Assembly: GCA_016786465.1 (NCBI GenBank)
Contig: JAEUWC010000001.1
Coordinates: forward strand, 1 to 40,365
Length of the DNA stretch: 40,365 nucleotides
From: Bdellovibrionales bacterium
GTDB lineage: Bacteria > Bdellovibrionota > UBA1018
Reading direction: 5' to 3'
The translations under genes and the position numbers were made by a program. This document shows, one piece after another, positions 1 through 40,365 of the stretch (within the stretch, counting starts at the first letter, position 1; every line of letters begins with the position of its first letter). The notes beneath the pieces are model-generated. The model was not told the DNA's origin and searched no databases. It saw only the letters and a list, made by a program, of their open reading frames with translations.

Positions 1-336
1 AATGGCGAAGTGCAGGGTTCGGTAGCCCTGGTCTTGAACGTCCTGGATGAAAGTAGCCCATTCACGGGTGCTCATGGCTTTGCCTTTTTCATCCAACAAA
101 ACCAGGTAACCCCTTTTGGCCAAACTGCCTTCAATCGAATCCTTTAGGATCTGGGCTTCGTCTTCTTGGTTTTTACGTCGGCTGGCATCGGACTTGTCGC
201 GAACCAAAATCGGTTTCAATTCGACTTCTTCAACTTCTGCCCAGGTTCGGATCAGCTTGAAGTAATAGTCGGTCGCATCCCGAATTCCCGGGGTTTTCAG
301 GCGGCCAAATGAATTGATCTGAATCTTCAGCGCCAC
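1..336 (-). CDS. rlmH: 23S rRNA pseudouridine-1915 N3-methyltransferase RlmH (partial, 3' end outside window)
   Basis: I translated this from the minus strand. It starts at a GTG at 336-334 and stays open for 112 codons to the window edge, so the C-terminal part is missing (the family is about 155 residues). The stretch LLDEKGKAMSTREWA near residues 80-94 matches the conserved central motif of RlmH, the SPOUT-fold methyltransferase that methylates pseudouridine 1915 in 23S rRNA. The SAM-binding knot should lie in the missing part. The start is one base after the rsfS stop, so the two are almost certainly translationally coupled. The rsfS-rlmH pairing is common in bacteria. Start choice is GTG because no ATG fits. 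Confidence 0.85.
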   Translation of the reverse strand, partial: MALKIQINSFGRLKTPGIRDATDYYFKLIRTWAEVEEVELKPILVRDKSDASRRKNQEDEAQILKDSIEGSLAKRGYLVLLDEKGKAMSTREWATFIQDVQDQGYRTLHFAI

Positions 337-337
337 A

Positions 338-787
338 CTAGTTCAGGCGACTTGCACCAGGACCGTAGAAATCGGCGGGAATTTTGACCGTCGGCGCGTC
401 TGCCCAAAGTCTTTCCAAAGCGTAATATTCACGAAGCGCGTCCAAGAAAATGTGAATGACCACATCGCCGTAATCCATCAAAACCCAGCGGCCTTCGCTG
501 TAGCCTTCGATCGAAACCAGTTCTGCACCCGCTTGGGTCATGGCATGGTCAATCGCGTCGCTGATGGATTTCACCTGGCGGTCGCTAGATCCGTTACAAA
601 GCACGAAGTAATCGGTGAAGCCCGAAAGTTCGGTCAGGTCCAAAATCTTTAGGTTCTCGGCGCGCTTGTCGATGGCTGCGCGGGCGCATTCAAGTGCGCG
701 GTTTTGGGATGGGTCTTCTGACGTCGTCTTCTTCGAGGACGTCTTGGTTTCAGTTTCGCTGGTCATAAGTGAAGAAACGGCTACCAT
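338..787 (-). CDS. rsfS: Ribosomal silencing factor RsfS
   Basis: RsfS (RsfA/Iojap family) binds ribosomal protein L14 and blocks joining of the 30S and 50S subunits when nutrients are short. The 149-residue product has the family pattern: LKILDLTELSGFTDYFVLCNG near residues 46-66, then SEGRWVLMDYGDVVIHIF and the closing YYALERLW. The first ~30 residues are a polar Ser/Thr/Lys-rich extension not needed by the family, so translation may really begin at the internal ATG about eight codons in; neither start has a clear Shine-Dalgarno sequence. It lies between the PGA-hydrolase-like gene and rlmH in the obgE-nadD operon. Confidence 0.9.
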   Translation of the reverse strand: MVAVSSLMTSETETKTSSKKTTSEDPSQNRALECARAAIDKRAENLKILDLTELSGFTDYFVLCNGSSDRQVKSISDAIDHAMTQAGAELVSIEGYSEGRWVLMDYGDVVIHIFLDALREYYALERLWADAPTVKIPADFYGPGASRLN

Positions 788-817
788 ATATGCGCCGCGT
801 CTTCGAGGAGTTAAATC

Positions 818-1504
818 TTAATAAAAATTTACAATTTCTCGAAGACCCTGGACCACAGCGGACGTGATTGCGGCGTCTTTCATCCAAACGTCCATTCGGT
901 CGGCCCGAAATTCAAGCTGAACCCCCTGGTTCGCACAGCGATTCACGATGTTCTTAGGGCTGGTACCGGGCAGAATCACGCAGGGAAATTCGGTCGTGAA
1001 TCCCAGACTGACAAAAAGGTCGTTGATCTTCTGGGCAAGCTGCTGGTTTGCTCCGCCCACGCAAACGTCAGGCGACTGTGGAGTTCTGGCTAAGAACTGA
1101 TGGGTGGCCAGACAGTTCTTGGATTTTGCAGTCAGCGCCAGGGCCTGAGGTTCATCAAATTTCGTCGCCGTAAGGTGGATCGGATGAACGATCGCTTCCA
1201 GACCATAAAGGTTTAGGTCATTGCCGGCGATGAATGCGGCAAGTTCGAATGTTCCGGGTTCGGTTTTTCCGCCGTGAGGGGCAAGAATGGTCGTTGAACT
1301 TCCCCGATCCAAGACGGTGATCTTAAAGTCAGTCCCTTCGGTGTAATACTGGGTCATTTCTGAAAATGAATGAACTTCTTTTGGGGCGCTATTGCGTGAC
1401 TGGGGCTGATGGGCCACTTCGGGCCGACGGGCTAGGTCTTGGCAAGCAAATCCAAAAATCAGCGGCAATAGGGCCAGAGCATTCTTCGTTTGCGTCAAGA
1501 TCAT
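818..1504 (-). CDS. Poly-gamma-glutamate hydrolase-family lipoprotein
   Basis: The 228-residue product starts with a hydrophobic signal ending in a lipobox (FGFAC, Cys21), so it should be a lipoprotein. The mature part resembles the poly-gamma-glutamate hydrolase family (PF05908, phage/Bacillus PGA depolymerases, zinc-dependent). ILAPHGGKTEPGT around residues 73-85 carries the expected metal-binding His77 and Glu82. Further family-like stretches are HLTATKFDE, ATHQF, DVCVGGAN and LPGTSPKNIVNRC near the C-terminus. Known members cut gamma-glutamyl bonds. The real substrate here is unknown and could be capsule gamma-PGA or a gamma-linked peptide. Its ATG overlaps the nadD stop (ATGA), so it is translated with nadD. 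An envelope hydrolase inside this housekeeping operon is unexpected. Confidence 0.65.
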   Translation of the reverse strand: MILTQTKNALALLPLIFGFACQDLARRPEVAHQPQSRNSAPKEVHSFSEMTQYYTEGTDFKITVLDRGSSTTILAPHGGKTEPGTFELAAFIAGNDLNLYGLEAIVHPIHLTATKFDEPQALALTAKSKNCLATHQFLARTPQSPDVCVGGANQQLAQKINDLFVSLGFTTEFPCVILPGTSPKNIVNRCANQGVQLEFRADRMDVWMKDAAITSAVVQGLREIVNFY

Positions 1505-2187
1505 GCGCGGTATCCGTACAATCTTTTTTCCGCGATTCTTTCAAAAACCGCGGGGTCCAAATCCCGTTCTACTTTTTCGCCCATCTGGATCTTTTCACGG
1601 ATTTGGGATGATGAAAGCGCAACTGCATCGGTTGCCGTGATCTGAATTACGCGTTGGGTATTTGTGGTTACGTAGGCCGATTTTTCCTTTGGGTTCTTTC
1701 GCACCAAGCCCTGGCTTTCTAGCTGCGAAAGCACGGCATGCACTTTTGCTTCGTCTTGTGCGTGCGTCGAACCCTTTCGCAAAAGAATGATCCAATGGCA
1801 AAGTTCCAGAACTTCAGGAAATCGATGCCAACTTTGAATTCCCGAAAACTGATCCGTGCCTAAGGCAAAAGCCAGATCTTGGGTTTGTTTTCTAAGTTCG
1901 TTCAAAGTGTCGAAGCTATAAGTCGGAAGCCCGGTGCTTTCGGCGCGGCGGACTTCCAAATCGCTGACTTCGAATTCAGAAAATGCCAAGCGGGTCATGG
2001 CCAGCCGGTCTTCGGCGCTTGCGCGTGCAGGTTTGTGCGCGGGCGCCGCTGCGGGAATCACCAAGACGCGCGCAACCCGCGGATTACGAAGCAAACCCTT
2101 GGCCGCCTGAACATGCCCCGCGTGCGGAGGATCGAAGCGTCCGCCCAAAATAGCTGTGATTCGGTCCCAGCGAATGAAGTCGCCCAA
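1501..2187 (-). CDS. nadD: Nicotinate-nucleotide adenylyltransferase NadD
   Basis: NadD transfers AMP from ATP to nicotinate mononucleotide, giving deamido-NAD in NAD synthesis. The protein (228 residues) has the nucleotidyltransferase signature GGRFDPPHAGH at residues 15-25, which contains the (H/T)xGH site. It also has the late SSSQIR motif (ISSTxIR in the family) near residue 193. The middle stretch FALGTDQFSGIQSWHRF matches the NaMN-binding region (GxDxxxxxxxW). It starts 12 bases after obgE and overlaps the next gene by four bases. The position between obgE and rsfS agrees with the usual cluster, although the frequently present proB is absent. Confidence 0.93.
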   Translation of the reverse strand: MGDFIRWDRITAILGGRFDPPHAGHVQAAKGLLRNPRVARVLVIPAAAPAHKPARASAEDRLAMTRLAFSEFEVSDLEVRRAESTGLPTYSFDTLNELRKQTQDLAFALGTDQFSGIQSWHRFPEVLELCHWIILLRKGSTHAQDEAKVHAVLSQLESQGLVRKNPKEKSAYVTTNTQRVIQITATDAVALSSSQIREKIQMGEKVERDLDPAVFERIAEKRLYGYRA

Positions 2188-2199
2188 AGTGCGTACTCC

Positions 2200-3417
2200 T
2201 TATTTTCGAATGTCGGCAGCGTCTGGAAGTTTGACTTCGTTTAGAATGGCGTCGACGTCGACTTTCGAAGCGTCAAATCGAAGACCCGTGCCTTCTTCTT
2301 CCATTTGTTTTCGTCTTGCGGAAAGAAGCGCCTGGCGTTCCCAGTTCTTCTTCACTTTTGCATAAACCAAGTGAAGCAGCGGTTCTAGGCCACGTCCAGA
2401 TACTGCAGAAATGATGAACGGTTCGCCCGCTTCGGTTCCTTCGCCACGAACACGCGCAATTCGTTTTTTCAACGCATCGTGGGCGTTTTTCACTAGTTCA
2501 GGTTCGGATTCAAGGACGTCGACTTTGTTCAGCACAACGATTTCAGGCTTGTTCAAAAGCGATTCGTCATAAAGTTCCAGTTCGCGGCGAATGGCTTCGT
2601 ACCGGTAAACCAAATCGTCAACCGCACGCTGAAAGCTGTCTTCGCCTTTCTGGGTTGCGACTTCCAAAATGCGGGTCCCGTCCAAAAGGTGAATGAAGAC
2701 GCCCGTTCTTTCGATGTGTTTCAAGAAGCGGTGACCTAGTCCCAGGCCGGCATGTGCGCCTTCGATCAGCCCCGGGGTATCGGCCACCACGAAGCTTTTT
2801 TGTTCTGGCAGGCTGACGACGCCTAGGTTTGGAACCAAGGTCGTGAAAGCGTAGTCGGCGATTTTTGGGCGGGCCGCGCTGATTCTTGAAATCAAAGTCG
2901 ACTTGCCTGCATTCGGAAATCCAATGATTGCAGCGTCAGCCAGTAGCTTCAGTTCCAGCTTTAAACTTTTGAATTCGCCTTCTTCTCCGGGCTGCGCGAA
3001 TTTCGGCGCCTGAAAAGTCGAAGTGACGAAGTGTGCGTTTCCTTTTCCACCGCGGCCGCCTTTGCAGGCTTCCCAGGTGTCACCGTCTTCCATCAGTTCG
3101 GCTAGAACTTCGTTGGTTTCGGCGTCGTGGATGGTGGTTCCGGCTGGAACTTTGATTTCAATATCGTCGCCGTCACGTCCCGCTTTGTTTGCGCCAGACC
3201 CGTGCGAACCGTTGTCGGCTTTGTATTCGCGTTTGTAACGAAAGTCCTGCAGCGTTCCTAGTTGCGATGATGCGACAAAGATCACATCGCCGCCTTCACC
3301 ACCATCACCGCCATCTGGACCGCCACGCGGGATGAACTTTTCGCGACGAAAACTGACCGATCCGGGGCCACCCCGTCCGGCTGCTACTTGAATGGTTGCT
3401 TCGTCGATAAAACGCAT
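2200..3417 (-). CDS. obgE: GTPase ObgE/CgtA
   Basis: Obg is an essential GTPase acting in 50S ribosome maturation and stress signalling. Residues 1-158 form the glycine-rich Obg fold (RFIDEATIQVAAGRGGPG onward). The G domain follows, with G1 GFPNAGKST at 166-174, G3 DTPG at 213-216 followed by LIEGAHAGLGLG, G4 NKVD, and G5 SAVSGRG. At 405 residues it ends with a short charged tail and lacks the extra C-terminal OCT domain of some Gram-positive forms. The ATG is preceded by AGAGG at good spacing. It is the first gene of the obgE-nadD-lipoprotein-rsfS-rlmH run, with its own promoter candidate just upstream. Confidence 0.95.
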   Translation of the reverse strand: MRFIDEATIQVAAGRGGPGSVSFRREKFIPRGGPDGGDGGEGGDVIFVASSQLGTLQDFRYKREYKADNGSHGSGANKAGRDGDDIEIKVPAGTTIHDAETNEVLAELMEDGDTWEACKGGRGGKGNAHFVTSTFQAPKFAQPGEEGEFKSLKLELKLLADAAIIGFPNAGKSTLISRISAARPKIADYAFTTLVPNLGVVSLPEQKSFVVADTPGLIEGAHAGLGLGHRFLKHIERTGVFIHLLDGTRILEVATQKGEDSFQRAVDDLVYRYEAIRRELELYDESLLNKPEIVVLNKVDVLESEPELVKNAHDALKKRIARVRGEGTEAGEPFIISAVSGRGLEPLLHLVYAKVKKNWERQALLSARRKQMEEEGTGLRFDASKVDVDAILNEVKLPDAADIRK

Positions 3418-3438
3418 GAAAACCTCTGAGAGTTCGAG

Positions 3439-3467
3439 CTTTTATCTTAAATGAAGCAACGAGTCAA
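3439..3467 (-). promoter_or_regulatory. Candidate promoter of the obgE operon
   Basis: On the minus strand TTGACT (3467-3462) and TAAAAG (3444-3439) are separated by 17 bases, a sigma-70-like arrangement just upstream of obgE. The gap between obgE and the upstream exported-protein gene is only 55 bases. This was read by eye and has not been scored against a model. Confidence 0.4.
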
Positions 3468-3472
3468 AGAAG

Positions 3473-3922
3473 TTAGTATCCGGCCTTTTCCATCGTCGTG
3501 AACTTGAGGTGAACACAGCGCAAGGCTACAAATTCAGCAGATCCATAGGCACGGTTATATTCGAGGCTGATCTTGGGGGCTTTGGAATCAGGAATGGGCG
3601 AATGGAGATTCACGCTCGACCCGTCCATAAACAGGGTTTTGATATAAAACTGAAGCACGTCGGAACTTGGGACGATTGATACGCGCACGTTGTATCCAGG
3701 TACATCGACCCCTATGGCATTCGGAACCAGTTGGGGCATGGGTTTTAGGTCGGCTTCAACCGCTTGTGGAAGGGATCCGTCATTATAAAGAATCTTGCAG
3801 TGAAGGTCTGCGATTTCGGTCGCACTGGCGCTTCCTGGTGCAATGGCTGTAACTGCCGCAGAAAGGCCGATCCATCCAAGTACGCGAATTCCCCGACGAC
3901 TAAAACCCGAGAGCATTTTCAT
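3473..3922 (-). CDS. Exported protein of unknown function
   Basis: I do not recognise this family. The product is 149 residues from the ATG at 3922; a TTG two codons upstream is the alternative start. The N-terminus has basic residues, a hydrophobic core (GWIGLSAAVTAIAPG) and a likely signal-peptidase site after SASA. The mature part is about 110 residues, predicted to be mostly beta, with two cysteines (LHCKIL and ALRCVHL) that could form a disulphide. It is divergent from the E3-like toxin gene at 4029, and these two genes sit together inside an otherwise conserved ribosomal gene cluster. A periplasmic partner or protector of the toxin is possible, but only the position supports it. Confidence 0.6.
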   Translation of the reverse strand: MKMLSGFSRRGIRVLGWIGLSAAVTAIAPGSASATEIADLHCKILYNDGSLPQAVEADLKPMPQLVPNAIGVDVPGYNVRVSIVPSSDVLQFYIKTLFMDGSSVNLHSPIPDSKAPKISLEYNRAYGSAEFVALRCVHLKFTTMEKAGY

Positions 3923-3927
3923 GAGCA

Positions 3928-3957
3928 ATAATTAATGCATTGCAGCAATTATGTCAA
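3928..3957 (-). promoter_or_regulatory. Candidate promoter of the exported-protein gene
   Basis: TTGACA lies on the minus strand at 3957-3952, and an AT-rich stretch with AATTAT follows after about 18 bases. The predicted transcript would start at or within a few bases of the ATG at 3922, and no Shine-Dalgarno sequence is visible, so the message could be nearly leaderless. Confidence 0.35.
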
Positions 3958-3978
3958 CCCATTGTATTTCCAGGTTTT

Positions 3979-3999
3979 ACCTTACGTTAAAGCGTAGGT
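3979..3999. promoter_or_regulatory. Imperfect dyad in the divergent intergenic region
   Basis: ACCTTACG (3979-3986) and CGTAGGT (3993-3999) form an inverted repeat with one extra base, placed between the two divergent exported-protein genes. It could be an operator serving the toxin-like gene. Only its symmetry and position support this. Confidence 0.25.
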
Positions 4000-4028
4000 C
4001 AGCCGATACCTAGAACTGAGGACTGTAC

Positions 4029-4781
4029 ATGACTAGAATCATTGCCATTCTGCTATCCGTTGCTTCAATTGGGGTTACCAGCTGCAATCCCGCACTTGCC
4101 GGCCCTCGAGCCGCAAAAAAGGCCGCAGCCGTTCCGCTTGCGATTCCCGTGGCCATCGCGTCGATCAGTCTTCTAGAGGCGGCCGTCTATTGCGCCGCCG
4201 CCGCAGGTCTGATCACTGTCGTGCAATCTGAATCCTTTCAGCGTGAACTGAGCCAAACCCGTAGAGCAATCCAAAACATGTCGGCCGAAGCTTGGGCAAA
4301 GGCACGAGACGGAGTCGCCGCCTTGATTCAAAGAATCGAACATTCGCTTGAAAGAAGTGGTTGGGACATGAAGACCCGTTCCTGCAGTCGTCCGACCCAG
4401 GTATCACCGGCAATACCTTTGTCCGTTCCGATCACGCGAGTTCATACCGAATATTGCGGAAACCCCGCTGAATGCTGCAAGGATTTAGGAAACAAGTTTG
4501 CCAAGGACTTTGCTTCTTATGATCGCAACAAAAACACGATGAAGCGGATTTATCGCGGTTACGAAGGAAAGGGAAAGCTTCCCAAGAAAATGGATTGTTG
4601 TTTGGAATGGGATGGACAACACCACGGGTGGGAAATTTTCGACGATAAGGGCCGCCACATGGGTGAAAGATCCTGCCAAGATTTCTCGAATGACAATCCC
4701 TGCCAGGGTTCCGACCCGATGAAGTTCGGTAAGCACGTTAGCCCGAATTCGACGACACACAGGCCGCGAAGCTGCTTTTAG
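4029..4781 (+). CDS. Exported colicin-E3-like ribosomal RNase toxin (putative)
   Basis: The 250-residue product has an N-terminal export signal; VTSC at 16-19 could be a lipobox, or cleavage could follow ALA. A long hydrophobic segment spans about 33-65, a helical part about 68-112, and a Cys-rich C-terminal domain about 140-250. The stretch CLEWDGQHHGWEIFDDKGRH (191-210) aligns with the colicin E3 rRNase core (YEWDSQHG..E, then GxHLG). It keeps Asp195, His198 and Glu202 at the same spacing as E3 Asp510, His513 and Glu517. E3 cuts 16S rRNA in the decoding site. The E3 Arg545 equivalent is not obvious; DPMKFGKH occupies that region. GAGGA at 4018-4022 is a good ribosome-binding site. No cytoplasmic immunity gene is recognisable next door. 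The toxin call rests on this one motif block and the overall layout. Confidence 0.6.
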   Translation: MTRIIAILLSVASIGVTSCNPALAGPRAAKKAAAVPLAIPVAIASISLLEAAVYCAAAAGLITVVQSESFQRELSQTRRAIQNMSAEAWAKARDGVAALIQRIEHSLERSGWDMKTRSCSRPTQVSPAIPLSVPITRVHTEYCGNPAECCKDLGNKFAKDFASYDRNKNTMKRIYRGYEGKGKLPKKMDCCLEWDGQHHGWEIFDDKGRHMGERSCQDFSNDNPCQGSDPMKFGKHVSPNSTTHRPRSCF

Positions 4782-4835
4782 GTTTTCGCGGGTGACTTCG
4801 ATTGAGTTTCTAGTGTGAATTTGTGGGTACTAAAG

Positions 4836-4872
4836 AAAAGGGCCCGGTAACGATCCGTTACCAGGCCCTTTT
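4836..4872. terminator. Bidirectional intrinsic terminator
   Basis: A long stem pairs AAAAGGGCC and GGTAACG with CGTTACC and GGCCCTTTT around a short loop, with one mismatched base pair. T-rich tracts follow on both strands. It lies between the convergent toxin-like gene and rpmA and should end transcription from both sides. Confidence 0.85.
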
Positions 4873-4890
4873 GATTTTCTTTAAACCCAA

Positions 4891-5148
4891 TTAAGCAGCC
4901 GGATAAACCGAGATCTGCTTACGCTTTTTGTCGTAGCGTTCGAATTTAACGACGCCATCGATCATTGCGTACAAGGTCCAGTCGCGGCCAGTTCCCACGT
5001 TTTTGCCTGCGTGGAAAACGGTGCCGACTTGGCGAACCAGGATTTCTCCTGCGCCGACTTTTTGGCCACCGTAGCGCTTCACGCCACGCATCTTTGGATT
5101 ACTGTCACGTCCGTTTTTGGAACTACCACCGGCTTTTTTGTGTGCCAC
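4891..5148 (-). CDS. rpmA: 50S ribosomal protein bL27
   Basis: The 85-residue product begins [19 protein letters not shown] and continues [17 protein letters not shown], the standard bL27 sequence. Its flexible N-terminus reaches the peptidyl-transferase centre of the large subunit. The length is typical and no N-terminal cleavage extension (as in Firmicutes) is present. It lies 34 bases after rplU and ends just before the strong shared terminator. Confidence 0.97.
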
Positions 5149-5182
5149 GGCTTACTCTCTCTCTTTGTTTCTTCTAGCCAGC

Positions 5183-5746
5183 TTAAGTCGTCTTCTTGGC
5201 GGCTTTAGCTGCTGGTTTCTTTTCAGTCTTCGCAGCGGTTTCAGGCTTTGCAGCCGATTCCTTCTTCGCTGTGCCCTTGTTGCCTGCTTTTTGAGCGGCA
5301 AGGCGCTTGCGTGATCCCAAAGTTTTCGGCGTGTGAGCCAAGCCTTTTGGAGCCAAGTACGAAATGAACGAATCCAATTTCGTCTTTTTATCCGCATCCG
5401 AAAGAGCCAGTTTTTCACCCGATCCGTTGTCCACCGAAGTGACTAGAACCTGAGTGTAGAATTGGCGATGTCCTTGGGTGCGGCGATACTGCTTGCGGCG
5501 TTTCATCTTGATGATCAGGATTTTGTCTCCCCGACCTTGTCCGACGATTTCGGCGCCCACAGATGCTCCGCTTAGGAGAGGCTTGCCGACGAAAATCGTG
5601 GAATTTTCAGCGCCAGGCTTGGATGCAAAAAGAATTTTATCAAACTTCACAGCCGAGCCGACATCACCTTCCAGTTTTTCAACTTGAAGAATATCACCCG
5701 GTTGAACGCGGTACTGTTTACCGCCCGTCTCGATTACAGCGTACAT
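5183..5746 (-). CDS. rplU: 50S ribosomal protein bL21 with long Lys/Ala-rich C-terminal tail
   Basis: Residues 1-108 are a complete bL21: [18 protein letters not shown] at the start, the [19 protein letters not shown]-binding stretch around 80-95, and VLVTSV at 100-105. The family is normally about 103 residues. Here about 78 extra residues follow, ending in Lys/Ala/Thr-rich repeats of the [13 protein letters not shown] kind, likely disordered and RNA-binding. It starts 34 bases after the stop of the upstream deaminase gene, so transcription may come through from the nucleoside operon or from a promoter at that junction. Confidence 0.96.
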
Positions 5747-5778
5747 AGGCGGGTGAAATTGCCCGAAACCCAGGGCCG

Positions 5779-5784
5779 TGTCAA
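5779..5784 (-). promoter_or_regulatory. Candidate -35 box before rplU
   Basis: A perfect TTGACA on the minus strand overlaps the stop codon of the deaminase gene, 33 bases upstream of rplU. No convincing -10 hexamer follows at 16-18 bases, so this is a weak candidate. Without it, rplU-rpmA would depend on promoters inside or upstream of the nucleoside genes. Confidence 0.2.
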
Positions 5785-7190
5785 GGCATGGATTCTACTG
5801 ATTTTAGGATTTTTGCTTGGGCCTTTTTGGCCTTCTGCAAAAGCTTCACAGGATCGATTCCCGGGACTTTGGGTCCCTGTTTTCCGTGGCTGAAAACGAC
5901 CCTTCCGTCCACCCAGGTTTGGCGGACCAGACCGGGATGCCCGCTATAGATGATCGCGCCAATCCGGCTGCTGGCTAGTCTTCCGGCTGGGGGCAGGGTC
6001 TCGTAACTGTCTAATTTTAAAGCACAAAGATCTGCTTTTTTTCCGATTTCCAGGCTGCCGATCTGGTCCAAAAGCCCCAAGGCACGAGCGCCTTCGCGAT
6101 TGGATAAATCGAAGGCTTCTTGAGCCGTCATGGCGGTGGGGCCGTGCTTGGGCTTTTGCAAAAGCGCCGCGAGTCTCATTTCTTGAAACGCGTCCAAGCT
6201 ATTGTTGCAGGGGGCTCCGTCGGCACCTAAAGCGACGGTCACGCCCGCTTTCTTTAGGGCGACGATGTCGGCAATTCCGCTGGCCAACTTCAAATTTGAA
6301 CTGGGGCAGTGGGTGATGGCCGTTCCCGTTTCTTTCAAGGTTGCTCGATCCGAATCCGAAAGCCAAACGCCATGGGCAATGACTGAACGTGGCCCCAAAA
6401 TCCCGACCGATTTTAGGTACGAAATATTTTCCATACCCGTCAGTTCTCGAACGAACTGCACTTCTTTTTGATTTTCAGACGCGTGGGTGTGAATCACGGC
6501 TTTTTTTTCAGCCGCAATTTTTCCAATCTGGATCATCAAATCTTTCGTGCAGGAAACGGCAAAGCGGGGGGCAAAAGACGCTAAAATTCGGCCGTTTTCG
6601 CGGCCGTTCCACTTTTCAAAAAGTCGGACGGATTCTGAAACGGCATCTTTTGTTGAATCGCGAAGGTTTGCCGGAGTGTGCTGAGGGTGATCCATCAGAC
6701 ACTTTCCGATGTTGGCGCGAATTCCAGTCTTCAAAGCCGTTTTGAAAAGGACTTCGGTGTGGCGAACCGTGCCCATATCCAAAATCGTGGTGGTACCGGA
6801 TGCCAGAAGTTCGTGGATTCCCAAAAGTGCGCTGACTTCAAGCGTGGCAGCGGTGTGGGCGGCTTCAAATTTCCAGATCCTTTTTTGCAGCCAATCCAGA
6901 AGTTCCAGATCATCGGCCATGTGCCGGAAAAGCGTTTGGCAAAGATGAACGTGGGTTTGCACAAAACCAGGAATCAGCACGTGGCCGCTTAGGTCCTGAA
7001 TCTTTGTATCGCGACCTTTTGTCCACTTTGCTTTGGGCTTCCCCTGAACGATTTCAGCAATTCGATCGCCTTCGATCAGAATCGATCCGACAAAAGCGTC
7101 GCGCGTTTCGTTTTGGGTCAAGATTTCTGCGTTCGTGAGCCAGGTCCGGGCGGGCGCCTTGCTTTTTTTGGAATGCTTTTGGGAAGCCAT
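5781..7190 (-). CDS. 5'-deoxyadenosine / SAH / MTA deaminase-type amidohydrolase
   Basis: This is a metal-dependent hydrolase of the TrzA/ATZ amidohydrolase group (469 residues). Motifs in order: [16 protein letters not shown] with metal ligands His80 and His82; [40 protein letters not shown]; and [13 protein letters not shown] with the metal-binding Asp. The [12 protein letters not shown] and GADGAPCNN wording is closest to 5'-deoxyadenosine deaminases (DadD/MtaD type), which deaminate 5'-deoxyadenosine, S-adenosylhomocysteine or methylthioadenosine. The exact substrate cannot be fixed from sequence. It lies 13 bases after cdd in the nucleoside catabolism operon, which supports a nucleoside substrate over a triazine or guanine. 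A basic 15-residue leader precedes the domain. Confidence 0.8.
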
Positions 7191-7203
7191 CCGCTTTTTC
7201 CCA

Positions 7204-7644
7204 TCAACCTTTCTTCAGATGATCGGGCGTGAAAGCGTTTGGAAACAGCGATTGCAAAGTATGGCTGACGCGTTCTCCGTTATGGTTGATCGCGTGAATC
7301 AAAACATTCTGGCCCTTGGCCGAACCGAATTCGGCGATGACCTGCCGGCATAGTCCGCACGGGGGCCAAGGCGGCGAAGCTTCGGTGTAAACCACGACTT
7401 GTTTCAGACGGATTCCCCCGCCAAGTTTTGCGACGGCGGAAAAGATCGCGGTTCTTTCGGCGCAAACCGTGCCGCCATAGGAAGAATTTTCGACATTGCA
7501 GCCTTCGAAGATTTGTCCGTCTTCAAGTTCAATCGCAGCGCCGACTTTGAAGCCACTGTAAGGGCTATGCGAACGGGCTTGGGCCGCTTTGGATTTTTCA
7601 GACAGTTTTTCAGACGGCGCAGGCAGGTTAGCCGTGGAGCTCAT
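7204..7644 (-). CDS. cdd: Cytidine deaminase
   Basis: Cdd converts cytidine and deoxycytidine to uridine and deoxyuridine. The product (146 residues, the small homotetrameric type) has the zinc site: TVCAERTA with Cys61 and catalytic Glu63, and PCGLCRQ with Cys96 and Cys99. HSPYSGFKVGAA at 26-37 and CNVENSSYGG at 49-58 are substrate-binding signatures. It lies between punA and the deaminase, all in one direction with gaps under 20 bases, so it feeds deoxyuridine to the phosphorylase encoded by deoA. Confidence 0.95.
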   Translation of the reverse strand: MSSTANLPAPSEKLSEKSKAAQARSHSPYSGFKVGAAIELEDGQIFEGCNVENSSYGGTVCAERTAIFSAVAKLGGGIRLKQVVVYTEASPPWPPCGLCRQVIAEFGSAKGQNVLIHAINHNGERVSHTLQSLFPNAFTPDHLKKG

Positions 7645-7660
7645 GCTTAAAGGGTCCTGA

Positions 7661-8686
7661 TTAGTTTTGATGCAAGGGCTGAGACGGAATCGGTGCAGCC
7701 GGTTGTGCGGTCACATGCGGAGTCTGATTCAGCGCTTCTTGTGAAATCTTAGCTAAGGATTGTGAATGAGCAAAGTGCGGTTTCGCAGTCACGGCCGATT
7801 CTGTGGTCTTGGATCCGCGGCGAGAAGTCAGCTTCGGAACGGCGACTTCAAGAATTCGCCCCATTTTTTCGGCGCCGGTCTTTGCGCTTTCTAGGACTTC
7901 GGCGTGCGAAAGCTTTCGACCTGCGACCCCTGAAGCCAGGTTGGCTACACAAGAAAGACCCAGTACGCGAACGCCCAGATGGTTTGCGGCGATGGATTCT
8001 GGAACAGTCGACATTCCCACGATATCTGCGCCCATCACGCGAAGCATGCGAACTTCGGCGGGGGTTTCGTAGGTCGGGCCCAAAACACCGGCGTAAACGC
8101 CGTCATGCATGGAAACCTGCACGCTTTCGGCAGATTCTTTCAAAACTTTCACGCATTCGGGGTGATACGCTTCAGAAAGGTCTGGGAAGCGCGGACCCAG
8201 TTGTCCCAAGTGAGAACCCTTTAAGGGATTGTCGCCCATCAGATTGATGTGATCGCGGATCAGAACCAGATCGCCAGGACGATAAGCGGTGTTCACGCCG
8301 CCTGAAGAATTGGTCAAAAGCAAAGTGTGAATTCCAAGTGCGCTGATCACGCGAGTCGGAAAGACCACATCATCAACACTGTAACCTTCATAAAGGTGGC
8401 AACGGCCCTGAAGCAGAACGGCGGGAACGCCATGCAGGTATCCCAAAACCAGTTGTCCGGCGTGGCCTTCGACCGTGGTTCCGTGAAAGTAAGGAATTTC
8501 TCGGTAAGGAATCGTGACGGCGTCTTTCAGCGCGTTTGAATTCGCGATTGAACCCATTCCCGATCCCAGCACGACACCGATTTCGGGTACCAACGCAGAA
8601 CGCGCTTGGATCGCTTCGACCGCAGCGCGAATCTTTTCGTAAATGGTAACCGTTGAACGGTTTCCTTCTGATGGGAACATAGGCAT
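7661..8686 (-). CDS. punA: Purine nucleoside phosphorylase (trimeric PNP) with C-terminal tail
   Basis: PNP splits inosine and guanosine and their deoxy forms with phosphate into base plus (deoxy)ribose-1-phosphate. Motifs include VLGSGMGS near residue 40, REIPYF..TTVEGHAG, GRCHLYEGY, LTNSSGGVN, GPTYETPAEVRML and GMSTVPE, all typical of the trimeric PNP class. The core ends near residue 283. A further 58 residues rich in Ser, Pro, Gln and His follow that are not part of the enzyme and look disordered. The start at 8686 has GAGG about 8 bases upstream. It sits 77 bases after deoA. Confidence 0.92.
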   Translation of the reverse strand: MPMFPSEGNRSTVTIYEKIRAAVEAIQARSALVPEIGVVLGSGMGSIANSNALKDAVTIPYREIPYFHGTTVEGHAGQLVLGYLHGVPAVLLQGRCHLYEGYSVDDVVFPTRVISALGIHTLLLTNSSGGVNTAYRPGDLVLIRDHINLMGDNPLKGSHLGQLGPRFPDLSEAYHPECVKVLKESAESVQVSMHDGVYAGVLGPTYETPAEVRMLRVMGADIVGMSTVPESIAANHLGVRVLGLSCVANLASGVAGRKLSHAEVLESAKTGAEKMGRILEVAVPKLTSRRGSKTTESAVTAKPHFAHSQSLAKISQEALNQTPHVTAQPAAPIPSQPLHQN

Positions 8687-8763
8687 GGCCTTAGCCTCTA
8701 AGCCATGGACACATCAAGTTTATTTCTGGTTAGGGTCGGGTTAGGGGCTGAATCGGCCCCAGT

Positions 8764-10107
8764 TCAGCGGTCTAAGGTCTCTGAAACCAATTTGGGGACC
8801 GGTTTGCGGGTTCCGGAAACTAGCGCGGCGTCCCAAAATCTTTCTTCAACCTGGGCTGAAGTGATCGAATTTTTGCCATTTTCAGGAAGGTAAACGGTCG
8901 CAATCGGTTCCCCGGCCTTGATCGAAGCGCCCAGCTTTTTGTGAAAAAGGATCCCCACGCCCGGATCAATCGGATCCGTCATCGTCTTGCGTCCACCGCC
9001 CAATTCGACGACCAGCCACCCCAGCTTTTCAGGGTGCAATTCGTTGACGATTCCTTTTTTTGGCGACTTGATGACCAAGGTCTTTTTGGAAACGGGCATC
9101 TTTTCGGGGTGATCGATGAAATCGACATTCCCGCCTTGGGCTACGACCATTTGGCGAAACTTTTCCCAAGCCGATCCGTCCGCAAGTTTTGCAATCGCTA
9201 GCTTTTTGGCTTCAGGCAAAGTCTTTCTGACTTTTGCGATCTGAATCATCTGGGCGCAAAGCTGTAGGGTGATTTCTTTTAGATCCGTTGAACTCAGTTC
9301 ACCCGGTAACAGGCCCTTCTTGTTCTTTAGGATTTCGATGCATTCCAAAACTTCAAGACTGTTTCCGGCCGAATATCCCAAAGGTTGGCTCATGTCCGTC
9401 AGCAAGCAGCGGATCGGAAGTCCCATTTTCTTTCCCACTTGAATCAGCGTTTTCGCCAGTTCGCGCGCCTGTGGTTTGGATTTCATGAACGCGCCGGTTC
9501 CCACCTTGATGTCCATGATCAGGGTTCGGGTTCCTTCCGCAATTTTTTTGGAAAGAATCGATCCTGTAATCAGCGGAATGCATTCGATCGTGCCGGTAAC
9601 GTCGCGAAGGGCGTAAAGTTTTTTGTCTGCCGGAGCAATATTCTGCGACTGACCCACGATGGAGCAGCCCACATCTTTGACGATTTCGTTGAATTTGGCT
9701 GCCGAAAGCTGGGTGTTGTAACCCGGAATGGATTCCAGTTTATCCACGGTGCCACCGGTGTGTCCTAGCCCGCGTCCCGCCATCATGGGCACGGATACTC
9801 CGCAAGCGGCGGCCAAGGGTCCCAGAATCAACGAAACTTTGTCGCCTACGCCGCCGGTGGAATGTTTGTCGCTGGTGGGGTGGTCAATTCCCTTCAGATC
9901 GTAGCGTTCGCCCGATTCAACCATCGCTTCTGTCAGTGCAACGGTTTCTTCTAGGTCCATCTGACGAAAGAACACGGCCATCAGAAACGCACTGACTTGG
10001 TAGTCCGCGATTTCTCCTTTCATCATGCCCTGGATGAAATGGTGAATTTCAGCGTTGGAAAGCTTCTTTCCGTCGCGTTTCTTTTGGATCAGCTGTGCTG
10101 GCGTCAT
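8764..10107 (-). CDS. deoA: Thymidine / pyrimidine-nucleoside phosphorylase
   Basis: The enzyme phosphorolyses thymidine and deoxyuridine to base and deoxyribose-1-phosphate. The product (447 residues) has the phosphate-binding KHSTGGVGDKVS stretch near residue 81 and the family signature GRGLGHTGGTVDKLE near 110-124. The C-terminal domain follows the glycosyltransferase-3 layout. Whether it prefers thymidine (DeoA) or accepts uridine as well (Pdp) cannot be told by eye; the deo neighbours favour DeoA. It starts 12 bases after deoB. Confidence 0.92.
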   Translation of the reverse strand: MTPAQLIQKKRDGKKLSNAEIHHFIQGMMKGEIADYQVSAFLMAVFFRQMDLEETVALTEAMVESGERYDLKGIDHPTSDKHSTGGVGDKVSLILGPLAAACGVSVPMMAGRGLGHTGGTVDKLESIPGYNTQLSAAKFNEIVKDVGCSIVGQSQNIAPADKKLYALRDVTGTIECIPLITGSILSKKIAEGTRTLIMDIKVGTGAFMKSKPQARELAKTLIQVGKKMGLPIRCLLTDMSQPLGYSAGNSLEVLECIEILKNKKGLLPGELSSTDLKEITLQLCAQMIQIAKVRKTLPEAKKLAIAKLADGSAWEKFRQMVVAQGGNVDFIDHPEKMPVSKKTLVIKSPKKGIVNELHPEKLGWLVVELGGGRKTMTDPIDPGVGILFHKKLGASIKAGEPIATVYLPENGKNSITSAQVEERFWDAALVSGTRKPVPKLVSETLDR

Positions 10108-10119
10108 GGTGAACTCGAT

Positions 10120-11361
10120 TTAAGAACTTTTGTTGAATAAAGGTAGAAAACTTGAACCCGACAGGTGGCTTTGCGACGGCAAGGTTTCGCCCGTCAGCGC
10201 CTGGTAAACGGTTGCGCCAATGTCGGAAAATGAATCGCGGATTCCCAGGTCGATGGGACCCATTCCGTCAAAGGCTTTGGAATAAGCCAAAATCGGGATG
10301 TATTCCCGGGTGTGGTCGGTGCCGCGATAGGTCGGGTCATTTCCGTGGTCAGATGCAATGATCATTAAATCGCGATCGGTCAAAGCGCTTTTGATCTGCG
10401 GAAGGGCTTGGTCGAATTCTTCTAGCGCACCTGCAAACCCAGGAACGTCACGGCGATGGCCATAAAGCATGTCAAAATCGATCAGATTGACGAAGATCAG
10501 GCCTGATTTGACCGTCTTCAATTGTTCGATCATGACTCGGATCCCGTCCGTGTTTCCGGCGGTATCAATATTGGCGGGCACTCCTTGACCGGCAAAAATG
10601 TTCGAAATTTTTCCGATTCCCAGTGTTGGGATTTTCTTTTTTTCCAAAAGGTCCAAGACCGTTTCTTGGAAGGGCTTTTGCGCGTAATCCTTGCGGTTGT
10701 AGGTGCGTTTGAAGGGCTGGCCCTTGCGGGGATCGCCCACAAAAGGGCGCGCAATCACGCGTCCCAGCTGAAGTTCGTCACCGATCTTGCGTGCGGATTT
10801 ACAGACCTTCAGCAAACGTTCCAGGCCGAAACTTTCTTCGTGGGCCGCCACCTGCCAAACGCTGTCGGCGCTGGTGTAAAGGATGGGCTTGCCCGTTTCC
10901 ATGTGTTCGATGCCGTATTCTTCAATGATCTCGGTGCCCGATGCAGCTTTGTTCCCCAATACGCCGGGCAATCCGTTTTCGTTGCACCAGCGATCGACAA
11001 TTTCTTTTGAAAATCCGTCCGGGTAGGTGGCGAAAGCTTTTGAAACCACCAATCCGGCCATTTCCCAGTGTCCCGAAGTCGTGTCTTTTCCTAAGGATCT
11101 TTCGGCTGCGCGACCAAACGCCGCACCTTCGCCACCGGATCGCGGTGCAACTTTTCCAACACCCAAGATGGGCGTTAGATTTCCGATTCCCCACTTTTGA
11201 AGATTCGGCAGCTTCAGTTCGCGACCGTGTTTTTCTTTCAGCCTTTTAGCCAGGTTTCCCAGCGTGTCGGATCCGTTGTCCCCGTACTTTCCGGCGTCGG
11301 GAAGTTCTCCGGCGCCGACACCGTCAAGGATCACCCAAATGACTCGATCAAACTTTTTCAT
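10120..11361 (-). CDS. deoB: Phosphopentomutase
   Basis: DeoB interconverts (deoxy)ribose-1-phosphate and the 5-phosphate, linking the phosphorylases to DeoC. The product (413 residues) begins [19 protein letters not shown] with the metal ligand Asp13. It continues with GSDTLGNLA and the phosphorylated-Thr loop [11 protein letters not shown]. The second metal cluster is [20 protein letters not shown] near residue 340. This is the alkaline-phosphatase-superfamily fold. The deoC stop is two bases upstream of its ATG, so the two are coupled. Confidence 0.96.
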
Positions 11362-11363
11362 GA

Positions 11364-12095
11364 TTAGTATTCCGTTTTTACCACTGGGCCGGCACCAAGA
11401 ATAGCCCGTGTTGCGGAAGCTCCGATTCGGTTGGCTCCGGCTTTGATCATTTTCGCCGCGTCATCATAGGTGCGAATTCCTCCGGATGCTTTCACACCCA
11501 GTCGATCGCCCACGGTTTCTCGCATGATTCGAACTGCGCGTTCTGTAGCGCCGGCTGCGCCAAATCCCGTCGAAGTTTTTACAAACGCGGCGCCCGCTTT
11601 TTCAGACCATTGGCAGCCGCGGCGTATTTCGTCGTCCGTCAACGAACCGGTTTCCAAAATCACTTTGACCGCTGCCGGGTGTGCGGCTTTCACCACCGCT
11701 TCGATATCGGCGATTCCTTCTTTTTCCTGATTGGCTTTCAAACGCCCAACGTGAATGACCATGTCGATTTCGGCGGCGCCGGCTTGAACGGCAAGACGGG
11801 TTTCCTGCGCTTTTGCTTCAGTCAGGCAAGTCCCCAAGGGGAATCCGACGACGGCGATGGGGACTGTTTGGACTTCAGGGGATTTTTTCGAATATTCGGC
11901 AAGTTTCTTGAGCGCAAACGAGATCCAAGACGAATTCAAACAGACCGTCCGGGTCTTGAGTTCGACGGCTTCCTGACAAAATGCGGCAATATCTGCCTCT
12001 GTTGCATCTGGACGTAACAGGGTATGATCAATGTATAAGCCCAGATCTTGTGGGCTGGGAACCCCCGCCAGAGGCGCAGTTTTTAGGTTTTTCAT
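11364..12095 (-). CDS. deoC: Deoxyribose-phosphate aldolase
   Basis: DeoC cleaves 2-deoxyribose-5-phosphate to acetaldehyde and glyceraldehyde-3-phosphate. The class I aldolase residues are in place: Schiff-base Lys173 in FVKTSTGFG, Lys202 in VKASGGI and Asp111 in EIDMVIHVG. At 243 residues it is of normal length. It is the first gene of the leftward deoC-deoB-deoA-punA-cdd-deaminase operon. Upstream, TTGACA at 12136-12131 on the minus strand could be the -35 of the operon promoter, but its -10 is poor. No DeoR-type regulator gene is in the window. Confidence 0.96.
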
Positions 12096-12148
12096 GGTGG
12101 AAGTTTTGGGGTCCTACTTTTGGGTTGAAGTGTCAAGGCGGATTCGTT

Positions 12149-12253
12149 ATGCCTGACCCATCCGATCCAATTCGGGAAATTTTTCAGGACTTTATAGTCC
12201 AGCCCCTTCCCCGGGGCGAAACGCGGGACGTCTTTGTAAAACTGTGGAAATGA
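12149..12253 (+). CDS. Possible 34-residue small protein (tentative)
   Basis: An ATG at 12149 opens a 34-codon frame ending at TGA 12251-12253. AAGGCGG lies about seven bases upstream as a possible ribosome-binding site. The peptide (begins MPDPSDPIREIF, ends VFVKLWK) has a mixed, protein-like composition but matches nothing I know. It lies in the 265-base gap between deoC and the next gene and overlaps the probable deoC promoter region on the other strand. It could also be the tail of a decayed gene or chance. Confidence 0.22.
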   Translation: MPDPSDPIREIFQDFIVQPLPRGETRDVFVKLWK

Positions 12254-12298
12254 CCGCAGGAGACTGACCGATTAGGGGAAACGTTTTTGATTTTTGAG

Positions 12299-12317
12299 CA
12301 TGTCCCGTGGGGACATG
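12299..12317. promoter_or_regulatory. Perfect 8-bp inverted repeat
   Basis: CATGTCCC and GGGACATG are separated by three bases (12299-12306 and 12310-12317). No T-run follows on either strand, so it is not an ordinary terminator. It lies 43 bases upstream of the exported-protein gene at 12361 and could be an operator or an RNA hairpin. Confidence 0.4.
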
Positions 12318-12360
12318 TGGTGATAGGCGCCGGATGATTTCGGGCGAGAGAGAATAGAAT

Positions 12361-12747
12361 TTGCGGCAAAAGCTGACGCAGTACCTAGCCACACTGAGTG
12401 TTGGATTCGGAATACTGGTTCAGTCAGCCGATGCGGCGGCCGCCTCGAGAAATCCGGGAACAGAACTTTTAGAAACCATAGGCATTAGCGTTGCCGTGGG
12501 AGCAGCTTTGGGAGCATCGACTCTATCCTTTTATGATCGCCCAGCAGAACATTGGGCGAATATTCTTTACGGAGCCGCCGCAGGCGGAGCCGTGGGAATG
12601 GGCATTCTGGTACACGGAATGTTCGATGGAAATGATTCAGCTCTGACCCAGCGATTGGGTCCAGGACAAAGACAGGGTGGACCCCGGTCTTTTCCGATTC
12701 CGAAAAGCCCTACGGTGACCGTGCCCTTGGTTTCTGTTCAGTGGTGA
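12361..12747 (+). CDS. Small exported glycine-rich protein of unknown function
   Basis: The product is 128 residues from a TTG start, with GAGAGA about ten bases upstream. It opens with MRQKLTQYLATLSVGFG and a likely signal-peptidase site after SADA. After the signal come two glycine/alanine-rich hydrophobic segments (about 40-57 and 68-87, the second YGAAAGGAVGMGILVHG) that could span a membrane. A polar Pro-rich tail follows. I recognise no family. It ends 26 bases before the RNase E/G gene and is probably transcribed with it. Confidence 0.6.
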   Translation: MRQKLTQYLATLSVGFGILVQSADAAAASRNPGTELLETIGISVAVGAALGASTLSFYDRPAEHWANILYGAAAGGAVGMGILVHGMFDGNDSALTQRLGPGQRQGGPRSFPIPKSPTVTVPLVSVQW

Positions 12748-12773
12748 TCCACTGAAATTGAAACGAGGCGAAA

Positions 12774-15700
12774 ATGGCAACCGAACTGATTATTAATGCA
12801 ACCCTTCCCGAGACGCGAATCGCGTTGATGGAAAACGGCGAAATCCAAGAAGTCCTGATCGAACGGGCGCACGAAAAAGGAATCGTCGGAAATATTTACA
12901 AAGGTCGAGTGACCCGGGTTCTTCCTGGGATGCAGGCCGCTTTCGTCGACATCGGCTTAGAAAAGGCCGCATTTTTGTACGTCGACGATGTCTACACGCA
13001 CCCCGAAGTTTGGGAACAAGAAGAAAACGTCGACGGTGGATCCGACGTCGGCGATGCGGGTGATTCTTCTTCTGAAGGTGTAAGCGAAGCCAGCACCGAA
13101 GCGAAGGCTGAAGGCGCTCAGGCGGAAGGGCAACCGGATGCCGCACTTTCGGCTGCGGCATCTGCGGCATCTGCGGATGACAAGCCAGCAGAAGCAGAAT
13201 CGGAACTAGCTGCACTTCGTCGCCAGGCCAGCGAACAGCTCAGCGCCCGTTATGAAGACGAAGGCGACGACGAAGATGACGAAGGCGATGAAGACAGTGA
13301 AGACAGTGAAGACGGTGAAGACGAAGAAGATCTAGACGACGAAGATTTTGACGAAGAAGCCGACGATCAAGACGAAGAAGACGAAGAAAAATCAGAAGGA
13401 ATGGCTGCCGATGGGCAGGGAGATGATTTTTCTGGAACCGTGCCTGCTCCGTCATCCGGCGGCGATTCGGGTGGTGGTGGTTCGGAAGGCGGCGGAAGTT
13501 CCGGCGGCGAAGGCGCAGGTTCAGGTGACGGATCTTCGGCAGCTGCTGGGGGTGGCCAAGGCGGTCAGGGTGGAGAATTCGGAGCTCGCAGACGGCATCG
13601 CCGAGGACGCCGCGGAGGGCGGAATCGTCGTGGTCGCGGCGGACGCGATGGTCGTGGTGGTGAAGGCCAGCAGGCCGGACGCCAAGGCGGTCAGGGCCAA
13701 GACGAATCGTACCCAGAAAATTATCAGGACCAGATCCAAGAAGGCGGTGACGACCTTGAATCCGATCGGACCGCACTGAGCGGAATCCAGGAAGGTCAGC
13801 AGGGTTCAGGTGAAGCCAGCGATCGACCGACCGAAGGCAGCGGAAGTGAAAGAACGGTCGCAGCCCCCGGCAACACGGCGCCTGTGAAGGGATCCAGACC
13901 TGAATTTCGTGAACAGCGCGGACGCGATCGCAAAATTCGTTCAAAGCAGTCTATGCGCCCACCGCGCGGACAGGTGAATATTCAGGACCTTTTGAAAGAG
14001 GGTCAGGAAGTCATCGTTCAGGTGGCTAAAGATCCTATTTCATCTAAAGGCGCGCGACTGACCTGCCACATCAGCTTGCCAGGCCGTCATTTGGTTTGCA
14101 TGCCAACGATTGATCATGTCGGAGTTTCTCGTCGAATCGAACGCGATGATGACCGTCGCAGGCTTCGTGACTTGGTTGAAAAGAACCGGCCGAAGAACCT
14201 GGGCTTCATCGTGCGCACGGCCAGCGGTAAGCAGGCCGATACTCGGGTCAAACAGGACATCGAATACCTGACCCGACTTTGGTCGGAAATTCGCGAAAAG
14301 GCCGCGACCGCTCAGGCGCCGGCGCTGGTTTACGAAGATCTGAATTCGATCCTTCGTGCGATCCGCGACTGGGTGACTGAAGACATCGACCGTATTGTGG
14401 TTGATTCGCGTTACCACTTTAACGACATCCAGAAATTCGTTTCGCACTTCATGCCTTCGATCCGTCAAAAGATCGAATTGCACCAAAGTGAAACGCCGAT
14501 TTTCGACGCCATGGGCATTTCGACCGAACTGGCGCGTTCTTTGGAACGCAAAGTTTGGCTGAAGTCGGGCGGATACATCGTGATCGACCAGGCGGAAGCC
14601 TTGGTCGCAATCGACGTCAACACGGGCCGATTTGTCGGAAAGAAAAACCTAGAAGACACGATTCTGAAAACGAACCTGGAAGCGGTCGCCGAGATCGCCT
14701 ATCAGCTTCGCCTGCGCAATTGCGGCGGGATCATCATTCTGGATCTGATCGACATGGAAAAGGAAGAAAACAAGCACCGCGTTTATCGCGCGCTTGAAGA
14801 AGCCTTAAAGAAAGATCGTTCACGTCCTTCGATTCTGAAAATTTCGGAACTGGGACTGGTCGAAATGACCCGTAAGCGTACGCGCGACACGATCATTCGC
14901 ACCATGTGTGAAAGCTGTTCGCACTGCGAAGGCAAAGGTTACATCAAGACCAAGCAGACGGTGGCATACGAAGTCATGCGCCAGCTTGAACGCGACGGAG
15001 CCGATCGTGACGTGACCAAAATCTTGGTTCGCGCGCATGCGGATGTCATTGATGTCTTGGCAATGGAAGCACGAGACAGTCTGGACAACCTGGAACGTCG
15101 CTATCGCAAGCCGATTTACTTGCAGGCGGTGGAAGAATACCACCCTGAACAAGTCGACGTCGTTTCAGAACGTCGCGACCGTTCGGAACGCACTTACACG
15201 ACTAAGCGCCAAGAAGAACGTCAGGAAAGACAGGAACGTAACCGCGGTCGCGGAGACCGAGGTGGACGTGATCGCGGCGGACGTGACCGTGATGGCGGAC
15301 GCGATCGGGATCGCGAAGCACAAGGTGGCGGCGGTAGCGGTGAAGGCCGTGATGAAAATCGCAGCGAAAACCGAAACGATCATCGCGGAGAACACCGAAA
15401 TCATCGTCATGACCGAAACGATCGCAATCGCGACCGCGGAGGTCGTGATCGAAACCGCGACCAGCCCGTTCCAAACGGTGTGAAAATTGGTGGGCCTAGG
15501 GTTCAGCCGCAAGTGGTGGCCGAACCGGGCAACACCGTGGATTCATCCTATTCGTCACCGGTGCAGCCGTCTGGAAATCCAGATGTTGAACCGGGAAACT
15601 CGATTTCTCATTCGCAATCCCATTCTTCGAATCTAGGTTCAGCACCGGGTTCGGTGGATGACGATTACGGGAATCGAGCGCCCCTGGGAAACGACCCAGC

Positions 15701-16046
15701 GGTCCGGTCCGAAAGTGGATCGGGCCAGCCATCAAGTGGCTCCGCAAACCATTTCGAGAGTGAAGAAGACCGCTTGGCGTATATGCGGGCTCAGGCTGCG
15801 CAAGACGCTGCGATTGCTCGGATGGATGGAAACGGAAACCGTTCCGGTAACGGCAATGACCGCGGCGGCGGTGGTGGCCGCGGACGAGACCGTGATCGCG
15901 GTGGACGCGGACGTCGAGGCGGACGCGGTGGACGCGACCGCAATCGCGGGGGCGGCGGCGGCGGGAATCGCGGGCAGTTTTCGGGACCTAGACACCCGCA
16001 GGGCCCTGGCCCAGTCGGCGACGGTGGCGGCGGAGACGCTCAATAA
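12774..16046 (+). CDS. rng: Ribonuclease E/G with low-complexity insertion in the S1 domain and Arg-rich tail
   Basis: This RNase E/G-family endoribonuclease acts in mRNA decay and rRNA processing. The N-terminus MATELIINATLPETRIALME and the S1 half GNIYKGRVTRVLPGMQAAFVD are standard. The S1 domain is then broken at about residue 78 by ~320 residues: acidic Asp/Glu repeats (160-206), Gly/Ser-rich (220-270), Arg/Gly-rich (271-305). It resumes at VNIQDLLKEGQEVIVQV (401). Catalytic Asp614 (AIDVNTG) and Asp657 (LDLIDM) are 43 apart, as in E. coli RNase E (303/346). Cys715 and Cys718 match the zinc-link CxxC (404/407). Residues ~795-1090 are an Arg/Gly/Asn/Asp-rich, probably disordered tail. At 1090 residues it has RNase E size but no E. 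coli-type scaffold motifs that I can see. Gene symbol rng or rne is a matter of convention. Confidence 0.93.
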   Translation: MATELIINATLPETRIALMENGEIQEVLIERAHEKGIVGNIYKGRVTRVLPGMQAAFVDIGLEKAAFLYVDDVYTHPEVWEQEENVDGGSDVGDAGDSSSEGVSEASTEAKAEGAQAEGQPDAALSAAASAASADDKPAEAESELAALRRQASEQLSARYEDEGDDEDDEGDEDSEDSEDGEDEEDLDDEDFDEEADDQDEEDEEKSEGMAADGQGDDFSGTVPAPSSGGDSGGGGSEGGGSSGGEGAGSGDGSSAAAGGGQGGQGGEFGARRRHRRGRRGGRNRRGRGGRDGRGGEGQQAGRQGGQGQDESYPENYQDQIQEGGDDLESDRTALSGIQEGQQGSGEASDRPTEGSGSERTVAAPGNTAPVKGSRPEFREQRGRDRKIRSKQSMRPPRGQVNIQDLLKEGQEVIVQVAKDPISSKGARLTCHISLPGRHLVCMPTIDHVGVSRRIERDDDRRRLRDLVEKNRPKNLGFIVRTASGKQADTRVKQDIEYLTRLWSEIREKAATAQAPALVYEDLNSILRAIRDWVTEDIDRIVVDSRYHFNDIQKFVSHFMPSIRQKIELHQSETPIFDAMGISTELARSLERKVWLKSGGYIVIDQAEALVAIDVNTGRFVGKKNLEDTILKTNLEAVAEIAYQLRLRNCGGIIILDLIDMEKEENKHRVYRALEEALKKDRSRPSILKISELGLVEMTRKRTRDTIIRTMCESCSHCEGKGYIKTKQTVAYEVMRQLERDGADRDVTKILVRAHADVIDVLAMEARDSLDNLERRYRKPIYLQAVEEYHPEQVDVVSERRDRSERTYTTKRQEERQERQERNRGRGDRGGRDRGGRDRDGGRDRDREAQGGGGSGEGRDENRSENRNDHRGEHRNHRHDRNDRNRDRGGRDRNRDQPVPNGVKIGGPRVQPQVVAEPGNTVDSSYSSPVQPSGNPDVEPGNSISHSQSHSSNLGSAPGSVDDDYGNRAPLGNDPAVRSESGSGQPSSGSANHFESEEDRLAYMRAQAAQDAAIARMDGNGNRSGNGNDRGGGGGRGRDRDRGGRGRRGGRGGRDRNRGGGGGGNRGQFSGPRHPQGPGPVGDGGGGDAQ

Positions 16047-16074
16047 GCCAGGCGCCTAAGCGACGCTTTGGTGT

Positions 16075-17091
16075 TTGACCCACTTCGAGGTTCCATTGGC
16101 GGATTCATTTCGGTTCGTGATCGAGCTTCCTAAAAAGGTTTCTGTTTCGGGCAGGGTTCTGTCGCGGGACGATTTCTTCGAATTTCTTTGGGCCAAATAC
16201 GGAAGCGTGGGCCTAGTTGGAATTCACGAAGGAACCGTGCTGGCAGAACAGGCGGCACCCCAAGGCAAGGAAACCGAATCTTGGACCTTGGATTCGGCCG
16301 AAGCGCCGCGCGAACGTGATTGGATCGGCGACCAGAATCAGCTTCGCGTTGAAATTTACTGCGAATCGGAAGTAGCGGCCCAGAAGATCCACGGCGAACT
16401 TTTGGCGGAAAATGTTTTTCCTGTCTTAGCGATCGAGAAAGTCGAAGATCAGGATTGGGACGCCGAATGGAAGGCTTCGTTTCAAGGAAGCGAAGTTGAA
16501 CCATTTTGGCGAATCTTGCCACCCTGGGTGGACGAAGCCGCTAGTCCGGGGCGCGCCGCAGATGGAAAAGTTTTGATTCGTCTGAATCCCGGCGCGGGAT
16601 TCGGGACGGGGACCCATGAAACGACTCAGCTTTGCCTGGAAGTTTTTGGGCGTTGGTCAAAACTGCAGACTCAAGGAAAACTGAAGGGGCTTCGTGTTTT
16701 GGATTTTGGTTCCGGATCGGGAATCCTTTCTTTTGGCGCCGCGCTTTTGGGCGCTCAAGTTCTTTCAATTGAAATCGATCCGCTAGCCATCGAAAACGGT
16801 GTCGAGAACGCCGTTCGAAACGGGATTTCGGACCAGATTGTTTTTGCGGATCTGCTTCCGCCACAACCCGACCGCAGCGATCGCTTTGACCTGATCTTTG
16901 CAAATATTTTGAAGCCCGTTCTTCTTCGTTTTCGCGACGAACTTCTTTCCCGGTTGAAACCGGGAGGGATTTTGATTCTTTCGGGATTAGTCGAAAACGA
17001 CGTGGCTGAAGTGTCGAAGGCCTATGCTTCGGCGGGGCCCTTGCAGGTTTTTCAGAAAAACGAATGGCGCGCTATTTCGACCCGTTTTTAA
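16075..17091 (+). CDS. prmA: Ribosomal protein L11 methyltransferase
   Basis: PrmA trimethylates amino groups of ribosomal protein L11. The C-terminal half has the SAM-binding motif VLDFGSGSGILSFGAALLGA near residues 213-232, the acidic loop IEIDPLAIENG, and FANILKPVL, the PrmA form of the NPPY-like motif. Upstream, AGFGTGTHETTQLCLE is the classical PrmA stretch. At 338 residues the N-terminal substrate-binding domain is somewhat longer than in E. coli (293). The start is a TTG 28 bases after rng, and no better ATG exists. Its last 20 bases overlap the convergent GT22 gene. Confidence 0.92.
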   Translation: MTHFEVPLADSFRFVIELPKKVSVSGRVLSRDDFFEFLWAKYGSVGLVGIHEGTVLAEQAAPQGKETESWTLDSAEAPRERDWIGDQNQLRVEIYCESEVAAQKIHGELLAENVFPVLAIEKVEDQDWDAEWKASFQGSEVEPFWRILPPWVDEAASPGRAADGKVLIRLNPGAGFGTGTHETTQLCLEVFGRWSKLQTQGKLKGLRVLDFGSGSGILSFGAALLGAQVLSIEIDPLAIENGVENAVRNGISDQIVFADLLPPQPDRSDRFDLIFANILKPVLLRFRDELLSRLKPGGILILSGLVENDVAEVSKAYASAGPLQVFQKNEWRAISTRF

Positions 17092-18544
17092 GAAGGGCCC
17101 AGAATCCCTGCGCCGGTCCAAGCGCTTTCCATCCCATCCAAGTTCCTTCGAAGTAAGCGACTTCCTTGGCCTGAACAATCGCGTAAGAACAGTTCTGAAA
17201 CTGGGTTTCCAAAACGGGGCGCGCGTCTCGGGTTTCAACGTAATCCATTTTCTGACCCAGGATCATGTTGCCGCGGCTCCAAGACCAGTTGTGACTGGCC
17301 AAGACCACGCAGGGTGTGACGCCGTCTTTGCGTCGGGCATCCTTTGAAATTCGGTCTTCCAGTTCGCTGATATCGGTCGTGGTTAAGTAGATCGGAACTT
17401 GAAGGGCCCAGTTGGCTAAGGGCTGTAAAAGTCCCAATGTAAGCCCGACCCAGACCCAAGGCATCAGACGTTGAAAGCGGGCAGATCTGGCCTGAAACCA
17501 AGAATCGGCCTTGAAGGCTTTGGGTAAAAGCACTGCGATCCAGGCTGTCCAAACCGGAATCCAAGGCAGAAGAAATCGAAATTCTTTATGGGGAAGGGCT
17601 GTCAGCGCCAGAAAGAAAACGATAAATCCAGCCGCCAAAGTAAGAAGTGATTCCGGGATTCCTTTCTTCAGTTCTTTGATTTTCAGCGACACGTTTGAAA
17701 AAAAGATGATCCGAAAAACAAGGGTGGCCATCAGCACCATCGCCGGAGTTCCCACGACCTGAATGAATTCTTTGAAGTAAAAAGACGCAGGTTCTGTTCC
17801 GTAAAAAATTGAAATCTTGTTTCCGTCTTCAAGTTGGCGAAGAAGCGTCTGATAGGGGCGTCCCCAGCTGATCCAATCCAAAAGCCCGTAACCTAGGAAA
17901 GAAAGGAATGCTCCGAAAAGAAGCATCTTGGATTTTCCTTTGCGAAAAAAATCCAGCGCTAGCATCACGACGATCCAAGCGGCAGATTGAATTTTGACTA
18001 AAAATGGAAGCCCAATGGCCAAGCCCTTATTGAAGCCGCTGGCCTTGCGCCCATCATCGGCATTCAAGATCCAAGGAAAACTGAAACCCACAAAAAGCAT
18101 CAGAACATGGTCCTGAAGCGTCGACGCCGCCCAGCGCACGGGCATGGGAAAAAAAAGCTGCGTGGACAAGGCGGTCAGCACCGCCCAGAAGGGAATCCCT
18201 AAATTCAAAAGGGTTCTTGCGACCACCCACCACATCGCCACATCGAAGCAAGCCGTGATGGACCGGGCCCAGTGGATGGATTCAAGCCCAGATTGAAAAC
18301 CCAACCAGGATCCGATTTTTACCACAGGCATGTAAAGAAGGGGCACAAACCAAGAACGGTAACCTTCCAGCCATTCCCAGGCCATGTAGCCATACCCGAA
18401 AACAGCTTTTGCAGCCGGTTCCAGGGTTTGGAACTGTTCATCGGGCCAAAACATATCGGCTCGTCCCATCGCCACGCGAAGGCGAAGGTACAGTCCAAAA
18501 AGCAGGGCTAAGCCCAGCAGAATTTGCGCTTTTTTTGGTCGCAT
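17072..18544 (-). CDS. GT22-family membrane mannosyltransferase (PIG-B/ALG9-like)
   Basis: This is an integral membrane protein of 490 residues with about ten hydrophobic helices. It carries the two hallmarks of family GT22 dolichol- or lipid-phosphate-mannose-dependent mannosyltransferases: an acidic site in the first external loop, FWPDEQFQTLEP (32-43), and HKEFRFLLP (319-327). GYGYMAWEW and YRSWFVPLLY between them also match. The eukaryotic members (ALG9, ALG12, PIG-B) add mannose to N-glycan or GPI precursors. Here it probably mannosylates an envelope glycan or glycolipid, with polyprenyl-phosphate-mannose as donor (inferred). manC, which makes GDP-mannose, lies 800 bases away. The soluble C-terminal ~90 residues may be periplasmic. 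Confidence 0.75.
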   Translation of the reverse strand: MRPKKAQILLGLALLFGLYLRLRVAMGRADMFWPDEQFQTLEPAAKAVFGYGYMAWEWLEGYRSWFVPLLYMPVVKIGSWLGFQSGLESIHWARSITACFDVAMWWVVARTLLNLGIPFWAVLTALSTQLFFPMPVRWAASTLQDHVLMLFVGFSFPWILNADDGRKASGFNKGLAIGLPFLVKIQSAAWIVVMLALDFFRKGKSKMLLFGAFLSFLGYGLLDWISWGRPYQTLLRQLEDGNKISIFYGTEPASFYFKEFIQVVGTPAMVLMATLVFRIIFFSNVSLKIKELKKGIPESLLTLAAGFIVFFLALTALPHKEFRFLLPWIPVWTAWIAVLLPKAFKADSWFQARSARFQRLMPWVWVGLTLGLLQPLANWALQVPIYLTTTDISELEDRISKDARRKDGVTPCVVLASHNWSWSRGNMILGQKMDYVETRDARPVLETQFQNCSYAIVQAKEVAYFEGTWMGWKALGPAQGFWALLKNGSK

Positions 18545-18565
18545 GAGTCTGACATCATTTTAGCG

Positions 18566-19330
18566 ATGCATCAGGCCGTTTTCATCTGGATTCTTCTGAT
18601 ATCACCTGCAGCTTTGGCGCAATCACCCACGCCGATCGTGGCCTCGCCTAGTCCGTCACCTAGTCCGTCACCTAGTCTGGTGCCATCGCCCAGGTCGACC
18701 GAAATCGCCGAGATCATCATGCAAGGTGCAAGCGCATCCCCGGTTCCTTCGCCGGGGGTGTCGCAGGCCGCTTCTGGGATCGCGGTTGCTCCGAATCGGT
18801 CGCCCCTGTCTTTGCCCGGAACTTACGCAGGGGTTCGCCAAGGGTTGGTCTTTCCCAGTCAAGATCTGGTGATCCAGTACGACATCGGTTTTTTCATCGA
18901 GCGCGAATTTCAGCGCGCAGGACGCGGAACCCGGGTCTTTGGGTTTGGCATTCAGCTGGGCGGGCAGGATTTGGCATCCGGAGATGCTCTTCACCAGGCT
19001 TGGGTTTCGGTGGACGGGCGTTTTGAACTGGGAAATCGCTTCTTTATCGGGGGGCGCTTGGGACCAGTTTTTAAATCCCTGACCAGGACCGTGAATTCTG
19101 CGCTGCTGGGGACATTCGAAGACACGACAACGACCAGTCACTTTCGCTTTGGTCCAACATTGACTTACGAACCGATCATTTCCTGGCCGGGATATTGGGA
19201 TGGATTTTTGCGATCACTGGTGACGTACACAAAAGTCGGCGTCGAAGTTTCAGCCTTTGCGCAAACGGGCCAACCCCTGCTGACGGGATTTCAGACGTTT
19301 TTTTACATTCGCGGCCGTTTCTGGCGCTAG
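18566..19330 (+). CDS. Outer-membrane-barrel-like exported protein with Pro-Ser linker
   Basis: I chose the ATG at 18566, which gives 254 residues beginning MHQAVFIWILLISPAALAQ, a clear signal peptide. A longer frame opens at 18524 but its start would overlap the divergent GT22 gene. After cleavage comes a Ser/Pro repeat (SPSPSPSPS, encoded by a 12-base tandem repeat) and a low-complexity stretch to about residue 75. The rest shows alternating hydrophobic strands with Tyr/Phe/Gly (FGFGIQLGG, FFIGGRLGPVF, and a final FFYIRGRFWR ending in an aromatic residue then Arg), as in small beta-barrels. The function is unknown. The 3' end overlaps the convergent manC by four bases. Confidence 0.6.
   Translation: MHQAVFIWILLISPAALAQSPTPIVASPSPSPSPSPSLVPSPRSTEIAEIIMQGASASPVPSPGVSQAASGIAVAPNRSPLSLPGTYAGVRQGLVFPSQDLVIQYDIGFFIEREFQRAGRGTRVFGFGIQLGGQDLASGDALHQAWVSVDGRFELGNRFFIGGRLGPVFKSLTRTVNSALLGTFEDTTTTSHFRFGPTLTYEPIISWPGYWDGFLRSLVTYTKVGVEVSAFAQTGQPLLTGFQTFFYIRGRFWR
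18647..18677 (+). repeat. 12-bp tandem repeat inside the Pro-Ser linker
   Basis: CCTAGTCCGTCA occurs twice perfectly (18647-18670) and starts a third time, keeping frame and encoding Pro-Ser pairs. Twelve-base units can expand or shrink without breaking the frame, so linker length may vary between strains. Confidence 0.8.
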
Positions 19331-20709
19331 TTGCGTTTGTAGTCGTCTTGGTAGCGAACGATGTCGTCTTCGCCAAAGTAAGATCCGACTTGGACTTCCA
19401 CAAATTCGACCATTTCCTTGGTGGGGTTTCGCATTCGGTGCTTGGCGCCCAAAGGAATGTAAATATGTTCGCCCGGCTTGGGCTTCAGAACTTCGTCATT
19501 CAAAACGACTTCGGGGTTACCGCGAACGACAACCCAATGTTCGGCGCGCTTAGCGTGCGATTGATAGGAAAGTTGCTGGCCTGGGTCGACCCGAATGACT
19601 TTGGACTTGAAAAGATCCGTGTCGCGCAGAATTTCAAAATATCCCCAGGGGCGGTATTCGAATTCGTGCTGGGTGGCTTCCGGAAGCTTGGCTTCTTTGG
19701 CTGCCGCTTGGGCATCCTTTACTTTTTGCGACTGGCCTTTTTTGACCAGTAAAAGAGCATCCGGCGTGTCGACCGCGATCACCGAATTGATCCCGATAAA
19801 AGAATAGGATTTCTTTTGGGGTACGGCTGAAAAAGCGAAGTTATCTTGGGCGTCGATTTCGATGACCTTGGCTTCGGACTTACCGGTGATCTTGGCGACT
19901 TCATCCCAGCTTCCCACATCGTTCCAACCCAGGTCGGTGCAGGGGATGCAGAAAAATTCAGGCAGCTTTTCCATCACACCATAGTCGATGCTGATGGATG
20001 GGACTTTTTCATAAATCGACTTCAGTTCGGCGGCTGGATTCTTAGAAGCTTCAAAAGGCCCCCAGACGTCTGGCAAAAGTTTTTTCAATTCGTCGATCAT
20101 TCGGTCAGCGCGAAAAATAAAAACGCCAGCGTTCCAGACGTAATTTCCAGTTTTTAGAAATCCTTCAGCTGTTTTCAGGTCGGGCTTTTCGCGGAAGCGA
20201 ACGGCTTTCACCGCTTCGGGTTTTCCTGGCTTCATCGATCCCGACGGGATTTCAATGTACCCGTATCCGGTTGCAGGAAAGGTGGGCTGAATTCCCAGCG
20301 TCACGACTTTGCCTTCAAGCGCGGCCTTTTCGGCAGTTGCCAGAGCGGCTTGGAAAGCTTTTTCGTTTTCCACGAAGTGATCTGCAGGAAAGATCCCCAC
20401 GACTTCTTTTTCGCGGCCTTGAACTTGTAATTGTCGACACGCCAGTGCGATAGCGGCTGCGGTGTTTCGGCCAAAGGGTTCTGCCAAAATCTGTTCGGCT
20501 GGCAGGGAAAGATCTCGGTACAATCTTTCTGTCAAAGTCTTCATCCCCGTGGTCGTGATGACCCATGGGGAACCCAAGGGCTTTAAGCGCCGTACGGTTT
20601 TTTGAATTAGGGATTCGTCGAAAAGATCACAAAACTGCTTGGGGAAGCTTTCGCGAGAAACCGGCCAAAGTCGGGTTCCGCTTCCGCCGGAAAGAATCAT
20701 TGGGACCAT
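19327..20709 (-). CDS. manC: Mannose-1-phosphate guanylyltransferase / mannose-6-phosphate isomerase
   Basis: This type II bifunctional enzyme makes GDP-mannose from mannose-1-phosphate and GTP and can also isomerise fructose-6-phosphate. The N-terminal nucleotidyltransferase domain starts MVPMILSGGSGTRLWPVSRE with PKQF, and has FGRNTAAAIALA and the FREKPD stretch. The C-terminal cupin domain (about 350-460) has YRPWGYFEIL, LSYQSHAKRAEHW and GEHIYIPLGAKHRM, which carries the isomerase metal site. The length (460) is normal. Its start overlaps the ugd stop by 13 bases, so the two sugar-nucleotide enzymes are co-translated. They supply activated sugars for envelope polysaccharide. Confidence 0.94.
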   Translation of the reverse strand: MVPMILSGGSGTRLWPVSRESFPKQFCDLFDESLIQKTVRRLKPLGSPWVITTTGMKTLTERLYRDLSLPAEQILAEPFGRNTAAAIALACRQLQVQGREKEVVGIFPADHFVENEKAFQAALATAEKAALEGKVVTLGIQPTFPATGYGYIEIPSGSMKPGKPEAVKAVRFREKPDLKTAEGFLKTGNYVWNAGVFIFRADRMIDELKKLLPDVWGPFEASKNPAAELKSIYEKVPSISIDYGVMEKLPEFFCIPCTDLGWNDVGSWDEVAKITGKSEAKVIEIDAQDNFAFSAVPQKKSYSFIGINSVIAVDTPDALLLVKKGQSQKVKDAQAAAKEAKLPEATQHEFEYRPWGYFEILRDTDLFKSKVIRVDPGQQLSYQSHAKRAEHWVVVRGNPEVVLNDEVLKPKPGEHIYIPLGAKHRMRNPTKEMVEFVEVQVGSYFGEDDIVRYQDDYKRN

Positions 20710-22031
20710 TTGGGCCTGCCTACTGAATAAAGTTCCATTCCCTTTTTACCGACCCGGACCGGGTCATAGATGTTTCGACCGTCGAAAATAATCGGTTCTT
20801 TCATCAGGGACTTCATCTTTTCGAAGTCAGGTTCACGGAAAGGTTTCCATTCAGTCACCACGCAAAGCGCTGATGCGCCTTTCAGGGCGTCGTATGGGTT
20901 TTCAGCGAAGCTGACTTTTGGGTTTTTTTCTAGCATCGGCTTTGCGTGACTGATCGCCACGGGGTCGTGGGCTACGATTTCAGCGCCGGCGCGGGTTAGG
21001 GCTTCGATGACTTCCAGGCTGGGGGCTTCGCGAAGGTCGTCGGTTCCAGGCTTAAACGAAAGTCCCCAAAGCGCGATCGTCTTCCCTTTTAGGTCGGCGC
21101 CTAAGCGTTTGAAGATTTTTTGAACATAGCGGGCTTTCTGCATGGCGTTCACTTCTTCAACCGCATCTAGGATCAAAAGTTTTTCGTCAAAATCGCGACC
21201 TGTTTTGATCAAAGCCTTCACGTCTTTTGGGAAGCATGAACCGCCGTAGCCGATTCCGGCGTACAAGAAAGGTTGTCCAATCCTGGGGTCCGAACCAATG
21301 CCCATGCGAACGCGCTCGACATCGGCGCCGGTTTTTTCACAAAGGCGCGAAAGTTCGTTCATGAAGGAAATCTTGGTCGCCAGCATCGCATTGGCGGCGT
21401 ATTTGGTCATTTCTGATGACAAGGGATCCATGAAAAGAATCGGGTGACCGTTCTTCACGAAAGGATCGTATAGTTCTTGAAGAAGGGCCCGGGCGCGATC
21501 GGTTTTGACTCCGACCACAATTCGCGAAGGGCGAAGGCAATCTTCGATCGCAGCGCCTTCTTTTAAAAATTCAGGATTCGAAACGACATCGAAATCCAGA
21601 TTCTTTCCGCGCTTGGAAAGCGCAGCCTGGATGGTCTTTTCCACTTTTTCCGCCGTGCCGACTGGAACGGTCGATTTGTTGATGATCACGCGGTAACCCG
21701 ACATTTGGGTTCCGATCGTGTCGGCCACTTGAAGCACGTATTTCAGATCCGCACTTCCGTCGACATCCGACGGGGTACCGACTGCGATGAAAATCAGTTC
21801 GCCATGTTCAATCGCGGCCTTGGGATCGGTGGTGAAGTGAAGGCGTTCTGACTTGATATTCGTCGTCAGAAGGTCTTCCAAGCCGGGTTCGTAAATCGGG
21901 GAACGACCCGCCTTCAAAGCTTTGACCTTGTTTTCGTCGACATCGCAGCAAAGGACGTCGTTTCCCATTTCCGCCAAGCAGGTCCCAGTCACGAGACCCA
22001 CGTAACCCACTCCAAACACTGAAATTTTCAT
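20697..22031 (-). CDS. ugd: UDP-glucose 6-dehydrogenase
   Basis: Ugd oxidises UDP-glucose twice to UDP-glucuronate with NAD. From the ATG at 22031 (preferred over a GTG five codons upstream because family members begin MKISVFG) the product has 444 residues. It has the Rossmann motif GVGYVG at 7-12, STVPVGTAEKV, SNPEFLKEGAAIEDC and the catalytic Cys266 in GYGGSCFPKD. The C-terminal UDP-binding domain includes ALWGLSFKPGTDDLREAPS. It is operonic with manC downstream. UDP-glucuronate would feed capsule, LPS or other acidic polysaccharide. Confidence 0.96.
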   Translation of the reverse strand: MKISVFGVGYVGLVTGTCLAEMGNDVLCCDVDENKVKALKAGRSPIYEPGLEDLLTTNIKSERLHFTTDPKAAIEHGELIFIAVGTPSDVDGSADLKYVLQVADTIGTQMSGYRVIINKSTVPVGTAEKVEKTIQAALSKRGKNLDFDVVSNPEFLKEGAAIEDCLRPSRIVVGVKTDRARALLQELYDPFVKNGHPILFMDPLSSEMTKYAANAMLATKISFMNELSRLCEKTGADVERVRMGIGSDPRIGQPFLYAGIGYGGSCFPKDVKALIKTGRDFDEKLLILDAVEEVNAMQKARYVQKIFKRLGADLKGKTIALWGLSFKPGTDDLREAPSLEVIEALTRAGAEIVAHDPVAISHAKPMLEKNPKVSFAENPYDALKGASALCVVTEWKPFREPDFEKMKSLMKEPIIFDGRNIYDPVRVGKKGMELYSVGRPKWSQ

Positions 22032-22076
22032 ATGGTCCGGGGACACTAAGCCGAAAATTTGCTAAGTGCCAGGCAA

Positions 22077-22646
22077 ATGGAGCGCACTTGGATCTGGATA
22101 GAACCTAGAATGACAAGCCGAGTCGATCGGCTTTGGCCTGACCTGGAATGGTTGGGGCGTCGGGACGGGGTTCAATGGATGCGCGTACAGTGGCCGGAAG
22201 TGCGGTGGGTACCGTCGCGTGTCCGCGAGATCGCCCAAGCCGACCCCGAAAAGGTCGTCGTGACCTATTCAGAACAGCTTTTTTCCAAAGGCAGCCTTTT
22301 GAAGGGCGACTATTCTAGGTTGATATCGGGCTTAAAATCGAAATCAGACGCTAGGATTATTGCGGCTTTGCCATCGCCACTTCCGGGCCGGATTTTTAAG
22401 CGTGAAACTTTGGATGGGGTCGATGCGGTCATTCGTTTTTATCCGCAAGCCCAAGGGAAGCTGGGTCAGAAGCCGGCCAGGCCTGAATTTCTTTTGAACC
22501 TACCTGCGGACGCAGGCAAGCCAGTGGCTGCAGGAATTCCTGGCACCATCAGCCGATCGGGGCAAGTGGCCCCGGTATCGCAAGAAACGCCAAACCTTCG
22601 AAAACATGCGGAAAGCCTGTTCGACTTTCTGAAATCTTCCTGCTAG
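22077..22646 (+). CDS. Protein of unknown function
   Basis: I do not recognise this protein. From the ATG at 22077 it has 189 residues; a TTG at 22059 would add six. It is rich in Trp and Arg at the N-terminus (WIWIEPR, RLWPDLEWLGRRDG, VQWMRVQWPEVRWVP). It has no signal peptide or membrane segment, and a Pro/Gly-rich C-terminal third ends in a short helix. VVVTYSEQLFSKGSLLKGDYSRLISGL in the middle reads like a folded alpha/beta segment. It ends 11 bases before slyD and is probably transcribed with it. It is divergent from ugd. Confidence 0.55.
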   Translation: MERTWIWIEPRMTSRVDRLWPDLEWLGRRDGVQWMRVQWPEVRWVPSRVREIAQADPEKVVVTYSEQLFSKGSLLKGDYSRLISGLKSKSDARIIAALPSPLPGRIFKRETLDGVDAVIRFYPQAQGKLGQKPARPEFLLNLPADAGKPVAAGIPGTISRSGQVAPVSQETPNLRKHAESLFDFLKSSC

Positions 22647-22657
22647 CGTCCGTGTCC

Positions 22658-23146
22658 ATGGAAACTATTGAATCTGGAAAAGTTGTGGAGTTAGCCTACA
22701 CCCTGAAGAGCGATAGCGGCGAAGTCTTGGACCAAGCCGATCAGAAAGATCCTTTCGCTTATATTCATGGCGCGGATCAAATCGTGCCCGGCCTAGAAAG
22801 CGCCCTGGATGGCTGCAAGGTCGGTGATAAGAAAAAAGTCAAAGTTTCACCAAAAGACGGTTACGGCGAAGTTCGTGAAGATCTGAAAGTTTCCGTCAAG
22901 CGCACGCAGTTTCCGGAAAACGTGAAGCTGAAGCCAGGAATGCAGTTTGAAAGCCAAGACGCCGACGGAAACGGAATTATTTTTACCGTCGAAGCGATCG
23001 AAGGCGACCAAGTTAAAATCGATGGCAATCACCCGATGGCCGGACAGACTTTGCACTTCGAAGTCGAAGTTCTGAATATTCGCGAAGCCACCGAAGAAGA
23101 AATGAATCACGGGCACGTTCACGGACCCGGCGGACATCATCATTGA
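22658..23146 (+). CDS. slyD: SlyD-type FKBP peptidyl-prolyl isomerase
   Basis: The protein is a folding catalyst and metal-binding chaperone. I chose the ATG at 22658 (162 residues), two codons after an in-frame GTG. The split FKBP domain (VVELAYTLKSDSGEVLDQ, YIHGADQIVPGLESALDG, then GQTLHFEVEVLNIREAT) surrounds the insert-in-flap chaperone domain (about residues 70-125, with NHPMAGQTL at its end). The tail GHVHGPGGHHH is a short His-rich nickel/metal site of the SlyD kind. No signal peptide is present, so it is cytoplasmic. Confidence 0.92.
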   Translation: METIESGKVVELAYTLKSDSGEVLDQADQKDPFAYIHGADQIVPGLESALDGCKVGDKKKVKVSPKDGYGEVREDLKVSVKRTQFPENVKLKPGMQFESQDADGNGIIFTVEAIEGDQVKIDGNHPMAGQTLHFEVEVLNIREATEEEMNHGHVHGPGGHHH

Positions 23147-23189
23147 TCCGCATACACGGATCACATTCTCGGGCCGGCTTCGCCTGCCC
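23144..23189 (+). terminator. Two hairpins after slyD, possible terminator
   Basis: TGATCCG and CGGATCA (23144-23163) form a perfect stem that includes the slyD stop. GGGCCGG and CCTGCCC (23171-23189) form a second stem with one mismatch and a CTTCG loop. Neither has a good T-run. The position between convergent genes suggests termination or 3'-end protection. Confidence 0.35.
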
Positions 23190-23212
23190 TGGTCATGAAT
23201 TTCTTGGGTCGT

Positions 23213-24040
23213 TCATCTACGTTTGGTGATCCGAGAAAGCATCGGAAGCCAATCCTTAAACGGAAGCTTCGGAAGTCGTGCAATTCGAGTCACTTCTTTG
23301 CGCAGGCGATCGATCGGCGATTCGCTGGCTAAGTGAAGCGGAACGGGTTTCGAAAGCGGGCTGATCTGGCGAAAAAGTGCGTCTTCTTCATAGACGCCAA
23401 AACGTTGCTCGCTTTGGTCTTTCTGTAACCTTTCAACGGCACGAAGAACCAGGTCGTATTCCATGTGAAGAAGCTGGCTGGCTCCGCTGGGGAAAGACCC
23501 TAGTGCTTCTAGAAATTCTTTTTTGATCCAGACCGATCCCGGAATCAGGTGAGCGTCTTCCCAAAGGACGCGCGGCCGTTGTTGAACCGTGTCTGCCCGA
23601 CCCGGGCCCACGCCGACCCAGATTTCATGCCTTCGAAGGCGATCAACAAAAGGTTGAAGGCGCTGGGGTCCCCAGAAATCGCCCAGTTCCGTCCAAGTGA
23701 TCCAGGATCCACGGGACCTTTGTAGGGCCACATGAAGAAGCGCCGCTGTTGGCCAAAGGCTTGCGCTTCCTTCAACGGGGACGATGACCAAGCGGCCCAG
23801 TCGGATATCTTCGGAAAATGCTTCCCGCAGGTAAAGGCCAACCGAAGGAAGGCCCGCGGCGATCACTTCAGTTCCGATGGGATCCGTTTGATTCAGGATC
23901 GACTGGACGGTTTTTTCCGCCAGCGCTTTTTCGGAAAGGCCAGGGCCCATTTCAGCAGCCCCCGTCCATGAAAACCTGAGGGGAAGCAGCACCGAAACGC
24001 GGGGCAGGGTCGAAGTGAGGTCAGTTGAATACTTTTCCAC
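23213..24040 (-). CDS. Divergent family-2-type glycosyltransferase (GT-A fold, putative)
   Basis: The 275-residue product starts a GT-A-like domain with RVSVLLPLRFSW, then SEKALAEKTVQSILNQTDPIGTEVIAAG, the usual order of a GT2 nucleotide-sugar domain (VSVIIP, TLxSILxQ, EVIVVD). SWITWTELGDFWGPQRLQ stands where GT2 enzymes have the D-x-D-like FLDSDD motif; the metal-binding acids are altered (ELGD). WVGVGPGRAD and IPGSVWIKKEFLEALGSF fit the acceptor half. No membrane segment is seen. Because the DxD site is degenerate, it may be inactive or use another mechanism. It is divergent from valS across 44 bases. Confidence 0.5.
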   Translation of the reverse strand: MEKYSTDLTSTLPRVSVLLPLRFSWTGAAEMGPGLSEKALAEKTVQSILNQTDPIGTEVIAAGLPSVGLYLREAFSEDIRLGRLVIVPVEGSASLWPTAALLHVALQRSRGSWITWTELGDFWGPQRLQPFVDRLRRHEIWVGVGPGRADTVQQRPRVLWEDAHLIPGSVWIKKEFLEALGSFPSGASQLLHMEYDLVLRAVERLQKDQSEQRFGVYEEDALFRQISPLSKPVPLHLASESPIDRLRKEVTRIARLPKLPFKDWLPMLSRITKRR

Positions 24041-24049
24041 TTTGGCAAG

Positions 24050-24078
24050 TTGAGTAACCTGACTGCCGAGATTATAAA
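24050..24078 (+). promoter_or_regulatory. Candidate valS promoter
   Basis: TTGAGT (24050-24055), a 17-base spacer and TATAAA (24073-24078) make a good sigma-70-like promoter. The predicted start site, about seven bases downstream, falls on the A of the valS ATG at 24085, suggesting a leaderless message. Confidence 0.5.
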
Positions 24079-24084
24079 AGGAGG

Positions 24085-26859
24085 ATGATTCAGCCCCAGA
24101 AGCGCGAACTTGCCAAAAGCTTTGAACCCAAGGGTTTCGAAACCGAAGTCTATCAGTTTTGGGAAACCCAGAAGTGCTTCGAAGCCCAGGATGAATCGGC
24201 GCCGGGGCAAAAAGCGTTTTCGATCATGATTCCTCCGCCGAACGTCACCGGCGTCTTGCATATCGGCCATGCACTGACTTTGACCATTGAAGACATTTTG
24301 ACCCGTTGGCGCCGCATGCACGGCGACAATACATTGTGGCTTCCCGGAACCGATCACGCCGGGATTGCGACGCAAGCGCAGGTGGAAAAGGCCATTGCCA
24401 AAGAAGGCAAAGGTCCGTCCGGTCGACCCATGACCCGTCACGATATGGGTCGTGAAGCTTTTTTAAAACGCGTCTGGAAATGGAAAGAAGATCACGGATC
24501 TTCAATCGTTCGGCAAATGCGTCGGTTAGGAGCGTCCGTCGATTGGTCGCGTGAACGCTTCACGATGGATGAAGGCTTGTCTAAGGCCGTTCGTGAAGTC
24601 TTTGTGAAATTGTATGAAGACGGCCTGATTTACCGCGGAGAGCGCATCATCAATTGGTGCGTGCGCTGTCAAACAGCGCTTTCGGATCTGGAAGTCGTGC
24701 CAACCGATCGCAAGGGGTCATTCTGGCACATTCGTTATTCGGTTGAAGGCGGCGGGGCTGACGTGGTGATTGCGACCACGCGTCCGGAAACATTGCTAGG
24801 CGATTCGGCAGTTGCGGTTCACCCCGACGACGATCGCTACAAGCATCTTCATGGCAAGAAAATGGTTTTGCCGCTTTTGGGCCGAAAGATTCCGCTGATC
24901 ACCGACGAATACGTCGATCGAGAGTTTGGAAGTGGCGCTTTGAAGGTCACTCCGGCCCATGATTTTAACGATTCGGACTTGGGCAAGAAGCATGGCTTGG
25001 AATTCATCCAGGTCATGGGTCTTGACGGAAAGATCACCGCAGCCGGCGGTCCGTATGCGGGGCTGAAATTTGCCGAAGCCCGCGAGAAAATCATCGCTGA
25101 TTTAGAAGCCGCAGGAATCTTGGTCAAAGTCGAACCGCATTCGCACAAAGTCGGTCTTTGCCAGCGCTGCGATACGGTCGCTGAACCCGTGATGTCCAAG
25201 CAGTGGTTTGTGAAGATCGCGCCTTTGGCGAAGCCAGCGATCGAAGCGGTGGAAACTGGAAAAATTCAGTTCAGTCCGAAATCTTGGGAAAAGACTTACT
25301 TTGAATGGATGTACAACATCCGCGACTGGTGTATTTCGCGCCAGCTTTGGTGGGGCCATCAGATTCCGGCCTGGTACTGCGGAAAATGCGAGGCGGTTTC
25401 GGTTTTGCGAACGGCGCCGACGAAGTGTCCATCTTGCGGCGCGGGTGCTTCAGATTTGCGCCAAGACGAAGACGTTTTGGATACCTGGTTTAGTTCGGGA
25501 CTTTGGACCTTTTCGACGCTGGGCTGGCCTGAAAAGACGAAGGCTTTGAAAACGTTTTATCCGAATTCCATTATGGAAACGGGATTTGACATCATCTTTT
25601 TTTGGGTCGCCCGGATGATCATGATGGGAATCCACTTCATGAAGGACGTTCCTTTTCACAAAGTTTACCTTCACGCGATGGTTCGTGACGAAAAGGGTGA
25701 AAAGATGTCCAAGTCCAAAGGCAACGTCATTGATCCGCTGATTTTGATGGATCAGCACGGCGCGGATCCGTTGCGTTTTACGCTGACGGCGATGGCCGGG
25801 CAGGGGCGCGATATCAAGCTGGCGGTGGACCGCGTGGAAGGCTACCGCGCTTTTTGCAATAAGTTCTGGAACGCGACCAAGTTCTTTCATCTGCAGATGG
25901 AACCTGAACAGGGCGGGCCCGTGGCTGCGCCCGCGGGCGGTGTTTCGGCCTGGATTTTGGCGAACTTTAAGAACCTTTCGCCGATGCACCGTTGGATCAT
26001 TTCTAGGCTTCAGTCTGTGACGGCAGAAGTAGAAGCGGGGTTTGCGGGTTTTGAACTGAACCTTTCGGCCCAGGCTTTGTATGAATTTACGTGGAACGAA
26101 CTTTGCGATTGGTACATCGAATTTTCCAAACTGTCGCTTCGCCGCGGCGGACGTGATCGCGAAGAAACTTTGTATGTTCTTCATTACGTCTTGGATGGCG
26201 TCTTAAAGCTGATGCATCCGATCGTCCCTTTTGTGACCGAAGAACTTTGGCAGTCGCTTCCGTGGACCGAGCCGGTTCAAGGCAAACATCGGGCTGCTCA
26301 CGGATTACCTCAGATCAAAACTTTGATGCTTCAGGCGTTTCCGGAAAAGAATCCTGCGCTGATGGATGAAAGTGCCGAAGAGACACTAAAAAGACTTCGA
26401 GCCGTCATCGGAGCAATTCGAAACTTCCGTGGAGAGCTAAATCTTTCACCTAAGGTTGAATTTGCGGTTAATTTCATGACTCCGACAGCTGCTTCTGCTT
26501 CTCTGATGGAACGCTACTCAACTGAGATCTGCGCGTTGGCGCGACTTTCAAATCTGCAGCCGGTAATGGGTGCTGCTGCTGAATCCGAATCCGTGATTCC
26601 TTTGATGGATCCTTTGATGGAACTTCGCATTCCTTTGAAGGGCTTGATCAACGTCGAAGACGAAACCAAGCGCTTGAAAAAGGAAGCCGAACGGGTAGAG
26701 GGCGATATCGCGTTCATTCGAAACAAACTTTCTAAGGAATCGTTTATTGCGAAAGCGCCCGCTGAATTGGTGGCAAAGGAACGCGCACGCGAGGCTGAAC
26801 TTATGGGAAGCCTAAAGGAAATCAGCGCTTCGATCGAGCGGTTGAAGAAACTGTCTTAG
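24085..26859 (+). CDS. valS: Valyl-tRNA synthetase
   Basis: ValRS charges tRNA-Val and edits mischarged threonine. The product (924 residues) has the class I HIGH motif at 59-62 (PPPNVTGVLHIGHAL) and KMSKS at 540-544. The CP1 editing domain lies between them (TTRPETLLGDSAVAVHP). A zinc-ribbon-like Cys cluster is present (WYCGKCE and CPSCG), followed by the anticodon-binding domain. The C-terminal coiled-coil arm is NVEDETKRLKKEAERVEGD to the end. An AGGAGG directly abuts the ATG at zero spacing. No other start codon lies between the preceding in-frame stop and this ATG, so the ribosome-binding geometry is odd. Confidence 0.96.
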   Translation: MIQPQKRELAKSFEPKGFETEVYQFWETQKCFEAQDESAPGQKAFSIMIPPPNVTGVLHIGHALTLTIEDILTRWRRMHGDNTLWLPGTDHAGIATQAQVEKAIAKEGKGPSGRPMTRHDMGREAFLKRVWKWKEDHGSSIVRQMRRLGASVDWSRERFTMDEGLSKAVREVFVKLYEDGLIYRGERIINWCVRCQTALSDLEVVPTDRKGSFWHIRYSVEGGGADVVIATTRPETLLGDSAVAVHPDDDRYKHLHGKKMVLPLLGRKIPLITDEYVDREFGSGALKVTPAHDFNDSDLGKKHGLEFIQVMGLDGKITAAGGPYAGLKFAEAREKIIADLEAAGILVKVEPHSHKVGLCQRCDTVAEPVMSKQWFVKIAPLAKPAIEAVETGKIQFSPKSWEKTYFEWMYNIRDWCISRQLWWGHQIPAWYCGKCEAVSVLRTAPTKCPSCGAGASDLRQDEDVLDTWFSSGLWTFSTLGWPEKTKALKTFYPNSIMETGFDIIFFWVARMIMMGIHFMKDVPFHKVYLHAMVRDEKGEKMSKSKGNVIDPLILMDQHGADPLRFTLTAMAGQGRDIKLAVDRVEGYRAFCNKFWNATKFFHLQMEPEQGGPVAAPAGGVSAWILANFKNLSPMHRWIISRLQSVTAEVEAGFAGFELNLSAQALYEFTWNELCDWYIEFSKLSLRRGGRDREETLYVLHYVLDGVLKLMHPIVPFVTEELWQSLPWTEPVQGKHRAAHGLPQIKTLMLQAFPEKNPALMDESAEETLKRLRAVIGAIRNFRGELNLSPKVEFAVNFMTPTAASASLMERYSTEICALARLSNLQPVMGAAAESESVIPLMDPLMELRIPLKGLINVEDETKRLKKEAERVEGDIAFIRNKLSKESFIAKAPAELVAKERAREAELMGSLKEISASIERLKKLS

Positions 26860-26883
26860 TTTTAGGCTTGCGGGAAGCCGCGG

Positions 26884-27101
26884 CAGTTGTCGGAAGTGTG
26901 TCGGATTTGAGCGGGGACACGGGTTGGGGTCTCTCTGTTCAGTTGTCGGAAGTCTGTCGGACTAGGTTCTGCTTCCGATACAGTCTTTCTGAATCCGACA
27001 CAGTTCCGACAGCTGAACAGGGTCGCGGGTACGAGGTGAGTGGGGCGAGATCCGACACAGTTCCGACAGCTGAACCGGATGTCCGACAAACTTCCGACAC
27101 C
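26884..27101. repeat. Cluster of five inverted/direct TGTCGGAA repeats (REP-like)
   Basis: Two copies of CAGTTGTCGGAAGT followed by GTGTCGGA or CTGTCGGA lie on the plus strand at 26884-26905 and 26940-26961, spaced 56 bases apart. Two identical 25-base copies in reverse orientation (TCCGACACAGTTCCGACAGC, then TGAAC) lie at 26994-27018 and 27051-27075, spaced 57 bases apart. A fifth, diverged copy is at 27081-27101. Copies 2 and 3 can pair over about 25 bases with a 32-base loop, and copies 1 and 4 could pair outside them. This may be a REP-like element, a binding-site array or a large terminator hairpin. Confidence 0.85.
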
Positions 27102-27157
27102 CTAGGTGTCAACGCGACGCGCCGCCAACTGATCAAAATTAACCCCAGTCAACGAAA

Positions 27158-27181
27158 TCAGGTTAAAATCAAATGACCTGA
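27158..27181. promoter_or_regulatory. Dyad overlapping the plsB upstream region
   Basis: TCAGGT and ACCTGA form a perfect inverted repeat around a 12-base spacer that contains a -10-like TAAAAT (27164-27169). The second half ends two bases before the plsB ATG, where a ribosome-binding site would be expected and none is seen. It could be an operator or a start-blocking hairpin. Confidence 0.35.
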
Positions 27182-27183
27182 CT

Positions 27184-28854
27184 ATGCAACCGTCTGACTT
27201 CCACGAGTTTGGAAAAAGCCATCCGATCATTCGTTTCGAAAAAGTCCCTACCGGAGACGGCGCAATCCTTCGTCTGGATCAAGTCCGTCAGCGAATACAA
27301 GCGGACGTGGTCCGGCAGACCCTGATTTCTTTACAAGGACAATCCCCAGATAATCTTTTGGGCGAAGCCCTTTATTCCGAACGCGCGCGCCTTCGCCGCG
27401 AAAAGCCCACGATCTTCACCCGTGGTCGATACAATCGTGACCGCGCCATCTGGAGCGAAATTCAAGCCGGCCTGCTGAAGCCTGTCGCGCTGGTCGACCG
27501 AAACCAATTGGTTCGCAAGGTCTTGAAACATTACGTTGAAGAAATCACGGGCCGTTTCAGCCAGCGCGTCTACAATTTCACCACAAACGCCATCCCGTTT
27601 GGGATGAATTATCTTTTGAACGCAGCCACGGTGAATCACCTGGTTCCTTGGAAGCTGAATCAATCGCTTCAGTCGCGGCTTCAGATCTTGGGTGAAATCC
27701 CGCATCTTCAGCGGCTGTCGCAAAAAGGCACCGTCTTGATGGTGCCCACGCACCAAAGCAACATCGACAGCATATTAATTGGCTACATCATTTACTTGAT
27801 GCAGCTTCCGCCGTTTGCCTATGGCGCGGGGCTGAACCTTTTCAGTAACCCCGTTTTAAGTTTTTTCATGGGCAACCTGGGCGCGTACACCGTCGACCGC
27901 AAAAAGAACAACGCGATCTATAAGGAAACGCTGAAGAACTATTCCACGCGAATGCTTCGCGAAGGGATTCATTCGATCTTTTTTCCAGGTGGTGGACGTT
28001 CGCGAAGCGGTGCCATCGAAACGAAAGTGAAACTGGGGCTTTTGGGCACGGGGTTAGAAGCCATGCGACTGAATCTGAAAGAAAACGTCGAAAAGCCCAA
28101 CATCTATGTGGTGCCGCTGGTGATGTCGTATCACTTCGTTCTAGAAGCTTCGTCTTTGATCGAAGATTACCTTTTGGAAGCCGGAAAGGGCCGCTACCTG
28201 CTTCACGGCGATCCTTCGAACCAGTTTAGTAAGGTTCTGAATTTCTTTTGGCAGGTTTTTTCGGCCAATAATGGAATCACCGTTCGCGTCGGTAAGCCGA
28301 TGGATATTTTCGGAAACTTTGTCGACGAAGACGGTCGATCCATCGGACCCAATGGAACGACTATCGATCCCAAGCGCTGGTTGATGACCCGCGGAGAATT
28401 TCACGCCGATCCCCAGCGCGATCACGAATACACGCGTGAATTAGGAAGCAAGATTGTCGAACGCTTTCACCGTGAAAACACGGCGATGACTTCGCACTTG
28501 GTTGCGTTCGCGTTTTTTGAAACCCTTCGATCGAATTATCCGGACGCAGACCTTTTCAAGTTCTTGCGCATATCCTTGGCTCAGCGTTCGATTCCTTACG
28601 ACAACTTTCTGCGTTCGGCCGAAATCTATCACCAGAAGCTGATGAAGCTAGCCGATCAGGGCAAGATTTTTGTTTCCGATTGGTTGATGACCACCGACAC
28701 CAAAAAATGGGTCGAAGACGGGATCAAGAATCTGGGAATCTTTCACGGAAACGCCGTTCTTCGCGTGAATGATGGCGAAATCTATACCGAAGACATGAAC
28801 CTTCTTTATTATTACCGCAACCGATTGGCAGGGTATGGGCTCGAATCACGCTAA
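27184..28854 (+). CDS. plsB: Glycerol-3-phosphate 1-O-acyltransferase (PlsB-like)
   Basis: The enzyme acylates sn-glycerol-3-phosphate to lysophosphatidate at the inner membrane. The product has 556 residues, shorter than E. coli PlsB (807). The acyltransferase block I is THQSNID with the HX4D pair His190 and Asp195. Then come GAYTVDRKK (block II), FFPGGGRSRSG (block III, EGGRSRTG in most; here a Gly replaces the Glu) and VPLVMSYHFVLE (block IV). No clear transmembrane helix is seen apart from a hydrophobic patch after block I. The 3' end overlaps gpsA by 20 bases, which supports the glycerol-3-phosphate role over a DHAP acyltransferase. Confidence 0.8.
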   Translation: MQPSDFHEFGKSHPIIRFEKVPTGDGAILRLDQVRQRIQADVVRQTLISLQGQSPDNLLGEALYSERARLRREKPTIFTRGRYNRDRAIWSEIQAGLLKPVALVDRNQLVRKVLKHYVEEITGRFSQRVYNFTTNAIPFGMNYLLNAATVNHLVPWKLNQSLQSRLQILGEIPHLQRLSQKGTVLMVPTHQSNIDSILIGYIIYLMQLPPFAYGAGLNLFSNPVLSFFMGNLGAYTVDRKKNNAIYKETLKNYSTRMLREGIHSIFFPGGGRSRSGAIETKVKLGLLGTGLEAMRLNLKENVEKPNIYVVPLVMSYHFVLEASSLIEDYLLEAGKGRYLLHGDPSNQFSKVLNFFWQVFSANNGITVRVGKPMDIFGNFVDEDGRSIGPNGTTIDPKRWLMTRGEFHADPQRDHEYTRELGSKIVERFHRENTAMTSHLVAFAFFETLRSNYPDADLFKFLRISLAQRSIPYDNFLRSAEIYHQKLMKLADQGKIFVSDWLMTTDTKKWVEDGIKNLGIFHGNAVLRVNDGEIYTEDMNLLYYYRNRLAGYGLESR

Positions 28855-29926
28855 AGATCCTTTCACGGGAACTAGGTCCCTGATCGATAAGGATCATCCC
28901 CTTTATAAAGAATACTTTCGCAAAGGAACTGTCGCGGTCATTGGCGGGGGAAGCTTTGGAACCACGCTTGCGAACTTGGTAGCTGAAAACTGCAGTGACG
29001 TGCGAATGTGGGTTCGCGAAGAAGAACAGGCCAGGAACATCAACGCAACCCGGACCACCAAGTACATTCCCGGAATTCCACTGAATCCCAAAGTCCACGC
29101 GTACAGCGGACCCGAAAGAATTTTCGAAGGTGGTGTGACGGCCGTGATTTGGGCGCTTCCGGCAAAGGTTTGCCGCGAACAAGCCAAGGCGCTTGCGAAA
29201 AACTTTCGGGGTGATGAAATCGTCTTGCACTCGACCAAGGGAATTGAAGACGGAACTTTGAAAACCCCATGCATGATTCTTCGAGAAGAACTTCCTTGCG
29301 CACGCGTGGGGGTGATCAGCGGTCCAAACTTGGCGGATGAAATTTCTAAGGGGCAGCCAGCAGCCACGGTGGTTGCTTCAAAATTCGACGAAGTCATTCG
29401 TGCGGGTCAGATTCTTCTGACTTCAAAAACATTTCGAATCTATGGGTCCAATGACGTTGTCGGCGTCGAATGGGCCGGGACACTAAAGAATATTTTCGCA
29501 ATCGCCGCGGGAACCTTAGACGCCTTAAACCTGGGGTGGAATTCGCGGTCCATGTTGATGACCCGGGGGCTTGCCGAAATGGTTCGCTTTGGCGCGGCCA
29601 TGGGTGGGGATGTTTCGACTTTCCTGGGCCTTGCGGGGGTGGGCGATCTTTTCGCGACTTGTTCTTCAAATTTAAGCCGCAACTACCGCGTGGGCATCAA
29701 GCTTGCGCAGGGGCAGAAGGTTGAACAGATCGTCGCAGAACTGGGATCAACGGCCGAAGGGGTTCGTACGGCCAGGATCGTCGCGCAGTTTGCGAAGAAA
29801 AAAGGAATTTCGATGCCGATCACCGATGGCGTGGTCGCTATGCTGGACGGGTCCGCATCCGCACAAGACGCGCTTCGGGAACTGATGACCCGTCCGCCGA
29901 TGTTTGAAGAAGGGATTCCCGACTAA
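28835..29926 (+). CDS. gpsA: Glycerol-3-phosphate dehydrogenase [NAD(P)+]
   Basis: GpsA reduces dihydroxyacetone phosphate to sn-glycerol-3-phosphate, the PlsB substrate. The Rossmann motif GGGSFG is at 37-42 after a 30-residue N-terminal extension unusual for the family. KGIEDGTLKTP and SGPNLADEI follow, and the catalytic Lys218 lies in GVEWAGTLKNIFAIAAG, where most family members have GALKN. LAGVGDLFATCSSNLSRN is the substrate-binding stretch. At 363 residues it is slightly long. Its ATG lies inside the end of plsB, and the overlap suggests coupled translation of two consecutive steps. Confidence 0.94.
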   Translation: MGSNHAKDPFTGTRSLIDKDHPLYKEYFRKGTVAVIGGGSFGTTLANLVAENCSDVRMWVREEEQARNINATRTTKYIPGIPLNPKVHAYSGPERIFEGGVTAVIWALPAKVCREQAKALAKNFRGDEIVLHSTKGIEDGTLKTPCMILREELPCARVGVISGPNLADEISKGQPAATVVASKFDEVIRAGQILLTSKTFRIYGSNDVVGVEWAGTLKNIFAIAAGTLDALNLGWNSRSMLMTRGLAEMVRFGAAMGGDVSTFLGLAGVGDLFATCSSNLSRNYRVGIKLAQGQKVEQIVAELGSTAEGVRTARIVAQFAKKKGISMPITDGVVAMLDGSASAQDALRELMTRPPMFEEGIPD

Positions 29927-29943
29927 GCGCAATTCGCGCGCAA

Positions 29944-30486
29944 TCAGTTGGGGTACTTCAGATAATAGACGTCCGGAAGATTGCGTGCGCGTTCTTCAAG
30001 GTCCAGGCCGTATCCCACTAAGAATTGGTCATCGATGGGGCGACCCACATATTTCACTGGAACTTCGACTACGCGCTTTGCGGATTTATCCAAAAGCGTG
30101 ACGATTTCAACGGATTCAGGGCCGCTGGCTTCCAGGCGATCGCGCAGAAATTTCAGAGTGCGGCCGCTGTCGATGATTTCTTCCAAGATCAAAACGTGTT
30201 TGCCGCGGATGTCGGTGTGAATGTCTTGCAAAACGGTGACCGTGCCGCTGGACGTGCGGCCTTTGCCGTAACTGGACAGGCGAACGAATTCGATTTCGTT
30301 ATCAAAAGTCAGGTGGCGAATCAGGTCGGCTGCGAAAACAAACGCGCCCTTGAGCACAGTGACCAAAACGACTTTCTTTCCCGCGTAGTCGCGGTTCAGT
30401 CTTTGGGCGATGTCTTGAACGGCGACATCGATTTCGTGTTTGCTGATGTAGCGGGTGAAATTCCGGTCATCCAGAAGCATTTTCAT
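29944..30486 (-). CDS. hpt: Hypoxanthine phosphoribosyltransferase
   Basis: Hpt salvages hypoxanthine and guanine with PRPP to IMP and GMP, taking up the bases released by PNP from the nucleoside operon elsewhere in this window. The product (180 residues) has VTVLKGAFVFAADL near the start, the flexible-loop SSYGKG, and the PRPP-binding VLILEEIIDSGRTL, where most members have VEDIIDTG. VKYVGRPIDDQFLVGYGLD gives the base-binding region. Its ATG overlaps the end of tatA by 20 bases. Confidence 0.94.
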   Translation of the reverse strand: MKMLLDDRNFTRYISKHEIDVAVQDIAQRLNRDYAGKKVVLVTVLKGAFVFAADLIRHLTFDNEIEFVRLSSYGKGRTSSGTVTVLQDIHTDIRGKHVLILEEIIDSGRTLKFLRDRLEASGPESVEIVTLLDKSAKRVVEVPVKYVGRPIDDQFLVGYGLDLEERARNLPDVYYLKYPN

Positions 30487-30700
30487 CCTTCTGTCCGCCG
30501 GACTGACTGGGCTTCGCTTTTTCTTTTTCGTCGTGGTCGGCCAGTTTGCGGTACTTGGCTTCTTCGACTCCGTTCAGGGAATCCTTGAAGTTCTTGATTG
30601 CCTTGCCCAAGGTATTGCCCAATTCAGGCAGCCGCTTGGGTCCGAAAATCAACAGAACGATGCCGACGATGATCAGGTGCTCAAAAGAAATTCCGAACAT
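30467..30700 (-). CDS. tatA: Sec-independent translocase subunit TatA
   Basis: TatA forms the pore-like part of the twin-arginine pathway that exports folded proteins. The 77-residue product has one N-terminal transmembrane helix (ISFEHLIIVGIVLLI), the hinge FGPKRLPELG, an amphipathic helix (NTLGKAIKNFKDSL) and a charged tail ending in Asp/Glu/Lys/Gly. ActB, encoded about 5 kb away, has an RRDFL twin-arginine-like motif and could be a client. No tatB or tatC is beside it. Confidence 0.92.
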   Translation of the reverse strand: MFGISFEHLIIVGIVLLIFGPKRLPELGNTLGKAIKNFKDSLNGVEEAKYRKLADHDEKEKAKPSQSGGQKDENASG

Positions 30701-30711
30701 ATGGGAAAAGA

Positions 30712-30738
30712 CCTATAGCGACGGGGTTGCCCTGTCAA
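30712..30738 (-). promoter_or_regulatory. Candidate tatA-hpt promoter
   Basis: On the minus strand TTGACA (30738-30733) and TATAGG (30717-30712) are 15 bases apart. The predicted start would be only about five bases before the tatA ATG, and there is no Shine-Dalgarno sequence. The short spacer lowers confidence. Confidence 0.35.
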
Positions 30739-30747
30739 ATCAGGCCT

Positions 30748-31407
30748 TTACTTGGCTTTGGATTTCTTCTTTTTCTGGGTCCATTCGCCCGATTCGTCTT
30801 CAACCCATACGCCCTTAGGCGAATGGTCTTGGAAGGACTTGGCAAAGGACTTTTGGACCGAAGCCATGGAAACCTTGCAGGATCCCTTGCTGGTTTCTTC
30901 GACGACTTCTTCGTAAAAGTCCTTACGTAGCGCGTTAACTTTGGCCACCATCTTTTCGATCTTGGCTTTCATCAAGGGTTTCACCTGGGAAGGCGTCTTG
31001 ATGACCAAAAGGCCTTCTTTGTTTTCGCCCAAGGTTCCATCGGCTTCTAGGGGTTCAAGATCGCCTAGGCTGGATCCCATTTCGGAAGCCAACTGCTTGG
31101 CTTTGGTGCCGTTGGTGACCATTTCGCAAGGTTTTGCAGGTGCTTCGTCGGCGTAGACTTTGGGAATCCCCAGAAGTTCGACGGGTCGAAACCAACTGGT
31201 GGGTTTCTTTGCGGCTTCTTCTTCATTGGGTTTATCGCCGTCTTTTTGTTTCGAGCGTTCCTTGGCCTTATAAATGTCGCGGACATAGTCATCAGCGGCC
31301 CGCTGAACTGCAGATTCAGGAAGATTGATGTTCAGCGTGAGGCAAGCGGACAGAACGAAAAAAGGAAGGTAAGCAGTCAGGGTCCAGATTTTCTTCGTCT
31401 TCTTCAT
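30748..31407 (-). CDS. DUF1318 / YdbL-like lipoprotein
   Basis: The 219-residue product has a lipobox VLSAC (Cys22). A short conserved stretch follows, NINLPESAVQRAADDYVRDIY, like the region after the lipidation site in DUF1318 and YnbE-type proteins. The C-terminal third is the DUF1318 (YdbL) pattern: VNALRKDFYEEVVEE, then a short helix and GVWVEDESGEWTQKKK. The middle is Lys/Glu-rich and probably a flexible linker. In E. coli ydbH-ynbE-ydbL form one operon acting in phospholipid transport to the outer membrane. Here this gene overlaps the YdbH-like gene by 92 bases and may combine the YnbE and YdbL roles (inference). The ATG at 31407 fits the signal peptide. Confidence 0.6.
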   Translation of the reverse strand: MKKTKKIWTLTAYLPFFVLSACLTLNINLPESAVQRAADDYVRDIYKAKERSKQKDGDKPNEEEAAKKPTSWFRPVELLGIPKVYADEAPAKPCEMVTNGTKAKQLASEMGSSLGDLEPLEADGTLGENKEGLLVIKTPSQVKPLMKAKIEKMVAKVNALRKDFYEEVVEETSKGSCKVSMASVQKSFAKSFQDHSPKGVWVEDESGEWTQKKKKSKAK

Positions 31408-33571
31408 CGTCAGTTTCCTCGTCTTCTTCTTCGGATTTGCGCTTCACTTTCCCGGTGACCGCATCAAAGCGTTCGCGGAAGACAGCAAGCATTTTGTAAA
31501 AGGCTGAAGCATCCATCACAGCTGGATAGCGCGAAGTTTTCAAGACAAAATCAAACATCCCGCTATCGATCAGCATCCGTTTGCGATCGGGATAGACCCC
31601 GTTGACGGGAAGGTCTTCGGGGTCCGTGGTTTCTAGCACGATGCTTCCTTCGTCCAGGCGAACTTTAACGCCTGCGCGCGTGACGTCGTAGCCTCCGGCC
31701 AGTTGACTGGGCAGGCCGAACAAAAACCATTCTCCGAAGTCGCGCGCCATCTTGGGAAGGCCCATCCCGTCCATGTCGACCAAGGTGTAAATCATCGTTT
31801 TCATTGCTTTGCCCGAAAACGGGATCTTCTTTCCCTTCGTAGGTACCATTTCGAATAAAGCGTCATAGCGGGTGGGAAGGTCTTTCTGCAGCACGACTTC
31901 TTTGGCGTATCCGCGCAAGAAACCCTGAATGGATCCCACGCCTAGCCAAGGGCCCATTTCTTCAAGGCGGATTTTATCCCATTCAATGTCGACCTGGGAT
32001 TCAGGAACATCGGTCTGCCAATCAAAAACGGCTGGATGGTCAATCTTGACGTAACCGCCAAAAAGATCTGCGCGCAGCGATCCATCCAATTGTATGGAAT
32101 CCTGATCGATCTGGATTCTTGGAATTCGAACCCAAGCTTTTTCTGTTTCAGGAAATCGCGCTGAATTTTTGTTGGGACTTTTGAAGCAAATCAGGTCCAT
32201 CAGTTTCTGGATCGGAACCGGTTCAAGTTCCATTCCGGTGCTTAGACTAAAGTTGGGAAGCTGGATCTGGTTCTTGAATTTGCGAAGCTTGATCTTGAAG
32301 TCCGGGCTTTCGATCCTGGGCAATTCGTCCGTGGTCAGTCTTCCGGCAAGCCGCAAGGGTTGGATCGTCGGATTTCCAGTAGCCTCGAATCCGAATTTCC
32401 AAGTCGGAATTCTAATCCCAACCTTTCGGAAAGATCCCTTCTTGATTGAAAAGCTTGCACCACTGGATCGAACTTGAACTTCGTCTCCGTTCCTTTTCAC
32501 GTCGATGGGCAAGTTCAGATTCAGGCCTTCAATCGAAGCCATCAGGCTTTTTAGGCCCGCAGACAGGTTTTCGACCTTCAGCTGAATTTGGCCGCCTTGC
32601 GGATCGCCTTCGACTTGAAGCCGTAAGCTTCCAGTCGGAACGATCCATTTCAAGAACTTGGGTTTGGGAAGGCTATTTGAAAGAGAAGCTGCCAGCCACT
32701 CCCACATTTTTTTCATCGATTGAATTCGGAAATCGATCGTGCCCTTTTTTGCGCTGACGACGGCGTTCAGTCCTGGTGCCGTGATCCGGGCCTGGGGCGT
32801 TGATGAATCCAACTGAATATCCAGCGGCACCGAGGTCAACTTCGTTTCGAAGTAAAGCGTACCCATTCCTGCTGCGATTTGCTTCGCAGTCGCCCGGGTC
32901 TTTAGATCCTGGCTGAATTCAAATGGAAAGAAATCGACGGTGCCTTGGGATTTGATTTCAAGTCCGTCTAACTGCGCAAGCGGAGCGTCTTCAGCCTGGC
33001 TGGCTTTCCATAGAATTTCACGGACGGAAAAGTTTGAATTCCACGGCGAAGGGTTTTCATCGTCGTAAATCCAGGACGCTTTGAGGGAGAAGTCTTTTGC
33101 CGTGATTCCCAAAGATTTCAACTGGATGATTTTTGAACTGATTTCGACCCCGATATCTTCGATTTCAGTCAGGTGCGCTTCAAGATCGCCGAAGAATTTT
33201 CCGTCGATTTCAAATTCGTCTTTTGGGTCGTTCAGATCCAATTTGATCTTGATCTTGGGTTGATACTGGGTGCGGTAACTTCCTGTTTCGGTTCGCTGCG
33301 ACGACAGAATTCCCGAAAGCGAAGCCGATCCCAGCGCATTTTTCAGTCGAATCGTAAGCCGCGCGGGCTTTCCTTGAATGATGTCGGACCAAAGTGTGTC
33401 CAGGCTGACTTCCTGGATTTCAAAGGGCAGGTCGCTTTGGACGGACTGGATGGCTTTGGCGATCAGTTGATCCTGAATTCTTTTTTGAATCGGTTTTCCC
33501 AAAAAAAGAAACCCGACGAAGGCCGCAAACAGAATTCCAAAAGCGATCCCAAGGCCGCGTTTAATATTCAA
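31316..33571 (-). CDS. AsmA/YdbH-like intermembrane transport protein
   Basis: The product has 751 residues with a single N-terminal membrane anchor (about 6-26, IAFGILFAAFVGFLFLG). A long periplasmic part follows, made of alternating short beta strands without cysteines apart from CF. This is the style of AsmA-like bridge proteins (TamB, YhdP, YdbH) that carry phospholipid between membranes. The pairing with a DUF1318 lipoprotein supports YdbH in particular. The C-terminal ~50 residues are acidic (EEEDEETDDEEDEE) and are encoded where the next gene begins, so they may be a by-product of the overlap. Its start overlaps the upstream phosphatase-fold gene by 11 bases. Confidence 0.6.
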   Translation of the reverse strand: MNIKRGLGIAFGILFAAFVGFLFLGKPIQKRIQDQLIAKAIQSVQSDLPFEIQEVSLDTLWSDIIQGKPARLTIRLKNALGSASLSGILSSQRTETGSYRTQYQPKIKIKLDLNDPKDEFEIDGKFFGDLEAHLTEIEDIGVEISSKIIQLKSLGITAKDFSLKASWIYDDENPSPWNSNFSVREILWKASQAEDAPLAQLDGLEIKSQGTVDFFPFEFSQDLKTRATAKQIAAGMGTLYFETKLTSVPLDIQLDSSTPQARITAPGLNAVVSAKKGTIDFRIQSMKKMWEWLAASLSNSLPKPKFLKWIVPTGSLRLQVEGDPQGGQIQLKVENLSAGLKSLMASIEGLNLNLPIDVKRNGDEVQVRSSGASFSIKKGSFRKVGIRIPTWKFGFEATGNPTIQPLRLAGRLTTDELPRIESPDFKIKLRKFKNQIQLPNFSLSTGMELEPVPIQKLMDLICFKSPNKNSARFPETEKAWVRIPRIQIDQDSIQLDGSLRADLFGGYVKIDHPAVFDWQTDVPESQVDIEWDKIRLEEMGPWLGVGSIQGFLRGYAKEVVLQKDLPTRYDALFEMVPTKGKKIPFSGKAMKTMIYTLVDMDGMGLPKMARDFGEWFLFGLPSQLAGGYDVTRAGVKVRLDEGSIVLETTDPEDLPVNGVYPDRKRMLIDSGMFDFVLKTSRYPAVMDASAFYKMLAVFRERFDAVTGKVKRKSEEEDEETDDEEDEENLDPDCLPSFFRSVRLPHAEHQSS

Positions 33572-34574
33572 TCTGGAACTGGGTTTCGAGCGCGTAGTGA
33601 TCAGAAAGCTGAGCGTCTTCCAATACGCGATCGGTCATCGCAATCCGAATGGTCTGCATCTTCAGTTGAACCGTCGGGCTGCTTCGGTAGTAAACGTAGT
33701 CCAAGCGCTGGGGAATTTTTTCGCTTCGGGCGGCGTTCGGGTTGTTGAAAGGGTCAAAGGTGAAAGCCAAAGGCGGGAACTGTCCTTGTTGGATGTAGCG
33801 AAGCGCACTTTCATCCCAAGCATCGGTGAAGCCTTTTTCCTTCACCATCCAAGTGTGAACGAAGGATTCAGCAATATAGTTAAAGTCACCGGTAAAAACG
33901 ATGGCGTCATCCGCACCAATTCCTGCGGCATCCATCCATCCGAAAACCTGCTTCAGTTGCTTTTGGCGCAAAGAATCGTCGCCTTCGGAATTCAAGTGGG
34001 TGTTGATGAACCAAACTTCTTGTCCCGTTTCTGAAATCGGATGTGGGATTTCTACCCGGGTAAAAAGTGCGCCTTTTCTGGAAAGGCAGTCGGATCCTTT
34101 ACACGCGGAAAAAGCTTTTTGAAAACTGGTGATCACTTTCCAGCGAAACGCCGATGCTAAGCCGCCCGAAGTTTTCGGAAACTTCGCAGGAGGCCCCCAG
34201 GTGGGGTTAGGAACGGTCCAAAGGCTTTCGACCATTTCACGCGCAGGCCGCGTGAATGTTTCTTGAAATTGAACGACTGCTACATCACGCGAAATTCCCG
34301 CTTCAATCATCGCACGAGAAATGTAGGGGAAACGTTCCTTGCGCACCGTCAGCGGCCAGGGAAGTCCCCAGACGTTGTAAGTCACTAAGTTCATTTGGAC
34401 TTTTTTCTTTGCGGCAGGAGTAATCGGGCTTTCGTCAGGCGCGCCTGGAGCGGCTGGGTCAAAGAAAGGAGGTGTGTTGGCATTGCCAGAGGTCTTTGGG
34501 TCTTCTTTGCAAGCGCCGGCCAGCAAAGCCAAGACGGGCAGGACAGCGATTGTTCGGAATTGAAATTTCACCAT
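33561..34574 (-). CDS. Endonuclease/exonuclease/phosphatase-fold lipoprotein (sphingomyelinase-like)
   Basis: I chose the ATG at 34574 because GGAGGGGG lies at proper spacing upstream and the product then begins with a lipoprotein signal (LLAGAC, Cys22). A longer frame reaches 34658. The mature part is the EEP fold (PF03372): LVTYNVWGLPWPLT, VVQFQETF with the metal-binding Glu, INTHLNS, FTGDFNYIAES and the closing SDHYAL with the catalytic His. NVWGLP and the overall layout resemble bacterial neutral sphingomyelinases and related phosphodiesterases more than DNases, but the substrate is not certain. As first gene before the YdbH-like gene it may act on envelope or foreign lipids. Confidence 0.72.
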   Translation of the reverse strand: MVKFQFRTIAVLPVLALLAGACKEDPKTSGNANTPPFFDPAAPGAPDESPITPAAKKKVQMNLVTYNVWGLPWPLTVRKERFPYISRAMIEAGISRDVAVVQFQETFTRPAREMVESLWTVPNPTWGPPAKFPKTSGGLASAFRWKVITSFQKAFSACKGSDCLSRKGALFTRVEIPHPISETGQEVWFINTHLNSEGDDSLRQKQLKQVFGWMDAAGIGADDAIVFTGDFNYIAESFVHTWMVKEKGFTDAWDESALRYIQQGQFPPLAFTFDPFNNPNAARSEKIPQRLDYVYYRSSPTVQLKMQTIRIAMTDRVLEDAQLSDHYALETQFQIEY

Positions 34575-34762
34575 CGGGACCCCCTCCAAACAGTAGCGCG
34601 CTTTCTTGAAAAAACCAGTCACGAGTACCTGAAGCGCCGAGCCAAAAAACTGACGCAACCCTGTGCGTTAACTCATTTTTATGGAACTTCGGACTAGCGC
34701 CAACTGAATCAGGACGGTAATACCTAATAAACAACAAATTAATTCGGGTTTAGGGGCAGCTC

Positions 34763-35362
34763 ATGAACAGCACCGGGAATGGCAACGGCGGGAAATCACA
34801 GCGAATCGTCTTAGGGGCGATCGGTGGAACTCTCTTTCTTTTGTTGGGACTTTATTACGTTTTTCCGACCGCAAGCAATCAAGGCTACGCGCCTGAACAA
34901 CCGATTCCTTTCAGCCACAAGATTCATGCTGGCCAGTACAAGATCGATTGCAAGTACTGTCATTCTTCGGCGGAAAAATCCTATCACGCAACGATTCCGG
35001 CGGTTTCGACTTGTATGAACTGTCACTCGGTTGTGAAGACGGACAGCCCTCATATCCAGAAAATCAAAAAAGCTTACGACGAAGGCAAGGCGATTGAATG
35101 GGTTCGTATTCACGAACTTCCTGATCACGCGCACTTCCCGCACAAGCGACACGTCGCAAAGGGAATCAGCTGTCAAACCTGTCACGGACCGGTTGAAACT
35201 ATGGATGTGGTTTACCAGTACGCTCCTTTGAACATGGGCTGGTGCTTGAACTGCCACAAAGGCGATTCGGCTCCGAAGCACGTTCTGAAGTCGACGTACC
35301 CTGACGACAAGAATCCGAAAGGCCCAGTGGCTTCTGTCAGCTGCTCGGTCTGCCACTACTAA
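34763..35362 (+). CDS. actA: Alternative complex III pentahaem cytochrome subunit ActA
   Basis: ActA takes part in electron transfer in alternative complex III (quinol:electron-acceptor oxidoreductase). The 199-residue product has one N-terminal membrane helix (IVLGAIGGTLFLLLGLYYVF) and five CxxCH haem sites at Cys63, 84, 137, 161 and 194, as expected for the cytochrome c7/c3-type ActA. The haem domain faces the periplasm. GGGGCA lies before the ATG as a ribosome-binding site. It opens the act operon, 26 bases before actB. The 188-base gap upstream, to the divergent lipoprotein gene, must hold the operon promoter; no strong hexamer pair was found there. Confidence 0.93.
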   Translation: MNSTGNGNGGKSQRIVLGAIGGTLFLLLGLYYVFPTASNQGYAPEQPIPFSHKIHAGQYKIDCKYCHSSAEKSYHATIPAVSTCMNCHSVVKTDSPHIQKIKKAYDEGKAIEWVRIHELPDHAHFPHKRHVAKGISCQTCHGPVETMDVVYQYAPLNMGWCLNCHKGDSAPKHVLKSTYPDDKNPKGPVASVSCSVCHY

Positions 35363-35387
35363 TTTTTGAAAGCATCGAGAGGCAAAA

Positions 35388-38300
35388 ATGACGACACCCA
35401 ATCAGAATTTTGAAACGCCTAGACACTGGATCGGCCCTGACGAATTGGATTCGTCTTACTGGTCAGACCCCGCGGTTCGCGAAAAGCGTTCGCAGGAATT
35501 TCACGACAAGCCGATCGAAACTTTGGAAATGATCGAACGCTTGGACGAAAAGGGCCTGGCTCGCCGGGACTTCTTGTCGATCATGGGCGCTTCGATGGCG
35601 ATGGCGTCTTTTGCTTGCGCGCGTCGCCCAGTTCACAAAATCATTCCTTATGTCGTTCAACCGGAAGAAATCATTCCGGGCGTAGCCAATTATTACGCAT
35701 CGACCGAACCTGAATCCGGTTACGGAATCTTGGTCAAGACCCGTGAAGGTCGTCCGATCAAGCTTGAAGGAAACCCAGATCACCCGCTGACCCAAGGTAA
35801 ACTGAATGCCCGCATTCAGGCTTCGCTTTTGGATCTGTATGATCCCGATCGTTTGACCGGCCCGATGGGCAAGGGCGGAAAAGTCCTGACCTGGGAAGAA
35901 GCTGATCGTGAAATCGGTGCAAAACTGAAAAGCGGCAAGGTCCGCGTTTTGTCAAAACCCATCAGCGGTGAATCGACACGCAAGCTGATGAAGGAATTTC
36001 TGGCCAAGTACCCAGGCGCCGCTTGGGTGGAATACGATGGCACGTGCCTAGAAGAAGTCGCGGCTGGACAAGCTGCTTCGTATGGGACGGCTTGCGTTCC
36101 TCATTACCGATTTGGTGAAGCCGATGTCGTGGTTTCGATCGGCGCGGACTTTCTTGAAACCTGGCCAAATTCGATCGAATACACGATTGAATTCATGAAG
36201 CGCCGTCGTTTGAATTCTCAGAAGTCGGCGTCGGCAACCATGTCGAAGCTTTATTGCTTTGAATCCAACATGAGCCTAACGGGCGCAAACGCGGACGAAA
36301 GGCTTCCGATTCGCCCAGGCGACGAACTGAAAATCGTGATGGCTCTGATGCACGAATTGTCTTCATCTGGAAAAATCCAGGCGCCTTCGGCGTTCGCTGG
36401 CGTTCTTTCCGGCTACAGCGCAAAAGCGGTCGCCGAAGAAATCGGACTGCACGGCGGCGCTAAAAAGATCCAAGAAGTCGCAGCGAAATTGGCTTCGGCC
36501 AAGGGTCGCGGCATCGTCATCGCGGGCGGATCATCTGCAAAGACTGCGGACGCCGTTGCCGTTCAAGTCGCGGTCAACGCGTTGAATTCGGCTTTGGATA
36601 ACGAAGGATCGACGATCGACGGAACCACCCAAGCTTGTTTCGCCACCGGCGACACGGGATCTGCGATGGAAAAACTGGTCGCCGACTTGAACGCGGGTCA
36701 GGTGGACGTCTTGATTGTCTACCGTGCAAACCCTGTTTATCAGTTGCCTGCTTTGAAGTTCGCAGACGCGATGGCTAAGGCGAAGACTTCCGTGGTGATT
36801 GCAGAACGCGCGGATGAAACTTCGGTTCTAGCCGACTATGTTTTGGCCGATCATCATTACTTGGAAAACTGGGGCGATGCCCGTCCAAGAAAAGATCTTT
36901 GGTCGCTTCAGCAGCCGGTGATTGCTCCAATTCATTCGACCCGTTCTTTCCAAGACACGATCTTGGCGTGGACCAAGGGCAATGCAAGCGGCGACGGTTG
37001 GCATCAGTATCTGAAGAACAGCTGGAAAGATTCGGTTTATTCCGCTTACGGAATTTCTTCTGGATTCGACGCTTTCTGGGAAGGTTCGCTTCGCGACGGC
37101 GTTTTCAACGGATATGCCGCTCGCGGAAATCCGAATCCGAAGGGTTCGAAGCGTTCCTTTAAGGGTGACGCCGCTGGCAAGATTCCGAAATTCACCGCCG
37201 CTGCAAAAGACCAAGTCTTCTTGTCGCTGTATCAGACGGTTGCAATGGGCGACGGCACGCAAGCCAACAACCCATGGCTTCAGGAAATGCCCGATCCGAT
37301 TTCGACAATTACCTGGGATAACTACCTGAACGTGGGTCCTGGGTTGGCAAAATCGTTGAACGTGAAAACGAACGACGTAGTCGAAGTCAAAGCCGGCGAT
37401 TTCAAAGTCGATCTTCCTGTAAACGTCCAACCTGGAATGCATGACCGCGCGGTTTCCGCAGCCATTGGCTACGGACATTCGGTCACAGGCCGTGTTTCGA
37501 AAAACTGCGGTTGGAACGTGATGGGCTTAGTTCAGTGGATCGGTGGACGCGCAGCTTATGCGGGTGTCCCGGTTTCGTTACGCCGGACGGGGAAGTCCTT
37601 CCGCCTGGCCCAGACCCAGTGGCACCACGCTTCGGAAAACCGTCCGATCATCAACGACATCACTTTGGCGGAATTCAAAAAGGATCCGACCACCGCAAAT
37701 CACGTCGATCCACACCTTCGCATGAAGGAAGTGCCGACGATGTGGAAGCGCCACGAATACAAAGGCAATCGCTGGGCCATGGCCGTCGATTTGTCGGCTT
37801 GTACGGGGTGCGGCGCTTGCGTGATCGGTTGCCAGGCTGAAAACAATATCCCAGTGGTGGGTCGCGATAACGTGCGCGTTTCGCGTGAAATGCACTGGAT
37901 TCGAATCGATCGCTACTATGCAGGATCGCCAGAAAATCCAGATGTCGTTTTCCAGCCGATGATGTGTCAGCACTGTGAAAACGCTCCTTGCGAAACCGTT
38001 TGTCCGGTCATCGCAACGGTGCACGGCGAAGACGGCCTGAACCAGCAAATCTACAACCGCTGTGTGGGTACCCGTTATTGCCAAAACAACTGTCCTTACA
38101 AGGTCCGCCGCTTCAACTTCTTCGATCACTGGAAACAGTATTCGGGCACGATGAACATGGCGTGGAACCCAGACGTCACTGTTCGTTCCCGCGGGATCAT
38201 GGAAAAGTGCACCTTCTGCGTTCAACGCATTCAAGAAGGCCGTCACAAAGCAAAAGACCAGGGATCAAAAGTCACCGACGGCATGATTCAAACCGCCTGC

Positions 38301-38495
38301 CAGCAAACCTGCGCAGCCGATGCGATCGTGTTCGGCGATATCAACGACCCGAATTCAAGGGTTTCGAAGATGGCAGAAGATGGGCGTGCATTCAGGGTTT
38401 TGGAAATCCTGAACACCCGTCCTTCGGTTCACTATCTGTCGAAGGTTCGCAACAAAGAACCAAATCACACGAAGGGAAGTGACCACCATGTCTAA
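35388..38495 (+). CDS. actB: Alternative complex III iron-sulphur subunit ActB
   Basis: ActB is the large periplasmic subunit: a molybdopterin-oxidoreductase-like half that normally lacks the cofactor, followed by a ferredoxin half. The product has 1035 residues, a normal length. RRDFLSIMGAS at 59-69 is twin-arginine-like. The C-terminal half starts its clusters at Cys805 (CTGCGACVIGC), then CQHCENAPCETVCP, CVGTRYCQNNCPYK and CTFCVQRIQEG with CQQTCAADA, four clusters' worth of ligands. AGAGG sits before the ATG. Its stop overlaps the actD start by 8 bases, so no actC lies between them. Confidence 0.95.
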   Translation: MTTPNQNFETPRHWIGPDELDSSYWSDPAVREKRSQEFHDKPIETLEMIERLDEKGLARRDFLSIMGASMAMASFACARRPVHKIIPYVVQPEEIIPGVANYYASTEPESGYGILVKTREGRPIKLEGNPDHPLTQGKLNARIQASLLDLYDPDRLTGPMGKGGKVLTWEEADREIGAKLKSGKVRVLSKPISGESTRKLMKEFLAKYPGAAWVEYDGTCLEEVAAGQAASYGTACVPHYRFGEADVVVSIGADFLETWPNSIEYTIEFMKRRRLNSQKSASATMSKLYCFESNMSLTGANADERLPIRPGDELKIVMALMHELSSSGKIQAPSAFAGVLSGYSAKAVAEEIGLHGGAKKIQEVAAKLASAKGRGIVIAGGSSAKTADAVAVQVAVNALNSALDNEGSTIDGTTQACFATGDTGSAMEKLVADLNAGQVDVLIVYRANPVYQLPALKFADAMAKAKTSVVIAERADETSVLADYVLADHHYLENWGDARPRKDLWSLQQPVIAPIHSTRSFQDTILAWTKGNASGDGWHQYLKNSWKDSVYSAYGISSGFDAFWEGSLRDGVFNGYAARGNPNPKGSKRSFKGDAAGKIPKFTAAAKDQVFLSLYQTVAMGDGTQANNPWLQEMPDPISTITWDNYLNVGPGLAKSLNVKTNDVVEVKAGDFKVDLPVNVQPGMHDRAVSAAIGYGHSVTGRVSKNCGWNVMGLVQWIGGRAAYAGVPVSLRRTGKSFRLAQTQWHHASENRPIINDITLAEFKKDPTTANHVDPHLRMKEVPTMWKRHEYKGNRWAMAVDLSACTGCGACVIGCQAENNIPVVGRDNVRVSREMHWIRIDRYYAGSPENPDVVFQPMMCQHCENAPCETVCPVIATVHGEDGLNQQIYNRCVGTRYCQNNCPYKVRRFNFFDHWKQYSGTMNMAWNPDVTVRSRGIMEKCTFCVQRIQEGRHKAKDQGSKVTDGMIQTACQQTCAADAIVFGDINDPNSRVSKMAEDGRAFRVLEILNTRPSVHYLSKVRNKEPNHTKGSDHHV

Positions 38496-39045
38496 GCCAG
38501 GTGAAACTTCAAAGCCAGCAGGCCCAGTTCCAGGCGGAGTCGTCGGGTTCTTTGACGACGCTCATTCCCTGGTCGAAGCCGTGAAGCAGGTTCGTTCCGC
38601 AAATAAGTTCAAGTCTTTCGACACCTATACTCCGTATCCGATTCACGGATTGGAAAAGATCCAAGGACTGAAGCGTTCACCGCTTCCGTACGTCACTTTC
38701 GGCGCCGGCATCACCGGAACCTGCTTGGCGTTCTTGATTCAATACTGGACTTCGGTCATCGACTGGCCGGTCAACATCGGTGGTAAGCCTTTGAATTCCT
38801 GGCCTGCCTTCGTACCGGTGATGTTCGAATTGACGGTTCTTTTAGGGGGGCTGGCAACGGTTGCGGCCATGTTCTTGTTGAACGGACTTCCGAACACCAA
38901 GCGCAAGGCGATTGATCCTTCGCTGACCCGGGATCGCTTCGCTTTGGTGATCGATGCTCCGGTTGCAGAATCCGAAGCTTCCGACTTTTTGAAAAAAGTC
39001 GGAGCAAAAGAAGTCCGTAGCTTCATGTGGGAAGGGTGGTTCTGA
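38488..39045 (+). CDS. actD: Alternative complex III membrane subunit ActD (DUF3341)
   Basis: ActD is a small membrane subunit of alternative complex III with no cofactor. The 185-residue product has an N-terminal soluble domain (VVGFFDDAHSLVEAVKQVR), the typical YTPYPIHGLEK stretch near residue 50, and two membrane helices (VTFGAGITGTCLAFLIQYW and FVPVMFELTVLLGGLATVAAMF). A short soluble end finishes with FLKKVGAKEVRSF. The ATG at 38488 has GAAGGGAAG upstream inside actB; a GTG at 38479 is the alternative. It follows actB directly and overlaps actE by one base. Confidence 0.92.
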   Translation: MSKPGETSKPAGPVPGGVVGFFDDAHSLVEAVKQVRSANKFKSFDTYTPYPIHGLEKIQGLKRSPLPYVTFGAGITGTCLAFLIQYWTSVIDWPVNIGGKPLNSWPAFVPVMFELTVLLGGLATVAAMFLLNGLPNTKRKAIDPSLTRDRFALVIDAPVAESEASDFLKKVGAKEVRSFMWEGWF

Positions 39046-39605
39046 TGAAACCCATTTACTTCAAAGTTTGGGTGGCTGCGTTCGCGCTGGGCACCGCATT
39101 GGTTCTGACGGGTTGTGGAAAGCACGAAAAGCCGAACTTCATCTATGCACCCGAAATGCATTACAGCCCGGCGTTCAAAGCTCAAGAAGTCGGCGCGAAT
39201 CGCATGCCGGTGAAGGGCACGATTCCTCGGGATTATCAGCCTTACGCATTTACCAAGGCGATCGATGGCCCTGGAAAAGATCTTCCGAATCCGGTTCGTC
39301 GCACAGCAGAAGTCTTGGCACGCGGCAAAGCGCTTTACGACACTTACTGCATCGTTTGCCATGGGGCCCAGGGCAAGGGGGATGGATTGGTTGCTGCAAA
39401 GATGCAGATGCCGCCATCGCTGCTTTCTGAAAAGATCACGACTTGGCCAGATGGGAACATCTATCACGTGATGACCATGGGTCAGAACGTGATGCCCAGC
39501 TATGCGGCTCAGGTTCAGCCCCAGGATCGCTGGGCAATCGTTCATTATATTCGCGCGCTTCAACGTGCGAATAAACCTACTCCACAAGACCTAGCAGGGA
39601 ATTAA
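39045..39605 (+). CDS. actE: Alternative complex III monohaem cytochrome c subunit ActE
   Basis: ActE is a lipid-anchored cytochrome c that passes electrons from the complex to a soluble carrier or oxidase. From the ATG at 39045 the product has 186 residues. It has a lipobox LTGC (Cys24), one CIVCH haem site (Cys102, Cys105, His106) and the likely axial Met150 in NVMPSYA. GRALYDTYC-like wording (GKALYDTYC) precedes the haem, as in the family. GGAAGGG is upstream. The TGATG stop-start overlap with actD indicates coupling. Confidence 0.93.
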   Translation: MKPIYFKVWVAAFALGTALVLTGCGKHEKPNFIYAPEMHYSPAFKAQEVGANRMPVKGTIPRDYQPYAFTKAIDGPGKDLPNPVRRTAEVLARGKALYDTYCIVCHGAQGKGDGLVAAKMQMPPSLLSEKITTWPDGNIYHVMTMGQNVMPSYAAQVQPQDRWAIVHYIRALQRANKPTPQDLAGN

Positions 39606-39607
39606 TC

Positions 39608-40365
39608 ATGGCGACCAAAATCAGTAACCCAGGAAAATTGACCGGAGTCGGTGGACTCAAGACTTTGTTTTTGATTCTGACCGTCGTCGGTCTAGCGGCC
39701 TTCGGTGGGGCCTTGATGGTCAACAAGCAGCGCGCTTGGGCATCCTTCCTTCAAGGGCATTTTTACTTTGCGGCACTGGCCATCGGCGGATTGTTTTTCG
39801 CGGCCATTCAGTGGCTGACGGGCGCGATGTGGTCGGCACCGGTCCGTCGGATCGCTGAAAGCTACACCGCTTATCTTCCCTTCGTTCTTTTGGGGTTGGT
39901 GGGAATCGGTTTTGGCATGCACGAGCTTTATGTTTGGACCCACGCGGATCACGTTCAAGGTGACATCATCCTGGAACACAAAGCGGGATACCTGAACACC
40001 AAGTTCTTCATGATTCGAAACGTGATCGCGATTGGAATTTGGTTCTTCTTTGCACGCAAACTGATTGGGAATTCCACCAAACAGGACACGGCAAGCGACG
40101 CCAGCCCGACTTTGACCAACCGGTCCTGGAGCCCGATTTTCCTGATCTTGTTTGCTTTGACTTTCACGATGATGAGCTTCGATCTTCTGATGTCGCTTGA
40201 CCCGCACTGGTTCTCGACGATGTTCGGGGTCTATTGCTTTGCCGGAATGTTCTACACGATCTTGGCTTTGACTGCGATTTTGACAGTTTGGTTGCGTCGT
40301 CGTGGACTTCTGAAAGACATCGTCAACGAAAACCACCTGCACGACTTGGGCAAGTTCATGTTCGC
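39608..40365 (+). CDS. actF: Alternative complex III integral membrane subunit ActF (partial, 3' end outside window)
   Basis: I translated about 252 residues to the window edge. Several membrane helices are seen (LFLILTVVGLAAFGGALM, FYFAALAIGGLFFAAIQWL, YLPFVLLGLVGIGFGM, FLILFALTFTMMSFD, MFGVYCFAGMFYTILALTA). The stretch FDLLMSLDPHWFSTMFGVY is the family signature of ActF, the NrfD-like subunit paired with ActC in the membrane. The C-terminal helices are missing from the window. It starts two bases after actE. This is ActF rather than ActC because of the MSLDPHWFSTM motif and because it follows actE. Confidence 0.9.
   Translation, partial: MATKISNPGKLTGVGGLKTLFLILTVVGLAAFGGALMVNKQRAWASFLQGHFYFAALAIGGLFFAAIQWLTGAMWSAPVRRIAESYTAYLPFVLLGLVGIGFGMHELYVWTHADHVQGDIILEHKAGYLNTKFFMIRNVIAIGIWFFFARKLIGNSTKQDTASDASPTLTNRSWSPIFLILFALTFTMMSFDLLMSLDPHWFSTMFGVYCFAGMFYTILALTAILTVWLRRRGLLKDIVNENHLHDLGKFMF

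Follow-up and report, generated by a model that had tools for sequence, protein, structure and literature searches.

How might a bacterium carry a putative ribosome-cleaving enzyme with no immunity gene beside it? The question is raised by P0001, a protein encoded within the window analysed here, a 40,365-nucleotide stretch of a Bdellovibrionales genome. A sequence-only reading had taken its gene to encode an exported protein ending in a colicin E3-like domain. The 250-residue reading frame is present at 4029-4781 on the plus strand as described.

P0001 lies in an insertion between rpmA and obgE

The gap between rpmA and obgE measures 1473 bp in the window's genome, compared with 9-221 bp in 14 relatives. 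The features of this region are as follows.

2200..3417, minus strand: obgE, flanking gene (PF01018)
3418..4890, no strand: two-gene insertion between obgE and rpmA, from comparison of the gap with relatives
3473..3928, minus strand: orphan exported protein of 151 aa, divergent to P0001; candidate partner or bystander
4029..4781, plus strand: P0001, 250 aa, exported, with a C-terminal colicin E3-like domain (translation, and homologues in five Bdellovibrionota MAGs)
4836..4873, no strand: hairpin flanked on either side by T-runs, probably a terminator acting in both directions (fold energies on both strands)
4891..5148, minus strand: rpmA, ribosomal protein L27, flanking gene (PF01016)
5183..5746, minus strand: rplU, in the same window

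A usually tight junction has been opened by a 1.47 kb insert holding two orphan genes of normal GC content. The GC content of the P0001 gene equals that of the window, so its composition bears no sign of recent import. A Shine-Dalgarno-like GAGG is found 5' of the P0001 ATG. By direct search, P0001 was confined to the window's genome among 58 close genomes, and the orphan at 3473-3928 to the same genome among 40 searched. The orphan product belongs to no Pfam family and is apparently exported. The hairpin at 4836-4873, with energies of -26.3 and -30.5 kcal/mol (one value per strand), is probably a bidirectional terminator common to P0001 and rpmA; it was absent from the output of a consensus terminator scanner. 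Elsewhere in the window, a 751 aa reading frame on the minus strand (31316-33571) had no Pfam match at 1e-5.

An export signal and a hydrophobic segment precede the C-terminal domain

P0001 begins with MTRIIAILLSVASIGVTSCNPALAGP and continues through a hydrophobic Ala-rich segment and an amphipathic helical stretch to a cysteine-rich domain starting at residue 143. Its features are listed below.

4029..4100, plus strand: export signal, residues 1-24 (by inspection)
4128..4226, plus strand: hydrophobic Ala-rich segment, residues 34-66 (alignments), with an amphipathic helical region beyond it to about residue 110
4455..4778, plus strand: cysteine-rich E3-like domain, residues 143-250 (family alignments, cysteine counts, profiles and fold searches)
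4605..4664, plus strand: catalytic core EWDGQHHGWEIFDDKGRHMG with D195, H198, E202 and H210, invariant in the family

This layout supports the proposal that an export signal, here judged by inspection only, and a hydrophobic segment stand in place of the receptor and translocation domains of a colicin. Two cleavage readings of the signal are possible: ALA|GP would be a site for signal peptidase I, and VTSC (residues 16-19) would be a lipobox. Signal peptides are present in the family homologues described below and the lipobox cysteine is missing from them, making the signal peptidase I site the more likely reading on alignment. The predicted model places helices at residues 38-58, 64-82 and 86-109, and the hydrophobic segment has a putative role in membrane passage. 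When the N-terminal module was searched in 291 genomes, the matches comprised the known family members and three weak ones, which gives no evidence that the module carries other toxin domains. Nuclease bacteriocins have been defined by a length of at least 350 residues and by a toxin gene that an immunity gene directly follows (PMC5536347). At 250 aa, with no receptor or translocation Pfam domain, P0001 falls outside the size and domain limits of that class.

The C-terminal domain is a predicted branch of the colicin E3 superfamily

D195, H198 and E202 sit within CCLEWDGQHHGWEIFDDKGRHMG, at positions 0, +3 and +7, and are followed by a GRHMG motif. The spacing is that of D510, H513 and E517 in colicin E3, as the sequence-only reading had held. 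A second histidine conserved across Tox-ColE3 domains was named by Zhang et al. (PMC3482391), and H210 corresponds to it. Thus both the catalytic Asp/His(+3)/Glu(+7) of Tox-ColE3 and its second histidine after the core are present in P0001.

Direct searches with P0001 returned nothing convincing from Pfam, NCBIfam, PHROGs or PDB, nor from plasmids, contigs of genomes or the 57 close relatives. Plasmid matches were rejected, being mostly chance similarity to the Ala-rich N-terminus. Relatives emerged only when the C-terminal domain (108 aa) was used as the query against the 369 genomes of the phylum, giving five further family members (G297, G325, G315, G296 and G221). The same five, as loci L073-L077, were recovered with the motif CC[LF]EWDx[LQV]H from an 84,980-species collection. 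All are Bdellovibrionaceae, Bdellovibrionales or Bdellovibrio by record name, from which their phylum assignment is taken. Neither the C-terminal 80 residues of P0001 nor the family profile found anything convincing or any member, respectively, in viral contigs. Judged by these sequence searches of 369 phylum genomes and the 84,980-species collection, the family is small and confined to Bdellovibrionota.

Non-conservation of the triad in close homologues, the outcome named beforehand as counting against an E3 assignment, was looked for, and D, H and E proved invariant in the six members. Also common to all six are C150, C190, C191, E193 and W194, together with H210, G212, C216, C225, H244, P246 and R247. 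The cysteines picked out by the sequence-only reading form a conserved framework of seven or eight: the P0001 domain has eight (143, 149, 150, 190, 191, 216, 225 and 249), as do five of the six members in all, and the member cut by a contig end has seven.

Against the PF09000 (Cytotoxic) profile, trimmed P0001 scored 13 bits, the cut-off being 22, and the full-length protein gave no match. Two homologues, however, exceeded this cut-off (L075, 27.4 bits; L073, 22.9 bits). An HMM built from three independently found E3 domains scored P0001 at 18.8 bits, whilst the top score among 30,000 shuffles was 12.3, a value that five members of the six-member family exceeded and one (12.2) about equalled. 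Conversely, the family HMM scored colicin E3 at 18.8 bits against 9.6 for shuffles, and hhalign of the family and E3 profiles gave 96.8% with E 2.6e-10. The two profiles therefore recognise each other. Furthermore, when run against whole genomes, the family profile picked up E3 domains of the classical type (G113, 1.6e-6; G059, 2.5e-5; G013, 4.4e-4). The N-terminal stretch of the P0001 domain aligned poorly with E3.

The predicted models of P0001 are weak (pLDDT 61 and 69; pTM 0.39 and 0.63). In the model of the C-terminal domain (pLDDT 68.8, pTM 0.63), short helices are followed by five strands. A Foldseek comparison with colicin E3, proposed in advance as a check, was favourable in rank and weak in score: E3 chains held ranks 1-4 against PDB, with low scores (best E 0.054). 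With VIA-align, E3 chains took five of the first six places, the best at Z 4.5 over 75 aligned residues and 3.3 A, a value below 8 that can reflect a common structural arrangement and that was tied by an unrelated chain, 7lbm_j. After the E3 chains came 4ntq (Z 3.9), the CdiA-CT toxin of Enterobacter cloacae, an E3-like 16S rRNase delivered to bacteria. The fold comparison of the modelled domain leans towards E3, short of proof.

The P0001 domain shares with the colicin E3 cytotoxic domain (PF09000; Tox-ColE3, Zhang et al. 2012) an EWDxQH core, the D/H/E spacing, a second conserved His followed by xG and a C-terminal position, and E3 ranks first among its fold matches, at weak scores. Unlike colicin E3, P0001 possesses eight cysteines, a CC ahead of LEWD and an extra Cys-containing stretch beyond GxHxG; it also lacks an Im3-like immunity gene and the colicin receptor and translocation domains. 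On the evidence of alignments and profiles, we assign the domain to a divergent, cysteine-rich branch of the colicin E3 rRNase superfamily, bearing out the proposed domain identity. Its rRNase activity is predicted from this relation.

Missing immunity accompanies cysteine-rich domains

Between the P0001 stop codon at 4781 and rpmA, the largest plus-strand reading frame encodes 23 aa and no suitable immunity reading frame was found. P0001 ends at the probable bidirectional terminator, and there is no space for a downstream immunity gene of the kind that nuclease bacteriocins possess. In the window's genome, DUF7683 and DUF6980 had no match and Cloacin_immun had a 12.2-bit match only, under the cut-off. 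The statement that no immunity gene is visible thus stands for the known E3 immunity families, none of which rises above cut-off; it is qualified by the divergent exported orphan in the same insertion.

Wherever a classical E3 domain of this phylum was resolved, a small cytoplasmic reading frame overlaps or directly follows the toxin gene, even though most of these domains are exported or in lipoproteins. DUF7683 lies directly 3' of the E3 domain in four loci and DUF6980 in L003 (Pfam-tested); L054, L087 and L099 have the same downstream arrangement as judged by eye, the L099 toxin frame appearing broken. The DUF7683 proteins, small, cytoplasmic and directly after E3-type toxins, are encoded at:

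L002, 938-1495
L039, 1268-1516
L053, 1211-1450
L056, 191-451

It is very likely that DUF7683 serves as immunity to E3, a role of which no mention was found in the literature searched. DUF6980 is a similar case and looks like an E3 immunity family. L099 (1166-1650) is a second E3 copy in genome G129; the DUF7683-like gene that goes with it is intact, which would fit an immunity gene that has outlasted its toxin. At three of the loci the product is a lipoprotein some 480-505 aa long that has a hydrophobic segment and ends in a PF09000 domain, a SitA-like plan, yet in Bdellovibrionota:

L002, 1498-2934
L039, 1516-2943
L056, 439-1953

E3 domains with an adjoining DUF7683 or DUF6980 gene have at most one cysteine. 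No such gene adjoins those with at least four cysteines, namely P0001, L074-L077 and two shorter ones, L052 and L100; L073, cut by a contig end, was excluded from this contrast. The association of cysteine richness with missing immunity gave a Fisher p of 1.6e-4 on counts assigned by hand, and this is overstated since related lineages are not independent (L053 and L054, for example, share 80% identity). L052 (557-1644) and L100 (4-814) are short exported cysteine-bearing E3 proteins with a common upstream gene for a hydrophobic protein (phmmer E 3.6e-10); having no DUF7683 neighbour, they are possibly a two-gene delivery version.

The sequence-only reading had argued that an exported rRNase would be harmless at home without immunity. 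As other exported E3 proteins of the phylum carry an immunity-like gene, export alone fails to explain its absence from P0001; the argument would hold only for the cysteine-rich proteins, which go without one. The pattern is suggestive only, but missing immunity goes with the cysteine-rich domain rather than with export, and a need for oxidation in folding could explain it.

Some relatives have an exported neighbour

In L076 and L077, an exported reading frame (115 and 122 aa respectively, 41% identical to each other) follows the toxin gene and overlaps it. In G297, whose toxin contig ends within the toxin gene, a weak homologue of this partner opens contig C254 at base 18 (L103, 18-419); from the contig ends, toxin and partner homologue may be neighbours. 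No exported partner adjoins the toxin in L074 or L075. The window's genome (G000) has no member of the L076/L077 partner family, and the orphan at 3473-3928 has no detectable similarity to that partner or to genes around the other loci. An exported partner in L076 and L077, perhaps in G297 also, suggests that some protection is still needed there. An extracytoplasmic partner for P0001 is possible, as in two relatives, and perhaps in a third, the toxin gene is directly followed by one for a small exported protein. Together with the exported orphan beside P0001, these cases mean that the reading of P0001 as free of immunity is not final.

A compartment-based explanation and its rivals

The explanation we prefer, to which we give about an even chance, is that P0001 is a Sec-exported effector, an rRNase of the E3 superfamily whose framework of seven or eight cysteines makes folding dependent on oxidation and so replaces cytoplasmic immunity. 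P0001 would remain unfolded in the reducing cytoplasm of the producer, be exported by Sec as an unfolded chain and fold into its active form on being oxidised within the envelope or beyond it, presumably through disulphides among its cysteines. The producer's ribosomes would never meet the active enzyme, so that the usual cytoplasmic immunity protein would be unneeded. The hydrophobic segment would probably aid contact with, or crossing of, a target membrane, and D195, H198, E202 and H210 would cut 16S rRNA at the decoding centre of the target, most plausibly another bacterium and, given the phylum, prey. Self-protection by compartment, delivery and a prey target are thus all conjectural parts of this account. 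The chief difficulty is that the cytoplasm of a living target is reducing and could undo disulphides, which is hard to square with a cytoplasmic ribosome target; it would be solved if the bonds were buried, the prey dying or the role digestive. Type VI effectors that depend on the target's DsbA offer a precedent for activity only after disulphide formation, and these keep immunity proteins (PMC5792426).

It is less likely that P0001 is instead an exported toxin whose folded domain is bound in the envelope by an extracytoplasmic immunity partner, as by Bd3460, which protects Bdellovibrio in its own periplasm against its endopeptidases (PMC4686830). Candidates are the exported 115-122 aa protein of L076/L077, with its overlapping genes and its G297 homologue, and the product of the window's orphan, which shares the insertion with P0001. 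The orphan, however, is divergent and not co-transcribed with P0001 and does not resemble the L076/L077 protein, of which the window's genome holds no relative; L074 and L075, moreover, have no such neighbour. Bd3459/Bd3460 and P0001 are alike in involving an exported effector of Bdellovibrionota, with Bd3460 standing guard in the periplasm (PMC4686830), but the former pair a cell-wall endopeptidase with an ankyrin inhibitor, an enzyme of another kind, and no such partner was identified for P0001.

That P0001 is a disulphide-stabilised digestive ribonuclease, secreted onto dead prey or debris to free RNA for reuse, seems improbable. Some members of the phylum have a feeding style that would fit such an enzyme, the reading suits a cysteine-rich extracellular protein without cytoplasmic immunity and the disulphide paradox disappears; but E3-type enzymes make one specific cut, which is badly suited to bulk digestion, and the hydrophobic segment points to membrane passage. 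Low overall identity, the poorly aligned N-terminal part of the domain, weak fold scores and an RNase activity predicted from sequence would also accommodate a conserved E3-like core that acts on something else or is no RNase at all, as in a binding protein of the envelope whose cysteines hold metal. We consider this very unlikely, as the few invariant residues include exactly the catalytic D, H and E and the second H. The poorest account is that the motif resembles E3 by chance; full-length P0001 has no significant sequence match in Pfam, NCBIfam or PDB, but with homologues above the PF09000 cut-off, P0001 above all 30,000 shuffles and E3 heading the fold searches, this is largely refuted.

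Comparison with known systems and implications

The E. cloacae CdiA-CT (4ntq) appears among the weak fold matches of P0001, but CdiA-CT is delivered by the giant CdiA and has a CdiI immunity protein; we know of no cysteine framework in CdiA-CT. SitA of Myxococcus is a lipoprotein toxin with a SitI immunity gene that is transferred by outer-membrane exchange (PMC5562445, PMC8546572). Both SitA and P0001 are exported and modular, with a C-terminal nuclease domain (predicted for P0001); unlike SitA, P0001 is probably no lipoprotein and has no adjacent downstream sitI-type gene on the same strand. A SitA-type identity for P0001, raised by lipoprotein E3 relatives such as L002, was dropped for want of a clear lipobox or immunity gene.

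Bdellovibrionota are absent from the phyletic list given for Tox-ColE3 in a 2012 survey (PMC3482391). With P0001 and its relatives, a family of predicted ribosome-targeting enzymes would stand in a phylum known for predation, and DUF7683 and DUF6980, as likely E3 immunity families, would be of use for annotation. E3-class nuclease toxins are recognised partly by an obligatory immunity protein. We tentatively suggest, at somewhat less than an even chance, a lineage in which a cysteine framework that folds only outside the cytoplasm serves instead of an immunity protein, giving predators an antidote-free antibacterial rRNase. If this is true, the immunity-less, cysteine-framework branch would be a second safe way to carry a ribosome-attacking enzyme.

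Follow-up and report, generated by a model that had tools for sequence, protein, structure and literature searches.

What is the array of inverted TGTCGGA repeats that lies between valS and a plsB-like gene in this Bdellovibrionales genome, and how might it have arisen? The array sits in a window of 40,365 nucleotides, by which the whole stretch of DNA analysed is meant, and the question can be approached through its internal architecture, its relatives elsewhere in the genome, and its resemblance to known binding sites and mobile repeats.

Architecture of the array

The initial annotation had placed five TGTCGGA-x-TGTCGGA-type units in two orientations within 26884-27101, at near-equal spacing within each pair. 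All five are present as exact TGTCGGA-N4-TGTCGGA copies between 26888 and 27099, with two units on the forward strand and three on the reverse, in agreement with those coordinates, and the start-to-start spacing proved to be 56 bases in the forward pair and 57 between the first two reverse units, with the fifth unit following at a spacing of 31. Two of the reverse copies had been described as identical over 25 bases; the identity stands, and its length is 26 bases by reading (26993-27018 = 27050-27075). With up to three mismatches permitted, the window contained the same five units and no more, compared with a mean of 0.69 and a maximum of 3 in 100 shuffles. The array and its neighbours are laid out as follows, with linker types as defined in the next section.

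24085-26859, plus strand: valS, upstream neighbour, a firm assignment
26888-26905, plus strand: unit 1, TGTCGGA-AGTG-TGTCGGA, type-B linker, outermost unit of the left arm, exact match
26906-26943, plus strand: left-arm spacer of 38 nt, its 3' end formed by the CTGTTCAGT box (26935-26943)
26944-26961, plus strand: unit 2, TGTCGGA-AGTC-TGTCGGA, type-B linker, exact match
26962-26993, no strand: centre of 32 bp separating the two arms
26994-27011, minus strand: unit 3, TGTCGGA-ACTG-TGTCGGA, type-A linker, exact match
27012-27050, minus strand: right-arm spacer of 39 nt, its minus-strand CTGTTCAGC box occupying 27012-27020
27051-27068, minus strand: unit 4, TGTCGGA-ACTG-TGTCGGA, type-A linker, exact match
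27082-27099, minus strand: unit 5, TGTCGGA-AGTT-TGTCGGA, type-B linker, outermost, with a short spacer (spacing 31)
27184-28854, plus strand: PlsB-like acyltransferase gene, downstream neighbour

The PlsB-like protein scored 60 bits against the PlsB model, below the model cut-off, which exceeds 600, and Rfam gave no match within the window. The interval between valS and plsB spans 324 bp here, as opposed to an estimated -3 to 113 bp in four relatives (L258, L270, L280, L284), so that the array is probably extra DNA. Most relatives for which the valS end was examined carry, by eye, a thiamine pyrophosphokinase-like gene between valS and plsB; at 26859-27184 of the window this gene is absent, and the array occupies its position.

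A dispersed family with facing arms

The suspicion that the unit is dispersed was borne out by a genome-wide count, in which the 3.63 Mb genome (30 contigs) yielded 58 exact units, against 1 for a reversed control, and 11 array loci (C1:10145, C1:110897, C3:146866, C3:184649, C9:31562, the window, C19:54473, C21:33415, C21:58636, C23:207471 and C29:129470), two isolated one-mismatch units (C4, C13) being left out of the array count. A single locus, L031, holds 25 of the 58 exact units in overlapping form, its left arm having expanded to 29 forward heptamers at steps mostly of 11 bp. Facing arms are present at 10 of the 11 loci, C23:207471 being a single arm, and the centres of the nine two-armed loci other than the window measure 8 to 80 bp, except for 581 bp in L034. 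The outermost heptamers (TGTCGGA ... TCCGACA) form terminal inverted repeats, as in a MITE, at all ten two-armed loci, with one side degenerate in L033. The target-site duplication expected of a MITE was not found at eight of these ten, and four-base coincidences occurred at L032 and L038. Because centres and spacers differ from locus to locus, no recent copies of a whole element are apparent.

The repeating module has the consensus CTGTKCAGY-TGTCGGA-ASTS-TGTCGGA, with heptamers 11 bp apart and a length of 56-57 bp (58 once). Its CTGTKCAG box is found in 18 of the 18 arms having a regular module, and before the outermost unit CTGTKCAGY is frequently absent or degenerate. Box included, the spacer of these 18 arms measures 38 nt (7 arms), 39 nt (10) or 40 nt (1), and the inner spacer has a GC content of 73%, compared with 52% for the window. 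Spacer identity between loci is 37%, against 33% in shuffles, a value that none of 2000 shuffles reached; owing to this low but excess identity and the fixed length, the spacers appear to descend, as distant copies, from a single ancestor, a pattern of common origin plus length constraint in which sequence was not retained. Spacers within one arm are identical or alike at L031, in the minus arm of L037 and at L040, and the near-identity seen at L031 and L040 points to tandem duplication.

The arms can be divided into two types by linker, namely type A, NYYG (mostly ACTG), and type B, WGTN (AGTC, AGTA, AGTG, AGTT, TGTT). An A arm is paired with a B arm at nine of ten two-armed loci, the exception being L034 (B with B); if nine A arms fell randomly among 20, such pairing would have P = 0.03, a value that is suggestive only, since the linker classes were defined post hoc. 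A rule of one A and one B arm per locus is accordingly no stronger than suggestive, and it is weakened by the window and L037, in whose A arms the outermost unit carries a B linker. Spacers are slightly more alike within arm types than between them (P = 0.03), and the second-heptamer variant TGTCGGG is confined to B arms.

By reading, the arrays are intergenic, in tandem, divergent and convergent settings, often flush with gene ends and often a few tens of bases from a start or stop codon; open reading frames running through them were treated as spurious. No common function is apparent among the neighbouring genes. L034 is the sole locus with a gene between its arms, an XRE-type gene (HTH_31/HTH_3, L034:2036-2635) whose reading frame extends into the left arm.

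Among the genomes searched, the family is restricted to this one. Across 368 genomes of the phylum, none other of the same genus, matches were confined to this genome and three others with one unit each, and the 57 relatives searched held one single unit in total. Plasmid and phage collections returned matches near E = 10 only. TGTCGGA arrays with 11-bp steps also occur in scattered genomes (66 stretches) and phages (17), several of those examined, among the matches listed, looking coding. A universal TGTCGGA iteron was rejected: triple arrays in viral contigs, to which this control was confined, amounted to 18 stretches, against 14, 10 and 16 for three scrambled heptamers, so that short 11-bp arrays of other heptamers also occur there. 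Among such side occurrences, a TGTCGGA 11-bp array lies inside an AlbA_2/HATPase_c_4 coding sequence of Cryomorpha (L099:1214-2764), just before its winged-helix part, and phage contigs L110, L112 and L121 carry a gene family whose coding sequence contains TGTCGGACAGG repeats downstream of an N-terminal portion, ribbon-helix-helix-like by eye, for which Pfam gave no such domain in L110. An AlbA_2/HATPase_c_4 protein was dismissed as binder, PF13749 being absent from this genome in a search for PF13749 alone.

A Dehalococcoidia genome also holds 62 exact units, against 0 for the control, and 4 were counted in a Kiritimatiellia genome. Alignment of ten loci of the former (OY282365.1: L044, L049, L054, L057, L058, L064, L078, L080, L094, L101) revealed a dispersed element of this distant phylum in which a conserved promoter-like block precedes the array and a single inverted copy follows it; the block, TTGACG...TAGAGTAT, lies immediately 5' of ATGACACAG, followed by TGTCGGAWAAG arrays at 11 bp. 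It shares heptamer and step, and not the two-armed module, and was therefore kept outside the family; it exceeds the scrambled-heptamer background, yet the heptamer match may be coincidental.

Binding, movement and competing explanations

The proposal that the two half-sites form a protein-binding direct repeat fits the 11-bp distance between heptamers and the expansion of the L031 arm, mostly in 11-bp steps. Judged from this period and its expansion, the heptamers are most likely iterons for a sequence-specific protein, bound side by side on one DNA face. The explanation we prefer, with a probability of about 0.55, is that the array belongs to a genome-restricted, non-coding, BIME-like repeat with putative iterons as units, spread by copying and tandem duplication. 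Under such a scheme, a sequence-specific protein would bind adjacent heptamers along one DNA face, the two-armed unit would be copied into new intergenic sites, and modules within an arm would multiply by tandem duplication. That the family is mobile at all is something we infer. Weighing against this explanation are the lack of target-site duplications beyond the four-base coincidences at two loci, the divergence of centres and spacers between loci, and the post hoc linker classes with their B-linked exceptions in two A arms.

The same iterons could instead be fixed sites, immobile and kept by selection, for a protein that organises the chromosome or regulates genes, for which ParR, which works through iterons, serves as a model and the XRE-type protein of L034 as a candidate self-regulating binder. 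This reading, which we consider doubtful, would account for the strict heptamer sequence, the 11-bp steps and the constant module length, and it draws on the HTH_31/HTH_3 gene that L034 alone encloses and on CarH operators as known tandem 11-bp repeats (PMC9304148, excerpt). However, the neighbouring genes share no visible function across tandem, divergent and convergent contexts, the 57 relatives lack the arrays apart from that one unit, the XRE protein has only weak homologues in relatives (partial matches of no more than 41% identity), and modules stepping by 56-57 bp, about 5.4 turns, lie out of helical phase. A role at the RNA level, with facing arms forming a long hairpin by which transcripts of either strand would be protected or terminated, is very unlikely. 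The stretch 26880-27105 folds as RNA to -107.2 kcal/mol, against -80.6 ± 4.8 in shuffles (z -5.5), several arrays begin a few tens of bases from stop codons, and the predicted fold contains the nested pairing that had been proposed as a large cruciform or hairpin. Such a structure can thus form, but the pairing is apparently not the selected feature, because linkers of facing A and B arms are non-complementary at nine of ten loci and spacers differ between arms. In addition, the arrays of L032 and L037 sit, by reading, between divergent start codons, and an intrinsic terminator was rejected, since the arms are not followed by a T-tract and no terminator match lies within the window array. No conserved hairpin emerged from the spacers of the 18 arms, whose folding does not surpass that of shuffled sequences (mean z -0.12 ± 0.30); the left arms of the window and L031, together with L039, fold well singly.

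As to a mover, the linked transposase-like gene that the initial annotation envisaged exists at one array and does not generalise. Five Y1_Tnp genes were found, four above the family cut-off, and one of them, the RAYT gene C23:208217, begins (ATG by eye) 468 bp rightward of the solitary type-A arm, which flanks the gene on one side alone. Among 33 RAYT loci scanned in this genome and its relatives, this is the one with a heptamer array; the other 32, three of them in this genome, have no such array. The RAYT-type HUH transposase beside this array is a candidate mover, and the adjacency is to be taken as a lead and no more. A divergent REP/RAYT system, in which the arrays would be BIMEs mobilised by C23:208217 through recognition of direct-repeat units, not of a classical hairpin, is possible though unlikely. 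The 468-bp proximity speaks for it, with a rough chance of about 0.03 that a RAYT gene lies next to any array end (11 arrays with 2 sides each and 5 such genes, set against an assumed total of about 3500 genes), as do inverted pairs of two variant units with unrelated inter-repeat segments in BIMEs (PMC2817692, excerpt) and atypical REP-like structures in some HUH subclasses (PMC6006769, excerpt); the missing spacer hairpin and GT[AG]G tag, the array-free state of the remaining RAYT loci and the one-sided arm count against it.

Direct repeats of at least 14 nt adjoin 4 of 33 RAYT loci and 2 of 14 control loci. Three RAYT genes of this genome adjoin direct repeats unlike the heptamer, with steps of 19, 33 and 18 bp (L129:2037-2104, L131:2127-2173 and L039:3318-3380, respectively). 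Four same-order relatives (G002, G018, G025, G035) gave 23 to 27 RAYT-protein matches, some possibly pieces, so that genes are perhaps fewer; this is far above the single full-length RAYT gene that publications describe for each REP type. As a general partner of the heptamer, RAYT was rejected, no Y1_Tnp match being found in the Dehalococcoidia and Kiritimatiellia genomes that share it. The C21:23956 transposase, which we take to be IS3-like, was likewise set aside as mover: the closest array is more than 9 kb away, and no 25-base inverted repeat with at most seven mismatches was found in its surroundings. Searches for an autonomous relative with matching ends covered the rve family, which returned one gene, and Y1_Tnp.

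It is also conceivable, if quite unlikely, that the arrays serve a mobilisation system not yet described as its substrate, with polarised ends of 11-bp iterons, type A facing type B, and an enzyme that is perhaps an HUH/RAYT protein using direct repeats in place of hairpins; the Dehalococcoidia genome with its 62 exact units would in that event represent a second case, whether related or independent. Should the preferred BIME-like explanation hold, the family would be an interspersed repeat with two distinguishable ends and without the palindrome taken to define REPs, widening the known forms of small non-autonomous repeats and allowing a clear test of RAYT-type enzymes for the ability to use substrates other than hairpins. 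Were it merely a genome-specific repeat, it would make a modest addition to the catalogue.

Comparison with known systems

Like REP/BIME elements, the family is scattered between genes in clusters of inverted copies at regular spacing, and the likeness to BIMEs and REPINs extends to modules in tandem, a pair of variant units in each element, inter-repeat segments that are unrelated and one array near a RAYT gene. Whereas REP is an imperfect palindrome, the unit here is a direct heptamer pair, and the 5' REP tag GT[AG]G (GTAG/GTGG) is missing from the module consensus. Failing the REP definition in palindrome and tag, the family was given the working name BIME-like, not REP/BIME. The RAYT link at 1 of 33 loci scanned is a further difference, as is copy number, with 11 loci here against more than 100 REP copies usual per genome (PMC2817692, excerpt).

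The BrickBuilt MITE of Porphyromonas gingivalis, known from 19 copies, is similarly species-limited, always intergenic, and built of inner tandem repeats with inverted ends, but it has unspaced 23-bp repeats between a leader and a tail where the present family has spaced modules in facing arms (PMC4596501, excerpt). A CRISPR array, which would have unique spacers between repeats of one orientation, was rejected, as arms with several modules repeat the same or a similar spacer (L031, the minus arm of L037, L040) and the arms are inverted. The 11-bp step is common to CarH operators, whose tandem 11-bp direct repeats are read on one DNA face; those sites lie at carotenoid promoters, whereas the arrays occupy 11 unrelated loci, and a CarH operator was rejected because its motif nnnnTnnACAn, TGTnnA on the other strand, requires an A where TGTCGGA has G (PMC9304148, excerpt). 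No description of a two-armed TGTCGGA family was encountered among the papers listed in the open-access literature searched. The TAACTGA repeats of Beggiatoaceae are likewise numerous intergenic direct heptamer repeats scattered over phyla, but their 7-nt copies directly adjoin one another and mostly precede start codons, with one inverted case (PMC4679880, excerpt); in comparison, steps of 11 bp and facing arms are the features that set the TGTCGGA family apart.
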